Of a stretch of DNA of 61,506 nucleotides, positions 1 through 61,506 are shown in pieces. A program made the position numbers and the translations under genes. The stretch comes from Rhodoferax sp. (lineage in GTDB: Bacteria; Pseudomonadota; Gammaproteobacteria; Burkholderiales; Burkholderiaceae_C), in contig JAGPBF010000003.1 in assembly GCA_018063505.1 (NCBI GenBank), forward strand, positions 1-61,506, written 5' to 3'. Below the pieces are notes generated by a model. The model searched no databases and was not told the origin of the DNA. It was given only the letters and a program-made list of their open reading frames with translations. How positions within the stretch are numbered: the stretch's first letter is position 1; each line of letters begins with the position of its first letter.

Positions 1-587
1 TGCCGCGTTTTGTCGACCCGAGCGAGGGTGCTGTTTTTCTCGACGGTCATGAACTGCGCGAATGGGACCTGGCCTCGCTGCGCTCCCAGTACGCACTTGT
101 CAGCCAGCATGTGCTGATGCTCAACGACAGCATTGCCGTCAACGTGGCACTGGGCCAGACCATGGACCGGACCAAGGTCGCCCGATGCATGGCAGCGGCC
201 AATCTGCAGGCCCTGGTGGATGAGTTGCCGCAGGGGCTGGACACCTTGGTCGGGCACAACGCGATGCAGCTCTCCGGTGGTCAGCGCCAGCGACTGGCGA
301 TAGCGCGCGCCTTGTACAAGGATGCGCCGGTACTGATTCTGGACGAGGCCACCTCTGCACTGGACGCGGAATCCGAACGCGCCGTGCAGGAGGCTCTTCA
401 ACGGCTGATGCTCAAGCGCACGACGCTGGTCATCGCGCACCGGCTGGCCACCGTGCAACATGCCCACCGGATCGTGGTGATGGACGGCGGACGCATCGTC
501 GAAACCGGCGCCCATGCCAGCCTGCTGGCAGCCGGTGGCCTGTATGCGCGTCTCTACAACATGGGGCTGGGCGGTGAGGCGCCTTGA
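1..587 (+). CDS. msbA: MsbA-like lipid A ABC exporter, C-terminal part (5' truncated)
   Basis: Only the last part of the nucleotide-binding domain lies in the window; the frame (codons from base 3) is open to the left edge. Visible in order: a Q-loop (LVSQHV), the ABC signature LSGGQRQR, Walker [13 protein letters not shown] and the switch histidine in IAHRLATV. The arrangement and the short tail after the ATPase are those of fused permease-ATPase exporters, and the Q-loop region resembles MsbA, which flips lipid A-core across the inner membrane. The MsbA assignment is inference, since the permease half is missing. The stop overlaps the next gene's ATG by one base (TGATG), which implies translational coupling. 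Confidence 0.75.
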
Positions 588-1450
588 TGTCCATGATGAC
601 CCTGCGCAAACCCTCCGTTGGCATGGCCACGCTGATCGCGATGCTGGCATTCGCGGGCAACTCCCTGCTATGCCGGGTCGCATTGCGCGACACGGCCATC
701 GATGCCGGCAGCTTCACCAGCGTGCGCATTCTGGCCGGTGCGTTGGTCTTGTACCTGATCGTGCTGCTGAAAACTCCATCAGAACCGGTTGCCGGCTCCG
801 GCAACTGGAGGTCCGCCCTGGCCTTGTTCGCCTACGCGGGCGCGTTCTCGTTCGCGTACATCGAACTGGCGACCGGCACCGGTGCCTTGCTGCTGTTTGG
901 CGCGGTGCAGGCCACGATGATCGGCGTCGGGCTGTGGCGCGGCGAGCGCTTGAGGCCGCTGCAGATGCTGGGCCTGGGCGTGGCCTGCACCGGCCTGGTC
1001 GGCCTGCTCTTGCCCGGACTCTCGGCGCCACCGCCGCTCAGCGCAGCGCTGATGCTGGTATCGGGCGTGGCCTGGAGCGTTTACTCGCTACGCGGCAAAG
1101 GCGCAGGCGATCCGACCCGGGTGACGGCGGGCAACTTCCTGCGTGCGACCGCACCGGCCATCGCACTGGGCTTGGTCGGACTCCCCGACGCCACCTGGGA
1201 CACGGCCGGGCTGGCCTATGCCGTTGCGTCCGGAGCACTCACGTCCGGCATGGGTTATGCCATCTGGTACCTGGCCCTGCGCGAGCTGCGCGCCACCACT
1301 GCAGCCACCGTGCAACTCAGCGTGCCGGTGATCGCCGCAATTGGCGGTACGCTGTTCCTCGGTGAGGCGGTGACGACCCGTCTGGTGCTGGCATCCGTCG
1401 CCATCCTTGGCGGCATTGCCCTGGTCATCTTGCGCAAGCCCGCAGCCTGA
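587..1450 (+). CDS. EamA/DMT-family permease
   Basis: A 287-residue protein made almost entirely of hydrophobic helices, with the two-fold EamA repeat (about ten membrane segments) expected of drug/metabolite transporters. The N-terminal repeat begins with a small-residue helix containing AFAGNSLLCRVALRD, and the second repeat (about residues 150-285) contains WSVYSLRGKG and a C-terminal VPVIAAIGG helix. Substrate cannot be told; EamA proteins export amino acids, metabolites or drugs. The ATG at 587 is chosen over TTG 584 because it overlaps the upstream stop. Probably co-transcribed with the exporter in front. Confidence 0.85.
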   Translation: MSMMTLRKPSVGMATLIAMLAFAGNSLLCRVALRDTAIDAGSFTSVRILAGALVLYLIVLLKTPSEPVAGSGNWRSALALFAYAGAFSFAYIELATGTGALLLFGAVQATMIGVGLWRGERLRPLQMLGLGVACTGLVGLLLPGLSAPPPLSAALMLVSGVAWSVYSLRGKGAGDPTRVTAGNFLRATAPAIALGLVGLPDATWDTAGLAYAVASGALTSGMGYAIWYLALRELRATTAATVQLSVPVIAAIGGTLFLGEAVTTRLVLASVAILGGIALVILRKPAA

Positions 1451-1491
1451 ACCGCTGCGGGTGCAATCGGGCCGCGGCGTTGCCGGGCAGA

Positions 1492-1821
1492 TCAGGCTGC
1501 CAGGCAAATCGTCAGCAAGGCTGTCGCATCTTCGAGTGCCGTCAGGGCATGGGGTTCACCGCGGCGCAGGTGGATGAAATCACCGGGTCCGAGCTGCGAC
1601 TCGGCACTCGGCGTGCGCAACACAATTCTCCCGGCCAGGCACAACAGCGTGATCTCTCCCGGCACATGGTGCTCGGGCATGGTCTTGCCTGCGGCAAGCA
1701 CGATCTGCACCACCTCCAGCTGATCGGCCTTGAGGATCGCTGTCGTGCGCGGTGGGGGCGACACTGCGGCCAGCGGATGTAGCGGAACGACCTGCCCCGA
1801 TCGGGCGTGCGGCTGGGCCAT
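1492..1821 (-). CDS. Small cupin-fold protein
   Basis: A 109-residue single-domain protein. The central part has a cupin-like metal-site pattern (PEHHVPGEITLLCLAGR, then LGPGDFIHLRRGEPHAL): histidines and a glutamate in motif 1 and PGDxxH in motif 2. Such small cupins act as metal-dependent enzymes or sensors; no substrate is evident. The ATG at 1821 is preferred over upstream starts because AAGGAG lies about nine bases in front of it. Divergent from the HiPIP gene across about 190 bases that must hold both promoters. Confidence 0.7.
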   Translation of the reverse strand: MAQPHARSGQVVPLHPLAAVSPPPRTTAILKADQLEVVQIVLAAGKTMPEHHVPGEITLLCLAGRIVLRTPSAESQLGPGDFIHLRRGEPHALTALEDATALLTICLAA

Positions 1822-2009
1822 GGCTGAATTTCTCCTTGTGCCGTGACTCGGCAAGACATCGTATTGTCCCAGTCAGGTTGAAGTCAATTCTTGTTTGTCA
1901 TGCCGGGGTCAGCCCAATCCACTATGCTTGCCCCCATCACTTGACGACTGATGTGCCGGACGTCATTCGCAGTGCTTTCATTCCGGACAAAACAATCAAA
2001 GGTAATGTG

Positions 2010-2318
2010 ATGATTTCAAACCGACGCGTATTCATGATGGCCATTGCGACAGCAGGTGCGGGCGCAGGTCTGGTGACGGCCGCTCACGCGCAAGTCAAAC
2101 TCGACGAAAAAGACCCGCAGGCTGTGGCCCTGGGTTACGTGGCTGACAGCAGCAAGGCCGACAAGAAGAAATACCCCAAGCACACGGCGGATCAGAACTG
2201 TCACAACTGCACCCTGTTCCAAGGCAAGGCCACCGATGCAGCAGGCGGATGCGCGCTGTTTGCCGGCAAGCAGGTCGCAGGCAAGGGCTGGTGCAGCGCC
2301 TGGGTCAAGAAGGCCTGA
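2010..2318 (+). CDS. High-potential iron-sulfur protein (HiPIP), Tat-exported
   Basis: A 102-residue protein with a twin-arginine signal (SNRRVFMMAI, hydrophobic stretch, cleavage near AHAQ) and a small mature domain. The four cluster ligands are visible as CHNC, then GGCALF and GWCSAW near the C-terminus, the spacing of HiPIPs that hold one [4Fe-4S] cluster. HiPIPs carry electrons in the periplasm between the bc1 complex and oxidases or photosynthetic reaction centres; which partner is used here is not shown. The ATG at 2010 starts exactly at the Tat n-region. An upstream extension of the frame is non-coding in character. Confidence 0.93.
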   Translation: MISNRRVFMMAIATAGAGAGLVTAAHAQVKLDEKDPQAVALGYVADSSKADKKKYPKHTADQNCHNCTLFQGKATDAAGGCALFAGKQVAGKGWCSAWVKKA

Positions 2319-2346
2319 GCGCAGCTCACACCCATCACGCGATAAC

Positions 2347-2372
2347 CCGCAGCGTCTGCCAGAGCGCTGCGG
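2347..2372. terminator. Hairpin between convergent genes, possible bidirectional terminator
   Basis: CCGCAGCG at 2347-2354 pairs perfectly with CGCTGCGG at 2365-2372; the ten-base loop can pair further (TCT/AGA). It lies between the ends of the HiPIP gene and rng, which face each other. There is no T-run on either side, so intrinsic termination is uncertain. Confidence 0.35.
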
Positions 2373-2407
2373 CTGACGTCTGCCGCCATGGCGCCGCCAG
2401 CAGAGCC

Positions 2408-3883
2408 TCACATCAGGATGATGTCGTATTGCTCCTGGCCCATCGCTGCCTCGCTTTGCAGCGAGACTGATTTTCCGACGAACTCGATCAATCCGGCCAG
2501 GTGCTGACTTTCCTCGTCGAGAAACAGCTCGATCACCTTTGGTGAAGCCACCACCCGGAACTCGCGCGGATTGAACTGCCGTGCCTCGCGCAGGATCTCA
2601 CGCAAAATATCGTAAGCCACGCTGCGGGCAGTTTTTACACTGCCTTTGCCCTGACAGGCTGCGCAGGGCTCGCACAACATGTGCGCCAGCGATTCGCGCG
2701 TGCGCTTGCGGGTCATTTCGACCAGACCGAGCTGTGAAAACCCGCCGGCCATGGTCTTGACCCTGTCCCGCGCCAACTGCTTGCGGAACTCGGCAAGCAC
2801 CGCCTCGCGATGGTCCTCGCGCACCATGTCGATGAAATCCACAATGATGATACCGCCCAGATTGCGCAGCCGCAGCTGACGCGCAATCGCCTGGGCCGCC
2901 TCAAGATTGGTCTTGAAGATTGTGTCGTCGAAGTTGCGGGCACCGACATAACCGCCAGTGTTGACGTCCATGGTCGTCAACGCCTCGGTCTGGTCGATGA
3001 TCAGGTAACCGCCGGACTTGAGCTCGACGCGCCGCCCCAGCGCACGTGCGATCTCCTCGTCGATGCCGTAAAGATCGAAAATCGGCCGCTCGCCCTTGTA
3101 ATGCTGCAGTTTGGCCACGGCAGAAGGCATGAATTCACTTCCGAAGGAGTGAAGAATGTCGAACTGCTCGCGCGAATCTACCCTGATCGACTGCGTGCCC
3201 TCGCCGGTCAGGTCGCGCAACACACGCTGCAGCAGGCTAAGGTCCTGGTGCAGCAGCGAACCGGGCTTCAGGCGCAGCGACGCCTGCTTGATTCCTGCCC
3301 AGGTCTTGCGCAGATAGGCGATGTCGTCGGCAAGCTCTGCATCGCTGGCGTCCTCCCCGTTGGTCCGCAGGATGAAACCGCCACCATCGGGTTGCGTCAG
3401 CAACTGCAGACGGCCACGCAATTCATCGCGCAAGGCCGCCGGTATCTTCTGCGAGACACCGACATGGTCATCCTGTGGCAGAAACACCAGCAAGCGCCCG
3501 GCGATGCTGATCTGGGTCGACAGGCGCGCACCCTTGCTGCCGATCGGGTCCTTGATCACCTGCACCGTCAGCGCCTGGCCTTCGAACACCTGGCGTTCGA
3601 TCGGGATCTGGGCCTGCGTGCTGCGGGCCACCTGCGGCGGCTCTCCGTCGCTCTGGCGTTGCCATACATCGGCAACATGCAGGAACGCGGCGCGCTCCAG
3701 TCCGATATCGATGAATGCCGACTGCATGCCCGGTAACACCCGTGCCACCTTGCCCTGGTACACATTGCCGACCAGACCGCGCTCCAGCGTGCGCTCGACA
3801 TGCAGCTCCTGCACAGCGCCGTTTTCCACCACCGCGACCCGGGTTTCCTGGGGCGACCAATTGATCAGTACATCCTGCTGCAT
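2408..3883 (-). CDS. rng: Ribonuclease G
   Basis: A 491-residue RNase E/G family protein. It opens with MQQDVLINWSPQETRVA, followed by an S1-like domain (about residues 35-130; GNVYQGKVARVLPGMQSAFIDIG), a 5'-sensor/RNase H-like part, the catalytic DNase I-like region with TMDVNTGGYVG and IIIVDFIDM (metal-binding aspartates), and the cysteine-containing zinc-link element CEPCAACQGKG. Its length matches RNase G; the long C-terminal scaffold of RNase E is absent. The enzyme matures 16S rRNA 5' ends and degrades some mRNAs. Last gene of the minus-strand housekeeping run, 18 bases after maf, a pairing also seen in enterobacteria. Confidence 0.95.
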   Translation of the reverse strand: MQQDVLINWSPQETRVAVVENGAVQELHVERTLERGLVGNVYQGKVARVLPGMQSAFIDIGLERAAFLHVADVWQRQSDGEPPQVARSTQAQIPIERQVFEGQALTVQVIKDPIGSKGARLSTQISIAGRLLVFLPQDDHVGVSQKIPAALRDELRGRLQLLTQPDGGGFILRTNGEDASDAELADDIAYLRKTWAGIKQASLRLKPGSLLHQDLSLLQRVLRDLTGEGTQSIRVDSREQFDILHSFGSEFMPSAVAKLQHYKGERPIFDLYGIDEEIARALGRRVELKSGGYLIIDQTEALTTMDVNTGGYVGARNFDDTIFKTNLEAAQAIARQLRLRNLGGIIIVDFIDMVREDHREAVLAEFRKQLARDRVKTMAGGFSQLGLVEMTRKRTRESLAHMLCEPCAACQGKGSVKTARSVAYDILREILREARQFNPREFRVVASPKVIELFLDEESQHLAGLIEFVGKSVSLQSEAAMGQEQYDIILM

Positions 3884-3901
3884 GGCGCTGGTTGTCTCCG
3901 G

Positions 3902-4510
3902 CTATCTGAGGGTTTGGCTGCCGCATCGCTGCAGCAGCTGCGCTGTTTCGTACAAGGGCAGTCCCATGATGCCAGAGTAGCTGCCCGACATGTGCTGCAC
4001 AAACTGCGCTGCCCGACCCTGAATGGCGTATGCGCCAGCCTTGCCCATCGGTTCACCACTGGCAACATAGGCACGAATCTGCGCGGCGCGCAGCGTCGCG
4101 AACGTCACCCGGGAAATGCTCAGCGCTTCGAAGCGGCGCCGACCGACGGCCACAGCCACCGCCGTCAGAACCCGGTGCGTACGACCCGACAATTCGCCCA
4201 GCATGCTGCAGGCCTGGGCTGCATCCAGCGGTTTGCCCAGAACCTGTCGCCCCAGCGCAACCGTGGTGTCGGCACACACGATCGGCGCATCGGGCAGGCC
4301 CAGGCGTTTGCGCCGCGCGACGGCAGCGTCAAGCTTGCGCAGGGTCACGCGCGCAACATACGGTGCGGGCGCCTCGCCCGGCAACAGCACCTCCAGGGCC
4401 TCTGCGTCCTCGTCAGTGCCGGCCAGCAGCAACTGGTGTTTGACGCCCAGCTGGTCCAGCAGCTGGCTGCGGCGCGGACTCTGCGAGGCAAGATAGACGA
4501 AGGCACTCAT
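3902..4510 (-). CDS. maf: Maf-family nucleoside triphosphate pyrophosphatase
   Basis: A 202-residue Maf/Ham1-fold enzyme that hydrolyses non-canonical or dTTP/UTP-type nucleotides to monophosphates. Seen: the N-terminal signature ASQSPRR, the catalytic-site segment CADTTVALG, and the C-terminal [12 protein letters not shown] with [12 protein letters not shown]. Linkage to rng favours the YhdE (dTTP/UTP) type over YceF (7-methyl-GTP), but the residues do not settle this. The ATG at 4510 is preferred to the TTG three codons upstream because it begins directly before the first beta strand. It lies 15 bases after rlmH. Confidence 0.93.
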
Positions 4511-4525
4511 GGTGTACAAACCGGC

Positions 4526-4993
4526 TCATTCCCGGTGGTAAGGATGGTTGGCATTGACCGACCAGGCGCGATAGAGTTGCTCGACCAGCAGTACCCGGGC
4601 AAACGCGTGCGGCAATGTCAGGTCAGACAGGCGAATGCGTTCGTGCGCCGCCTTCTTGAATGCCGGATCCAGTCCGTCCGGGCCACCGATGACCAGTGCC
4701 ACGTCGGTGGCGTCCAGTTGCCATTGGCGCAAGCGACCCGCCAGCGCAACCGTGGTCAGGCTGCTGCCATGCTCGTCCAGCGCAACAATCCGGCTGCCCG
4801 GGGCGATGGCCGCCTCGATCCGAGCACGTTCGGCCGCCAGCAGACTGGCCACCGTCCTGGATGCGCGGGCCTCGGTCTTGACGGCCCGCAACTCGAACTT
4901 GATTTCGGGCGGGAATCGCTTGGCATAGTCGTCCCAGGCCGTCTGCGCCCAGGCTGGAACGCGTTGTCCAACCGCGACGACGACCAGTCTCAC
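4526..4993 (-). CDS. rlmH: 23S rRNA pseudouridine-1915 N3-methyltransferase RlmH
   Basis: At 155 residues, this is the normal length of the SPOUT-class RlmH enzyme, which methylates pseudouridine 1915 in helix 69 of 23S rRNA using S-adenosylmethionine. Visible family marks are the [10 protein letters not shown] start, the SAM-loop [25 protein letters not shown], and the conserved end in NANHPYHRE. It lies nine bases downstream of rsfS, the usual pairing of two large-subunit factors, so co-expression is very likely. Confidence 0.97.
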
Positions 4994-5002
4994 GGCAGGC
5001 GA

Positions 5003-5671
5003 TCAGGGCTTGCGCGCGGCTGGCTTGCGGGCTGCGGGTTTCCTGGCCCCGGTTGCGGACTTCTTTGCCGGTGCACTGTTGACCACAACCCGCTTCACAG
5101 GCAATTTGGCGGCTGGCGCCCTTGCTGGCGCAGGAGCCGGCTTGCGGGCGGGGGGTTTGGCGGATTTACCTGCTGCGCCCTTGCCGGTCGCACTCTTGGC
5201 CGCAACGCTCTTGCCAGCGGCTGTTTTGCTTGCCACTGTCTTGCGTCCGGTCGCCTTGCCTGCAGGCGCCTTGGCCTCTACCACCTTGACCGCCGGCTTG
5301 CTGGCGCCGAACTTCAGCCGCACCGGCTTCTCGCCCCACAATTCTTCCAGGTGATAGTAGGCGCGAAATGTCGGCTGCATGATATGCACCACCGCCTGCG
5401 AGCAGTCGACGATGATCCACTCGCCGTTGGCTTCGCCTTCTATGCGCGGCTTGGCAAAACCGGCCTCCCGTACCGCGTCGCGTACGCTGGCGGCCAGCGC
5501 CTTGGTCTGCCGGTTCGAGGTTCCCGAGGCAATGATCACCCGCTCGAACAGCGAGGACAGATGTTCGGTGTCGAACACCTGGATGTCCTGGGCCTTGACA
5601 TCCTCGAGTCCATCCACGATGGCCCGCTGGAGTTTCTGGATATCTCGTTTGGCGGCAGTTTCAGTAGTCAT
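5003..5671 (-). CDS. rsfS: Ribosomal silencing factor RsfS with long Lys/Ala/Pro tail
   Basis: RsfS binds uL14 on the large subunit and prevents joining of the small subunit in starving cells. Residues 1 to about 120 make a complete RsfS domain (DIQVFDTEHLSSLFERVIIASG, then NGEWIIVDCSQAVVHIM and RAYYHLEELWG). The remaining 100 residues are low-complexity, rich in Lys, Ala and Pro with repeated AGK, KPA and ARKPA units, like histone H1-type tails; this nearly doubles the usual length of about 110-120. The tail is basic and probably disordered, perhaps binding rRNA (inference). The ATG at 5671 overlaps the nadD stop by one base. Confidence 0.95.
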   Translation of the reverse strand: MTTETAAKRDIQKLQRAIVDGLEDVKAQDIQVFDTEHLSSLFERVIIASGTSNRQTKALAASVRDAVREAGFAKPRIEGEANGEWIIVDCSQAVVHIMQPTFRAYYHLEELWGEKPVRLKFGASKPAVKVVEAKAPAGKATGRKTVASKTAAGKSVAAKSATGKGAAGKSAKPPARKPAPAPARAPAAKLPVKRVVVNSAPAKKSATGARKPAARKPAARKP

Positions 5672-6288
5672 CAAGTGGCTTGGTAAAGGCGATGGAGAAC
5701 AATATAACGCGCAACGGCCGCGCTCACCAGAGGTTCAATACCCTGGCCGGCGGCGGCGCGTTGGCGAATGTCGGTGGCGCTGATGTCCGATATCGGCAGT
5801 TGCAGCGTCATGAAACGCGCCTGCAAACCCTCGGGCGGCTCGAAATCCGGCGCCTGGCCCGCGACGTCGGCGCGTCCGGCCACGCAGATCACGGCCAGAT
5901 CGACAATCTCGCGCCAGCAATGCCAGCCCGAGAACGATGCGGCCTGATCCTGACCGATGATCAGGAACAACTCAGCCCGTGGATTATCACCTTTTAGCGC
6001 ATGCAAGGTATCGATGGTGTAACTGGGCCCTGCGCGGGCCGTCTCGCGCGGGTCAATTTCCACAGCTGGCAGATCGGCAAATGCCAGTTGGGCCATCGCC
6101 ACACGGTGGTGTGCCGATGACAATGACCGTGTCTTGTGCCATGCGTGTCCGGTCGGAATGACCAGCAGCCGGTCGAGCCGCAACTGCGCGATCGCGGCGA
6201 CTATCAACGCCCGATGGGCCGCATGTGGCGGGTCGAAGGCGCCGCCGAACACACCCAGGCGCATCGGCCGGGCTGGCGACTGGGTCAA
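5671..6288 (-). CDS. nadD: Nicotinate-nucleotide adenylyltransferase
   Basis: It adenylates nicotinate mononucleotide to deamido-NAD in NAD synthesis. The nucleotidyltransferase signature [11 protein letters not shown] is at the N-terminus, and the second conserved element [13 protein letters not shown] is near the end. Two starts are possible. TTG at 6288 overlaps the hemF stop (TTGA) and has AAAGGA seven bases upstream; ATG at 6264 would begin right at the first strand (MRLGVFGG) but lacks a ribosome site. I give the TTG form (205 residues); the ATG form has 197. Coupled to rsfS downstream. Confidence 0.93.
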
Positions 6289-7229
6289 ACCCAGTCCTTT
6301 CGGACCAGGAAGTCGCGCAGCAAGGCGTCTTCCGGCGTGCCCGCTTGCGGCTGTTCACGGTAAGACCAGCGCACCAGTGGTGGCATCGACAGCAGGATGG
6401 ACTCGCTGCGCCCGCCCGACTGCAGGCCGAAGTGCGTACCGCGGTCCCAGACCAGGTTGAACTCCACATAACGACCGCGCCGGTAAAGCTGGAACTCGCG
6501 CTCGCGTTCGCCGTAGGCCATGTCCACGCGGCTGCGCACTATCGGCATATAGGCGTCCAGGAAGGCATCCCCCACGCTGCGCTGCAACGCAAACGCGGCA
6601 TCGAAACCGCCTGCGCCGTAATCGTCGAAAAAGATGCCACCCACGCCACGTTGTTCCTGGCGGTGCTTGAGAAAGAAATAGTCGTCGCACCAGGCCTTGA
6701 ACCGGGGGTGCAGGTCGGCACCGAATGGCAACAGCGCATTCTTGCACTGCTGGTGAAAATGCACTGCGTCTTCGGCAAAGCCGTAAAACGGCGTCAGGTC
6801 CATGCCGCCACCGAACCAGCAGACTTCGGCCGACGTTCCCGGGTTGGCCGCCAGCATCCGCACATTCATGTGTACCGTCGGCACGTAAGGATTGCGCGGA
6901 TGGAATACCAGCGACACGCCGAGCGCCTCGAACGGCGCGCCGGTCAGTTCCGGGCGGTTCTGCGTGGCCGATGGTGGCAGCGTCGCGCCACGCACATGCG
7001 AAAAACCGCAACCGGCGCGTTCGAACACGCGGCCCTGCTCCAGGATCCGGGTCAGACCATAACCTTGTAGTGGTTCACCCGCCGGTTTGTCCCAGGCATC
7101 GTCCAGAAAGGGCTTGCCATCGATGGCGACAACTGCCGCACAGATGCGTGCCTGCAGTCCGAGCAGGTAATCGCGAACGGCGGCGACCCGGGTCGCACCG
7201 CGGGTTCCGGTGGCGAGATCAGAAACCAT
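6285..7229 (-). CDS. hemF: Oxygen-dependent coproporphyrinogen III oxidase
   Basis: A 314-residue enzyme of haem synthesis that decarboxylates coproporphyrinogen III to protoporphyrinogen IX with O2. Family marks are [39 protein letters not shown] and the C-terminal [18 protein letters not shown]. Length is normal (E. coli 299). The ATG at 7229 (MVSDLATG) is chosen; the open frame upstream runs into purD and is not coding. It lies 46 bases after purD. Use of the aerobic enzyme fits a respiring organism. Confidence 0.96.
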
Positions 7230-7275
7230 GGGCTGGACGTCCTGCGTAACTGCGCTTTGGCATCGACATTCGCAT

Positions 7276-8544
7276 TCAGGCGGCGCGATGGCCGATGTCA
7301 CCACGGTATTGCATGCCGTCGAACTGGATCTTGCGAACCACTTCGTAGGCCCGTTGCTGCGCCTGGCGTACATTGTCGGCCAGTGCGGTGACACACAACA
7401 CCCTTCCACCAGCGGTCAGCAGCTCATCTGCCTGGCGCACCGTACCGGCGTGGAACACGGTCAGGTCAGGCCCGGCAGCGGGTATTCCCCGGATACGGTC
7501 GCCGCTGCGCGGCTGCTGTGGATACCCCTGTGCGGCCAGCACCACGCCCAGCGCCGTACGCCGGTCCCACTGCAATTCGAACTGGTCGAGGTTGCGTTCG
7601 GACCCGGTGGCGGTAGCCGCCAGCAGCAGATCCAGCAGATCGGTCTTGAGCCGCATCAAGATGGGCTGTGTTTCAGGGTCGCCCAGCCGGCAATTGAATT
7701 CCAACGTGCGCGGCTGGCCCTGCGCGTCGATCATCAAACCGGCATACAGAAAACCGGTGTAGTTGATGCCGTCCTTCTCCATGCCGCGGATGGTGGGCAG
7801 AATGATCTCGCGCATCGCCTTGGCATGCAGGGCCGGTGTCACCACCGGTGCGGGCGAATAAGCCCCCATGCCACCGGTATTGGGACCTTCGTCACCGTCG
7901 AGCAGGCGCTTGTGGTCCTGGCTGGTAGCCAGGGCGACCACGTCCTTGCCATCACAGATGACGATGAAGCTGGCCTCCTCGCCTTGCAGGAATTGCTCGA
8001 TCACCACCCGGGTTGCCGCATCGGCAACCGCCGGCAGCATCTGGTCGATGGCTGCGTGCGCCTGCTCCAGCGTCCGGGCCACGACAACACCCTTGCCGGC
8101 AGCCAGACCGTCGGCCTTGACGACGATCGGAGCGCCCTGGGCATCCACGTAGGCATGGGCCAGGGCACGGTCGGAAAACGTGTCATGGGCAGCGGTTGGA
8201 ATCCCGTGGCGCTGCATGAAGGCCTTGGAGAATGCCTTGGAGCTCTCGAGCTGCGCTGCCGCCCGGGTCGGTCCGAACACGCGCAAGCCATTCTCGCGAA
8301 ACAGGTCGACGATGCCGGCCGCCAGCGGGCCTTCGGGCCCTACCACGGTCAGCCCGATCTTTTCTGCCACGGCAAACCGGCACAACGCATCGAGATCGGT
8401 GATTGGCACATTGCGCATGCGTTCGGCCTGCGCCGTCCCGCCGTTGCCCGGTGCCACGAAAACGGTTTCGACCCGGCTGGACTGGGCCAGCTTCCATGCC
8501 AGTGCATGCTCGCGCCCACCACCACCTACGACGAGTACCTTCAT
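7276..8544 (-). CDS. purD: Phosphoribosylamine-glycine ligase
   Basis: A 422-residue ATP-grasp enzyme for the second step of de novo purine synthesis. The N-terminal [17 protein letters not shown] is diagnostic, followed by the ATP-grasp region ([38 protein letters not shown]) and the C-terminal [17 protein letters not shown]. Its ATG overlaps the yebC stop by four bases (ATGA), so the two are translationally coupled. The long open frame on the other strand here is a shadow. Confidence 0.97.
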
Positions 8545-9260
8545 AGTGCGGCGTTGTGGTAGACCGCCTGGACATCGTCCAGGTCCTCGATCACATCGAG
8601 CAATTTCTGCATGCGGACGGCATTGTCACCATCGAGTTCGATCGGCGTATCGGCGCGCATCGTGACTTCGGCAACTTCGGCGTTGAAACCCGCGCCTTCG
8701 AGTGCCGCCTTCAGCGTTTCGAAATCGCCGGGCGCGCAAAGCACCTCGATGGCACCGTCGTCATCAACGATGACATCGTCGGCGCCGGCTTCCAGCGCTG
8801 CTTCCATCAGTTTTTCCTCGTCGGTGCCGGGCGCGTAGACCAGCTGGCCGCAGTGCTTGAACTGGAATGCGACCGATCCCTCGGTGCCCATGTTGCCGCC
8901 GTATTTGCTGAATGCGTGGCGCACTTCGGCCACGGTGCGCACCCGGTTGTCGGTCATGGTGTCGACGATGATGGCTGCGCCACCGATGCCGTAACCCTCA
9001 TAACGAATTTCCTCGTAACTCACGCCTTCGAGGTTACCGGTTGCCTTGTCGATATTGCGCTTGACCGTGTCGATCGGCAGGTTGGCCGCCTTGGCCTTCT
9101 CGACCGCCAGCCGCAGTCGCGGATTGATGCCCAGATCACCACCCCCCAGCCGGGCAGCGACCATGATTTCGCGGATGACACGGGTCCAGACTTTGCCTCT
9201 TTTATCGTCCTGCCGCCCCTTGCGGTGCTGAATATTGGCCCATTTGCTGTGTCCTGCCAC
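8541..9260 (-). CDS. yebC: YebC/PmpR-family protein (TACO1-like)
   Basis: A 239-residue protein with the conserved start [15 protein letters not shown] and family segments [16 protein letters not shown] and [14 protein letters not shown]. Members were described as DNA-binding regulators and, for some, as translation factors that help ribosomes through proline stretches. The start codon is GTG at 9260, with AAGGA about seven bases upstream. First gene of the minus-strand housekeeping run; its promoter must lie in the 58 bases shared with the divergent HerA-like gene. Confidence 0.95.
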
Positions 9261-9318
9261 GCGGAATCCTTCGAAATTTGGTTAACCTACTGGCTGGATT
9301 GTACTTTTGGGAACCTTC

Positions 9319-10869
9319 ATGATCGAACCCTTCGTGATTGCGCAGCGCGACGACGTCCGGTGCTGCCTGCAGCCCGACAAGGCCAACCGGCACGGCCTGA
9401 TCACCGGCGCCACCGGCACCGGCAAGACCATCACCCTGCAAAACCTGGCCGAAGCGTTCTCGGGGGCCGGCGTTCCGGTGTTCATGGCCGACGTCAAAGG
9501 CGATCTGACTGGTATTTCACAGGCGGGCACGCTGAGCACCAAACTGGGCAAGATCATTGCGGAGCGCAAGCTGCCGACGCCCGAATTTGCAGCGTTCCCG
9601 GTCACCCTGTGGGACGTTTTCGGCGCACAGGGCCATCCGGTGCGGGCCACCGTCAGCGACCTCGGTCCGCTGCTGCTCTCGCGCATGCTCAATCTCAACG
9701 ACACCCAGGCCGGGGTGCTGCAACTGGTGTTCAAGATCGCCGATGACCAGGGTCTGCTGCTGCTGGACATGAAGGATCTGCGCAGTATGTGCCAGCACGT
9801 CGGCGACAACGCATCGCAGTTCACCACCAGCTACGGCAATATCAGCGCCGCCAGCATCGGTGCGATCCAGCGCGGCCTGATGCAGATCGAGAGCCAGGGT
9901 GGCGACAAGTTCTTCGGCGAGCCGATGCTCAATATCGCCGATTTCATGCAGACCGATGGCAGCGGCAAAGGCATCATCAACGTGCTGGCCGCCGACCAGC
10001 TGATGAACGCGCCACGGCTTTACGCCACTTTTTTGTTGTGGCTACTCAGCGAGTTGTTCGAGAACCTGCCCGAGGTCGGCGATCTGGAAAAACCCAAGCT
10101 GGTGTTCTTCTTCGATGAGGCCCATCTGCTGTTCACCGACGCACCCAAGGCCTTGATCGAACGCATCGAGCTGGTCGTGCGGTTGGTGCGCAGCAAGGGC
10201 GTTGGCGTGTATTTCGTGACCCAGAACCCGCTCGATATTCCGGACTCGGTATTGGCCCAACTGGGCAACCGGGTCCAGCATGCGCTGCGCGCCTTCACGC
10301 CGCGCGACCAGAAGGCGGTCAAATCGGCGGCCGACACGATGCGGCCCAACCCCAAGCTCGACATTTCCCAGGCAATCACCGAGCTGGCGGTAGGCGAAGC
10401 CCTGGTCAGTTTCCTGGACGAGAAAGGCCGCCCCAGCGTGACCGAGCGGGTATTCGTGTTGCCACCAGCCAGCCAGATCGGCCCGATCAGCGCGGAGCAA
10501 CGCAAGGCGCTGATTGCCAACTCCATCGTCGCCGGTGTTTACGAAAAGTCCGCCGACCGCGAATCCGCCTACGAAGCGATCACCAAGCGCGTCGAGGCCC
10601 AGATGGCCGATGCGACCACCGCCAAGGAAAAAACTGCATCCATGACCCGTACCGTCGAGGCCCAGGGAGCCGGTAAAAATACCCCGGAAGACGCCGATGG
10701 CGGCATCCTGGGTTCACTTGGCGGACTGCTGGGCGGCGGCCGCAGTCGCACCCGCATGGGCGCCGGCGAACAACTCTTCAAGAGCGCGGCCAGTGCCATC
10801 GGCAGCGAGGTCGGGCGCCAGATCATCCGCGGTGTGCTCGGCGGCATCTTCGGCGGCAAGAAGCGCTGA
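9319..10869 (+). CDS. HerA-like ATPase, DUF853 (YjgR family)
   Basis: A 516-residue P-loop ATPase. Walker A (GATGTGKT) sits near residue 30 after a short beta-rich start, Walker B ([12 protein letters not shown]) near residue 265, and [14 protein letters not shown] contains a sensor-like motif. The C-terminus is Gly/Arg-rich ([12 protein letters not shown]) and ends in a small hydrophobic GGIFGGKKR segment. This is the architecture of YjgR, whose cellular role is not established; homology to HerA DNA translocases is fold-level only. The ATG at 9319 is preferred to the TTG four codons earlier. Divergent from yebC. Confidence 0.88.
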
Positions 10870-10947
10870 ACCGACTTTTCACATCACGAGGTGCGCAGCA
10901 ATATCCCAATGCGGCCTCCCCTCATCGACCTTCGAGGACACAGAACC

Positions 10948-11595
10948 ATGACAGACCTCACGCAATTCCCCAACCTGCGACTGATCGACCATCCGATGGT
11001 GCAGCACAAGCTGACCCTGATGCGCAAGAAGGAAACCAGCACCAACGGCTTTCGCCGCCTGCTCGGTGAACTCAGCACGCTGATGGCGTATGAAGTGACG
11101 CGCGACATTCCGACCCAGGAGGTGCAGATCGATACACCGCTGGAAACCATGACCGGCACCATGATCGACGGCAAGAAGCTGGTTCTGGTGTCGATCCTGC
11201 GCGCCGGCACCGGCATTCTGGACGGCATGCTCAGCGTGGTGCCGGGTGCGCGCGTCGGGCACATCGGCCTGTACCGCGACCCCAAGACATTGCAGCCGGT
11301 CGAGTACTACTTCAAGATGCCACAGGACATGCAGGAGCGCGACGTGATCGTCGTCGACCCGATGCTGGCCACCGGCAACTCGGCCGTCGCCGCCATCGAC
11401 AAGGTCAAGGCGATGAAGCCCAAGTCGGTCAAGTTCCTGTGCCTGCTGACCTGTCCCGAGGGCCTGCGCACGATGCTGCAGGCCCATCCTGACGTGCCGG
11501 TATTCACCGCAGCAGTGGACCGCCAGCTCAACGACCATGGCTACATCCTGCCGGGGCTGGGCGATGCGGGGGACCGGATCTTCGGCACGCAATAG
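10948..11595 (+). CDS. upp: Uracil phosphoribosyltransferase
   Basis: A 215-residue enzyme that makes UMP from uracil and PRPP (pyrimidine salvage). Visible: [14 protein letters not shown], the PRPP-binding loop [12 protein letters not shown], and the conserved C-terminal [17 protein letters not shown] that binds uracil. ATG at 10948 is chosen; an upstream extension in the same frame lacks family similarity. The gene ends 72 bases from the convergent RutR-like regulator of uracil breakdown, so salvage and catabolism of the same base are neighbours. Confidence 0.96.
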
Positions 11596-11667
11596 ACACG
11601 CGCCGCCCGTTGGGACCTATCGACCTGGCAGTCCAATCGTCCCTCAGCGCCGGGCCGAAGTGCCCGT

Positions 11668-12321
11668 TCAGCCAGGCTCGGCCATCACGGTGCGCAGCAC
11701 CATGTCCACCAGCAGCTGCTCACCGGCATCGAAGTCTTCGGCTTGCATCTCGGTCTTGCCCAGCACCAGGCAGATCTGGCTGGCGAAATCGGCATATGCC
11801 TGCGTCGAGGCCCACAGCACCACCATCAGGTGCGCCGCATCGACCTTGCGGCAGATGCCCTGCTCGGCCCACTGGTTGAACACCGCGATGTCGGCCTGCA
11901 GCGCCGGCAGCACCCGGTCGCGGATCTCCTGTGCAAACAACGGGGCGCCAGAGATCACCTCGTTGGCGTAGACACGGGAATCGTAGGGATGCTCACGCGA
12001 GAAACGCAGCTTGCCGGCGATGTAGCGGCGCAAGGCCAGCTCCGGGTTGTCAGCGTTTTGCGTGATGGCCTCCATGTGCGACAACCAGACATCGAGCACG
12101 CCATGCAGCACGCGCCGGTAAAGCGTCTCCTTGCTGGAAAAGTAATACAGCAGGTTCTGCTTGGCTGTACCGACCTCGCGGGCAATATGGTCCAGCGAGA
12201 CGCCACCGAAACCGCGCACCGCGAACAGCCGTTTGGCGGCTTCCAGAATTTCCTGCTCCAGTCGTTCCCGGCTGTCACTGCGTTTTTCTCTTGCCGGCTC
12301 CGGCTTTTGCTTGGTCACCAT
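11668..12321 (-). CDS. RutR-like TetR-family regulator of pyrimidine catabolism
   Basis: A 217-residue TetR-family protein. Helix-turn-helix at about residues 30-60 (GGVSLDHIAREVGTAKQNLLYYF), then an all-helical ligand domain with HPYDSRVYANEVISGAPLF, similar to RutR, which releases DNA when it binds uracil or thymine. It is divergent from preT, and the spacer holds a close match to the RutR operator (12437-12452), so repression of the pyrimidine genes is the likely job. The start at 12321 (MVTKQKPEP) leaves a charged N-terminal arm as in RutR. Ligand is inferred from family and context. Confidence 0.88.
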   Translation of the reverse strand: MVTKQKPEPAREKRSDSRERLEQEILEAAKRLFAVRGFGGVSLDHIAREVGTAKQNLLYYFSSKETLYRRVLHGVLDVWLSHMEAITQNADNPELALRRYIAGKLRFSREHPYDSRVYANEVISGAPLFAQEIRDRVLPALQADIAVFNQWAEQGICRKVDAAHLMVVLWASTQAYADFASQICLVLGKTEMQAEDFDAGEQLLVDMVLRTVMAEPG

Positions 12322-12397
12322 AGTTGCGCATGGTAGCGGCTTATTCGCACACCCCTGGCCCGACTCTTGCTGAGCAGACAAAGCGGGTATTCCCTGA

Positions 12398-12426
12398 TTG
12401 AACGGGCACTGTTATGACGTTCAAAT
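12398..12426 (+). promoter_or_regulatory. Predicted sigma-70 promoter of the preT operon
   Basis: TTGAAC at 12398-12403 and TCAAAT at 12421-12426 are separated by 17 bases. Transcription would start near 12433, so the RutR-like operator just downstream would block it. Confidence 0.45.
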
Positions 12427-12436
12427 GCACCAAATA

Positions 12437-12452
12437 TTTACCAAATGGTAAG
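12437..12452. promoter_or_regulatory. Predicted RutR-type operator
   Basis: TTTACCAAATGGTAAG contains the perfect inverted repeat TTACCA-AA-TGGTAA. The known E. coli RutR site is TTGACCA-NN-TGGTCAA; 11 of the 14 defined bases agree, including the whole ACCA-NN-TGGT core. It lies between the divergent regulator and preT, 36 bases before the preT ATG. Confidence 0.65.
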
Positions 12453-12488
12453 AGTTTATGACGCCATGCACCAATCCGAGGCCAATCC

Positions 12489-13847
12489 ATGAATGCAACT
12501 GACACAACCAGCGCGCTACCTGCCGACATCCATGCCGGCCGCCTGGATGCCGCACAGGTGCGGCAGAATTTCTGCGATGCGCACCCACCATTGACGCTGG
12601 CCGAGGCACGTATCGAGGCCGACCGCTGCTATTACTGCTTCGATGCGCCCTGCCAGACCGCCTGCCCGACCGGCATCGACATTCCAAGCTTTATCCAGCG
12701 CATCGCCGACAACAATCTCCGCGGCTCGGCCCATGCCATTCTCAGCGCCAATCCGCTGGGCGGCATGTGCGCCCGGGTCTGCCCGACCGAAGTGTTGTGC
12801 GAACAGGCCTGCGTGCGCAATACCAACGAAGACAAGCCGGTCGAGATCGGCCAGTTGCAACGGTATGCGACCGACGCCTACTTTGCCAAGCCCGGCGCAC
12901 CGCTGTTCACCCGCGCCAAGACCACCGGCCGCAAGGTGGCGGTGGTCGGCGCAGGCCCGGCCGGACTGGCATGCGCCCATGGCCTGGCACGACACGGACA
13001 TGATGTCGTGGTGTTCGATGCGAATAGCAAAGCCGGCGGTCTCAACGAATATGGACTGGCGACCTACAAGACGGTCGACGATTTCGCCCAGAAGGAAATT
13101 GCGTGGTTGTTGTCGATCGGCGGCATCGACATCCGCGCCGAAACGGTCCTTGGGCGCGATATCACGCTGGCGCAACTGGTCGAAGACTACGACGCGGTGT
13201 TCCTGGCCATGGGCCTGGCCGGAGTCAATGCGATCGGTATTCCCGAACCGCAGGCCGGCGGTATCCGCAATGCGGTGGAATTCATCGCCGAGTTGCGCCA
13301 GGCCGGCGACTACACGCAGGTGCCGGTAGGCCGGCGCGTCGTGGTCATCGGAGGCGGCATGACCGCGGTCGACGCGTCGGTGCAATCGAAGAAACTCGGT
13401 GCCGCCGAAGTGACCATGGTGTACCGGCGCGGCGCCGAGGCGATGTCCGCATCCCCCTACGAGCAGGACTGGGCGCGTACCAACGGTGTGACCATCCGCC
13501 ACTGGGCGGCGCCACGTGAGGTGCTGGCCCGTGACGGCCATGTCACAGGCATGCGTTTTGCTGCCACGGCACTCCAGGGCGGCAAGCTGGTCGAGACCGG
13601 CGAGACCTTCGACCTGCAGGCCGACATGGTGCTCAAGGCCATCGGCCAAAGCTTTGACGCCGCACCTCTGGGAGCGATGGTCGAACTCAAGGGTGGTCGC
13701 ATCGCCACCGACGCCGAAGGCCAGACCTCGCATCCCAAGGTCTGGGCCGGCGGCGACTGCCGCGTCGGCGGTCGCGATCTGACGGTCGAAGCGGTCGAAC
13801 ACGGCAAGCTGGCTGCCTTGTCCATCCATGCCACGCTGGCGCGATGA
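12489..13847 (+). CDS. preT: Dihydropyrimidine dehydrogenase subunit PreT (FAD/Fe-S)
   Basis: A 452-residue subunit that takes electrons from NAD(P)H and passes them to PreA for reduction of uracil or thymine. The N-terminal part (about residues 40-120) has the clustered cysteines CYYCFDAPCQTACPTGID and CARVCPTEVLCEQAC that bind [4Fe-4S] centres. A first Rossmann motif (VVGAGPAGLACAHG) binds FAD, and a second (VVVIGGGMTAVDAS, about residue 285) binds NAD(P)H. It corresponds to the N-terminal half of mammalian DPD. First gene of the operon, 55 bases before preA. Confidence 0.93.
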   Translation: MNATDTTSALPADIHAGRLDAAQVRQNFCDAHPPLTLAEARIEADRCYYCFDAPCQTACPTGIDIPSFIQRIADNNLRGSAHAILSANPLGGMCARVCPTEVLCEQACVRNTNEDKPVEIGQLQRYATDAYFAKPGAPLFTRAKTTGRKVAVVGAGPAGLACAHGLARHGHDVVVFDANSKAGGLNEYGLATYKTVDDFAQKEIAWLLSIGGIDIRAETVLGRDITLAQLVEDYDAVFLAMGLAGVNAIGIPEPQAGGIRNAVEFIAELRQAGDYTQVPVGRRVVVIGGGMTAVDASVQSKKLGAAEVTMVYRRGAEAMSASPYEQDWARTNGVTIRHWAAPREVLARDGHVTGMRFAATALQGGKLVETGETFDLQADMVLKAIGQSFDAAPLGAMVELKGGRIATDAEGQTSHPKVWAGGDCRVGGRDLTVEAVEHGKLAALSIHATLAR

Positions 13848-13902
13848 GCCGCCAAGCCACGCCGCATCCACCCACCTGCAACCCTATTCACGGAGCCCGA
13901 CC

Positions 13903-15228
13903 ATGGCTGATTTGACAACCGAATTCGTGGGCATCAAAAGCCCCAATCCGTTCTGGCTCGCATCGGCGCCGCCGACCGACAAGGAATACAACGTGATGCG
14001 GGCGTTCGAGGCCGGCTGGGGCGGCGTCGTCTGGAAGACGCTGGGCGAGGACCCGCACATCGTCAACGTCTACGGGCCGCGTTACGGAACGCTGCTGGGC
14101 AACGACCGGCGCGTGATCGGCTTCAACAACATCGAGCTGATCTCCGACCGGCCGCTGCAGACCAACCTGGACGAGATCCGGCGCGTCAAGCGGGCCTGGC
14201 CCGACCGGGCCGTGGTGGTGTCGCTGATGGTGCCGTGCGAAGAAGCGTCGTGGAAACGCATCCTGCCGATGGTCGAGGATACCGGCTGCGACGGCATCGA
14301 ACTCAATTTCGGCTGCCCGCACGGCATGAGCGAACGCGGCATGGGTTCGTCGGTCGGCCAGGTGCCGGAATACATCGAGATGGTTGCCCGCTGGTGCAAG
14401 ACCTTCACCCGGCTGCCGGTGATCGTCAAGCTCACGCCCAACATCACCGACATCCGTTATCCGGCGCGGGCGGCCAGACAGGGTGGCGCCGACGCGGTTT
14501 CGCTGATCAACACCATCAACTCGGTGATGGGCGTCAATCTGGAGACGATGACGATGTCGCCCAGTGTCGGCCCCACCGGCTCCCATGGCGGCTACTGCGG
14601 CACCGCGGTGCGCCCGATTGCGCTGAACATGGTGGCCGAAATCGCACGCGACCCGCAGACCGCCGGCTTGCCGATCTCGGGCATCGGCGGGGTGCATACC
14701 TGGCACGACGCGGCCGAGTTCATCGCCCTCGGTGCAGGCACCGTGCAGGTGTGCACCGCGGCCATGGTCTACGGTTTTCGGATCGTGCAGGACATGGTTG
14801 ATGGCCTGTCCAACTTCATGGACCAGCAGGGCTACACCAGCGTGGCGCAGATGGTTGGCAAGGCGGTCCCCACGATCACGTCGTGGAACCAGCTGAACAT
14901 GAACCATGTCGAGAAGGCGGTGATCAACCAGGATTCGTGCATCCAGTGCGGCCGTTGCCATGTGGTCTGCGAGGACACCTCGCACCAGGCCATCACCGCC
15001 AGCAAGGACGGCAAGCGCCACTTCGAGATCAAGGAAGACGAATGCGTGGGCTGCAACCTGTGTGTGTCGATCTGCCCGGTGCCGGAGACCATCACGATGC
15101 GCAAGCTCGCCGCCGGCGAGGTCGACCAGCGCACCGGCAAACCGGTACCGGCCGAATATGCCAACTGGACCACCCATGCCAACAATCCGATGCGCAAGGC
15201 GGCCGAACCGGTCGCAGCGGGCCTATGA
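13903..15228 (+). CDS. preA: Dihydropyrimidine dehydrogenase subunit PreA (FMN/Fe-S)
   Basis: At 441 residues it is the catalytic partner of PreT. An FMN-binding dihydroorotate-dehydrogenase-like barrel occupies residues 1 to about 330 (NPFWLASAPPTDKEYN, NFGCPHGMSERGMGS, VKLTPNITDI, GIGGVHTWHDAAEF). Two [4Fe-4S] ferredoxin motifs follow (CIQCGRCHVVC and CVGCNLCVSICP, about residues 345-395). It reduces uracil and thymine at C5-C6, the first step of the reductive pathway. ATG 13903 begins directly at the conserved N-terminus; the open frame upstream overlaps preT and is discarded. Confidence 0.94.
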   Translation: MADLTTEFVGIKSPNPFWLASAPPTDKEYNVMRAFEAGWGGVVWKTLGEDPHIVNVYGPRYGTLLGNDRRVIGFNNIELISDRPLQTNLDEIRRVKRAWPDRAVVVSLMVPCEEASWKRILPMVEDTGCDGIELNFGCPHGMSERGMGSSVGQVPEYIEMVARWCKTFTRLPVIVKLTPNITDIRYPARAARQGGADAVSLINTINSVMGVNLETMTMSPSVGPTGSHGGYCGTAVRPIALNMVAEIARDPQTAGLPISGIGGVHTWHDAAEFIALGAGTVQVCTAAMVYGFRIVQDMVDGLSNFMDQQGYTSVAQMVGKAVPTITSWNQLNMNHVEKAVINQDSCIQCGRCHVVCEDTSHQAITASKDGKRHFEIKEDECVGCNLCVSICPVPETITMRKLAAGEVDQRTGKPVPAEYANWTTHANNPMRKAAEPVAAGL

Positions 15229-15250
15229 TGGTCGACCCAATCGCAATTAG

Positions 15251-16705
<1,455 letters not shown>

Positions 16706-16747
16706 CACCGATCCCGCCCACCCCCGCAACCGCACAGGAATCACGCC

Positions 16748-18025
16748 ATGAATGCCGCAATCGCAGAACAGAACAAGAAGTCCACCGCCGACCTTGACAA
16801 GGTCCGCATCAATGGCGAGCGCCTGTGGGCCTCGCTGATGGAACTGGCGCAGATCGGCGCCACCCCCAAGGGCGGCGTCTGCCGCCTGACACTGACCGAC
16901 CTGGACAAGCAGGGCCGTGACCTGGTTTTGTCGTGGGCGCGCGAGGCCGGCTTGACCGTGACGATCGACAAGATCGGCAATGGATTCATGCGCCGCGCCG
17001 GGCGCAACAACGCCTTGCCCCCGATCGTCACCGGCAGCCATATCGACACCCAGCCCACCGGCGGCAAGTTCGATGGCAACTATGGCGTGCTTGCCGGCAT
17101 CGAGGTGGTGCGTACGCTCAACGACCACGGCATCCAGACCGAGGCGCCGATCGAGGTGGCGTTCTGGACCAACGAGGAAGGCTCCCGTTTCGTACCGGTC
17201 ATGATGGGCTCGGGCGTCTTCGCCAAGGCCTTCACGCTGGAACATGCGTATGCCGCCAGGGACACCGAAGGCAAAAGCGTCAAGGACGAGTTGACCCGCA
17301 TCGGCTATATCGGCACCGAGGAGCCGGGCCAGCATCCGATCGGCGCCTACTTCGAGACCCATATCGAACAGGGTCCGGTGCTCGAGGATAACGACATCAC
17401 GATCGGCGTCGTCCAGGGCGTGCTGGGTATCCGCTGGTTCGATTGCACCGTGACCGGCATGGAGGCCCATGCCGGCCCCACACCCATGGCGCTGCGCAAG
17501 GATGCGCTGCAGGTGTCCACCCATCTGATGCAGGAGATCGTCGCTGCCGCCCTGCGCCACAAGCCGCACGGCCGTGGCACCGTCGGCATGGTGCACGTGC
17601 ACCCGAACAGCCGTAACGTGATTCCGGGCCAGGTCAGGTTCTCGATCGACCTGCGCAACGCCACCGATGCGCTGGTCGACACCATGGCCGACGAGGTCAA
17701 GGCCTTCGCTGCCAAATTGTCGAAAGACAGCGGCCTGCCGATCGAGATCAAGCAGGTGTCGGGTTATCCGGCGCAGGCGTTTCACAAGGACTGCGTCGAT
17801 GCGGTCGGGCGCGCTGCGGCCAAGCTGGGTTATTCCAACATGCCCACCGTCTCGGGCGCCGGCCATGACGCGGTCTACATGGCGCAACTTGCGCCGGCCG
17901 GTATGATCTTCATTCCATGCAAGGACGGCATCAGCCACAACGAGATCGAGGACGCCAAACCAGAGCACATCACGGCCGGCTGCAATGTGCTGCTGCATGC
18001 GATGCTGGAGCGCGCCGGCACGTAA
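16748..18025 (+). CDS. Zn-dependent amidohydrolase, beta-ureidopropionase type
   Basis: A 425-residue member of the M20-like hydantoinase/carbamoylase family. Metal ligands are visible in TGSHIDTQPTGGKFDGNYG, FWTNEEGSRF and FETHIEQGP; a lid/dimer domain follows (GMEAHAGPTPM), and the C-terminus has SGAGHDAVYMAQ and SHNEIED. Homologues cleave N-carbamoyl amino acids, allantoate or N-carbamoyl-beta-alanine. Position right after dihydropyrimidinase makes N-carbamoyl-beta-alanine (giving beta-alanine, CO2 and ammonia) the probable substrate. Allantoate amidohydrolase is the alternative but no other purine-catabolic gene is near. Confidence 0.9.
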   Translation: MNAAIAEQNKKSTADLDKVRINGERLWASLMELAQIGATPKGGVCRLTLTDLDKQGRDLVLSWAREAGLTVTIDKIGNGFMRRAGRNNALPPIVTGSHIDTQPTGGKFDGNYGVLAGIEVVRTLNDHGIQTEAPIEVAFWTNEEGSRFVPVMMGSGVFAKAFTLEHAYAARDTEGKSVKDELTRIGYIGTEEPGQHPIGAYFETHIEQGPVLEDNDITIGVVQGVLGIRWFDCTVTGMEAHAGPTPMALRKDALQVSTHLMQEIVAAALRHKPHGRGTVGMVHVHPNSRNVIPGQVRFSIDLRNATDALVDTMADEVKAFAAKLSKDSGLPIEIKQVSGYPAQAFHKDCVDAVGRAAAKLGYSNMPTVSGAGHDAVYMAQLAPAGMIFIPCKDGISHNEIEDAKPEHITAGCNVLLHAMLERAGT

Positions 18026-18191
18026 TTTGCGTGGTGACTGCATCCAGCGCGGGCTGCAATGGCAGCCTGTGGCGAACCCAACCATCCGTCAGCCGACAGC
18101 TTTTCGACGCTGCAAGAAGCAATATCGGGCCTTGGTGCACACGGACGGGTCCGACCGACGACACAACAAGAACGATGATTGAACCCTATCG

Positions 18192-18995
18192 ATGACCGTG
18201 GCCGAATCCGATTCCAACAGCGGCACCCTCGCCGTCGACGTACGCAAGGCGTCGTTGATCTACAACCCGCACGAGGCGCCGGTGCATGCGCTCAGCGACA
18301 TCGACCTGGCCATCCGTCCCGGTGAATTCGTCTCGCTGATCGGGCCGTCGGGTTGTGGCAAAACCACCTTGCTGCGCGTGATTGCCGACCTGGAGCACAT
18401 CACCTCCGGCGAGGTGCTGGTCAATGGCGTTTCACCGCACGACGCACGCCTGGCGCGGGCTTATGGTTATGTATTCCAGGCGCCGGGCCTGTTTCCGTGG
18501 CGCACGGTGCTGGGCAACGTCAAGCTGCCGCTGCAGATCCACGGCCGAAGCGCCGCCGAATGCGATACGATCGCGCGCGAACAACTCACCCGGGTCGGTT
18601 TGACCGGTTTCGAATCCAAATACCCATGGCAACTTTCGGGCGGCATGCAGCAGCGTGTATCGATTGCGCGCGCTCTGTCGTTCGAGCCGCGCATCCTGAT
18701 GATGGACGAGCCGTTCGGGGCACTCGACGAGATCACCCGCGACCGGCTGAACGAGCAGCTTCAGCAGTTGTGGCAACGCGAACGTCGCACCGTGGTGTTC
18801 GTCACCCACTCGATTGCCGAAGCGGTGTATCTGTCGAGCCGCATCGTCGTGATGTCGCCGCGCCCGGGCCGCATCGTCAAGGTCATCGCGTCGCCACTAC
18901 CCGACGAACGTACGCTGGACATGCGCGACTCTGCGGCCTTCGTCAACGTGGCCCATGAAGTGCGGGAGGCGCTGGCCCATGGCCACGACGAATAA
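18192..18995 (+). CDS. ABC importer ATP-binding protein (pyrimidine-linked)
   Basis: A 267-residue ATPase of the nitrate/sulfonate/taurine importer class. Walker A GPSGCGKTT, Q-loop VFQAPGLFPW, signature LSGGMQQRVSIAR, Walker B ILMMDEPFGALD and switch histidine VTHSIAEA are all intact. It follows the amidohydrolase by 166 bases in which I see no second gene; that gap may hold an internal promoter. Its end overlaps the next permease by 17 bases. The substrate is probably a pyrimidine or derivative, judged from the operon only. Confidence 0.92.
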   Translation: MTVAESDSNSGTLAVDVRKASLIYNPHEAPVHALSDIDLAIRPGEFVSLIGPSGCGKTTLLRVIADLEHITSGEVLVNGVSPHDARLARAYGYVFQAPGLFPWRTVLGNVKLPLQIHGRSAAECDTIAREQLTRVGLTGFESKYPWQLSGGMQQRVSIARALSFEPRILMMDEPFGALDEITRDRLNEQLQQLWQRERRTVVFVTHSIAEAVYLSSRIVVMSPRPGRIVKVIASPLPDERTLDMRDSAAFVNVAHEVREALAHGHDE

Positions 18996-19884
18996 GCCGG
19001 GGCGCAGCGCCCTGGCGCTGCAATTGCGCGAACAGGGAATTCCGATCGCGGTGGTGGTGCTGCTGATCCTGATCGGCTGGTACGGCCTGACCGTCGCGCT
19101 CAATGCGCAAGGCGCGATCGAACGCGACCTGGCCGACCGGACGTGGGACTGGAGGGGCCTGGTCGCCGCCACGATGGCCATGCAGCGACCGGTGCTGCCG
19201 GCGCCGCACCAGGTGCTGTTCGACCTGTGGAACAGCCTGACTGGCTGGCCGCTGGATTCGCCGCGCAACCTGCTGTTCCACACCTATGTGACAGCCCAGT
19301 CGACACTGGTCGGTTTTGCCATGGGCACGGTGCTGGGCCTGGTGCTGTCGGTCTGCATCGTGCATTCACGCACACTCGACAAGGCGTTGCTGCCGTGGAT
19401 CGTCGCGTCGCAGTCCGTGCCGGTGCTGGCGATCGCGCCGATCGTGCTGGTCATCCTGGGCAGCATGGGTCTGGCCGGTGTGGCACCCAAGGCGGTGATC
19501 GCGATGTACCTGTGCTTTTTTCCGGTCACCGTGGCCATGGTCCAGGGACTGCGCAGCCCCCAGGTCATCGAGACCGAGATGATGCACACCTATGCTGCCA
19601 ACCGCTGGCAGGCGCTGTGGATGCTGCGCCTGCCAGCCTCGTTGCCATTCCTGTTCCCGGCATTGCGGGTCGGCGTGGCGGCCGGCCTGGTCGGCGCCAT
19701 GGTGGCCGAGTTGCCCACCGGCGCGCAGGCCGGCCTCGGAGCCCGGCTGCTGACCGGTTCCTACTACGGCCAGACGGTGCAGATCTGGTCGGCACTGGTG
19801 ATGTCGGCGCTGCTCGGACTGGTCCTGACCGCGTCGATGGCAGGACTCGAACGCATCGTGTTGCGCCATCGGAGGCAGGCATGA
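18979..19884 (+). CDS. ABC importer permease 1
   Basis: A 301-residue inner-membrane permease of the BPD_transp_1 type with about six or seven hydrophobic segments. The coupling-loop region reads near EMMHTYAANRWQALW, with the EAA-like pattern typical of SsuC/TauC permeases. The ATG at 18979 has GGGAGG about ten bases upstream; an in-frame start eight codons earlier lies deeper in the ATPase gene and is less likely. It overlaps the second permease by four bases (ATGA), implying coupled synthesis of a heterodimeric pore. Confidence 0.88.
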   Translation: MATTNKPGRSALALQLREQGIPIAVVVLLILIGWYGLTVALNAQGAIERDLADRTWDWRGLVAATMAMQRPVLPAPHQVLFDLWNSLTGWPLDSPRNLLFHTYVTAQSTLVGFAMGTVLGLVLSVCIVHSRTLDKALLPWIVASQSVPVLAIAPIVLVILGSMGLAGVAPKAVIAMYLCFFPVTVAMVQGLRSPQVIETEMMHTYAANRWQALWMLRLPASLPFLFPALRVGVAAGLVGAMVAELPTGAQAGLGARLLTGSYYGQTVQIWSALVMSALLGLVLTASMAGLERIVLRHRRQA

Positions 19885-20855
19885 GTCGGCAGCATGGTTC
19901 ACACCCGCAGCCAGACGGTCGGACCACCTCCATGCTGGTGCTGGTGTCCTTGGCCTTGGCCGGCGTATTCCTGTTTTCGCCACTTGCCACACCCCAAGCG
20001 CCGGTCGATGCCGTGTTCTGGACACTGGCCGCTGCGCTGATGGTACTGGCCGTCGTCGGGATTCGGCGACTGGCCGCGATGGACGGGCATGGCATTTACA
20101 CCAGCCTCACTGCGGCCCTTTTCGGCGTCTGGATCCTGTACTTCTGGCAATTGCTGGTCGTGGCCAACGATGTGCCGCGCGTATTGCTGCCGGCGCCCTG
20201 GCTGATCCTGCAATCACTGATCGACAACATCGGCACGCTGCGCAACGATTTTGTGCAAACCGTCGCCAAGGCGGTGGTGATCGGCTGGGTGCTGGGCTGC
20301 AGCCTGGGATTCCTCGTGGCCATTGCCATCGATCGCATGCCGTTCCTGCAGCGCGGCCTGTTGCCGATCGCCTCACTTACCAGCGCAATTCCGCTGGTGG
20401 GCGTGGCGCCGATCGCCGTCATGTGGTTTGGCTTCGAATGGCCGTCCAAGGCTGCGGTCGTAGTGTTGATGACCTTCTTTCCAATGCTGGTGTCCACGCT
20501 GGCAGGGCTGCAGGCGTCGAATCGGCTCGAACGCGAGCTGATGCACAGCTACGCCGCCAGCTACACCCGGACCTTGTGGTCGCTGCGCCTGCCCAGTGCC
20601 ACACCCTTCATGTTTGCCGCACTCAAGGTCAATGCCAGCCTGGCACTGATCGGCGCCATCGTGGCCGAGTTTTTTGGCTCGCCGATCTCTGGCCTCGGGT
20701 TCCGGATTTCCGTCGAGGCCACCCGCATGAACATGACCCTGGTGTGGGCTGCGGTTGTCGTGGCCGCCATCACCGGTTCGCTGGCATATGCCTTGCTTAG
20801 CCGACTGGAGCGGCGCGTGGCGTTCTGGCACCCGTCGGTGCGCGGGCGCAAGTGA
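19881..20855 (+). CDS. ABC importer permease 2
   Basis: A 324-residue permease paralogous to the preceding one. Hydrophobic segments near residues 18-60 precede the usual six-helix BPD_transp_1 domain, with the coupling element ELMHSYAASYTRTLWSLRLP. The extra N-terminal membrane segments make it longer than typical SsuC proteins (about 260). The start at 19881 overlaps the upstream stop in ATGA. Two different permeases in one importer, rather than a homodimer, is common in the pyrimidine-linked and HMP-type systems. Confidence 0.88.
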   Translation: MSRQHGSHPQPDGRTTSMLVLVSLALAGVFLFSPLATPQAPVDAVFWTLAAALMVLAVVGIRRLAAMDGHGIYTSLTAALFGVWILYFWQLLVVANDVPRVLLPAPWLILQSLIDNIGTLRNDFVQTVAKAVVIGWVLGCSLGFLVAIAIDRMPFLQRGLLPIASLTSAIPLVGVAPIAVMWFGFEWPSKAAVVVLMTFFPMLVSTLAGLQASNRLERELMHSYAASYTRTLWSLRLPSATPFMFAALKVNASLALIGAIVAEFFGSPISGLGFRISVEATRMNMTLVWAAVVVAAITGSLAYALLSRLERRVAFWHPSVRGRK

Positions 20856-20861
20856 CATGTA

Positions 20862-20877
20862 TCAAACAAGTGGTCAA
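20862..20877. promoter_or_regulatory. Possible second RutR-type operator
   Basis: The right half TGGTCAA (20871-20877) is a perfect RutR half-site; the left half (TCAAACA, 20862-20868) keeps 4 of 7 bases with the correct two-base spacer. It lies upstream of the -35 element of the binding-protein promoter. Confidence 0.4.
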
Positions 20878-20894
20878 CCGCAGGTTAGTACCAG

Positions 20895-20923
20895 TTGAAG
20901 TTTGCCGCGCCCTCGCTTACGAT
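20895..20923 (+). promoter_or_regulatory. Predicted sigma-70 promoter of the binding-protein gene
   Basis: TTGAAG (20895-20900) and TACGAT (20918-20923) with a 17-base spacer, about 48 bases before the ATG. It lets the binding protein be made separately from, and more than, the permeases. Confidence 0.55.
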
Positions 20924-20970
20924 TTTTCACCCCGTCCGTACCGCCTGTTTTTTCAACCCAAGGAGTATTC

Positions 20971-21972
20971 ATGATTCGACGTTCCATCCTGACCCGCAGC
21001 CTGCTGGCCGCCGTGCTGGCCGCCAGCGGGTTCGCCGCCCACGCACAGGAAAAAGTCACGCTGCAGCTCAAGTGGCTGCCCCAGGCCCAGTTCGCGGGTT
21101 ACTACGTTGCCCTGTCCAAGGGTTACTACAAGGCCGAAGGCCTGGACGTCACGATCAAACCGGGCGGCCCCGACATCTCGCCCGTCCAGGTGATCGCCGG
21201 CAAGGGTGCCGACGTGGTCGTCAACTGGATGCCAGACGCGCTGGCGGCACGTGAGGCCGGTGTGCCACTGGTCAACATCGCGCAGGTGTTCAATCGCTCC
21301 GGTCTGATGCTGACCTGCAAGAAGTCCAGCGGCGTGAACAGCCCGAAAGACCTCAAGGGCAAGACCCTGGGTGTCTGGTTCGGCGGCAACGAATACCCGT
21401 TCCTGAACTGGATGGCCAAGCTCGGTCTGAAGACCGACACCGACATCAAGATCATGAAGCAGGGCTTCAACGTCGACCCGCTGCTGCAGAACCAGGCCGC
21501 CTGTATCTCCACGATGATCTACAACGAGTACTGGCAGGTCATTGACGCGGGCGTCAAGGAAAGCGACCTGATCACTTTCTTTTATGAAGACCAGGGCGTT
21601 GCTTCGCTGGAAGACGGCCTGTACGTGCTCGAGTCCAACCTGAAGGATCCGGCTTTCGTCAAGCGCATGGGCAAGTTCCTCAAGGCCACCTTCAAGGGCT
21701 GGAACGATGCGGTCAAGGATCCGGCCGGTGCCGCCAAGATCGTCGTTGCTGCCGATACCTCGGGCAGCGCGACCGAAAAGGTTCAGAAACGCCAGATGGA
21801 GAACGTCGCCAAGCTGATCACCAATGCCAACTCACCCAAGATGGGTTACCTGGATCCGGCCGCGTATGAGCGTACCGTCAAGGTGCTGCTGTCCAGCGGC
21901 AGCTCGCCGGTGATCAAGAAGGATCCGGGCAAGGCCGGCTGGACCCATGCGGTGTGGGAAGCCTCCAAGTAG
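20971..21972 (+). CDS. ABC importer substrate-binding protein (NMT1/THI5-like)
   Basis: A 333-residue periplasmic protein with a Sec signal peptide (MIRRSILTRSLL..., cleavage after AHAQ). The mature part begins KVTLQLKWLPQAQFAGYYVA, typical of NMT1/THI5-like binding proteins for pyrimidine-type or alkanesulfonate ligands; GGPDISPVQVIAGKGADVVV follows. Position at the end of the catabolic block suggests uracil, thymine or a hydropyrimidine as ligand (inference). AAGGAG stands seven bases before the ATG at 20971. It is followed by a strong terminator. Confidence 0.92.
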   Translation: MIRRSILTRSLLAAVLAASGFAAHAQEKVTLQLKWLPQAQFAGYYVALSKGYYKAEGLDVTIKPGGPDISPVQVIAGKGADVVVNWMPDALAAREAGVPLVNIAQVFNRSGLMLTCKKSSGVNSPKDLKGKTLGVWFGGNEYPFLNWMAKLGLKTDTDIKIMKQGFNVDPLLQNQAACISTMIYNEYWQVIDAGVKESDLITFFYEDQGVASLEDGLYVLESNLKDPAFVKRMGKFLKATFKGWNDAVKDPAGAAKIVVAADTSGSATEKVQKRQMENVAKLITNANSPKMGYLDPAAYERTVKVLLSSGSSPVIKKDPGKAGWTHAVWEASK

Positions 21973-22032
21973 GCTGGTTGCCAGCAACAGTCCGCTGCCG
22001 GGTGACACCCCGGCAGGTCCGGACAAGACATC

Positions 22033-22067
22033 GGGCCTCAGCGGTTTGCGCCGCTGAGGCCCTTTTT
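22033..22067 (+). terminator. Strong intrinsic terminator
   Basis: A perfect 12-bp stem (GGGCCTCAGCGG, 22033-22044, with 22051-22062), six-base loop TTTGCG, and five T residues. It ends the pyrimidine block 60 bases after the binding-protein gene. Confidence 0.92.
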
Positions 22068-22218
22068 GATGTTGCAAGGCGCTGCCACGCTCTATCGCCC
22101 CGCGCCCTGCGCGCGTATCACACCGGCGTGCGACGTGGCCGGGCCAATTCCCGTAAAGTCGAGCGCTGATGGCAGCCTCCTTTTGCCGAGCGCATGCCAG
22201 CCCATGGGAGTGCAACAC

Positions 22219-23094
22219 GTGACAGACTCTTCCCCCTACGTACCGCCATCCATCTGGACCTGGAACAAGGAAAGCGGCGGAAAGTTCGCCAGCATCAATC
22301 GCCCCATCGCTGGAGCGACCCATGACAAGGAACTCCCGGTCGGTCGCCACCCGCTGCAGCTGTATTCGATGGGGACACCCAATGGTGTCAAGGTCACCGT
22401 CATGCTTGAAGAATTGCTGGCGCTGGGGCATCACGGCGCCGAATATGACGCATGGCTGATCCGCATCAGCGACGGCGACCAGTTCGGCAGCGGTTTTGTC
22501 GGCGTCAACCCGAACTCCAAGATTCCGGCGCTGCTCGACCGCAGCGGCGCCAGGCCGATCCGGGTGTTCGAATCCGGCGCGATCCTGACCTACCTGGCTG
22601 AGAAATTCGGCGTACTGCTGCCGACCGAGCCAGCGCGACGGGCCGAATGCCTGTCGTGGCTGTTCTGGCAGATGGGCAGTGCGCCTTATCTCGGCGGTGG
22701 CTTCGGTCATTTCTATGCCTATGCGCCATTCAAGATGGAATACCCGATCGACCGGTTCGCGATGGAAGTCAAGCGCCAGCTCGACGTGCTGGACCGGCGC
22801 CTGGCCGAGAGTGCCTATCTGGCCGGTGATGACTACACGATTGCCGACATCGCCGTCTGGCCCTGGTACGGCGCACTGGCCAAGGGACTGCTGTACTCCG
22901 CGGGCGAGTTCCTGCAGGTACAGCAATACACCCACGTACAGCGCTGGACCGACACGATTGCGCAGCGTCCGGCAGTCCGCCGTGGCCGCATGGTGAACCG
23001 GACTTTCGGCGAAGCGTCGAGCCAGTTGCACGAGCGCCACGATGCAGGAGATTTCGACACCCGTACCCAGGACAAGCTGGCGCCGCAGCCCTGA
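22219..23094 (+). CDS. yghU: YghU-type glutathione S-transferase
   Basis: A 291-residue GST of the Nu/YghU class. The N-terminal arm WTWNKESGGKFASINRP, the thioredoxin-fold part with LYSMGTPNGVKVTVMLEELLA and NPNSKIPALLD, and the helical domain with FWQMGSAPYLGGGFGHFY match E. coli YghU closely (288 residues). YghU has GSH-dependent and disulfide reductase activity toward peroxides. I choose GTG at 22219, since GGGAG lies eight bases upstream and the protein then begins where YghU does; ATG 22204 is the alternative. Confidence 0.92.
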   Translation: MTDSSPYVPPSIWTWNKESGGKFASINRPIAGATHDKELPVGRHPLQLYSMGTPNGVKVTVMLEELLALGHHGAEYDAWLIRISDGDQFGSGFVGVNPNSKIPALLDRSGARPIRVFESGAILTYLAEKFGVLLPTEPARRAECLSWLFWQMGSAPYLGGGFGHFYAYAPFKMEYPIDRFAMEVKRQLDVLDRRLAESAYLAGDDYTIADIAVWPWYGALAKGLLYSAGEFLQVQQYTHVQRWTDTIAQRPAVRRGRMVNRTFGEASSQLHERHDAGDFDTRTQDKLAPQP

Positions 23095-23104
23095 GTGCCG
23101 CCCC

Positions 23105-23275
23105 ATGCGCGACCCACACCGATTCATTGAACGGACCCGCTGGCTCAAGCCCTATACCCGCTGGGCCACACGCTTTGCGATGGGCACACCACAATGGCTT
23201 CCTGCGGGCATCCGCAACGCACCGCTGCGCCTGTCGTCGTACGTGCTGCGTTGTTGTCACCACTGGATGCGTTAG
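23105..23275 (+). CDS. Small basic hypothetical protein
   Basis: A possible 56-residue protein starting ten bases after the GST stop. It is rich in Arg, Trp and His (RFIERTRWLKPYTRWATRF) with a C-terminal CCHHWMR. I do not recognise it. Tight spacing to the GST gene and a sensible ATG support it, but no clear ribosome site is seen. Confidence 0.35.
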   Translation: MRDPHRFIERTRWLKPYTRWATRFAMGTPQWLPAGIRNAPLRLSSYVLRCCHHWMR

Positions 23276-23356
23276 TGGCATGTATGGCCCCGATCAAGAC
23301 TGTCATGCGCTTGCACTATCATGGCCTTCCATGAAACCAGAAAGACACGCGCAGGG

Positions 23357-23566
23357 ATGAGACTCGCAGCCGCACTGATACTCCTGATCACAGCACTGTG
23401 GTTGGCAACGATGTGGAAAACCGATGCGCTGCAGGCCAGCGCCCCTGATGTCCTGTTGGTCGGCGCCGGCGTCGGCGTGGTGTTGCTCGGCTGGATGGTC
23501 GGACTCTGGCTGCGCAGACGGCAGCGCAGACGGATCCTGGACACCCGGGACTCCGCGCTCTGGTGA
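23357..23566 (+). CDS. Small membrane protein
   Basis: A possible 69-residue protein with two membrane segments (LAAALILLITALWLATMW and VLLVGAGVGVVLLGWMVGLWL) followed by a strongly basic stretch (RRRQRRRIL) that should face the cytoplasm. Not recognised. An in-frame ATG at 23321 would add twelve polar residues; neither start has a good ribosome site. The membrane pattern makes it more likely than chance to be coding. Confidence 0.45.
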   Translation: MRLAAALILLITALWLATMWKTDALQASAPDVLLVGAGVGVVLLGWMVGLWLRRRQRRRILDTRDSALW

Positions 23567-23644
23567 TCCGCCCGCCGAGTCTGATCGCATGTTCCCCGAA
23601 GACGTGACTTGACCGGCGCCGGCAGGTGCGCGTCCAGGCGTCGA

Positions 23645-24307
23645 CTAGATTGTGGCGTCGGGTTGTCCGTGCCGATACGAGGGCCACAAGCCGCGGCGAT
23701 CCAGACTGCGCAGCACCATCCGCGCCACCTGAGGGCTCGACGGCAACCAGGTATGGACCAGGGGCACACCGATCTGCTCGTCAATCCACGAAGCGCTGAC
23801 CTCCGACAGGCTCACGACACCGTCATTGGGCTCGCCGTCGAACGGGCCTGCGGCCATGGTTATGCCCCGGGTACCGACAATGCTGGTGGTGGCGATTGCC
23901 ACCGGCCCGATTTCTTGCATCCTGTGATCGGACGCCAGCCGTTGCCCGCAGTCACCAGTGATACGCCGGTAGATCGGATTGCGCTGCAGCCGAGCGGCCA
24001 GCCGAGCCGCCTTGACCGGAGAACCGAGCAGAAACAGATGGCACGGTGGCGCCATGGTGGCGGGCAACACATTGAGCGCGGCACGCAGTAGCACACCACC
24101 CAGTGAATGACCTATCAGCACATAGTCGCCCTGCCCCGCCAGTGCGCGGATGCGCGCCACCAGGCGATCGCGGATCACCGGAAAGTTTTCGCGGCTGACC
24201 CCATAAGCAAAGGTGCTGGTGTCCAGGCCTTCGCGTCGCAGCCGCCTGAGCATCGGCCAGGCCGACAAGGGAGAACGCCCCATACCGTGTACAAACAGAA
24301 TGCGCAT
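23645..24307 (-). CDS. Alpha/beta hydrolase (lipase/PGAP1-like)
   Basis: A 220-residue hydrolase. It starts MRILFVHGMGRSPLSAW, giving the oxyanion-hole HGMG; the nucleophile elbow is GHSLGGVLL. A candidate acid lies in GEPNDGVVSLSEV, and a histidine follows in PLVHTWLPS. No signal peptide. Substrate unknown; short lipases and esterases share this layout. ATG at 24307 is taken because it precedes the first strand directly, although GGGAGG lies some 14 bases upstream and a GTG four codons earlier is possible. Confidence 0.78.
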   Translation of the reverse strand: MRILFVHGMGRSPLSAWPMLRRLRREGLDTSTFAYGVSRENFPVIRDRLVARIRALAGQGDYVLIGHSLGGVLLRAALNVLPATMAPPCHLFLLGSPVKAARLAARLQRNPIYRRITGDCGQRLASDHRMQEIGPVAIATTSIVGTRGITMAAGPFDGEPNDGVVSLSEVSASWIDEQIGVPLVHTWLPSSPQVARMVLRSLDRRGLWPSYRHGQPDATI

Positions 24308-24542
24308 GTGGGTTACCACGGCCTCCCTGGGTGAAATCGATGTGCTGCCAGGCGGCAGACCACGCACCAGATCCCGAGCCGCATCATAATTTGCCGGCGC
24401 CCTCACCTGCCGCGCCGGTCACCTGGCTTGACCGTCAACAGGCCCGCGGCAAGCCCTTGCGTGAGATAACACGTGCCGGTGCCGGGCGACAATAGGCGCT
24501 GCGCCGCACACAAGCGACCGATTGAATCCTGGAGAAACCGCC

Positions 24543-25850
24543 ATGCTCGACCTGCTGGTCCACAACGCCGCACTGCCCGATGGCCGCTGCCCGATGGCGA
24601 TCGCCGTGCAGGGCGGGCGTATCGTCGAGGTGGCGCCGGTCATCGATGCACCGGCACGCGAGACCATCGATGCGCAGGGCCTGCTGGTCAGCCCGCCTTT
24701 CGTCGATGCCCATTTTCATATGGATGCCGCGCTCAGTTATGGCATGCCCCGCGTCAACCGCAGTGGCACGCTGCTTGAAGGTATTGCCTTGTGGGGCGAA
24801 CTCAAGCCGACTTTGATACAGGAAGCGGTGGTCGATCGTGCGCTGGCATATTGCGACTGGGCGGTGGGTCGAGGCCTGCTGGCGATCCGCTCGCATGTCG
24901 ATACCAGCGACCCTTCGATGCTGGCGGTCGAAGCCATGCTCGATGTGAAGAAGCGCGTCGCGCCATATCTCGATCTGCAATTGGTCGCGTTCCCGCAAGA
25001 TGGTGTGTTGCGCTGCGCGGCTGGCATGGCCAATCTGGAACGGGCACTCGACCTGGGCGTGGATGTGGTTGGCGGTATTCCGCATTTTGAACGCACCATG
25101 GCAGAAGGTGCGCAAAGCGTGCGGCTGCTGTGTGAAATCGCGGCACGCCGCGGCAAGCTGGTCGACATGCATTGCGACGAGTCGGACGACCCGCTGTCGC
25201 GCCATGTGGAGACCCTGGCGTTCGAAACACAGCGCCTGGGCCTGCAAGGCCGGGTCACCGGCTCGCACCTCACGTCGATGCACTCGATGGACAACTACTA
25301 TGTGTCCAAGCTGTTGCCGCTGATGGCCGAGGCGCGGCTGCACGTGGTCAGCAACCCGCTGATCAACATCACCTTGCAAGGCCGCCAGGACAGCTACCCG
25401 AAGCGCCGCGGCATGACCCGCGTGCCAGAACTGATGGCCCATGGCCTGACCGTTGCGTTTGGCCAGGACTGCGTCATGGACCCGTGGTATTCGCTGGGCA
25501 GCGCCGACATGCTCGATGTTGCCGCCATGGGTCTGCATGTGGCGCAGATGACCAGCCAGGACGCAATGCGCCAGTGCTTCGACGCAGTGACGACCAACCC
25601 GGCCGGCATCCTGCAGCTCACGGCATATGGGCTGGCACCCGGTTGCCACGCCGACTTCGTATTGCTGCAGGCACGTGATCCGATCGAGGCGATCCGCCTG
25701 CGCGCGACCCGGCTCAAGGTGTTCCGGCGCGGCAAACTGATTGCCGAGTCGCCAGAGGCCACCGCTTCGCTCTACCTGCACGGCCGGCCCGACGCGACAA
25801 GCTTCATGGCCCAGGGGCCGGCCCGGCGCCTACCGCCGGATCCGACCTGA
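24543..25850 (+). CDS. CodA-like cytosine deaminase/amidohydrolase
   Basis: A 435-residue amidohydrolase of the cytosine deaminase group. Metal and active-site segments are FVDAHFHMDAAL, HVDTSDPS, MHCDESDDP, TGSHLTSMHSMDN and GQDCVMDPWYSLGSADML. In E. coli CodA the last motif has two adjacent Asp residues, metal ligand Asp313 and substrate-contact Asp314; here the second is Cys. The substrate may therefore be a related base (isocytosine, isoguanine or a triazine-like compound) rather than cytosine. GGAG is about nine bases before ATG 24543. Neighbouring genes do not fix the pathway, but it would produce uracil near the catabolic block. Confidence 0.85.
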   Translation: MLDLLVHNAALPDGRCPMAIAVQGGRIVEVAPVIDAPARETIDAQGLLVSPPFVDAHFHMDAALSYGMPRVNRSGTLLEGIALWGELKPTLIQEAVVDRALAYCDWAVGRGLLAIRSHVDTSDPSMLAVEAMLDVKKRVAPYLDLQLVAFPQDGVLRCAAGMANLERALDLGVDVVGGIPHFERTMAEGAQSVRLLCEIAARRGKLVDMHCDESDDPLSRHVETLAFETQRLGLQGRVTGSHLTSMHSMDNYYVSKLLPLMAEARLHVVSNPLINITLQGRQDSYPKRRGMTRVPELMAHGLTVAFGQDCVMDPWYSLGSADMLDVAAMGLHVAQMTSQDAMRQCFDAVTTNPAGILQLTAYGLAPGCHADFVLLQARDPIEAIRLRATRLKVFRRGKLIAESPEATASLYLHGRPDATSFMAQGPARRLPPDPT

Positions 25851-25860
25851 TCGAGCCGCC

Positions 25861-26538
25861 ATGCGCATACTGCTGGTCGAAGACGACAAGATCCTGGCCG
25901 ACGCCCTGGGCCGCGCATTGGTGCAAAGTGCCTATGCGGTCGATGTCGTCGGTGACGGAGAACAGGCCGACAACGCGCTGGCGCTGGAGATCTACGACCT
26001 GGCCATTCTGGACATCGGCTTGCCCGGGCTGAGCGGACTCGATGTGTTGCGCCGTCTGCGCGCGCGCAAGTCGCGGGTGGCGGTGCTGATGCTGACCGCC
26101 TTCGACACACTGGCCGATCGGGTCCACGGCCTGGACCTGGGCGCCGACGACTATCTGGCCAAACCCTTCGACCTGCCCGAACTGGAGGCCAGGGTACGCG
26201 CGTTGCTGCGCCGCGGCAGCACCAACACCACGCCGTTTCTGGTGCACGGACGCCTGCGCCTGGACACCGTGGGACGCCGCCTGTATTGCGATGAAACACC
26301 GGTCGAGCTCTCGGCCCGTGAGTTTGCAGTGCTCGAACTGCTGCTGATGCGCGAAGGCCGGGTCGTCAGCAAGGAGCACATGGTCAACCATCTGTACGGC
26401 TGGGGCGACGAGGTCGGCGCCAATGCGATCGAAGTCTATGTGCATCGCATCCGCAAGAAACTCGAACCGATGGGCTGCGACATCCGCACGGTACGCGGCA
26501 TGGGTTATCTGATGGAGCGTGTAGGTGGTCCCGGCTGA
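25861..26538 (+). CDS. OmpR-family response regulator (TctD-like)
   Basis: At 225 residues it has a receiver domain with acidic pocket VEDDK, phosphorylation site ILDIGLPG (Asp 51 region), Thr in MLTAFD and Lys in YLAKPFDLPEL. A winged-helix DNA-binding domain follows from about residue 125 (LSAREFAVLELLL, AIEVYVHRIRKKL). Closest in style to TctD/QseB regulators. It begins ten bases after the deaminase gene and overlaps the kinase gene by 14 bases. Target genes unknown. Confidence 0.93.
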   Translation: MRILLVEDDKILADALGRALVQSAYAVDVVGDGEQADNALALEIYDLAILDIGLPGLSGLDVLRRLRARKSRVAVLMLTAFDTLADRVHGLDLGADDYLAKPFDLPELEARVRALLRRGSTNTTPFLVHGRLRLDTVGRRLYCDETPVELSAREFAVLELLLMREGRVVSKEHMVNHLYGWGDEVGANAIEVYVHRIRKKLEPMGCDIRTVRGMGYLMERVGGPG

Positions 26539-27940
26539 GCCGCGCCTGCAGCACAAGCTGCTGGCCTGGCTGATGGGGCCGCTGATGGCCTTGCTGGTGC
26601 TCGATACCGCTGCGTCCTACTGGATCGCGCTGCGTTTCTCGAATCTGGCTAATGACCGCTCGCTGCAGGAGATCGCGCGCGAAGTGGTGCTGCATGTGCG
26701 TCCCAATGGCGTTGGGCCGAAACTCGAAATGTCGCCGGCGGTCGAGCGGGTCTTGCTGTCGGACCAAGACGATGAAGTCCGTTATCGGGTCTCATCGGAA
26801 AGCGGAACCTTCATTGGCGGCGACCCGGACATCCCGGTACCGGCGCCAAGTCGGGTCGCGCTGGACAAACCGGTTTTCTACGAAGGCATGCTGCACGACA
26901 TGCCGGTGCGGATCGTCTCCGCCTGGATGCCTTATGACGGCGCCGGACCTGACAACCAGGTGCAGGTGCAGGTGGCCGAGACGCTTCACAAGCGCAGCCG
27001 GCTGGTCTGGGAGATCCTGGCCAGCGTGTTCGTTCCGCAGCTGCTGCTGATTGTGCTGGCCGGCATCGTCGTCCACTTCGGCGTCTCGCGTGGCCTGCTG
27101 CCGCTCAAGCGGCTGCAATCGGCCGTCTCGAGTCGATCCCACCTGGACCTCAGCCCGATCGAGGTGCGCAACGTGCCCGGCGAGGTTCGTCCGCTGGTCG
27201 ACGAGGTCAACGAACTGATGCAGCGGCTGGGCACGACGCTGGATTTTCAGAACCGCTTCATCGCCGATGCCGCCCATCAGCTCAAGACGCCGGTCAGCGG
27301 GCTCAAGGCGCAGATTGAGATCGCACTGCGCGAAAGCGACCCGGTGCGGGTGCAGCATTGCCTGGCCCAGCTGTATGTCAGCGCCGACCGCATGTCGCGC
27401 CTGGTGGCCCAGCTGCTGGCGCTGGCACGCAACGAGCCCGGCGCGGCACAGGCAGTCGAACTGCAGCAAGTCGACCTCAACACCCTGGCAGTCGATGTGG
27501 CCATGCGCTGGGTTCCGGAGGCGCTTAAACGCGATATCGACCTGGGATTCGAGGCCTGTCCCGAACCGGTGCTGATACACGGTGAACCGGACCGCCTGCG
27601 CGAGCTGCTCAACAACCTGGTCGACAACGCGGTGCGGTACAGCCGCCAGAACGGCCGGGTCACGGTCGCGGTCAGTGTGGCCGCCAACGGCGATGGCGTC
27701 CTGTCCGTCAGCGACGACAGTCAGAAGATCCCGGTGCAGGAGCGCCAGCGGATCTTCGAGCGATTTCACCGCCTGCTGGGCAGCCACGCGGATGGAAGCG
27801 GGCTGGGACTGGCCATCGTCAGCGAGATCGCCGCGCTGCACCGCGCGCGCATCACACTGGAAGAAGATGTCGATGGCATCGGCAACACCTTCAGCGTGCT
27901 TTTTCCGCAGCCAGGAAGCGACGCGCGGCCCGAGTCGTAA
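26525..27940 (+). CDS. TctE-like sensor histidine kinase
   Basis: A 471-residue inner-membrane kinase: first membrane helix near residues 12-35, a periplasmic sensor region of about 130 residues, second helix near residue 175, then the H-box DAAHQLKTPVSGLKAQ with the phosphorylated His, N-box NNLVDNAVRYS and G-box GSGLGLAIV. The start is GTG at 26525 inside the regulator gene, with GGAG about eight bases upstream. TctE kinases usually control tricarboxylate uptake genes, none of which lies adjacent; the signal is unknown. Confidence 0.92.
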   Translation: MVPAEPRLQHKLLAWLMGPLMALLVLDTAASYWIALRFSNLANDRSLQEIAREVVLHVRPNGVGPKLEMSPAVERVLLSDQDDEVRYRVSSESGTFIGGDPDIPVPAPSRVALDKPVFYEGMLHDMPVRIVSAWMPYDGAGPDNQVQVQVAETLHKRSRLVWEILASVFVPQLLLIVLAGIVVHFGVSRGLLPLKRLQSAVSSRSHLDLSPIEVRNVPGEVRPLVDEVNELMQRLGTTLDFQNRFIADAAHQLKTPVSGLKAQIEIALRESDPVRVQHCLAQLYVSADRMSRLVAQLLALARNEPGAAQAVELQQVDLNTLAVDVAMRWVPEALKRDIDLGFEACPEPVLIHGEPDRLRELLNNLVDNAVRYSRQNGRVTVAVSVAANGDGVLSVSDDSQKIPVQERQRIFERFHRLLGSHADGSGLGLAIVSEIAALHRARITLEEDVDGIGNTFSVLFPQPGSDARPES

Positions 27941-28025
27941 GCCTGGCGAAAGCAAACTGACAAGCTATTGAAAGCAAGGCGGCAGAAGGTCGTAAGCAGA
28001 CCTGCCTATTCTCGATCGTGACAGG

Positions 28026-28041
28026 AACCGCGGCCGCGGTT
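28026..28041. repeat. 16-bp perfect palindrome in the TerC leader
   Basis: AACCGCGGCCGCGGTT reads the same on both strands and sits 29 bases before the terC-like ATG. It could be an operator or an RNA hairpin; the function is unknown. Confidence 0.4.
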
Positions 28042-28069
28042 TCACAAAATCCATCGAGGAGACCCGCGC

Positions 28070-28780
28070 ATGTCCACCGTCCTGACGCCAGAATTCTGGC
28101 TCGCCCTGTCACAGATCATCCTGATCAATATCGTGCTCAGCGGCGACAACGCCGTCGTGATCGCGCTGGCATCACGGTCACTGCCACCGCAGCAGCAAAA
28201 AAAGGCCATCCTGTTCGGCAGCATGGGCGCCATCGGACTGCGGATCGTGTTGACCTTTTTTGCGGTCTACCTGCTCAGCCAACCCTACCTCAAGCTGGTG
28301 GGCGCAGCACTGCTGCTGTGGATCGGCATCGGATTGCTCAAGGGTGATGACGGCGAGGCAGAGCTGGCCGGCCATTCCAATCTGGCTGCCGCAGTCAAGA
28401 CCATCATCGTGGCCGACCTGGTGATGAGCCTGGACAACGTCATCGGCGTTGCCGCCGCTGCCAAGGGCGACGTATTGCTGCTGGTGGTCGGACTGGTCAT
28501 CAGCATCCCGCTGATCATTTACGGCAGCACGCTGATTCTCAAAATGATGGACCGTTTCCCGATCATCATCGTTGGAGGCGCCGCACTGCTGGGTTGGGTC
28601 GCTGGTGAAATGGCGATCGGCGATCCTTCGATCAGTGGCTGGGTTGCAGAACACCACTATCTGCACACGCTGGCTCCGATCGCCGGTGCCCTGTTCGTGG
28701 TCGGAGTCGGCAAGTGGCTGGAGACACGTTCACGCCCGGTTGCCGCGCTGCCGCAAACCGCCGCTCATGCCTCGGACTGA
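28070..28780 (+). CDS. TerC-family membrane protein (YjbE-like)
   Basis: A 236-residue polytopic protein with about seven hydrophobic segments. The family motifs NIVLSGDNAVVIALA (residues 18-32) and DLVMSLDNVIGVAAA (about 115-129) carry the paired intramembrane Asp residues of TerC/YjbE proteins, which are linked to metal (often manganese) export or membrane metal loading. GAGGAG lies about ten bases before the ATG. No yybP-ykoY riboswitch was recognised upstream. Probably co-transcribed with the stress protein 14 bases downstream. Confidence 0.9.
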   Translation: MSTVLTPEFWLALSQIILINIVLSGDNAVVIALASRSLPPQQQKKAILFGSMGAIGLRIVLTFFAVYLLSQPYLKLVGAALLLWIGIGLLKGDDGEAELAGHSNLAAAVKTIIVADLVMSLDNVIGVAAAAKGDVLLLVVGLVISIPLIIYGSTLILKMMDRFPIIIVGGAALLGWVAGEMAIGDPSISGWVAEHHYLHTLAPIAGALFVVGVGKWLETRSRPVAALPQTAAHASD

Positions 28781-28794
28781 GCAGGGAGATTTCT

Positions 28795-29229
28795 ATGCGA
28801 AAACTGCTTGTTTCCATCGACGGCCAAAGCGCAGCGAGAATGCAGTCGGCAGTGGCACAGGCCATTGGCATCTACAGCAAGGAATCGGTCGACATCCACC
28901 TGCTGAACGTGCAACCCGGCGTTTCCGGCCATGTCGCGATGTTCTTTGACGCCGCCGAACTGCGCGAAATTCACGACACGGCGGCCCAGGAGGCCCTCGC
29001 GCCAGCGGTCGCGCTGCTCGCTGCCGCCGGCATAACCTGCTCCACCAGCACAGTGATCGGGCGCAACGCACCGTCGATTGCCATGCAGGCCCAGCGCCTG
29101 GGCTGTGACCGCATCATCATTGGTCGCGACGATGGCGAGTCTCTTGTCAACCGGATGTTCGGCAACCTGATCAGCCAGGTGCAGCAGATTGTTGGCGCCA
29201 CCGGCAATTGCCAGGTATTGGGCTCCTGA
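28795..29229 (+). CDS. Universal stress protein
   Basis: A 144-residue single-domain UspA-like protein. It begins KLLVSIDGQ and has the ATP-site pattern IIIGRDDGESLVNRMFGNLISQV, a variant of the GxxGxxxxxxGS/TV loop in which the last small residues are altered, so nucleotide binding is uncertain. GGGAGA is about eight bases before the ATG. Paired with the TerC gene upstream, perhaps as one envelope or metal stress unit. Confidence 0.85.
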   Translation: MRKLLVSIDGQSAARMQSAVAQAIGIYSKESVDIHLLNVQPGVSGHVAMFFDAAELREIHDTAAQEALAPAVALLAAAGITCSTSTVIGRNAPSIAMQAQRLGCDRIIIGRDDGESLVNRMFGNLISQVQQIVGATGNCQVLGS

Positions 29230-29286
29230 TGCGGGATTGATGCCTGTCCCGGAACCTTCAAACCACCGGTTCGCAGCCTGCTTGAA

Positions 29287-29310
29287 GACGCCACCTTGTA
29301 TGGTGGCGTC
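29287..29310 (+). terminator. Hairpin after the stress-protein gene
   Basis: GACGCCACC (29287-29295) pairs perfectly with GGTGGCGTC (29302-29310) around a six-base loop. The following sequence has no T-run, so it is a weak or factor-dependent terminator at best. Confidence 0.4.
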
Positions 29311-29331
29311 GTCGCTTATTGCTGCGGCACT

Positions 29332-29360
29332 TTGACGCTTTCGAAAAAGCAGGCTAGACT
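29332..29360 (+). promoter_or_regulatory. Sigma-70 promoter of the TetR/exporter operon
   Basis: TTGACG (29332-29337), 17-base spacer, TAGACT (29355-29360). The start site would fall near 29367, inside the inverted repeat that follows. Confidence 0.7.
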
Positions 29361-29390
29361 ACTGGTAAGTAATTGAATGCTTACCGGTAG
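29359..29390. promoter_or_regulatory. Inverted-repeat operator of the TetR regulator
   Basis: CTACTGGTAAG (29359-29369) and CTTACCGGTAG (29380-29390) are 11-bp inverted arms with one mismatch and a ten-base spacer. They cover the -10 edge and start site and end two bases before the regulator's ATG, the classic layout of TetR autorepression. Confidence 0.7.
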
Positions 29391-29392
29391 AA

Positions 29393-30085
29393 ATGACAAG
29401 GAACCCGAGCACCAACCGACTGCCGACCCAGGCCCGACAGAGCGAAATCGTGGCTGCCGCATTGCGCCTGGCCGAATTCAACAGCCCGGCCGCCATTACC
29501 ACCACCCATCTGGCCGAAGCGGTCGGCTTGAGCCAGGGCGCGCTGTTCAAGCATTTTCCGAACAAGGAGGCGATCTGGCTTGCTGCGATGGAGTGGCTGG
29601 TCAATAGCCTGATGTCGACACTGACCCAGGCTGCGCGAGAGGCGGATTCGCCGGTCGCTGCATTGCGTGGCGTTTTCCAGGCGCACGTGGGTTTTGTCTC
29701 GCGCCATCCGGGTGTGCCCCGCTTGGTGTTTCATGTGCTGCAGCAACCCGATCTGCCGGACCTCAAGAGCCAGGCCCGCAACATGATGCAGGGATACCGC
29801 GCCATGATCGAGGATCTGCTGCGCCAGGCCGTCGCCAGCGGCGACGCCGCAGCCGATCTGGATCTGGGAGCCGCTGCGACGATGTTTCTGGGCCTGTTGC
29901 AAGGGCTGGTGATGCAATCGCTGATGAACGCACCCAGCCCTGGCTTCGCCAGGCCCCCCGAGGGTGTGCAGGAAGACTTGGGAACGGCCGGGCAGTTGCC
30001 TGTGAGCGGTCAGATGGCCACGATGCTGGGTCAGGCGCCTTCGGTGTTCGAACTCTATCGGCGCGCCTTGCGCGTGCAGCCATGA
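29393..30085 (+). CDS. TetR-family regulator of the adjacent ABC exporter
   Basis: A 230-residue TetR protein. The helix-turn-helix (ITTTHLAEAVGLSQGALFKHFPNKEAIW) lies at about residues 35-62; the C-terminal helical domain has no recognised ligand signature. Its stop overlaps the adaptor gene by four bases (ATGA), so the repressor and the pump it should control are translated together. The operator directly in front of the gene argues for autoregulation and substrate-induced pump synthesis. Confidence 0.9.
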   Translation: MTRNPSTNRLPTQARQSEIVAAALRLAEFNSPAAITTTHLAEAVGLSQGALFKHFPNKEAIWLAAMEWLVNSLMSTLTQAAREADSPVAALRGVFQAHVGFVSRHPGVPRLVFHVLQQPDLPDLKSQARNMMQGYRAMIEDLLRQAVASGDAAADLDLGAAATMFLGLLQGLVMQSLMNAPSPGFARPPEGVQEDLGTAGQLPVSGQMATMLGQAPSVFELYRRALRVQP

Positions 30086-31272
30086 TGGTCCGCCCTGCGC
30101 TGCGCCGAACAGTGTCGCTGGGTGCGATCGGCCTGTTGCTGATCGGCGCGCTGGCCTACGTGATGCGCAATACCGGACCACTGGCGCCGGTGCAGGTGCA
30201 GCTGGCCACGGTCGAAGAGGCCAGCCTGACACCCACTCTTTTTGGTATCGGCACGGTCGAGGCCCGGCGCGGCTACCTGATCGGGCCGACCGGGGCGGGA
30301 CGGGTGCTGCGGGTGCTGGTCGACGTGGGCGACAAGGTCAAGGCGGGCCAGGTGCTGGCAGAAATGGACCCGGTGGATCTCGATGATCGGTTGCGCAGCA
30401 CTGCTGCGGCCATTGAGCGTGCGGGCAGCACCATCGTCGCGGCCAGGGCCCAGACCGTCGATGCACAGGCGCGCGGCGAGCTGGCTGCGGCCAATACCCG
30501 CCGCAACGCCGACCTGGCAAGCCAGGGGTTCATCAGTGCTGGCGCGATGGAGGGCAAGACCCAGGAACTCAGGTCGGCCGACGCCGGCGTGCGCAATGCC
30601 CAGGCCAACCTGGTCGCTGCCGGCCACGAACTCGAACGCATCAAGGCCGAACGCACCGGCCTGCAGCAGCAACGCGACAACATCCGGCTGCGCGCCAGCC
30701 AGGACGGCATCGTGCTGGCACGGGATGCCGAACCCGGCTCGACGGTCGTGGCCGGCCAGGCCGTGCTGCGCCTGATCGACCCTGCAAGCCTCTGGGTCAA
30801 GGCACGTTTTGACCAGGGCCGCTCTGCCGGCCTGGCCGTGGGACTGCCGGCAGAGGTCGTCTTGCGCTCGAATCCCGCCACAACACTGCGCGGCAGCGTC
30901 GCGCGCGTTGACCTGCAAGGCGACAGCGTCACCGAAGAACGGCTTGCGCAGATCGCGCTGGACCAGCTTCCATCAGGCACTGGCGTCGGCGAGCTTGCCG
31001 AAGTCACGCTGACGTTGCCCGCGACCACGCCCAGCCTGGTCGTGCCGAATGCGGCGATCCGTCGTGTCAGCGGGCAGATGGGGGTGTGGTTGCTGCAAGG
31101 CAGCAAGCTGCGATTCGCCGCCTTGCAACTCGGATCGACCGGCCAGGATGGTCGGGTTCAGGCGCTCGAGGGCCTGACCCGCGGTGACCAGGTCGTTGTA
31201 TACAGCGCCCGCTCGCTGACTGCCGACACCCGGATCCAGGTGGTTCGGACATTGACCGCAGCCGCACCATGA
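30082..31272 (+). CDS. HlyD-like periplasmic adaptor (exporter 1)
   Basis: A 396-residue membrane fusion protein with an N-terminal anchor (LGAIGLLLIGALAYVMR), a lipoyl-type half (GAGRVLRVLVDVGDKVKAGQVLAEMD), an alpha-hairpin of about 90 residues (to QQQRDNIRLRAS), the second lipoyl half and a beta-barrel. It links an inner-membrane ABC pump to an outer-membrane channel; no channel gene is present. With the next two genes it forms a DevBCA/MacAB-like set. Overlaps the permease gene by four bases. Confidence 0.9.
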   Translation: MMVRPALRRTVSLGAIGLLLIGALAYVMRNTGPLAPVQVQLATVEEASLTPTLFGIGTVEARRGYLIGPTGAGRVLRVLVDVGDKVKAGQVLAEMDPVDLDDRLRSTAAAIERAGSTIVAARAQTVDAQARGELAAANTRRNADLASQGFISAGAMEGKTQELRSADAGVRNAQANLVAAGHELERIKAERTGLQQQRDNIRLRASQDGIVLARDAEPGSTVVAGQAVLRLIDPASLWVKARFDQGRSAGLAVGLPAEVVLRSNPATTLRGSVARVDLQGDSVTEERLAQIALDQLPSGTGVGELAEVTLTLPATTPSLVVPNAAIRRVSGQMGVWLLQGSKLRFAALQLGSTGQDGRVQALEGLTRGDQVVVYSARSLTADTRIQVVRTLTAAAP

Positions 31273-32459
31273 TCAGCCTGGCAGGTCGCGACATACTGCA
31301 TTCGTGGAGCAAATTCGTGCTCACGGGACTGGGGCTGGGCCTGCTGATCGGCGTCACGCTGACCATGGCGGGCGTCTATCGCGGCATGGTCGACGACGCG
31401 CGCATGTTGCTGACCAACAGCGGTGCCGACCTGTGGGTGGTGCAGAAAGACACCCAGGGGCCTTATGCAGAGTCATCGAGTCTGCGAGACGACAGCTACC
31501 GCACGATCCTGGCCATGCCTGGAATTGCGCGCGCTGCCAACGTGACCTACTTCACCATGCAGGTCCACCGCGACGCCGAGGACACCCGCGCGATGGTGGT
31601 GGGCATCGAACCCGGGCAACCCGGACAGCCCGACTACCTGATCGCCGGACGCCACATCACGCGCAACCACTACGAGGCCGTGGTCGACGAGAAGACCGGC
31701 TTCGGGCTCGGTGACCACATCCAGATCCGGCGCCACACGTACGCGGTCGTGGGCCTGACACGGCGCATGGTCTCATCGGGCGGCGACCCGATGGTGTTCA
31801 TCAGCCTGCGTGATGCGCAGGAGGCGCAGTTTCTGAAAGACAACGACGCGATCCGCAACGACCGCGCCCGCACCGCCGCCAATCCGGCATTGAACCGTCC
31901 CGGCGTGCCCGGCCTGCTCGATGCGGTGCAGGCCGCACAAGGTGCCAACCGAAATGTCAATGCCATTCTGGTTCAGGTGCAGCGCGACCATGATCCGGAA
32001 CAGGTGGCAGAGCCGATACGGCGCTGGAAACATCTGGAGGCCTATACCCGGGACCAGATGCAAGAGATCCTGGTAGCCAAACTGATCGCCACCTCGGCCC
32101 GGCAGATCGCCATGTTCCTGGTCATTCTGACCATCGTCAGTGCCGCCATTGTGGCTTTCATCATTTACACGATGACCTTGGGCAAGCTGCGCGAGATCGC
32201 GGTGCTCAAGCTCATTGGCACGCGCAACATCACCATTGCCAACATGATCCTGCAGCAGGCGCTGGGCCTGGGCCTGATCGGCTTTTTCGTCGGCAAGATA
32301 TCGGCCACGCTGTGGGCGCCGGTATTCCCCAAATACGTGTTGCTGGAGACCGGCGACGCGGTGCGCGGCCTCACCGCCGCAATGATCGTCTGCGCATTGG
32401 CCAGCACGCTGGCGATTCGCGCCGCTTTGCGCGTCGACCCCGCGACCGCGATCGGATGA
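31269..32459 (+). CDS. FtsX-like ABC permease (exporter 1, DevC-like)
   Basis: At 396 residues it has one N-terminal membrane helix (about residues 18-40), a large periplasmic domain of about 220 residues, and three C-terminal helices (from about residue 275), the four-helix MacB/FtsX layout. Length and position between adaptor and ATPase resemble DevC, which with DevB and DevA exports glycolipids in cyanobacteria. Substrate here is unknown. It ends nine bases before the ATPase. Confidence 0.87.
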   Translation: MISLAGRDILHSWSKFVLTGLGLGLLIGVTLTMAGVYRGMVDDARMLLTNSGADLWVVQKDTQGPYAESSSLRDDSYRTILAMPGIARAANVTYFTMQVHRDAEDTRAMVVGIEPGQPGQPDYLIAGRHITRNHYEAVVDEKTGFGLGDHIQIRRHTYAVVGLTRRMVSSGGDPMVFISLRDAQEAQFLKDNDAIRNDRARTAANPALNRPGVPGLLDAVQAAQGANRNVNAILVQVQRDHDPEQVAEPIRRWKHLEAYTRDQMQEILVAKLIATSARQIAMFLVILTIVSAAIVAFIIYTMTLGKLREIAVLKLIGTRNITIANMILQQALGLGLIGFFVGKISATLWAPVFPKYVLLETGDAVRGLTAAMIVCALASTLAIRAALRVDPATAIG

Positions 32460-32468
32460 GGCTGCCCC

Positions 32469-33176
32469 ATGTCTGAACTTGGCATCCGTATCCAATCGCT
32501 GAGCAAGCGTTATGGCGAGGGCGCCTCGGCCGTCGATGCACTCAAGAACGTCAACCTGCAGGTCGCCCCGGGAGAGGTGGTCGGCCTTATCGGACCCTCC
32601 GGATCGGGCAAGAGCACGCTGCTCAAATGCCTGGGCGCCATCATCGAACCGACAGCCGGCCGCATGCAATTGGGCGACCAGACGATTTACGACAACGGCT
32701 GGACCTTGAGCGACCTGCGCGCGCTGCGCCGCGACAGCATCGGATTCATCTTCCAGGCGCCATTCCTGATTCCTTTCCTGGACGTGACCGACAACGTGGC
32801 ACTGCTGCCGATGCTTGCCGGAAAGTCCAATTCCAAGGCCCGCGCACGCGCGCAAGAACTGCTCGAGGCCCTGGATGTCGGCCACCGGGCGCACGCCGAG
32901 CCGACACAGCTCTCTGGCGGCGAGCAGCAACGCGTGGCGATTGCCCGCGCACTGGCCAATCAGCCGCCGGTGATCCTGGCCGACGAACCTACGGCGCCGC
33001 TGGACACCGAGCGTGCGCTGGGCGTGATGCGCATTCTGCGCGACATGGCACAGCAGTACCGCACCGCCATCATCGTCGTCACGCACGACGAAAAGATCAT
33101 CCCGACATTCCGGCGTCTGTACCGCATCCGCGATGGCAGCACCGAAGAAGAAGCGGGCCAGGGCCTGGAACTGTAG
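32469..33176 (+). CDS. ABC ATPase (exporter 1, DevA/LolD-like)
   Basis: A 235-residue ATPase of the MacB/LolD class: Walker A GPSGSGKST, Q-loop FIFQAPFLIPFL, signature [15 protein letters not shown], Walker B VILADEPTAPLD and switch His VTHDEK. The D-loop reads TAPLD rather than the more usual TGALD/TSALD. A homodimer would energise the FtsX-like permease in front. Third structural gene of exporter 1. Confidence 0.92.
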   Translation: MSELGIRIQSLSKRYGEGASAVDALKNVNLQVAPGEVVGLIGPSGSGKSTLLKCLGAIIEPTAGRMQLGDQTIYDNGWTLSDLRALRRDSIGFIFQAPFLIPFLDVTDNVALLPMLAGKSNSKARARAQELLEALDVGHRAHAEPTQLSGGEQQRVAIARALANQPPVILADEPTAPLDTERALGVMRILRDMAQQYRTAIIVVTHDEKIIPTFRRLYRIRDGSTEEEAGQGLEL

Positions 33177-33220
33177 CAACTGGCACCACACGATCCAACC
33201 ATCAAACCCAAGGAATCATC

Positions 33221-33610
33221 ATGAAATCGTCTACCGTGATCAAGGTTCTGGCAGCCATCGCGCTGGTCTTCGGCGCACTCACGCTGGTCAGTGGCGGTCG
33301 GGCATTGTTCGGTGACGCAGCCGCACGCGCTGCGGTCGGTAACGTGGTCGGATTCGTGTTGTGGTTCAACTTCCTGGCCGGCTTCGCCTATCTCGCTGCA
33401 GCCATCGGGCTCTGGCTGGGCAGACGTTGGGCTGTTGCGCTGGCGGCCCTGCTGGCCATTGCGACAGCGCTGGTGGCTGCGGGTTTTGGCATGCACGTGC
33501 TCAATGGCGGCGCCTACGAAATGCGCACGGTCGGTGCCCTTGCACTGCGGTTCGGATTCTGGGCCGTCGTCAGCCTGGTGGCGTGGCGTGGCCTTCGGAT
33601 GACCCGGTGA
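33221..33610 (+). CDS. Small four-helix membrane protein
   Basis: A 129-residue protein with four hydrophobic segments (about residues 8-28, 40-62, 70-90 and 103-122). Not recognised. It follows the exporter ATPase by 44 bases with AAGGA in front of its ATG, so it is likely the last gene of the TetR-controlled operon and may assist or modulate the pump. Confidence 0.65.
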   Translation: MKSSTVIKVLAAIALVFGALTLVSGGRALFGDAAARAAVGNVVGFVLWFNFLAGFAYLAAAIGLWLGRRWAVALAALLAIATALVAAGFGMHVLNGGAYEMRTVGALALRFGFWAVVSLVAWRGLRMTR

Positions 33611-33665
33611 GCACTGCGCACGACGCGTTGCAAGTGCGATAGCCACCGGCTCTTCGCAGTGCGTC

Positions 33666-33679
33666 TTGACTTTCATCAA
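33666..33679. promoter_or_regulatory. FNR/Anr/Dnr-type box
   Basis: TTGACTTTCATCAA matches the FNR-family consensus TTGAT-N4-ATCAA at 9 of 10 positions. It lies 36-49 bases before the first gene of exporter 2. The TTGACT here could also be read as a -35, but no good -10 follows. Confidence 0.6.
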
Positions 33680-33714
33680 GCCCGATCAGGGAGGTCGCAG
33701 CACAATGGGCGGCA

Positions 33715-34443
33715 ATGGCCCTCCCCTGCATGCCTGCCGACGCCCCCGTCTTTCGCGTCCACGAACTCGCCAAGTGCTACCGCACCGGCGAGGTGGAAGT
33801 GGTGGCGCTGCACGACGTGTCGCTGGAAATCGGGCGCGGCGAGTTCATCGTGCTGCTGGGCGCATCGGGCAGCGGCAAAAGCACACTGCTCAACATTCTC
33901 GGCGGTCTTGATGTTCCAACCCGCGGCGAAGTGCTGTTTGGCGCACAGTCGCTGAACCAAGCCAGCGAGTCGGAACTGACACGTTACCGGCGCGAACACG
34001 TCGGCTTCGTCTTCCAGTTCTACAACCTGATTGCGAGCCTGACGGTGTACGAGAACATCGCGCTGGTCACCGACATCGCCGCGCACCCGATGGACATTGA
34101 CGAAGCGATCGGGCTGGTTGGCCTGGGCCCGCGGCGCAACCATTTTCCCGCGCAACTCTCGGGCGGCGAACAGCAGAGGGTGGCGATCGCGCGGGCCATC
34201 GTCAAAAGGCCCGACGTATTGCTGTGCGACGAACCCACCGGTGCACTCGACTACACCACCGGCAAACTGGTGCTCGACGTGATCGAGCGCATCAACCGTG
34301 AACTGGGCACGACCACCATCGTCATCACCCACAATGCCGCCATTGCGCGCATGGCCGACCGGGTGATCTGCCTGAGCGACGGTCAGGTGCAACGCATCGA
34401 AACCAACACCTGCAAAGTCTCGCCGGCGGAACTGTCATGGTGA
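33715..34443 (+). CDS. ABC ATPase (exporter 2, LolD/MacB-like)
   Basis: A 242-residue ATPase: Walker [11 protein letters not shown]-loop [12 protein letters not shown], signature [15 protein letters not shown], Walker [13 protein letters not shown] and switch His ITHNAA. Typical of mechanotransmission-type exporters that work with FtsX-domain permeases. ATG 33715 or 33730 could be the start; both precede the conserved part. The preceding stretch carries an FNR-type box. Four bases separate it from the permease gene. Confidence 0.92.
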
Positions 34444-34447
34444 CACA

Positions 34448-36829
34448 GTGAAGGCGCTCGACCGCAAGCTGCTGCGCGACCTGCGCCTGATGTGGAGCCA
34501 GGTTCTCACCATCGCGCTGGTCGTGGCCAGTGGCATCGGTGGCTTCCTGATCACGTTGTCGGCAGTCGATTCGCTGGAACTGGCGCGTGACCGCTTCTAT
34601 GCCAGCGGCCAGTTCGCCGACGTGTTTGCCAGCGTCAAGCGCGCGCCCGATTCGCTGGCGCCGACCTTGCGCGACCTGCCAGGCATTGTCGACGTGCAAA
34701 CCAGCACCGAAGTGGTGGTCCGGGTCGAGATCGAGGGCAATACCGATCCCATCATCGGGCAACTGATCGGCGTCGACGCGCGCAGTCCCCGGCGCATGAA
34801 CCTGCTCACCGTTCGTGGCAAACCGGCCGGCGACAGTCAACTGTCACCGGGGCGCGCCCGCTCCGACGGCGCCTTGCCGGTGTGGATATCCGAAACCTTT
34901 GTGGTCGCGCACGGCCTCAAGCCCGGTGACCGTCTGTCGGCACTGATCAATGGAAAGTACCGTGCGCTGGTGATGACCGGCGTCGCGCTGTCACCGGAAT
35001 ACATCTTTGCCGCCATGGGCGGTATGCCGGATCAGCGCGGTTTTGGTGTGTTCTGGCTTGACCAGGAGGCATTGGCCGCAGCCTACGACATGGACGGCGC
35101 GTTCAACCGGGTCGCGGTCAAATTGGCGCCCGGTGCCAACGAACGCACGGTCATCGATGTCTTGCAAAACCAACTGGCCCGTTATGGCGGGCGCGAGGCC
35201 TTCGGCCGCGGCCAGCAGACCTCCAACATGATGCTCAACGACGAGATCAAGGGGCAGCATGTGCTGGGCACCGTGTTGCCGTCGATATTTCTGGGGGTTG
35301 CGGCCTTCCTGCTCAACATCGTGGTGTCGCGCCTGGTCGCCACGCAGCGCGAGCAGATCGCGGCAATCAAGGCGCTGGGTTATCCCAACCTGGTCATCGC
35401 AGGGCACTACCTCAAGATGGTCATGGTGATCGTCGCCATCGGATTCGCGCTCGGATTGACGCTGGGCCATATTGTCGGGGGCATGTTGACCGACCTGTAT
35501 GCCGAATTCTTCCGGTTCCCGGAGTTCAGCCACCGGATGGCGCCCTGGCTTGTCGCGAGCAGCCTGTTGCTGACTGTGGCCACCGCGGTGATCGGCACGC
35601 TCAACGCCATCGGTGCCACGGTACGCCTGGCCCCGGCTGAAGCCATGCGCCCGCCGGCGCCGGGCAACTATCGACGCACGCTGCTCGAGCGCCTGGGCAT
35701 CACAGGCATTTCCACCGCAGCCCGAATGATCCTGCGCAACATGGAACGTAGCCCCTGGCGCAGCGCCCTGTCTATTGGCGGCGTGGCGGCGGCAGTGGCC
35801 ATTGTGATCATGGGCAACTTCTTTCGCGACGCGATCGACTCGATCGTCGAGACCCAGTTCACACTGGCCATGCGCAACGATATCTCGGTCTGGACCCAGG
35901 AGGTCGTGCCCGCGGCGGCGCTCCGGGAACTGCAGCGCCTGCCCGGCGTGCGCAGGGTCGAGGCCAGCCGCAGCGTACCGGTAACACTGGTCAACGGCCA
36001 CCGGCGCGAGCGCAGCCAGATCCAGGGCCGCGACGAAACAGTCCTGCTCAGTCGCATTATCGACCTGCACCAGCATGCCCATCCCATCAGTGGCGACGGC
36101 CTGGTGCTGACCGATCGACTTGCGCGCAAACTCGGCGTACGGGTAGGCGACAGTCTGCAGGTCGAAGTGCTCGAGGGCCGCACCCGCACGCTGCACCTCG
36201 TGGTCGAGGCCACCGTCAGCGAGATGATGGGCCTGAACGCCTACATGCGGCGCGCCGCGCTGAACCGGGCACTGGGTGATGGCGACCTGGCCAACGGCTT
36301 CGCGCTGTCGCTGGTGCCTGGGCATGAAGACGCGGTACTGGCTGCCACGCGCCGGATGCCGCTGGTCGCCGCTGCCTTCAGCAAATCGACCACCTTGCGC
36401 AACATGCAGGAGATCAGTGCCCGCAACATTCGCATCATGAGCACGGTGCTCACCGTCTTCGCCAGTGTCATCGCCATCGGAGTGGTCTACAACAACGCGC
36501 GTATCGCACTGGCCGAGCGGACCTGGGAACTGGCCAGCCTTCGGGTGCTTGGCTTCTCGCGTGCCGAAGTCTCCGGCCTGCTGCTCGGAGAGATGGCCAT
36601 ATCCATTGCCCTCGCCCTTCCGCTGGGCATGGCACTGGGCCTGGGCCTGGTGCACCTGATTGCCGTCCTGCTGCAGAGCGACCAGTTCCATTTTCCGGTG
36701 GTGGTCTCCGCGCACACCTATGCCTGGGCCGGCATCTGCGTGGTCGCCGCCGGCCTGGCCAGCGCACTGGTGGTGCGCCGGCGCATCGACCGGCTCGACA
36801 TGGTGGCCGCACTCAAGACACGGGAGTAA
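34448..36829 (+). CDS. Large FtsX-domain ABC permease (exporter 2)
   Basis: A 793-residue permease with the duplicated layout helix, periplasmic domain, three helices, twice over (membrane segments near residues 18-40, 270-295, 315-345, 360-385, then about 435-455, 655-675, 705-730 and 750-775). This is the LolC/E-like or 'putative ABC transport system permease' form rather than MacB, since its ATPase is a separate gene. GTG at 34448 is the start. Such proteins export lipids, peptides or antibiotics; the substrate here is unknown. Confidence 0.88.
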   Translation: MKALDRKLLRDLRLMWSQVLTIALVVASGIGGFLITLSAVDSLELARDRFYASGQFADVFASVKRAPDSLAPTLRDLPGIVDVQTSTEVVVRVEIEGNTDPIIGQLIGVDARSPRRMNLLTVRGKPAGDSQLSPGRARSDGALPVWISETFVVAHGLKPGDRLSALINGKYRALVMTGVALSPEYIFAAMGGMPDQRGFGVFWLDQEALAAAYDMDGAFNRVAVKLAPGANERTVIDVLQNQLARYGGREAFGRGQQTSNMMLNDEIKGQHVLGTVLPSIFLGVAAFLLNIVVSRLVATQREQIAAIKALGYPNLVIAGHYLKMVMVIVAIGFALGLTLGHIVGGMLTDLYAEFFRFPEFSHRMAPWLVASSLLLTVATAVIGTLNAIGATVRLAPAEAMRPPAPGNYRRTLLERLGITGISTAARMILRNMERSPWRSALSIGGVAAAVAIVIMGNFFRDAIDSIVETQFTLAMRNDISVWTQEVVPAAALRELQRLPGVRRVEASRSVPVTLVNGHRRERSQIQGRDETVLLSRIIDLHQHAHPISGDGLVLTDRLARKLGVRVGDSLQVEVLEGRTRTLHLVVEATVSEMMGLNAYMRRAALNRALGDGDLANGFALSLVPGHEDAVLAATRRMPLVAAAFSKSTTLRNMQEISARNIRIMSTVLTVFASVIAIGVVYNNARIALAERTWELASLRVLGFSRAEVSGLLLGEMAISIALALPLGMALGLGLVHLIAVLLQSDQFHFPVVVSAHTYAWAGICVVAAGLASALVVRRRIDRLDMVAALKTRE

Positions 36830-36838
36830 CAAACACAC

Positions 36839-38050
36839 ATGCAACGCAAGACCCTGCTATTCGGTGGCATTGCCGTCGCCGCCCTGGCCGCCCTGCTGGT
36901 CTGGGCATTTGCCCCGCGTCCGATCGATGTCGAAGTGGCCACCGCCAGCGTCGGCCGCTTCGAGACCACCATCGACGAAGACGCGCGTACCCGGTTGAGC
37001 GACCGATTCGTCGTCTCGGCCCCGCTGGCCGGCAACATGCAGCGCATGACGCTGCGCGAAGGCGATACGGTCAGCGCCGGCGATACGCTGGTCAGCTTGA
37101 CGCCGGTGCTCAGCCCGATGCTGGACGAACGCACGATACGCGAGCAGAACGCGCGCATCGGTGCGGCCGAGGCGACCGTGCTGCAGGCGTCCAGCCACAT
37201 CGGCGCAGCCATGGTGGCGCTGGAACAGGCCCGCATGACCCAGCGCCGGACCGAGCAACTGGCACAGCAGGGATTTGTCTCGCCGAACAAGATCGACAGC
37301 GACCGTCTCGCTACCCGAACCGCGCAAAGCGACCTGACGGCGGCCACCGAGGGCGAACGCATCGCCCGCTACAACCTCACCCAGGCACGCGCCGCGCTGG
37401 CAGCCGTGCGCGGCAGCACGGGCAGTTCCGTGTTCACCGTGCGGGCACCGGTGGGCGGCCAGGTGCTCAAGCTGCACCAGACCAGCGAGGGTGTCGTGGC
37501 ACTGGGTACGCCACTGATCGAGATCGGTGACACCACCCACATGGAGGTGGTCGCAGAACTGCTGTCGACCGACGCCTTGCTGGCGCGACCCGGCAGTGCG
37601 GTGCGCATCGAACGCTGGGGGGGGCCACACGTGCTGCAGGGCCGGGTACGGCTGGTCGAACCAGCTGCATTCACCAAGGTCTCGGCCCTCGGTGTCGAAG
37701 AACAACGCGTGAACGTGCTGGTCGACATCACCAGTGCGCATGACCAATGGAAGGCGCTGGGCGATGGTTATCGCGTCGGCGTGCGCATCGTCACCCTCAG
37801 CGAAGACTCCGTGTTGCGCGTCCCGGGCAGCGCGGTTTTCCCTCTGCCCGCTTCGGCCGGCAGTGACAACTCCGGTTTTGCCGTATTCGTACTGGAGGCT
37901 GGCAATGCCCGCCTGCGCCATGTGAGCATCGGCGGGCGCAACAGCAGCGAAGCGTGGATACGGCAAGGCCTGAACGCAGGCGACAAGGTCATCGTCTATC
38001 CGCCGTCGAACGTCGTCGACGGCTCGCGCGTGCAGCCGCGCAAGGTCTGA
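36839..38050 (+). CDS. HlyD/RND-type periplasmic adaptor (exporter 2)
   Basis: A 403-residue adaptor with an N-terminal anchor (LLFGGIAVAALAALLVWAF), lipoyl half SAPLAGNMQRMTLREGDTV, alpha-hairpin (residues about 95-185), lipoyl half RAPVGGQVLKLHQ and beta-barrel/membrane-proximal domains. It completes exporter 2 as ATPase-permease-adaptor, the reverse of the gene order in exporter 1. No outer-membrane channel gene lies nearby, so a TolC-like protein elsewhere must serve. Confidence 0.9.
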   Translation: MQRKTLLFGGIAVAALAALLVWAFAPRPIDVEVATASVGRFETTIDEDARTRLSDRFVVSAPLAGNMQRMTLREGDTVSAGDTLVSLTPVLSPMLDERTIREQNARIGAAEATVLQASSHIGAAMVALEQARMTQRRTEQLAQQGFVSPNKIDSDRLATRTAQSDLTAATEGERIARYNLTQARAALAAVRGSTGSSVFTVRAPVGGQVLKLHQTSEGVVALGTPLIEIGDTTHMEVVAELLSTDALLARPGSAVRIERWGGPHVLQGRVRLVEPAAFTKVSALGVEEQRVNVLVDITSAHDQWKALGDGYRVGVRIVTLSEDSVLRVPGSAVFPLPASAGSDNSGFAVFVLEAGNARLRHVSIGGRNSSEAWIRQGLNAGDKVIVYPPSNVVDGSRVQPRKV

Positions 38051-38171
38051 CCGGCATCGAAGCCGCCAGCGGTCCACGCCCGTCCTGTCCGGCGCCAGCA
38101 AGCACGACTGCCAGACCCAAACGAACCCCGGGGATCTGAAGAGCTGCCGCAAGCGTCGGGCCGCAGGAGCG

Positions 38172-40397
38172 TCAGCGTCTGCGCGCCGAGCGCACCCCCT
38201 CGAGCAGCTTGACCTGGCCTATCACCTGCTGCAGCCGTTCGGCATCGGTGACCTCGACAGTGAACACCATCAAGGCCGTGCCGCGTACTGTCTGCGTCTG
38301 CACGCCAATGACATTCATCTTCTCCTTCAGGAACAGTTCGGAGATGTCGCGCAGCAAGCCCTGCCGATCTGCCGCCTGTACCGCCACATCCGCCGGATAA
38401 ACCGGCGCGCGCTCGCCCTTGGCCTCGCCCCAGGCCACGTCGATGACACGCTCGGCATTGCGTGCCTTCAATTCACGCAGATTGACGCAGTCGGCCCGGT
38501 GCACGCTGACGCCTTTGCCACGGGTCACGAAACCGCAGATCGGATCGGGCGGCGCCGGTTTGCAGCAGCGCGCCAGCTGTGTCATCAACGAGTCGACACC
38601 GACCACCAGCACACCGCCACCGGCGCCTTTGCCCGGCGCGGTCGGCGCCTTGATCAGCGCAGCGTCCTGCACCGGAGCTGGTGCGGGGTCAACCGGACGC
38701 AGCGCCTGTTCGATGTTGCGCAGCGAAAACTCGTCCTTGCCCACCGCCTGGAACAGGTCTTGCGCATCTCCAAAACCCAGCCGTCCGGCCAACGCATCGT
38801 GGTTGACCGAGGTCTTGCCCTCGCGCTGCAACTGCTTCTCGACCGCCTCGCGGCCGCGCGCGATGGTCTCGTCCGCAGCCTGTGCGTTGAACCAGGCCCG
38901 CACCTTGGAACGCGCCCGGTGGCTGGCCAGGTAACCCTGCTCCGGTATCAGCCAGTCACGTGACGGCCCGCCCTCCTTGGCGGTCGTGATCTCCACCGTC
39001 TGTCCGTTGCGCAGCGGCGTGTTGAGCGTGACCATGGCACCGTCGACACGGGCGCCGCGGCAGCGATGGCCAAGGTCGGTATGCACGCTGTACGCAAAAT
39101 CGAGTGCGGTCGCCCCTTCGGGCAATTCGACGATGGCGGCATTGGGCGTGAGCACATAGATGCGGTCCTCGAACAGACCCTGGGCCCGGTCGCCCGACAA
39201 CTCACGCTCCCAGTCCAGCAGCTGGCGCAACACCGCAATCTTGGCCTCGTATTGCCCGGTCGCTGCCACCCCGGCATACCCCTTGATGCCCGATTCCTTG
39301 TACAGCCAATGCGCTGCGACCCCATGCTCGGCATGTTCGTGCATCTCCTGGGTCCGGATCTGGATCTCGATCGGCTGGCCGTGACTGTCCCGCACCACGG
39401 TATGCAGCGAGCGATAACCGTTGGCCTTGGGTTTGGCGATGTAGTCGTCGAACTCCTCGGGCACCGACTGGAAGCGGCTGTGCACTGCGCTGAGCGACTG
39501 GTAGCACTGGCCGACCGTGGCAACGACGACCCGCAACGCACAGATGTCATATACATGCGCAAAGTCGAGCGACTTGCCGCGCATCTTCTTGACGATGCTG
39601 TAGATATGCTTGGGCCGTCCCTGCACGTTGGCCTGGATGCCCTCGCGCCGCAGTTCAGTTTCAAGCTGCGCGCGCAATTGCTCCACCGCCTGCTCGCGCT
39701 GGGCCCGGGTCTGCTCGAGTTTTTGGGCAACGTCGCGGTAGGTGTCGGGCTCCAGAAAACGGAACGACAGGTCCTCGATTTCCCACTTCAGATCCCAGAT
39801 GCCGAGCCGGTTGGCCAGCGGCGCAAATACCAGCAACGCCTCTGCCGGCATTTCCGGTGGCGGCGTCTGGCGGCTTGCCGCGTAATAACGCAGCGTCTGC
39901 AGGCGCGAGGCCAGGCGCAACATCACCACGCGCAAGTCGCGCGAGAACGCCAGCAACATCTTGCGCACGTTCTCGACCTGGGCCGCCGACGCCTGCGGCA
40001 TCGATGCGGCCTGTGCGGGTTTGTCATTGCCAACGCCGGGGCGGGTCTGGCGCTGCACCCGCACCAGTTTGGTGGTCTCCATGGCCAGTTCGGCCAGACT
40101 GGCGCCAAAGCGCTTGGTGATCGCCTCCTGCGGCCGGGTCAGGTGTTCGCAGGCATAGACCAGGTACGACGCGCCCTGCATGAACTCCGAACCGCCGATC
40201 GACGCGATGATCCGGGCCACCGCCTGTGCATGGGCCAGCGTGCTCTCGCCGGTATCGAGCAACTCGTCGGCGATCAGCGGCTCGGCGAAGGCACGGATCC
40301 GGGCCAGCACCTCCACCGGATCCGGCACCTGCGTGGCGGCCGCTGATGCCGGCATGGCGCCCGGCTCGGGCAGCCGCACGGCTGGTTCTGTTTTCAT
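38172..40397 (-). CDS. relA: (p)ppGpp synthetase RelA
   Basis: A 741-residue long RSH enzyme of the stringent response. The N-terminal hydrolase-like domain lacks the HD/ED metal ligands (ACEHLTRP stands where HDTVED is expected), so it should only synthesise. The synthetase domain (about residues 260-400) has RPKHIYSIVKKMRGK and EEFDDYIAKPKANGYRSLHT. TGS (DRIYVLTPNAAIVELPEG), helical and ACT (C-terminal) domains follow. It senses uncharged tRNA on ribosomes. The start overlaps the preceding hydrolase stop in ATGA; the long upstream frame is not used. Confidence 0.94.
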   Translation of the reverse strand: MKTEPAVRLPEPGAMPASAAATQVPDPVEVLARIRAFAEPLIADELLDTGESTLAHAQAVARIIASIGGSEFMQGASYLVYACEHLTRPQEAITKRFGASLAELAMETTKLVRVQRQTRPGVGNDKPAQAASMPQASAAQVENVRKMLLAFSRDLRVVMLRLASRLQTLRYYAASRQTPPPEMPAEALLVFAPLANRLGIWDLKWEIEDLSFRFLEPDTYRDVAQKLEQTRAQREQAVEQLRAQLETELRREGIQANVQGRPKHIYSIVKKMRGKSLDFAHVYDICALRVVVATVGQCYQSLSAVHSRFQSVPEEFDDYIAKPKANGYRSLHTVVRDSHGQPIEIQIRTQEMHEHAEHGVAAHWLYKESGIKGYAGVAATGQYEAKIAVLRQLLDWERELSGDRAQGLFEDRIYVLTPNAAIVELPEGATALDFAYSVHTDLGHRCRGARVDGAMVTLNTPLRNGQTVEITTAKEGGPSRDWLIPEQGYLASHRARSKVRAWFNAQAADETIARGREAVEKQLQREGKTSVNHDALAGRLGFGDAQDLFQAVGKDEFSLRNIEQALRPVDPAPAPVQDAALIKAPTAPGKGAGGGVLVVGVDSLMTQLARCCKPAPPDPICGFVTRGKGVSVHRADCVNLRELKARNAERVIDVAWGEAKGERAPVYPADVAVQAADRQGLLRDISELFLKEKMNVIGVQTQTVRGTALMVFTVEVTDAERLQQVIGQVKLLEGVRSARRR

Positions 40398-41317
40398 TCC
40401 TGCGTGGTCGCGTCCGGTGCGAACACAAAACCGGTGACACAGGCCAGCTGATCCTCGGCGATCAGCGTCGGCGCGTGACCGACACCACCGAACTCGACCA
40501 GATGCGCCCTGGGGCCGCGCTTTCTCATTGCCTGCGCCGTATCGTGCGACAGCAGGTCGGACTCGGCACCGCGCAGCAGGAGGGTCTCTGCCGAGATGCC
40601 GTCGTACAACTGCCACAAGACGGTCTCACCTTGTTGTGCCGACTCACGCGTGAGGGTCTTGAACGCAATTGCAATCGCCGGGTCATAGTGCAAGGTAAAG
40701 ACTCCCTGCTCACCGGCCACCGGCTTGACCATGGGGCGCGACAGGTCCAGCCACTGCTGCGGCGTATGTGGACCAAAACCGGTGGAGATGGCCGCCATGG
40801 CGTGGGCTGCCTGCTCTACCGACGCGAACCGGCCAGTCTGTCCCAGATAGGTGCCGATACGTTCCAGCGCCTCCCAGCGAACCGTGGGTCCGACATCGTT
40901 GAGCACCAGGCGCCGAATCCGCACCGGAAGTGGAAGATCGGCTTGACCGGCCAGCACCAGGCCGATCAGTCCGCCCATGCTGGTACCGACCCAGTCCAGC
41001 GTCTGCGGGCCCAACTGGGCCAACAGTGCCAGCATGTCTGCCGCATATTGCGGAACCTGGTAACCCATCGGATCTTTCAGCCATTCGCTCTGGCCGCGAC
41101 CCACGACATCGGGGCAAACCACGCGGATCGGGTGACTGCTGCGCGCACACAAGGCGCGCGCCAGTACGTCGAAATCCCGGCCCTGGCGCGACAGGCCATG
41201 GACACAGACCACCACATGGGCTGCCGAACCATCGCCCCATTGCCAATACGCCATGTCGTGGCTTCCCTGGGCATCGGGGCATTTCACATGGTGCAGTTCC
41301 GGCGTGGTCGAATTCAT
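40394..41317 (-). CDS. Alpha/beta hydrolase
   Basis: A 307-residue cytosolic hydrolase: oxyanion-hole HGLSRQGRDF, nucleophile elbow GTSMGGLIG (Ser near 113), DVVGRGQSEW, and C-terminal GVGHAPTL with the catalytic His. It resembles esterases and PHB depolymerase-like or haloperoxidase-type enzymes; the neighbouring 3-hydroxybutyrate dehydrogenase makes a role in ester or PHB-related metabolism possible but unproven. The frame extends far upstream over the bdhA gene; the ATG at 41317 is taken as the start. Coupled to relA by a four-base overlap. Confidence 0.82.
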   Translation of the reverse strand: MNSTTPELHHVKCPDAQGSHDMAYWQWGDGSAAHVVVCVHGLSRQGRDFDVLARALCARSSHPIRVVCPDVVGRGQSEWLKDPMGYQVPQYAADMLALLAQLGPQTLDWVGTSMGGLIGLVLAGQADLPLPVRIRRLVLNDVGPTVRWEALERIGTYLGQTGRFASVEQAAHAMAAISTGFGPHTPQQWLDLSRPMVKPVAGEQGVFTLHYDPAIAIAFKTLTRESAQQGETVLWQLYDGISAETLLLRGAESDLLSHDTAQAMRKRGPRAHLVEFGGVGHAPTLIAEDQLACVTGFVFAPDATTQE

Positions 41318-41338
41318 GGCAGATAAGGAGGAAGCAAA

Positions 41339-41374
41339 ATGGGAGACAGAATAAGGCTTGTCGTCACATCGTAA
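41339..41374 (+). CDS. Possible 11-residue leader peptide upstream of bdhA
   Basis: ATG at 41339 follows a strong AAGGAGG ribosome site by seven bases and opens a short frame (MGDRIRLVVTS, stop TAA) ending 18 bases before bdhA. The site is better than the one in front of bdhA itself, so it may be a translated upstream frame. No attenuator-like codon run is seen. Confidence 0.3.
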   Translation: MGDRIRLVVTS

Positions 41375-41392
41375 TTCATATGGAGAAGCTTC

Positions 41393-42163
41393 ATGCTCAA
41401 GGGTAAGACAGCATTGGTCACCGGATCCACCAGCGGCATCGGCCTTGGCATCGCGCAGGCATTGGCTCAGCAGGGTGCGAATATCGTTCTCAACGGCTTT
41501 GGTGATGTCGAAGGACCCAAGGCGGCCGTCAGCCGACACGGTGTCAAGGTCGCCTACCACGGCGCCGACATGGGCAAACCGGCCGAGATCGACGCAATGA
41601 TGCGGTACGCCGGCGAACAATTCGGCCGGGTCGACATCCTGGTCAACAACGCAGGCATCCAGCATGTGGCCCGGGTCGAGAACTTCCCCACCGAGCGCTG
41701 GGACACGATCATCGCGATCAACCTGAGCAGCGCATTTCACACCACACGGCTGGCCCTGCCGGCGATGCAGGCTGCCAAATGGGGCCGGATCATCAACATC
41801 GCGTCGGTCCACGGACTGGTGGGCTCGGCCGAGAAATCCGCCTACGTGGCGGCCAAACACGGCATCGTCGGCCTGACCAAGGTCACGGCGCTGGAGAATG
41901 CCGTCGGTGGCATCACCTGCAACGCCATCTGCCCGGGCTGGGTATTGACGCCACTGGTACAAAAGCAGGTCGACGCCAAAGCGACGAGTCAGGGTGTGTC
42001 GAACGATGCAGCGATCAAGTTGCTGCTGGGCGAAAAAGAGCCTTCCATGCAGTTCACGACGCCCGAAGAACTCGGTGCGCTGGCAGTGTTCTTCTGCTCA
42101 CCGGCCGGCAACAATGTCCGCGGCGTGGCGTGGAACATGGACGGGGGCTGGACAGCGCAATAA
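41393..42163 (+). CDS. bdhA: 3-Hydroxybutyrate dehydrogenase (SDR family)
   Basis: A 256-residue short-chain dehydrogenase that interconverts 3-hydroxybutyrate and acetoacetate with NAD. The dinucleotide motif TGSTSGIGLGIA is at residues 11-22, NNAGIQHVA follows, and the catalytic set is Ser in NIASVHG, Tyr and Lys in SAYVAAKHG. The substrate-loop segment CPGWVLTPLVQKQ is typical of BdhA. It points to use of PHB-derived hydroxybutyrate, common in Burkholderiales. Divergent from the hydrolase-relA pair. Confidence 0.93.
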   Translation: MLKGKTALVTGSTSGIGLGIAQALAQQGANIVLNGFGDVEGPKAAVSRHGVKVAYHGADMGKPAEIDAMMRYAGEQFGRVDILVNNAGIQHVARVENFPTERWDTIIAINLSSAFHTTRLALPAMQAAKWGRIINIASVHGLVGSAEKSAYVAAKHGIVGLTKVTALENAVGGITCNAICPGWVLTPLVQKQVDAKATSQGVSNDAAIKLLLGEKEPSMQFTTPEELGALAVFFCSPAGNNVRGVAWNMDGGWTAQ

Positions 42164-42207
42164 GCGCGATGGCGCGTGGCTGGCAGCGCGGCTGATTCGC
42201 TGCGCCA

Positions 42208-44430
<2,223 letters not shown>

Positions 44431-44487
44431 CGTAATGACCCCTTTGGCGGCAGCTTGCCGATTCTCCCTTATTGCGGCGGACAGTCA

Positions 44488-44517
44488 TTGACACCCACTG
44501 TACGCACCGGCTATTCT
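44488..44517 (+). promoter_or_regulatory. Sigma-70 promoter of the cyclase-FHA gene
   Basis: TTGACA (44488-44493), 18-base spacer, TATTCT (44512-44517), about 20 bases before the ATG. The -35 is a perfect consensus. Confidence 0.65.
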
Positions 44518-44537
44518 CGTTTCTTTTCGATTTTGCG

Positions 44538-45563
44538 ATGACAACCCCTTTTGATCCGGCCAGCTTGTCGATGACCGAGATCATCCGACTCCAGACCGTG
44601 TTGTCGCAGGAGCTGACCCGGCGCTTCGAGCGCAAGGCCGCGCTGGCATTTACCGATGTCGTCGATTCCACCCGTTATTTCGCGCAGTTCGGCGACGAGG
44701 CCGGGCGGCGCCTGCAACAGCTGCACCTCGATCTGCTGGAGAAATCCATCGACGGCGCTGGCCGTATCGTGGACACGGCCGGAGATGGTGCCTTCATCAG
44801 CTTCCCCTCCGCCATGGCCGCGGTCGGGGCCATGGTCGAACTGCAGCAACTGGTGTCGCGCGAAAACCTCAACCGGCCACGCGAGCACCAGCTCAGTGTG
44901 CGGATCGGCATGCACTGGGGTCAGGTGCTCACCGACGGTGCACAGGTGACCGGCGACGCCGTCAACCTGTGCGCACGAATTTCCGCATCGGCGTTGCCGG
45001 CGCAGATTCGTCTGTCGGGCGACATGTTCGCGCAATTGGCCATGGGCCAGCGCCAGCGTTGCCGCCCGTTGGGCCATGTGCCGCTGCGCGGCGTCACCCG
45101 AGACGTCGAACTGCTCGCGTTGCAGTGGCGCGATCCAGCGCGATTTCCGACCCATCTGGTCGTCCACGAAACTGGCGAACGTATCGCGTTGCCGGCACTC
45201 GACACCTTGTGTTTCGGCCGTGGTGATACCCAGCAGGCACACACCACGCACGACGTGATCGTGGCCTTGCCCGATCCGATTGCCAGCAAGCAGATCAGCC
45301 GGCGCCATTTCGAGTTGCGCAGCCGCCCCGACGGTTTCATCCTCAAGGCCTTGTCCAGCCAATACACCGAGGTCGATGGCACGGTCTTGCAGAGCGATCA
45401 GGAAGTCACGCTGCGCCCGGGGTCAGTGGTCCGCCTGGCCCGCGTGGCCACGCTTGAATTTCTGTCACCGGCGGCCGAACAGGAGCAGAGCTCGGATGCC
45501 ACGGTATCTGCCCCCACCATGAACGCGCGGGTGGCGGGAGATACGGTCTACGGCAGGGCTTGA
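44538..45563 (+). CDS. Class III cyclase-like protein with FHA domain
   Basis: A 341-residue soluble protein. The cyclase homology domain (about residues 35-205) has the metal Asp residues in ALAFTDVVDSTRYF and VDTAGDGAF and the transition-state Asn and Arg in DAVNLCARI. The usual base-selecting Lys (before T-x-GD) is Asp, and its Asp/Thr partner position is Gln, so ATP specificity or activity is doubtful. An FHA domain follows (about residues 225-310; FGRGDTQQ, SKQISRRHFEL), which would bind phosphothreonine. Divergent from a Ser/Thr kinase, suggesting a phospho-controlled pair. Confidence 0.85.
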   Translation: MTTPFDPASLSMTEIIRLQTVLSQELTRRFERKAALAFTDVVDSTRYFAQFGDEAGRRLQQLHLDLLEKSIDGAGRIVDTAGDGAFISFPSAMAAVGAMVELQQLVSRENLNRPREHQLSVRIGMHWGQVLTDGAQVTGDAVNLCARISASALPAQIRLSGDMFAQLAMGQRQRCRPLGHVPLRGVTRDVELLALQWRDPARFPTHLVVHETGERIALPALDTLCFGRGDTQQAHTTHDVIVALPDPIASKQISRRHFELRSRPDGFILKALSSQYTEVDGTVLQSDQEVTLRPGSVVRLARVATLEFLSPAAEQEQSSDATVSAPTMNARVAGDTVYGRA

Positions 45564-45761
45564 CGGACCGACCTCAGGCCGGCCGGCCACAAGCACGCGC
45601 GGCTGCGCAGTCTGCGGTGAACTGGCGGCGCCGACTGCTGCAGTATGTGACTGATCCGGCGCTGGCGGATCGTGGCACACAGGGATGCGTCAGGCAGTCG
45701 CAAGCGGCATCCGCGGTCGCGATAGACTGCACGAACCCTTATCCCGAATCTGCCACGACCG

Positions 45762-46421
45762 ATGCCCAGCCGATCACACCCGACAACGGACCACCGCACC
45801 GGGCGGCGCGACGGAGAAAAAGCTGCCCGCCTATTGCGCCTGGCGATGTCGACCCTGCTACTGCTCCTTGGGACGGTCAGCCTGGCCCAGCCCACGCCGG
45901 AACGGCCGATCATCGGCAAGGCTTCCATTCTTTTGGTCAACGACCAGATCAGTTGCGGAGTAGCCCTGCATTTCGTAGAGGAGCCGATGCAATCCGGGGT
46001 ACGCATCCTGACCGTGAACTCGGGCATCCGGTACGACGCAGTTGTCGACCGCATGGTGCTCGAGTTCGTGGCATCGAACTACCTGTTCTTCGCCAATGAC
46101 ATGGCCGCAACCATGGAGTCGACCCGCTACAGCCCGGTCGAGTCGGGCTGGATGCGTGTCAAGGACAACGGCGGGACCCGTACGCCCGGTGGCGTCTCGA
46201 CCGTTTTGGAACCCGTCGCGGGCAGGCGCCACTCCGTGGCCAACGCCGACGCCATGCCGGTGCTGATGGCCGTATTGGCCGCACAACCGATCGAGGTCGG
46301 GGTCCAACTGGCAGGACGCACTGAAGCAGTGATCAAGACCGGGACGGTACTGATCCGGGGCGACGAGCGATTGAAGGTGCAGTCTTGTCTGGACATCGCG
46401 CGCCAGGGTCGGCGCAACTGA
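45762..46421 (+). CDS. Exported hypothetical protein
   Basis: A protein of up to 219 residues, not recognised. A hydrophobic stretch (LLRLAMSTLLLLLGTVSLAQ) followed by PTPERP looks like a signal peptide with cleavage after Ala-Gln. The start may be 45762 (giving a basic n-region) or 45846 (191 residues); neither has a clear ribosome site. The mature part is mixed alpha/beta with a lone pair of cysteines far apart (ISCGVA and VQSCLD), which could bond in the periplasm. It ends facing the hydrolase gene. Confidence 0.6.
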   Translation: MPSRSHPTTDHRTGRRDGEKAARLLRLAMSTLLLLLGTVSLAQPTPERPIIGKASILLVNDQISCGVALHFVEEPMQSGVRILTVNSGIRYDAVVDRMVLEFVASNYLFFANDMAATMESTRYSPVESGWMRVKDNGGTRTPGGVSTVLEPVAGRRHSVANADAMPVLMAVLAAQPIEVGVQLAGRTEAVIKTGTVLIRGDERLKVQSCLDIARQGRRN

Positions 46422-46476
46422 GCCAGACGAACCGGGCAGACCGGCCCGCCGTCTTTCGTTCGAACGACGCCAGGCA

Positions 46477-47334
46477 CTAAACGATGTGGGCTGCAATTGC
46501 CTCGCGCATCGCCAGGGGTTCGTCGCTGCGCACCGAATGGCTGCTGTGTTCCAGAATTTGCAGCGCCGAACCCGGGATGAGGCGTTGGATCTCTTCGCTG
46601 AACTCCACCGGGCAGATCCAGTCGTGGCGCCCGGCCAGTATCAGCGTTTGCGCAGTGATCTGGGGGAGCTCGGGCCGCAGGTCGAAGGTCTGCAGGAAAC
46701 CATCAGGCGCGAATGCCATGTTCAGCGCATCGGGCTCAAGAATGCCACGCTGGCGCCCCGCCCGCGCCGCCGCCTGGTCGTAGTTGCGCGCATACATCGG
46801 CCCCATGACCTCGTAATAGTGGGCCAGTGCCGCCTGCGTGCGCAGTTCCCCTGCCCATAGCTGTGCACATACTTGCTGCTGCTCTGCGGTGCCGCGTTCG
46901 GCCACGATCTGGCGTGCCCTGGCATTGAATCCGGCATGCGCCGCCGTGACGATCAGGACCAGATGCGACACGCTGTGCGGATACCGCGCCGCATGCGCCA
47001 TGGCCACCATGCCGCCATAGGAGGTTCCGATCGACACGACTGGCCCCAGGCCGAGGTATTGGCGCAAGGCCTCCATGTCTTCGACGTTTTCATCCAGCGT
47101 ATAGCGCGCCACGTCACCGCGGGCCGATCGCCCCTGCCCCCGGTGGTCGACATAAACCAGCTGCACGTGTGCTGCCAGTGGCGAAAACGACGGCTTGAAA
47201 CCCGTATGGTCGCCGCCAGGTCCGCCATGCAGCACCAATGCCACCGGCCGCTCCCGCATCCGGTCACCGTCAGGGACCAGGGCAGCACCTTCGATGTCGA
47301 AGTAGATCTCTGTATCGCGGATGTTTGCGCGCAT
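46477..47334 (-). CDS. Alpha/beta hydrolase, prolyl aminopeptidase-like (S33)
   Basis: At 285 residues it resembles proline iminopeptidases: oxyanion-hole HGGPGGDHTG, VYVDHRGQGRS, nucleophile elbow GTSYGGMVAM (Ser near 110), Asp in LAGRHDWICP and His near EHSSHSVRSDEP. It starts at ATG 47334 (MRANIRDTEIYFD) with no signal peptide. Whether it cleaves N-terminal proline or acts as a related esterase or epoxide hydrolase cannot be told from sequence. Confidence 0.83.
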   Translation of the reverse strand: MRANIRDTEIYFDIEGAALVPDGDRMRERPVALVLHGGPGGDHTGFKPSFSPLAAHVQLVYVDHRGQGRSARGDVARYTLDENVEDMEALRQYLGLGPVVSIGTSYGGMVAMAHAARYPHSVSHLVLIVTAAHAGFNARARQIVAERGTAEQQQVCAQLWAGELRTQAALAHYYEVMGPMYARNYDQAAARAGRQRGILEPDALNMAFAPDGFLQTFDLRPELPQITAQTLILAGRHDWICPVEFSEEIQRLIPGSALQILEHSSHSVRSDEPLAMREAIAAHIV

Positions 47335-47534
47335 GGGTCGGATACTCCACAGTCTGCCCGATTCTGCACCAGACAAGCGGGCACCGGGCAATCCAATGGA
47401 TAGCGCCGAACCACGAGCTGCCGCGGCGGGCCTGCAGACTGTCGGTTCGGCCGGCCCTGCGCATCAGGCTCAATTCTGTGTCGTCGGTCCGATATGGGCC
47501 TGGGCTTGGCCCATGCTGCATGATCCGCAGACGT

Positions 47535-47750
47535 TCAGTCGATCTTGATGTTGCCGGTCTTGACGATCTTGCCCCATTCGCGGATGTCGTCCTTGACGGT
47601 CTGGCCAAACTGTTCGGGCGTCTTGAGTGGAACTTCCGAAAATCCCAGGGCTTTGATGAACCGTTCGCGGGACTCCGGCGCCGTCAGCTGCCGGACAATT
47701 TCCTGGTTGATCTTGTCGATGATGGGCTTGGGCGTTCCGGCAGGCGCCGA
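47535..47750 (-). pseudogene. C-terminal remnant of a Bug/TctC-family binding protein
   Basis: About 71 codons ending in a natural TGA have the closing pattern of tripartite tricarboxylate transporter binding proteins (PAGTPKPIIDKINQEIVR, then KTPEQFGQTVKDDIREWGKI and GNIKID). No start codon or the first roughly 250 residues exist; the homology stops abruptly about 40 bases before the DUF1254 gene that runs the other way. It is a decayed fragment, probably cut by arrival or rearrangement of the DUF1254 genes. The region from 47335 to 47534 shows nothing else. Confidence 0.75.
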
Positions 47751-47792
47751 TGCCGTCGTGGTGGGCCGCGAACCATCTGCAGGAGCACACAC

Positions 47793-49202
47793 ATGAAAGC
47801 TGACACGATGGCAACACCACCGGCCACGGACATTGCGCCGACCCCTCGTTTTGCGCTGGGCCAGTCGATTGGCTTGTCCGCCTTTGTCTGGGGTTATCCG
47901 CTGATCGAATCGATGCGCACCTGCCGCCTGCAAACCATGGACGGCATCGACCGGCCAGTCGCATGGCGCGCCGATATCGACCGACTGCAGCACGTGCGCC
48001 GTGCCTCCACGGCCGATGACCGCGATGTCGTGACGCCCGCCAACGACCTGCTGTACAGCACCGGCTGGTTCAACCTGGCCAACGGCCCGCGCCTGCTAAA
48101 AATGCCATCGCGGCGACACCACGGTGAGCGCTATTTCGTGCTCGCGCTGTATGACGCCTGGACCAACAACTTCGCCAACCCGGGCTCCGCAAGTTCCGAT
48201 GCTGACGGCGAAACCATCATGCTGGTCGGCCCGGGCACTGCGCGCGAGCCGGCATGGCCGCACGATTTGCGCATTGTGACCGCACCGACCGACCTGGTCT
48301 GGATGATCGGTCGGATCGTCGTCGGCGATTCCGATGGCGACGCCGCGCGCGCGCTGCAGGACGACATCCACCTGAGTTGCCCCGAAGGCACCGATAGAGG
48401 CGCCCTCCCGTATGGCGTAGCGCACTGGATTGGCGCTCCCGAGGACACGATGGCGGCGCTGGCCGAGCGGCCCCACGAAGCAGATGCCATTGCAGCTGCG
48501 TTTTTCAGCAATCTGTGCCAGTGCCTGGCCAGCACCACGGTGCCGGCCGCCGACGCGGGAATGGCGCACTGGTTCACCCGCGGCAAGCTGGTGCCCGGCA
48601 AGGCCTTCGACTGGTCATGGATCGATGCGCCCCTGGGCGCCGGGCTGGTGCGTGGCCTGCAGGACGGCGCGGCCCTGCTCGAATCGGGTTCACGCAGCCA
48701 TCTGGCCAGACCCTGGGCTGCCAGCTACGCACTGGGACGTTATGGCAGCGACTACCTGACCCGGGCGCTGACGGCATACAAGGGCCTGGGTGGACTGGCC
48801 AGCGACGAGGCTGTTTACGCCATGGGAGATTTCGATTCCGACAAGGCCAAGCTGGACAGACACAAGCGCTACCTGATGCGCTTCTAAGCGGGTGACCTTC
48901 CGCCGGTGGACGCGTTCTGGTCGATCACCTTGTACGCGGCCGACCGTTTCCTGTACCCGAACGATTTCCAGCGTTTTTCCATCGGCGACCGCACCAGCGG
49001 CCTGCGCCACGATCCCGATGGCGGGCTCACGCTGCAGATCGGGCATGCGGCACCGGCCGACCGATCGAACTGGCTGCCGGCGCCCAACGGCAACTTCTAT
49101 CTGATCCTGCGCATGTATCGGCCCCGCCCCGAGGCACGCAGCTGGCGCATTCCGCCCTTGCAGAACACCCCTGCACCTGAACTGATGCGAAACCCGACAT
49201 GA
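47793..49202 (+). pseudogene. DUF1254/DUF1214 protein interrupted by an in-frame stop
   Basis: The frame from ATG 47793 (AGGAG eight bases upstream) encodes a DUF1254 domain and the start of the next domain, then meets TAA at 48885-48887. The same frame continues without shift as a DUF1214 domain (LPPVDAFWSITLYAADRF ... WLPAPNGNF) to TGA at 49202. The complete neighbour has GPDQLPPVDAFWSITLY at the corresponding place, with the stop aligned to its Gly. Uninterrupted length would be 469 residues, like the 460 of the neighbour. Either a recent nonsense mutation, a sequencing error, or two separate polypeptides. Last four bases overlap the next gene (ATGA). Confidence 0.85.
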
Positions 49203-50581
49203 ATACCAGCGCACCCGCCACCACCGCCCGTGACGACTACCTCTTCAGCCTGGCGCTGCAGGCCTGTATCACCTGCTGGCCGCTGTTCGAGATGCAGCGC
49301 ATGCGCGCCGCCACATCGGCGCGCAAGGCGCCGGGCCAGGGCTTCGCCGGCGACAGCCCCGAGAGTACCGAGCGTTGGTGCAATCTTTTCACGCTCGAAC
49401 GCGAACTGCTGACCGCCGGCAAGAGCCGGGTCGTGATGCCCAACAACGACACCTTGTATGTCAACGCCTGGATCGACCTGTCCGCCGGACCGCTGGTCAT
49501 CAGCGTGCCCGACACCGGCAGCCGCTATTACGTGCTGGGCATGCTCGACTACTACACCAACCCGTTTGCGTCGGTTGGCACCCGCACCACCGGCAACGGC
49601 GCCGGCTCGGTATTGTTGTCCGGGCCCAAGTGGGATGGCGAGGTTGCGGCCGAACACCAATCAACCGGACGCCACCTGCGCAGCGACACGGACTGGGTCT
49701 GGATCATCGGTCGGATACTGGTGGACGGACCGGCCGACGTGCCGGCAGTGAATGCCTTGCAGGACCAGTTCCGGATGCAGACGCTGGACGACTGGCGCGC
49801 AGGCTGCGACAGCCCGCCCCGGCGCTTCGACAGCAGGTTCGTACCGCGCGCGCCGTTCAGCATGGACCGGTTCCTGTCCATGGTCAACGACGCGCTGCGG
49901 ATGTGTCCACCACCAGATCGCCATGCCGCACTGATGGCGCAGTTTGCGCCGCTGGGGTTCGGACCCGATGCGCCGACCCCTGTGCCACAGGACGCCCGAC
50001 AGGCCCTGGAGCGCGCCTGCATGCGCAGTCAGGCCCTGCTTGACAGCGCGCAGCAGCAGGTGTTCGGCACGCAAAGCGACGACACGCAACACGGCTGGCG
50101 TCAGCCCATGGCACTCGGACAGAATTTCGGCGACGACCTGCTGCTGCGCGCCTTCATATCACGCCAGTCGATCGGTGCGCTGGAGACACTTGAAGCGGCC
50201 TATCCGCGCTGCGACACCGATGCGGACGGTCTACCGCTGAGCGGCGAACATGTGTACGCGATTCGCTTCGGCCCCGACCAGTTGCCCCCGGTGGACGCGT
50301 TCTGGTCCATCACGCTTTACGCATCGAGCGACTGCTTCCTGGTACCCAATGCCATCGAACGATACGCCATTGGCGACCGCACATCCGCACTGGCGCGTGA
50401 TCCGGACGGTGGCTTGACCATCATCATTGCGCACGCCGCGCCACTGGACGCCGCGCAACGTGCGAACTGGTTGCCGGCGCCTGCCGACCGGTTTTTCCTG
50501 TGCCTGCGTGCCTACCTGCCGCGGCCGGAAATGCTGGATGGGCGTTACCGTCTGCCGGATCCACGCCGCCTGTTCGGCTGA
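49199..50581 (+). CDS. DUF1254/DUF1214 protein
   Basis: A 460-residue intact paralogue of the preceding gene. DUF1254 (about residues 40-170) includes SRVVMPNNDTLYVNAWIDLS and a WIIGRILVDGPADV segment; DUF1214 (about 330-445) includes LPPVDAFWSITLYASSDCF, DPDGGLTIIIAHA and NWLPAPADRF. No signal peptide, whereas many family members are exported. The biochemical function of this family is not established. The start overlaps the upstream stop in ATGA, evidence that the pair formed one operon before the first gene broke. Confidence 0.9.
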   Translation: MNTSAPATTARDDYLFSLALQACITCWPLFEMQRMRAATSARKAPGQGFAGDSPESTERWCNLFTLERELLTAGKSRVVMPNNDTLYVNAWIDLSAGPLVISVPDTGSRYYVLGMLDYYTNPFASVGTRTTGNGAGSVLLSGPKWDGEVAAEHQSTGRHLRSDTDWVWIIGRILVDGPADVPAVNALQDQFRMQTLDDWRAGCDSPPRRFDSRFVPRAPFSMDRFLSMVNDALRMCPPPDRHAALMAQFAPLGFGPDAPTPVPQDARQALERACMRSQALLDSAQQQVFGTQSDDTQHGWRQPMALGQNFGDDLLLRAFISRQSIGALETLEAAYPRCDTDADGLPLSGEHVYAIRFGPDQLPPVDAFWSITLYASSDCFLVPNAIERYAIGDRTSALARDPDGGLTIIIAHAAPLDAAQRANWLPAPADRFFLCLRAYLPRPEMLDGRYRLPDPRRLFG

Positions 50582-50760
50582 CGCATGCGCCTGCAGGCGC
50601 GAGACGGAGCGCCTGGATCTGTATCAGGAATGGCGTGCGCCAACTGCCGATGTCGACTGAAGCCGGCGGGCAGTACCGTCGCGCCATGGTGTCGGTCAAT
50701 ATCGAGCCGCGCATAATCAGGCGTTCAGGCTTCACGCCGCCATCGCGAGTATCGAATTCC

Positions 50761-51792
50761 ATGCCAAACACCATTCCCGCCACCCTCATACCCGGCGACG
50801 GCATTGGCCCTGAAATCGTCGACGCCACACTGGCGGCGCTCGATGCACTTCAAGCGCCTTTTGCCTGGGACCGCCAGATCGCCGGCCTCGAAGGCGTGAA
50901 GGCTGCAGGCGATCCGCTGCCACAAGCCACTCTCGACAGCATCCACCGCACCCGCCTGGCCCTCAAGGGCCCGCTGGAGACACCGTCGGGGGGCGGATAC
51001 CGCTCATCGAACGTGCGTTTGCGGGAGGAATTCAAACTCTACGCGAATCTTCGGCCTGCCCTGACCATCATTCCTGGCGGCAGATTCGACAAGATCGACC
51101 TGGTGGTCGTGCGTGAGAACCTCGAAGGTCTGTATATCGGCCACGAACATTTTGTGCAGATCGATGACGACCCGCACGCCGTGGCCATCGCCACCGGCAT
51201 CAATACCCGCGCCGGATGTCGGCGCCTGCTCGAGTTTGCCTTCGATCAAGCCGTCGCGATGGGGCGCAAGAAGGTGACCATCGTGCACAAGGCCAACATC
51301 ATGAAGGCTTTGACCGGCATCTTCCTGGAAACCGGCCTGGACCTTTACGAGCGCAGATACAAGGGGCAGTTTGAAATCGACTCGGTCATCATCGACGCAT
51401 GCGCGATGAAGCTGGTGCTCAACCCCTGGCAGTTCGACATGCTGGTGACCACCAACCTGTTTGGCGACATCCTGTCCGACCTGGCGGCCGGTCTGGTCGG
51501 AGGCCTGGGAATGGCACCCGGCGCCAATATCGGCGCTGACGCGGCGATCTTCGAGGCAGTGCACGGGTCAGCGCCCGACATCACCGGCAAGGGCATCGCC
51601 AACCCTACCGCGCTGCTGCTGGCCACGGCGATGATGCTCGACCATGTCAGGCTCACCGAGAAAGCCACCCGTTTGCGCCAGGCGCTCGACGCCACGCTGA
51701 ACATCGACAAGGTGCGCACCGGTGATCTGGGTGGTACCGCGACCACGGCAAGCTTCACCAAGGCGCTGGTCAGCCGCATTTCCAGCGCCTGA
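50761..51792 (+). CDS. Isocitrate/isopropylmalate dehydrogenase family protein (NAD-IDH-like)
   Basis: A 343-residue beta-decarboxylating dehydrogenase. Seen: IPGDGIGPEIVDA at the start, the substrate loop KGPLETPSGGGYRSSNVRLREEF, YANLRPA, VVRENLEGLYIG, the Lys/Asp region HKANIMK, DACAMKLVLNP, NLFGDILSDLAAGLVGG and EAVHGSAPDITGKGIANP. The GGGYRSSNVxLR loop and short length are closer to NAD-type isocitrate dehydrogenases than to LeuB. Which 2-hydroxy acid it oxidises is uncertain. The 180 bases upstream hold no other gene. Confidence 0.88.
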   Translation: MPNTIPATLIPGDGIGPEIVDATLAALDALQAPFAWDRQIAGLEGVKAAGDPLPQATLDSIHRTRLALKGPLETPSGGGYRSSNVRLREEFKLYANLRPALTIIPGGRFDKIDLVVVRENLEGLYIGHEHFVQIDDDPHAVAIATGINTRAGCRRLLEFAFDQAVAMGRKKVTIVHKANIMKALTGIFLETGLDLYERRYKGQFEIDSVIIDACAMKLVLNPWQFDMLVTTNLFGDILSDLAAGLVGGLGMAPGANIGADAAIFEAVHGSAPDITGKGIANPTALLLATAMMLDHVRLTEKATRLRQALDATLNIDKVRTGDLGGTATTASFTKALVSRISSA

Positions 51793-51946
51793 GCCACCGG
51801 CACGCAGCATTCGCCGCAGAACCCGGACAAATCGGTTCAGGCGCCACGCAGTTGGCGGCCGTGATCCGATGACGGCACAGGGCGCCAGACAAGCAGCGAA
51901 AAAATGGACCTGCAATCGCTCGCAAGTCCGAGACCGTCCAAAGCCG

Positions 51947-52873
51947 TCACCGAATTTCGGGTCTTGCCCTGCGGCGGCGGATAACTCCCGCGATGACACC
52001 CAGTCCCGCCAGCAGCATGGCAAAACTCTCCGGCTCCGGAACGGGGGCCGCCGCGCCATAAAGATACTGGGCACCCGCCACATCATCGGCGTCGGGAATC
52101 CTGTTGATCGGTGCCATGCCGTCGGACGGTGCCGGGCCGTTGTACGCGCACGCGCTGCCGTCGAAACTGCCATCCACATAACCGCACATCAATGCGGAGG
52201 CTACGTTCGTATGGGCCAGACCGATCGCGTGCCCGAGTTCATGGGTGAACAATCCCTGAAAATCGTTGTGGTAGTAGCTATCGTGGTCAGGGCTCAGCGT
52301 CGGGGAGGGGTTGGGGTAGAGAAAGTAGGGGTCACCTTCATTCCCTGGCGGAATAGCGTATGCCACGTTCAGGTTGAAAATGACGTCGCCCTCGAGTGTG
52401 GTTCCGCCGTTCGGGGCTGGCGCGAAGCCCACCGCGCCCGAAAACCCATCCAGGTTGTAGGCACCAATGCGGATATTGCCGATGACGCTGGCACCCACGC
52501 CGGCATAGGCGGCCGCGAATGGCACCGATCCGGTCTCGGTCACCTGCACAAAACTGATGTTTGCGACCGCCGACCATTGGCCAAACGCCTTCTGAAGCGC
52601 TGTCAATGCGGTTCCGGCGCCGTACGCCGTGTCGATCTGGGCAAAAAGACTGCCCATATCGGATGTGCCGTGGATATACGTGGGGGCCGCTGCATCGAGG
52701 CCGGTGCCGTCGGCCATCAGGCTCCAAGTCACCACGCCGCCCGGAGTTCCGATGGTGTTCTCTCCCCACTTGCTCGCCTGGTCCGCCCCATACGGGAAGA
52801 CGTTGAATGCAAGCGCCGGAGCGCCCAACACGAAACCCAGCAGACCACCGATCAGCCATTGCGCGTGCTTCAT
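51947..52873 (-). CDS. Matrixin-type metalloprotease with PEP-CTERM sorting tag
   Basis: A 308-residue exported protein: signal peptide (residues 1 to about 22, ending APALAF), a matrixin-like domain with the zinc motif HELGHAIGLAH at 211-221 and a Met-turn-like ALMCGY at 228-232, and a C-terminal PEP-CTERM signal: VPEPES at 278-283, a hydrophobic helix and the basic end RRRRARPEIR. The tag marks it for exosortase processing and surface delivery, so an EpsH/XrtA system must be encoded elsewhere. No propeptide cysteine switch was noticed. GGGGAG precedes the ATG at 52873. Confidence 0.92.
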   Translation of the reverse strand: MKHAQWLIGGLLGFVLGAPALAFNVFPYGADQASKWGENTIGTPGGVVTWSLMADGTGLDAAAPTYIHGTSDMGSLFAQIDTAYGAGTALTALQKAFGQWSAVANISFVQVTETGSVPFAAAYAGVGASVIGNIRIGAYNLDGFSGAVGFAPAPNGGTTLEGDVIFNLNVAYAIPPGNEGDPYFLYPNPSPTLSPDHDSYYHNDFQGLFTHELGHAIGLAHTNVASALMCGYVDGSFDGSACAYNGPAPSDGMAPINRIPDADDVAGAQYLYGAAAPVPEPESFAMLLAGLGVIAGVIRRRRARPEIR

Positions 52874-52915
52874 GTCCGTCTCCCCGAATCCAGACCCCGG
52901 AACCATTGCAGAACA

Positions 52916-52931
52916 CGCATTTACCGTGCCG
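52916..52931 (-). promoter_or_regulatory. Possible sigma-54 promoter of the PEP-CTERM protease
   Basis: Read on the minus strand, CGGCACGGTAAATGCG fits TGGCAC-N5-TTGCW at 8 of 11 defined positions, with the invariant GG and GC 12 bases apart. Transcription would start about 32 bases before the ATG. Confidence 0.45.
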
Positions 52932-53120
52932 GAGGTCTGTTCCCTTTGAAAATCAACGGCGATGGAAAGCCCTTTCCGTCTGCCGCTGGGCGCGCTGTAA
53001 AAATTGTCGACGTGCGAATGAGTCCGTTCGGGCGCTGTCACTCCAGGAACGCGTCGAACTCGGTCAACTTTCTGAAGGAGAGTGCCAGCCCAGAAAAGGC
53101 TCAGTCTCGTTTTGGCAGTT

Positions 53121-54353
53121 CTATCCGGCGCGACGCAACACCAGGACCGCGTTTGTTCCTCCAAACGCAAACGAGTTGGAGACCATCACCTGGGCGGCGA
53201 AGCCTTCGCGTGCCTCATTGGGAACATAGTCCAGATCGCACTCGGGATCACGCTGCTGCAGGTGCATCGTAGGGAACGCGACCCTGTGCTGCATGGCCAG
53301 TAGCGACAACACACATTCAAGCGCTCCGGCCGCGCCCAGCAAGTGGCCGTGTATGGCCTTGGTTGCGCTGACCGGGATCCGATCGGCCCGAGCGCCGAAA
53401 ACGGCCCTTATCGCGGCCGTCTCGGTCCGGTCGTTGGCCTGGGTTCCCGTGCCATGCGCGTTGATGGCATCCACCTCCTGCGGATCGACCTGGGCGGCAC
53501 GCAGTGCCGCGGTCATCGCCGCAGCCTGGCCCTCCACACTGGGTCGCGTGATGTGGCTCGCGTCATTGGATTGCCCATACCCCAGGATCTCACCGAGGAT
53601 GTGGGCGCCACGTGCCAACGCGCGATCCCAGGGTTCGATGACCAACATCGCAGCGCCCTCACCCAGGAGCATTCCACTGCGGTTCTTCGAGAACGGTCGG
53701 CATGACGCCGCGGGGTCCTCGGTGTCCATGGTGGCCACTGTGTGCAATGCTTCCCACGCCTTCATGGAGCCCGGCGACAGCGGCGCCTCTGCCCCACCCG
53801 CGATGACGACATCGAGCTGACCACATGCCACCCGCATCCAGGCCTCGCCGATGGCCACCGCCGACGACGAGCAGGCGGTTGAATACGTCATGTTCGGACC
53901 GCGCAGGTTGTGCTCGATCCCGATCCATGCGGCTGCCGCGTTGTGCATACCCATCAATATGGTGAACGGCTTGATGCGGTCTGACAGCTCTCCATAGAGG
54001 GTCTGGTATCCGCCATCCATCGTGAGCGTGCCGCCCATCCCCGTCCCGACGAAAACGCCCGCTCGCGAGCGGTCGACGTTCGCCAATGCGCCCTGCGACG
54101 CTTGCACTGCCTGGTTTGCCGCGAACAGGGCGAACAAGCTGAACCGGTCCAGCATGCGCAGCTTGCCCGGATCGAATTCAACCCCTTCGTCAAAGTTTGC
54201 CGTTGCAGCGATAGGCGTGGTAAGCCGGTTCGCAAACGGGATCTCGAGCCTGCGAACACCCGACTGGCCGACGCGCGCACGGGCCAATACCGCTGCCGCG
54301 CTGTTGCCAAGCGGCGAGACCACTCCGATTCCGCTGACCGCGACCCGTCTCAT
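53121..54353 (-). CDS. Beta-ketoacyl-ACP synthase (KAS II type)
   Basis: A 410-residue condensing enzyme with the complete triad: Cys161 in STACSSSAVA, His300 in NAHGTGTQAND and His335 in TKAIHGHLLGAAG. The N-terminus MRRVAVSGIGVVSPLG and C-terminal NSFAFGGTNAVLV are typical of FabF. It is not in a fatty acid synthesis locus but is the last gene of the type III polyketide operon, directly after a dedicated ACP (TGATG overlap). It probably makes or extends the acyl group used by that pathway. A GTG one codon upstream (54356) is an alternative start. Confidence 0.92.
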   Translation of the reverse strand: MRRVAVSGIGVVSPLGNSAAAVLARARVGQSGVRRLEIPFANRLTTPIAATANFDEGVEFDPGKLRMLDRFSLFALFAANQAVQASQGALANVDRSRAGVFVGTGMGGTLTMDGGYQTLYGELSDRIKPFTILMGMHNAAAAWIGIEHNLRGPNMTYSTACSSSAVAIGEAWMRVACGQLDVVIAGGAEAPLSPGSMKAWEALHTVATMDTEDPAASCRPFSKNRSGMLLGEGAAMLVIEPWDRALARGAHILGEILGYGQSNDASHITRPSVEGQAAAMTAALRAAQVDPQEVDAINAHGTGTQANDRTETAAIRAVFGARADRIPVSATKAIHGHLLGAAGALECVLSLLAMQHRVAFPTMHLQQRDPECDLDYVPNEAREGFAAQVMVSNSFAFGGTNAVLVLRRAG

Positions 54354-54640
54354 CACGCGCGCAACGGGGATTGCCCTGACGACGCGGGAGAATGTGTGGT
54401 GCTGCCTTGCTCGGCGACGAGTTGATCAACATAACGAACCACGTCACCGAGTGTGAGCAGTTCCACAGGATCGGATGGCAGCTTGACCTGAAACGCGTCC
54501 TCGATGTTCCAGAGCAGTTCGACGGTGCCAAGCGAGTCGATTCCCAGACTGTCCAGCGGAGCATCCAGTGCCATTTGGTCCGGCTGAAGCTTGTATTCCT
54601 TGATCAGGATCGCACTCAGGCGCTCGAAGGTCGTTGTCAT
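54353..54640 (-). CDS. Acyl carrier protein
   Basis: A 95-residue carrier protein. The 4'-phosphopantetheine site is Ser36 in LGIDSLGTVEL; the surrounding four-helix pattern (FERLSAILIKEY, NIEDAFQVKLP, VRYVDQLVAEQ) is intact. A polar tail of about 18 residues follows helix 4. Its partner is presumably the ketosynthase translated from the overlapping gene downstream. The long frame upstream of ATG 54640 is not similar to ACP. Confidence 0.93.
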   Translation of the reverse strand: MTTTFERLSAILIKEYKLQPDQMALDAPLDSLGIDSLGTVELLWNIEDAFQVKLPSDPVELLTLGDVVRYVDQLVAEQGSTTHSPASSGQSPLRA

Positions 54641-54662
54641 GTCGATTCCCTTGGTAGGCGAT

Positions 54663-55955
54663 TCAATGAACCCGGGATGCGCGGGTCGGTTCGGGTACGG
54701 ATGGCAGAGTGCGCGCAATGCCAGTCGTATCCGCCATCCTGGCGGGGCGGACCTTCGCGCCCCATCGCGCACCTTGCGTGAGGAGTCCGGGCCACACCCG
54801 AACCAGTTCCATCAGAACGGCTGCGCCGCGCCGACGCATGGCGATATGGGCAAAGATGGCGGCCAGGCGCAGACGGGGCGCAAATTCGCGCTGCCAGGAA
54901 GCCGCGTAGGCACGCTGCAACTCGGCCTGGACCGCAGCGCCAGGCACCACCGCGGGGCCGTGACGCCCGAGCAGGTGCGAACACAGAAGCGCCGCCGACT
55001 GCAAGGCCATGCTCATGCCTTCACCCAGAATCGGATGGGCTTCTCCTGCGGAATTGCCGACCCTGAAAATCCTGTCCCGGGCATCCACGCGCACGCCGGT
55101 ATCCAGAGGTCCAGTCGCCAACCAGGGCCCGTCACGCCGGGCGCCATGCAGAGCCTGTTGCACGCCAAGACACGCACGGCGCAGCCAGGCTTCGACGGCA
55201 TCACCCGCGCTAAGGCCAGGCGCGCGGTCGCGCAGCAAGCTCAGCCGATCGCGTCGGATGCAACACGCGAGCGTCATTGTTCCGCCGTCAGCCACCACCA
55301 TGCCACCGTAGCCGCCGTCCAGGGCCAGCACGCTGATCTGGCCCTCGGGCAGAGTCGAACCCGAGAAATTGGCCTTGAAGGCAAACAGGTCGGCCGACCC
55401 GCGTGCCTGCCGGCGCCTGGGTCGGTCCGACGGCAAGTCTTCCCACGACCCGTGGGCATCAACGACGATCGTGGCGTGCAGCCGCAGCAGTGCTGAGGAA
55501 TCGAGCACGCGAACCTCACAGTGCCAGGCGCCGACGCTACCCCGGATCGCCTGCACGGTGCAAGGTTGGAAAACAATTGCGCCTGCTGCGCGGGCCTGCT
55601 CCAGCAGCAAGTTGTCCAGCGTTTCACGACCAAGGGCTCGACCCCAGGGGAAACGAGCGTGGTCGGCGACCGGAAGTTCAGCCGCCACAGCGCTGTCGCC
55701 TCGCAGCAGAGTGACCTGGCGCAGGGGCGGGCCTGCAAGCGTATCAATGGCCACGGCGACTCCCAGCGCTTCGAGCAAGGGAAAGTTGCTGGCCGCGATG
55801 CACTCACCGCACACCTTGCGGCGCGGGAAGCGTTGCCTCTCGATCAAGGCCACGGACCATCCGGCGCGGGCAAGTTGAATGGCCACCGTCGAACCTGCCG
55901 GACCCGCGCCAACAATGACCACGTCGAACTTAGTGGGCGAAGCTTCTCGCGTCAT
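54663..55955 (-). CDS. FAD-dependent oxidoreductase (geranylgeranyl reductase/monooxygenase type)
   Basis: A 430-residue flavoprotein: FAD motif VVIVGAGPAGSTVAIQLARAG at about residues 12-32, CGECIAASNFPLLEALG, a DG-like VVDAHGSWED, and the second FAD element FRVGNSAGEAHPILGEGMSMA near residue 295. This places it among halogenase/geranylgeranyl reductase-like monooxygenases. In the operon it may hydroxylate or oxidise the aromatic or pyrone product of the type III synthase (inference). ATGA overlap with the methyltransferase gene; 22 bases before the ACP gene. Confidence 0.88.
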   Translation of the reverse strand: MTREASPTKFDVVIVGAGPAGSTVAIQLARAGWSVALIERQRFPRRKVCGECIAASNFPLLEALGVAVAIDTLAGPPLRQVTLLRGDSAVAAELPVADHARFPWGRALGRETLDNLLLEQARAAGAIVFQPCTVQAIRGSVGAWHCEVRVLDSSALLRLHATIVVDAHGSWEDLPSDRPRRRQARGSADLFAFKANFSGSTLPEGQISVLALDGGYGGMVVADGGTMTLACCIRRDRLSLLRDRAPGLSAGDAVEAWLRRACLGVQQALHGARRDGPWLATGPLDTGVRVDARDRIFRVGNSAGEAHPILGEGMSMALQSAALLCSHLLGRHGPAVVPGAAVQAELQRAYAASWQREFAPRLRLAAIFAHIAMRRRGAAVLMELVRVWPGLLTQGARWGAKVRPARMADTTGIARTLPSVPEPTRASRVH

Positions 55956-56689
55956 GCGATTTCCATCCGCCGGGCGCTGAAGCAATGGCTGAACATGCCC
56001 GCTGCGAACTCCCGCGTGTCCCAGGCGTCGCCGGCACCTGACCACGCAGCGGTGATCTCGTCGTCACGAAAGCCGGCCCGCACACTCAACACGGCGTCTT
56101 CACGGGTCTCCGCATTGGCCCCGATAACGCCGACAAGATGGCTGCCCAGCAGCGACATTGGCGACCGTTTAGGTTCACATGCGAAGAACCGATCGGTACG
56201 CGAAGCGACCGCGGCAAGCAACGACGCAAGCTGGGGCCCCTCGAAGTGGTGCAGGAACAGCGTGGTGGTGATCAGGTCGCAGCGTGGCAGCGACCCGTCC
56301 GGCGCCACGGGGTCGGTCTGCAGCGCCCAGGTCAACACGTCTGCAACCTGCACCTGCGCAGTCCACCCCAGATCGGCGTAACCTGCCAAGGTAGCGGCGC
56401 TCACGATGTCCTGTTGGTCCAACAGGGTCAGTTGCACCGGTGGCCAGTGCCGCGCCATTGCGCGTGCGACACCGAGCAGCAAACTGCCATCGCCGGCGCC
56501 GATCTCGAGGATCCTCAAGGGCACACGCGCACTTTTTGGCGGGAACAGGTTTTGCCAACCCCGGGACATGATGGCGCGGGTTCCCATGGCGCGATGAACG
56601 CGCACGAGATCGCGTCGCGAGCGTATCGCGGCGGGATCGTCAGGCGCAAGATCATCCAGCGTCTCGCGCACAACCATCCTCGGCGGCAT
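55952..56689 (-). CDS. SAM-dependent methyltransferase
   Basis: A 245-residue class I methyltransferase with motif I ILEIGAGDGSLLLGVA (about residues 60-75), an acidic strand end LTLLDQQD, and a post-motif segment DLITTTLFLHHFEGPQL like UbiE/Coq5-type C- or O-methyltransferases. ATG at 56689 overlaps the synthase stop by one base (TGATG); an ORF extension further upstream would invade that gene. It probably methylates the polyketide core or a hydroxyl added by the flavoprotein. Confidence 0.88.
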   Translation of the reverse strand: MPPRMVVRETLDDLAPDDPAAIRSRRDLVRVHRAMGTRAIMSRGWQNLFPPKSARVPLRILEIGAGDGSLLLGVARAMARHWPPVQLTLLDQQDIVSAATLAGYADLGWTAQVQVADVLTWALQTDPVAPDGSLPRCDLITTTLFLHHFEGPQLASLLAAVASRTDRFFACEPKRSPMSLLGSHLVGVIGANAETREDAVLSVRAGFRDDEITAAWSGAGDAWDTREFAAGMFSHCFSARRMEIA

Positions 56690-57747
56690 CACTGGACCTC
56701 CAACAGCGCGCCATGGCAACTGAAGCCGGCCCCGAAAGACGACAACCACCACCAGCCTGGCGAGGCTGCGTCGGCGAGCGCGGCTTCGAGCACGTAATAG
56801 ACAAAGGCACTCGACAGGTTGCCGTATTCGCGCAGCATGGCCCTGCTGTAGCGCAGAGCGTCAGGCCCCAGTTCCAGCCGGCGTTCCAGCGCCAGCAGCA
56901 CATCGCGGCCGCCCGCATGCATGACCCAGGTACCGACGTCGCCCGGATTCAGGCCGGCCCTGTGGAGCACGGTACCCAGCACCCGCTGCGCATAGTCGGC
57001 CGCCAAGGCAGGTACCGCTCGGGTCAGGATGTTGCGCAGCATGCCGTCTCGCTGCTCGAACATCAGTGCGCTTCGCTCGCCCGGCTCGATGAGGGACGTA
57101 CTGTCCTTCCATTCAATGCCCCTGACCGATGGTCCCGCCTTGCGCGCCAGCACAGCCGCACCAGCGCCATCACCGAACAAGCAGGCGCTGATCAACACGC
57201 CCGGGTCATTGTCGAGGTACATCGCAGCGCTGCTGACTTCTACGCAGATCGACAGCACGTGCTCGCAAGCGCCAGTGGCGAGCAAGGCCTTGCCCAGCAT
57301 CAAGTTCGGAAGCGCCGCGGCGCAGCCCTGGCCAACGAGGTCGAAGGCCTGTACATCGGGTCGCAGTCCGAGACGCTCGACGACATGCCCGGAAAGCCCC
57401 GGACACAGGTATCCCGTGCAGGTACTGACCACCACGGCATCGACTTGCGAGGCGTCCAGTCCGGCCTTGATCAGCGCACGCTCGCCCGCCTGCGCTGCAA
57501 GCGGCGGCGCATGCGTCAGGAAGCGATGCGACAGCGTGTTGGGGTCGATCGTGAACACCTCGTCCAGCGATCCGACCGCCAGGCGGCGCGCCTCGATGCC
57601 GTTGTCACGCTGCAGGACCGTTCTCGCGACGAGGTGGGCCCGCCCGTCCAACCGGGCAAACCAGGCAGATTTCTCGAACGCAACCAGGCATTGAGCTTTG
57701 GTGTAGCGCGATGGCGGATGCGCAGTGCCAACGCCAAGGATGTGCAT
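56689..57747 (-). CDS. Type III polyketide synthase (chalcone/stilbene synthase family)
   Basis: A 352-residue homodimeric condensing enzyme with the family triad Cys142 (GQGCAAALPNL), His277 (WVMHAGGRDV) and Asn310 (REYGNLSSAF). Also seen are DAVVVSTCTGYLCPGL and FGDGAGAAVL. Bacterial members join a CoA- or ACP-bound starter with malonyl-CoA to give alkylresorcinols, alkylpyrones or phloroglucinol-type products. The co-encoded ACP and ketosynthase suggest a fatty acyl-ACP starter. Key enzyme of the six-gene operon; three bases separate it from the small gene upstream. Confidence 0.93.
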   Translation of the reverse strand: MHILGVGTAHPPSRYTKAQCLVAFEKSAWFARLDGRAHLVARTVLQRDNGIEARRLAVGSLDEVFTIDPNTLSHRFLTHAPPLAAQAGERALIKAGLDASQVDAVVVSTCTGYLCPGLSGHVVERLGLRPDVQAFDLVGQGCAAALPNLMLGKALLATGACEHVLSICVEVSSAAMYLDNDPGVLISACLFGDGAGAAVLARKAGPSVRGIEWKDSTSLIEPGERSALMFEQRDGMLRNILTRAVPALAADYAQRVLGTVLHRAGLNPGDVGTWVMHAGGRDVLLALERRLELGPDALRYSRAMLREYGNLSSAFVYYVLEAALADAASPGWWWLSSFGAGFSCHGALLEVQ

Positions 57748-57750
57748 CGC

Positions 57751-57942
57751 TCAGGACACCGACGCGCCAGCCTCTCGCTCGGGAGCGCGGAGCTTGGCCG
57801 GCGCGGCGATGAAGTTGGCGACCGCACGATCGACAGTTCCCTTCAGGACACCCGGGTCCGGTTGGTTGTCCGCGAGCACGGCCAGTGTGGAAACCAGGCG
57901 CCGCGGATCTCTGGGACGCTTGGCCTTGGTGATGGTCTTCAT
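57751..57942 (-). CDS. Small basic protein heading the polyketide operon
   Basis: A 63-residue protein starting at ATG 57942 with GAGG six bases upstream and ending three bases before the synthase ATG. The N-terminus is basic (MKTITKAKRPRDPRR), the middle weakly helical (LVSTLAVLADNQ, GTVDRAVANFIAAP), no membrane segment or cysteine. Not recognised. Conserved spacing and a good ribosome site make it likely real; it could be a regulator, a partner protein of the synthase or a leader. Confidence 0.6.
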   Translation of the reverse strand: MKTITKAKRPRDPRRLVSTLAVLADNQPDPGVLKGTVDRAVANFIAAPAKLRAPEREAGASVS

Positions 57943-58257
57943 GGGCAACCTCGTGACGCGAATGTGGCAAAAGGCTGTGTGCACCGGCTCACGCTGAAGC
58001 GATCAGGTACTTGAAGGGTCAATCGAAATGCACTGGACTTGAGCACGAATCTTCTCGCCGGCGCTCGGCCGCGTCTGTGCGACACCGCACACATCGGGTT
58101 CCATGGCAGAGAGGGCCGCTCGTTAGGTCACGGTCCTTCGCCTGCGCGCCTTCCGTCAGCTGCGACGTATCGCACCATTGGGCTGCCGCAAGGCGCAAGT
58201 CGGCGCCTTATGCCGTCGCATAGTGCCATCTGGTGACCATAAAGGGATCGCAAGACC
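57943..58257. other. Non-coding upstream region of the polyketide operon
   Basis: 315 bases between the polyketide operon and the DUF2384-like gene, both on the minus strand. It must hold the operon promoter. On the minus strand TTGACC (58017-58022) could be a -35, but the matching -10 is poor. I see no terminator, repeat or further gene. Confidence 0.4.
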
Positions 58258-58761
58258 TCACTGGTTGGCAATAAAACCGTCGGCACGCGCCGCGTCCAGC
58301 ACGGCCTGATAGTCCAAATCCAGAGTTTGTACGGGAGCGCGATGCGAGAGCGAGGGATTGGGCCTGGCGAGCCAGGTTGCCACTTCCCATTGGTCAAAGC
58401 TGGGGTTCAACTCGACGAGTACCGGATCGGGCCGCGGATCAGGCATCACCTCCAAGCGTCTGAACTGGAACAACGGGAGCCAAGTTTGTGCCTGCCAATC
58501 GAAGCAGATGATTTTTCTCTCCACAATCCAGCGCGCGAGACCCGCGACATCGGGTCCACCATTGCGCTTGAACAGGGACAGCAGTTCGTCCGCGCGCACC
58601 AAACCGCCACCGTCGCGATACGCGTCGAGCATCATGACGAAATCGAAGTCTTTACTCGATTCGCGCGTCCGTCTGCCATTCCAGCCAAGCGACTCGCGCT
58701 GGGCCCTGGCCGCCTGCATGGCCAGCGAAATGGAAGACCTTGAAATATCAGCGCGGTGCAT
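58258..58761 (-). CDS. DUF2384 (MbcA/ParS-like) hypothetical protein
   Basis: A 167-residue protein. The C-terminal half (about 110-160) reads SFDQWEVATWLARPNPSL, then a Pro-containing turn and AVLDAARADGFI, the pattern of the DUF2384/MbcA-ParS-like antitoxin domain. The middle (VRADELLSLFKRNGG, LARWIVERKIICFDW) looks like a small helix-turn-helix or winged part. No toxin partner of the RES type is next to it. GGGGAG precedes ATG 58761. Family call is by eye and moderate. Confidence 0.55.
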   Translation of the reverse strand: MHRADISRSSISLAMQAARAQRESLGWNGRRTRESSKDFDFVMMLDAYRDGGGLVRADELLSLFKRNGGPDVAGLARWIVERKIICFDWQAQTWLPLFQFRRLEVMPDPRPDPVLVELNPSFDQWEVATWLARPNPSLSHRAPVQTLDLDYQAVLDAARADGFIANQ

Positions 58762-58823
58762 GAATTCTCCCCACTGTCGATGCCATACCGCATGCACGGT
58801 ATCCGGTCTCGCAGAGCTTCGTC

Positions 58824-58839
58824 TGTACGTTGTCGTACA
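58824..58839. promoter_or_regulatory. Inverted repeat in the divergent spacer
   Basis: TGTACG-TTGT-CGTACA is a perfect 6-4-6 inverted repeat, with a second perfect palindrome TGAGATCTCA at 58845-58854. Both lie in the 281-base spacer between the divergent DUF2384-like and phospholipase D-like genes and may be operator sites. Confidence 0.4.
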
Positions 58840-59042
58840 AACTGTGAGATCTCAAAAGCAGGCATTGCAATGGTGCGTGAAATGACAGGGCCGACCATAA
58901 AACTTCACATGGGGAAAAGGAATTTCAAACGCCATCGGACGGCCCAAGAAAGAGCACATCCACATAGGTGGTTGACTACCAGCGCCGCGCGCCTTACCGT
59001 TTGTCGATCCAATGGAATTCAAACAAGATCGGCAGGGTGAAC

Positions 59043-60689
59043 ATGCGCAGGCTCAAGACGAACCAGAATGACGATTTTCGGATCAAGGCGTACGCCGGCA
59101 CGAACGGCGTGTTGCTGGCGGTCGACCTGGCCGAGTCGCGGCGCGCTGGCCTGCTGGGTTTTGCATTCCGGCAGAAGGAGGCGGCCAAACCCTGGCAGTG
59201 GCTGCTCAACAGCCTGACCTTTCCTGGCCGGGCGCACACGCTGGCGCAGTGGAATGCCACCCCGAGCAACCTCGCACCGATCCAGAAGTTTCGCTGGGCC
59301 GACTACAGCATCGAACCTGGCACCACCTGCCGCTACCGCGTGCACCCGGTCTATGGCACGCCGGCCGCACCTGTTCTGGGCGAGCCGCTGGAACTCAGCG
59401 TGACCACCGACGACGGCAAGCCAGCCGGACATCGCGTCATCTTCAACCGCGCCGTGGCCGCCAGCCAGGCCTTCGGACGCAAGTTTCCCGAGATGGACCA
59501 GTTGCTCTCGCAGCAACCCGAACTGCCGATCGAGGACTGGCCGGCGGCGCCGCGCGATTGGCTGCAACACGGCTTGCTCGATCAGATCCTGGCGTTCATC
59601 GGGCGTGCCAAGCGCACCGCCTGGGCGCTGGACATTGCGATTTACGAGTACGAACTCAAGGCCATCGTGGATGCCGTCAATGCGGCGTACAAACGCGGCG
59701 TGCAGGTGCGTGTGCTCTACCACGCAAAAGCCGGCGATGACCAGACTGCGCAGAACGAGGCCAGCCTGGCGAAGATCCCGGTGGCGAAGAAGCGCGCCCG
59801 TGTCACCAGCCGGATCTTTCACGACAAGTTCATCGTGCTGAGCAAGCTCGGCGCTGGCGGGGTGCGCACGCCGCAGGCGGTGTTGTGCGGCAGTACCAAC
59901 TTCACCGAGAACGGTGTCTATCGACAGGCCAACGTGGTCCATGTGGCCGACGACAAGATGCTGGCCGCGAAGTACCTCGAACTGTTCGGCCAGATATGGT
60001 CGAGTCCGGACGATGTGGCCGCCACCCGCAAATGGATCAGCAAGAACAATCCCATCGACGCATCGAGCGCGCTGTTCGCCGGGTTCTCACCACGGTCGGG
60101 GGGTGCGGATCTGGCCGAGTTCATCCGGGTCATCGGTGGCGCCGACAGGGACCTGCTGTTCGCAACGGCCTTTGCGCTACCGGACGACCTGCTCAATGCG
60201 CTGCTCGGCGCCGAGCACGACGACGTGCTGCGCTACGGCATCCAGAACACCGCAAGCCGCATCACCGGCTTTCACGCCGATCGCACCGCCGAGTTCACAG
60301 CCACCGCCCTGTTGACGAACGGTCTGGAGGGTTGGGTCAAGGAAGGACTCAAGGGACAGCGTGGCAACCTGCTGGTGCACCTGAAGGCGATCGTGGCCAA
60401 TTTCACCAGCGACACGCCGGTGGTCATCAGCGGCAGCCACAACCTCAGCGCATCGGCCAGCAATGGGAACGACGAAAACTACCTGATCGTGCGGGGCGAC
60501 ACCGACCTGGCAGACCGATACGGGCTGGAGATCATCCGCTTTTACGAACACTACCGCTTTCGCTATTACGCCAAACTGCTGAAGTTGCAGAAGGTCCAGC
60601 CGCTGGCCATGGACGACGCGTGGACCCGGCCCTACTACCAGCCTGGCAACCTCAAGTCCCTGTCGCGGCTGCGGTTTTCAGGTCGCTGA
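59043..60689 (+). CDS. Phospholipase D-like protein
   Basis: A 548-residue protein with two PLD-type half-sites. The first is IFHDKFIVLS followed by GSTNFTENG (about residues 255-285), the second VHLKAIVANF followed by SGSHNLSASAS (about 440-470); both keep the HxK and downstream S/N elements, so an active phosphodiesterase dimer-like site is possible. A beta-rich N-terminal domain of about 130 residues (fibronectin-like PGTTCRYRVHPVYG) precedes. No signal peptide. Substrate (lipid or nucleic acid) unknown. ATG 59043 with AGGGTG upstream; GTG 59037 is an alternative. Confidence 0.83.
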   Translation: MRRLKTNQNDDFRIKAYAGTNGVLLAVDLAESRRAGLLGFAFRQKEAAKPWQWLLNSLTFPGRAHTLAQWNATPSNLAPIQKFRWADYSIEPGTTCRYRVHPVYGTPAAPVLGEPLELSVTTDDGKPAGHRVIFNRAVAASQAFGRKFPEMDQLLSQQPELPIEDWPAAPRDWLQHGLLDQILAFIGRAKRTAWALDIAIYEYELKAIVDAVNAAYKRGVQVRVLYHAKAGDDQTAQNEASLAKIPVAKKRARVTSRIFHDKFIVLSKLGAGGVRTPQAVLCGSTNFTENGVYRQANVVHVADDKMLAAKYLELFGQIWSSPDDVAATRKWISKNNPIDASSALFAGFSPRSGGADLAEFIRVIGGADRDLLFATAFALPDDLLNALLGAEHDDVLRYGIQNTASRITGFHADRTAEFTATALLTNGLEGWVKEGLKGQRGNLLVHLKAIVANFTSDTPVVISGSHNLSASASNGNDENYLIVRGDTDLADRYGLEIIRFYEHYRFRYYAKLLKLQKVQPLAMDDAWTRPYYQPGNLKSLSRLRFSGR

Positions 60690-61029
60690 CACCGACGCCG
60701 GTCAACTCCTTGCGCAAGACACGTGCGCGACGGTGAATGACTTGCAAGCCCGCATTGAAAATGGAAGACAGAGCACGTCGGGTATTCAGTCGTACCTGGG
60801 CTGGCACGATGCGAAGTACGTGAAATCTCATGGTGCAATCACGGACAGACGCGGGAAATAGCTTATGTATGGGGTAGGGTCCCGGGTGAGCACGCTCACA
60901 TATCGAGCCACTGATTTCCTTCATCGCCGCCCCCAGGGTTCTTGGTCCTATGAAGGCGACAACTATTGTGACGCGGGGGGTACCTATGAATCAGCGATCA
61001 ACAGCGCATCGGTCTTTAGTGCCGACCAA
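60690..61029. other. Non-coding gap between convergent genes
   Basis: 340 bases after the PLD-like gene and before the end of the thioredoxin-like gene. Short open frames exist here but none has a ribosome site or recognisable product. The base composition is less GC-rich than the surroundings. No clear terminator was found. Confidence 0.4.
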
Positions 61030-61497
61030 TTATTTTGTTGCGGCAACGATTGCGTCAACGACCTGCTTATTGTCAGGGGCGCCCAAATATGCCCACTTAA
61101 CCTCGTCCCCCACCACCATTGCGAACATGGGAGAGGAAACTCTTCCCTTGAATCGGTTCGAGATAACCTCGCGCAGTGACGCCAGATCGGACGGAAAAGC
61201 GTCCGCAGAGGGGATTGGGGCTGGGATTGCTTTTTGTACTTCGACGTACCTGATTGACTTGAAGGCCTCTGTCTCCTTCAGCTTCGGCAAATCAAAGGAC
61301 TTCCATCCGCGGCACGTCGGACAAGAGTCAGTACCGAAATAAAATAGCGTTACTTTAGCCTTCGGTACGTCGGCTGCAGCAGTCTTCGTCCCGCCGGCAC
61401 CTGCGGGTTCGGCAGTAGTGTTCGCTACGGCATTCACCTTGGTGGTCGGCTGAGCGGCGGCATGTGCTGGAGAGTCTGACATTTTCGATAGGGTCAC
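61030..61497 (-). CDS. Thioredoxin-fold protein (CxxC), possibly 5' incomplete
   Basis: Up to 155 residues visible. A low-complexity Ala/Thr/Pro region (about 45 residues) precedes a thioredoxin-like domain starting VTLFYFGTDSCPTCRGWKS, with a redox-type CPTC motif, and continuing to SSPMFAMVVGDEVKW, where the cis-Pro position is expected. GTG at 61497 and ATG at 61482 are possible starts, but the frame is open to the window edge, so a signal peptide or anchor may lie outside. The AT-richer sequence differs from its neighbours. Role unknown. Confidence 0.65.
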   Translation of the reverse strand: MTLSKMSDSPAHAAAQPTTKVNAVANTTAEPAGAGGTKTAAADVPKAKVTLFYFGTDSCPTCRGWKSFDLPKLKETEAFKSIRYVEVQKAIPAPIPSADAFPSDLASLREVISNRFKGRVSSPMFAMVVGDEVKWAYLGAPDNKQVVDAIVAATK

Positions 61498-61506
61498 ATT
61501 CTTAGT

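Follow-up and report, generated by a model that had tools for sequence, protein, structure and literature searches.

Operons that encode a type III polyketide synthase (PKS) together with a methyltransferase (MT) and an oxidoreductase have been tied to modified alkylresorcinols and quinones (PMC10896814, PMC9927152; accessible text of each). Planctomycete operons of this composition yielded pentadecyl- and heptadecylresorcinols, and co-expression of the MT and the oxidoreductase gave resorcinols that had gained one methyl group (PMC10896814, accessible text). The same kind of operon includes srsABC of S. griseus, pkqABC of Mycobacterium smegmatis and Streptomyces sp. MNU77, and the cyanobacterial hidABC (hierridins). 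No pair of acyl carrier protein (ACP) and ketosynthase (KS) is described for pkqABC or srsABC in the accessible text. The planctomycete and hidABC operons have the gene order MT–FAD enzyme–PKS.

The supply of starters to type III PKSs in cells has so far mostly been inferred. Some of these enzymes accept acyl-ACP: in Azotobacter, acyl chains pass from ArsA, a large fatty-acid synthase, to ArsB and ArsC via the ACP and without CoA, and the germicidin synthase Gcs uses acyl-ACP starters (PMC6274091, accessible text). According to the same partial source, Trp281 of ArsB and Gly284 of ArsC decide between resorcinol and pyrone. The cylindrocyclophane pathway has a free-standing ACP, CylB, with the type III PKS CylI (PMC8086630, accessible text). 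CylD and CylH of that pathway are type I PKSs, unlike the KS of the operon described below. Gcs obtains its acyl chains from general fatty-acid synthesis.

The present operon comes from Rhodoferax sp. and lies in a stretch of 61,506 nucleotides, the whole of which was analysed and is referred to as the window. It holds the same three kinds of gene as the planctomycete and hidABC operons, but in the order PKS–MT–FAD, followed by a separate ACP and a FabF-type KS where Azotobacter has ArsA (the Azotobacter, pkqABC and srsABC systems were compared by description). The trio belongs to a known kind of operon, of which the ACP–KS pair makes a variant. A literature search at the level of result listings, mostly outside subscription journals, found no description of an ACP–KS pair beside a type III PKS or of such an operon, and within that scope neither the dedicated ACP–KS module nor the distinct synthase clade is described.

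Five genes and an upstream remnant

All five genes are on the minus strand of the window. The type III PKS gene (56689..57747, 352 aa; Pfam FAE1_CUT1_RppA and Chal_sti_synt_C, both above cut-off) is followed, with a 4-base overlap, by a gene with a GTG start for a class I SAM methyltransferase (55952..56692, 246 aa). Then come an FAD enzyme (54663..55955, 430 aa; Pfam FAD_binding_3 above cut-off), an ACP with its phosphopantetheine serine at Ser36 (54353..54640, 95 aa; Pfam PP-binding above cut-off) and a FabF-type beta-ketoacyl-ACP synthase, also with a GTG start (53121..54356, 411 aa; ketoacyl-synt domains). By their coordinates, neighbouring genes overlap by 4 bases at three of the junctions and are 22 bases apart at the fourth, in agreement with the spacing of -4 to +22 bases given by an earlier sequence-only reading of this DNA. 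The adjacent PKS, MT and FAD-type oxidoreductase genes are those that define operons of the srsABC/pkqABC/hidABC type.

In 24 gene comparisons with five relatives, pN/pS was 0.13–0.41 across the five genes, all of which look to be under constraint. The KS (0.13–0.26) and the synthase (0.15–0.29) are constrained to a similar degree. The host genome, a 370-contig draft of 4.56 Mb, has a single match to the C-terminal family of type III PKSs, which is the operon synthase. No RNA families or tRNAs were found in the window.

The sequence-only reading had described six genes. Five on one strand are indeed present, but the sixth, a “small protein” encoded by a 63-aa open reading frame (57751..57942, minus strand), was rejected as a member of the pathway. 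The frame aligns with the final ~42 residues of catalase-type frames in two close relatives, L032 and L036, whose synthases are 89% and 90% (the latter over 305 residues) identical to that of the window. In both relatives, an open frame of ~800 codons, catalase-like on inspection of its sequence, ends 3 bases ahead of the synthase gene. By tblastn, the L036 frame maps to 57766-57882 and the L032 frame to 57763-57882, and the two alignments show 57% (E 1.7e-7) and 49% identity (E 3.8e-5). Searches of Pfam and NCBIfam with the 63-aa sequence gave no match. Catalase-type sequence ending within ~100 bases of the synthase occurs in three of the 70 relatives whose upstream sequence extends for 500 bases or more, whole in L032 and L036 and broken in L091. 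The frame is therefore taken to be the C-terminal remnant of a catalase-type gene, no part of the pathway, and its presence in these three relatives and the window reflects either a shared place of insertion or chance.

The synthase and its active-site pocket

The catalytic residues Cys142, His277 and Asn310 are intact, as first read from the sequence, and are identical in all 61 rows of alignment A1, which consists of the window synthase and 60 of the 65 listed locus synthases. Together with a chalcone-synthase-like fold, this triad identifies the enzyme as a type III PKS. The AlphaFold2 model (pLDDT 90.5) has its best Foldseek match in M. tuberculosis PKS11 (TM 0.91), whose PDB titles name alkylpyrones. 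Small residues at C110, C115, S172 and A175, along with an alkylpyrone synthase as the best structural match, fit an acyl tunnel.

The pocket differs from those of other type III PKSs. Phe230, Asn239 and Cys115 (256, 265 and 137 in chalcone-synthase numbering) are found in 61/61 members, from Burkholderiales to Nitrospira, and all three are absent from the 32 other type III PKSs compared (20 from searches of the order and phylum, 12 references). Members also have Cys at 132 and Ala at 197 in the same numbering (61/61). The five synthases outside A1, as well as those of L050 and L036, agree with the clade at every one of these positions that could be read. At position 256, 31 of the 32 others have Trp against the Phe of the clade, and where the clade has a polar Asn, they show Met, Val, Ile, Leu, Cys or Phe. 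The planctomycete synthase, 28% identical to that of the operon, has Trp and Met at these two places. With this set of residues in 0/32 other enzymes, the clade is promising for new ring chemistry or a new lipid.

Phe230 would correspond to Trp281 of ArsB, since the nine-residue spacing between ArsC Gly284 and Met293 equals that between 256 and 265, and since mycobacterial synthases are said to keep the Trp of ArsB position 281 (PMC9927152, accessible text) and PKS11 has Trp at 256. The same paper stresses this Trp for pkqABC and srsABC, as far as its accessible text goes (PMC9927152), whereas the operon synthase has Phe. The sequence-only reading had placed the enzyme with the SrsA and ArsB/ArsC kind. 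This holds for the plan of the operon but is not supported for the enzyme itself. Type III PKSs from outside its clade in the phylum sample share no more than 36% identity with it, and the Trp that marks aldol cyclisation in the ArsB kind is Phe in 61/61 members at what is probably the equivalent position.

With Phe in place of Trp and a polar Asn in the pocket, ring closure may differ. In one reading, the starter is supplied by the ACP–KS pair, but ring closure in the Phe230/Asn239 pocket is by lactonisation, so that methylation and oxidation would yield a modified alkylpyrone. The best structural match, PKS11, is titled as an alkylpyrone synthase, the Trp of 31 of the 32 other synthases is lost, and the W281G exchange turns ArsB from a resorcinol into a pyrone producer (PMC6274091, accessible text). 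However, the Trp is replaced not by Gly but by Phe, itself a bulky aromatic residue, and the aldol route to a resorcinol therefore remains likely. PKS11 keeps its Trp and is nonetheless titled for alkylpyrones, so the residue alone settles neither outcome, and the PKS–MT–oxidoreductase operons that were found with a known product give resorcinols or quinones in the accessible literature. An alkylpyrone is thus considered rather unlikely, and a resorcinol is the preferred ring.

On sequence grounds, the synthase forms a clade of its own, in a tree in which very long branches lead to the reference synthases and from which five loci with short synthase pieces were left out (L098, L100, L101, L103 and L104). 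None of the references whose product is known grouped with it, a result that would have spoken against the sequence-only reading had it been otherwise, and being in its own clade, its product is not transferable from any known enzyme. In the phylum sample, matches with E ≤ 1e-22 came from 27 of 397 other genomes and did not exceed 36% identity, so no intermediate synthase was seen. DpgA, the 3,5-dihydroxyphenylacetyl-CoA synthase, was rejected as an identity, both by score (NCBIfam NF042429, 134.8 bits against a cut-off of 425) and by the neighbours, which are MT, FAD, ACP and KS genes instead of dpgBCD.

The ACP–KS pair among relatives

Synthases at 58–70% identity were found in 8 of 398 other genomes of the order, from several family groups, with the next match at 34%. 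Scanning a single genome for each species turned up 73 loci, most of them in Burkholderiales and other Proteobacteria; four are from Nitrospira, at 55–56% identity, all without ACP–KS. Among 177 plasmid records with a match, one exceeded 60% identity, that of Caballeronia sp. SBC2, which has all five genes. The MT gene is next after the synthase in 67/73 loci, and the FAD gene follows likewise. The six exceptions are four loci at a contig end and two (L101 and L104) with a broken synthase.

Of the 61 relatives that could be read downstream, 44 have the ACP–KS pair directly behind the FAD gene and 17 lack it. Wherever present, it is always in this place, and at loci that lack it the next genes are unrelated to each other. 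Nine rows were set aside for this count, namely L032, where an ACP lies without a KS in the vicinity, and eight others that were cut too short; among the rows counted, L079 and L085 are readable for ~1.3 kb and ~1.1 kb after the FAD gene. The 73 loci were found with peptide patterns from the window's own synthase, which favours close relatives, so 44/61 overstates the frequency of the pair. In the even sample of the order, three of nine carriers have it (the window's genome, G387 and G114). No ACP–KS was found within 12 kb in G036, G081 and G090; G280, G346 and G200, which are the same contigs as L078, L079 and L077, lack it as well.

The fewest changes that account for this pattern are seven on the synthase tree and eight on the tree without outgroups. 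One early gain in the proteobacterial part of the clade followed by several losses fits, in a direction that depends on the root, and the pair would seem to have come and gone as an addition to the operon. No synthase residue tracked the presence of ACP–KS after correction for ancestry; of several hundred column-letter combinations tested, position 37 had the lowest uncorrected Fisher value (p 1.5e-5), but this came down to four independent pairs on supported branches, with no significance. No further neighbour family is widely common to the loci. The other neighbours that recur in at least 10 loci are either frames that overlap the five genes themselves or a small family upstream (about ten loci).

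The claim that the operon has its own ACP and KS is thus borne out, with the pair kept beside the synthase in 44 relatives and under selection by pN/pS; a lack of such conservation would have spoken against the sequence-only reading. The further suggestion that a dedicated pair supplies the starter is weakened, as the pair is missing from 17/61 readable relatives and 6/9 even-sample carriers and is not essential. Since the core persists without it, the pair would tune or secure the starter and not perform an obligatory step. Some genomes without a linked pair carry an unlinked one elsewhere (L147, L148, L149, L152 and L153), so supply in trans is possible.

The ACP Ser36 and the complete KS of the sequence-only reading are confirmed: Ser36 sits in a GIDSL motif, and the KS has TACSSS, HGTGT and TKAIHGH. 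The ACP scores under the cut-offs of all NCBIfam ACP models among the matches listed; G-x-DSL is present in 43 of 47 ACP matches of relatives, and the pattern missed the other four. The KS passes NCBIfam PRK07314 (420.8 bits, cut-off 387). It was rejected as a housekeeping FabF, falling under the cut-off of TIGR03150 (425 against 493.75 bits) and in a clade separate from the FabF rows. Where FabF has TACTTG, TKSMTGH and NSFGFGG, the operon KS has TACSSS, TKAIHGH and SNSFAFGG; by majority letters, TACSSS, TKxxHGH and SNSFAFGG are common to operon KSs and other non-FabF KSs, with TACASS or SACSSS in a small number of operon rows. In the KS tree, all 46 operon sequences group together in a single clade (100/99) that excludes the 12 housekeeping FabF rows and other KS types, with the closest relatives of the window's KS in Roseateles, Azohydromonas and Rubrivivax.

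The pair might instead be a fatty-acid accessory module that rides with the operon, setting membrane chain length, for example, without feeding the synthase. A related KS type at 43–53% identity is found in 61 more genomes of the order, many with an ACP–KS that has no such synthase beside it; six of nine fetched loci of this type have an alpha/beta-hydrolase-like gene close to the pair, and the synthase trio survives without ACP–KS. On the other hand, a KS at ≥58% identity is present in 3/399 order genomes, each a synthase carrier, the pair never strays from its place behind the FAD gene, and the KS is held under constraint equal to that of the synthase. In Novosphingobium, moreover, ACP and KS genes directly precede a distant synthase. 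An accessory role is considered unlikely, and supply of the starter remains the preferred function.

The Novosphingobium pentaromativorans plasmid pLA3 (L115) has ACP, KS, type III PKS and FAD genes in one run, with an MT nearby on the opposite strand. Its synthase and KS are 32% and 43% identical to those of the operon and the KS falls outside the operon KS clade, in a tree where the Novosphingobium and L151 KSs are long branches that meet, so its ACP–KS is probably a separate recruitment.

Tailoring enzymes and the proposed pathway

The MT matches Methyltransf_12 at E 5e-5, under the Pfam cut-off. By profile, it matches MTs beside type III PKSs in Paludisphaera (2.4e-13), Deinococcus (1.6e-13) and Novosphingobium (5.8e-10), as the FAD enzyme does its counterparts in Paludisphaera (E 7.9e-27) and Deinococcus (3.5e-10), but in superfamilies as large as these such matches do not prove equal function. 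Both superfamilies adjoin type III PKSs in Deinococcus, Microvirga, Roseomonas and Paludisphaera. The planctomycete and Deinococcus stand-ins have synthases 28–31% identical to that of the operon, and no ACP–KS is present in the stretch used for the planctomycete comparison (L108). Two other loci, L194 and L202, have MTs 43% and FAD enzymes 45–47% identical to those of the operon beside a synthase 32% identical, and no ACP–KS was seen in either.

The FAD enzyme is a member of the geranylgeranyl reductase / flavin monooxygenase / halogenase superfamily, although it scores 93.3 bits with GG-red-SF, short of the cut-off of 158.8. Foldseek matches of its model (pLDDT 90) include FasV, CmlS, CndH, 3-hydroxybenzoate 6-hydroxylase and PqsL, so that the fold resembles those of halogenases, hydroxylases and monooxygenases alike. 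Flavin-dependent halogenases carry a WxWxIP motif, and that identity was rejected, as WxWxI occurs in none of 53 FAD rows. Flavin halogenases at the top of the match list and a pocket unlike those compared could suggest a product outside the alkylresorcinol/alkylpyrone group, with the FAD enzyme halogenating what the synthase makes or the KS attaching another acyl chain to it. However, the motif is missing throughout, hydroxylases share the match list and nothing points directly to a second acylation, making such chemistry very improbable.

The current thinking is that the five genes may form a self-contained pathway to a phenolic lipid that is methylated and oxidised, perhaps to a quinone, from a starter supplied by ACP and KS, a reading given an even chance of being right. 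The KS would lengthen an acyl chain on the operon ACP, or make a beta-ketoacyl-ACP. The type III PKS would take the chain straight from the ACP, extend it with malonyl-CoA and cyclise it, most likely by the aldol route to a resorcinol; the MT would methylate the ring and the FAD enzyme hydroxylate or oxidise it. Step order, starter and product are all proposals here, with the types of step drawn by analogy from the planctomycete operons, pkqABC/srsABC, ArsB/ArsC, Gcs and CylB/CylI. The pathway is favoured by the PKS–MT order in 67/73 loci and by a pair present in 44/61 rows over at least seven to eight changes; by analogy, the planctomycete resorcinol operons and the use of acyl-ACP by ArsB/ArsC and Gcs would point the same way. 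Against it, the Phe/Asn pocket may close the ring otherwise, and ACP–KS is missing in six of nine even-sample carriers.

A more tentative version, possible though doubtful, has the dedicated KS make a beta-ketoacyl chain on the ACP, from which the synthase with its re-cut pocket would close a new ring, a similar module having arisen twice, the second time in Novosphingobium. Repeated gain and loss of ACP–KS beside synthases that hardly differ makes starter supply directly testable among close relatives. Carriers of the clade are common environmental bacteria, among them Polaromonas, Rhodoferax, Azohydromonas and Accumulibacter.

Catalase-type sequence ahead of the synthase

In L091, a locus from a Rhodanobacteraceae MAG, a broken catalase-type sequence (9343-9941) lies upstream of the type III polyketide synthase (PKS) and terminates just ahead of it, comparable to the 63-aa open reading frame at 57751-57942 (-) of the window, which is read as the remnant of a catalase-type gene end. 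The two loci are far apart on the synthase tree. A whole catalase-type gene ends just before the synthase in the close relatives L032 and L036. Taken together, the four loci suggest either that the region behind catalase genes is a site of repeated insertion or that the arrangement is due to chance.

Variation in the ACP and ketosynthase genes

At L032:7520-7801, the ACP is present, and the ketosynthase (KS) is absent behind it. Two versions of the operon locus, L085 and L150, occur in one Lysobacter MAG (G408), and the TetR-like regulators downstream of them resemble each other. ACP-KS is missing from one version, and the other has a KS split over reading frames. Perhaps ACP-KS decay is under way, or strains are mixed.

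Similar kinds of gene in other settings

An operon-type methyltransferase and FAD gene adjoin a type III PKS of a different family in L194/L202, an arrangement that is a partner exchange. A second, distant type III PKS is found on Novosphingobium pentaromativorans pLA3 (L115:2554-6197), where ACP and KS genes immediately precede the synthase and an FAD gene follows. Many genomes of Burkholderiales have a row of an alpha/beta-hydrolase-like gene, ACP and FabF-type KS (L172, L174-L177, also L147, L149 and L152); an aminotransferase-like gene is near such genes in L174, L175 and L178.

Neighboring genes in the window

Immediately downstream of the KS gene is a gene for a metalloprotease of the matrixin type that carries a PEP-CTERM sorting tail (51947-52870, minus strand). 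A protein with PLD-like domains is encoded at 59040-60689 (plus strand).
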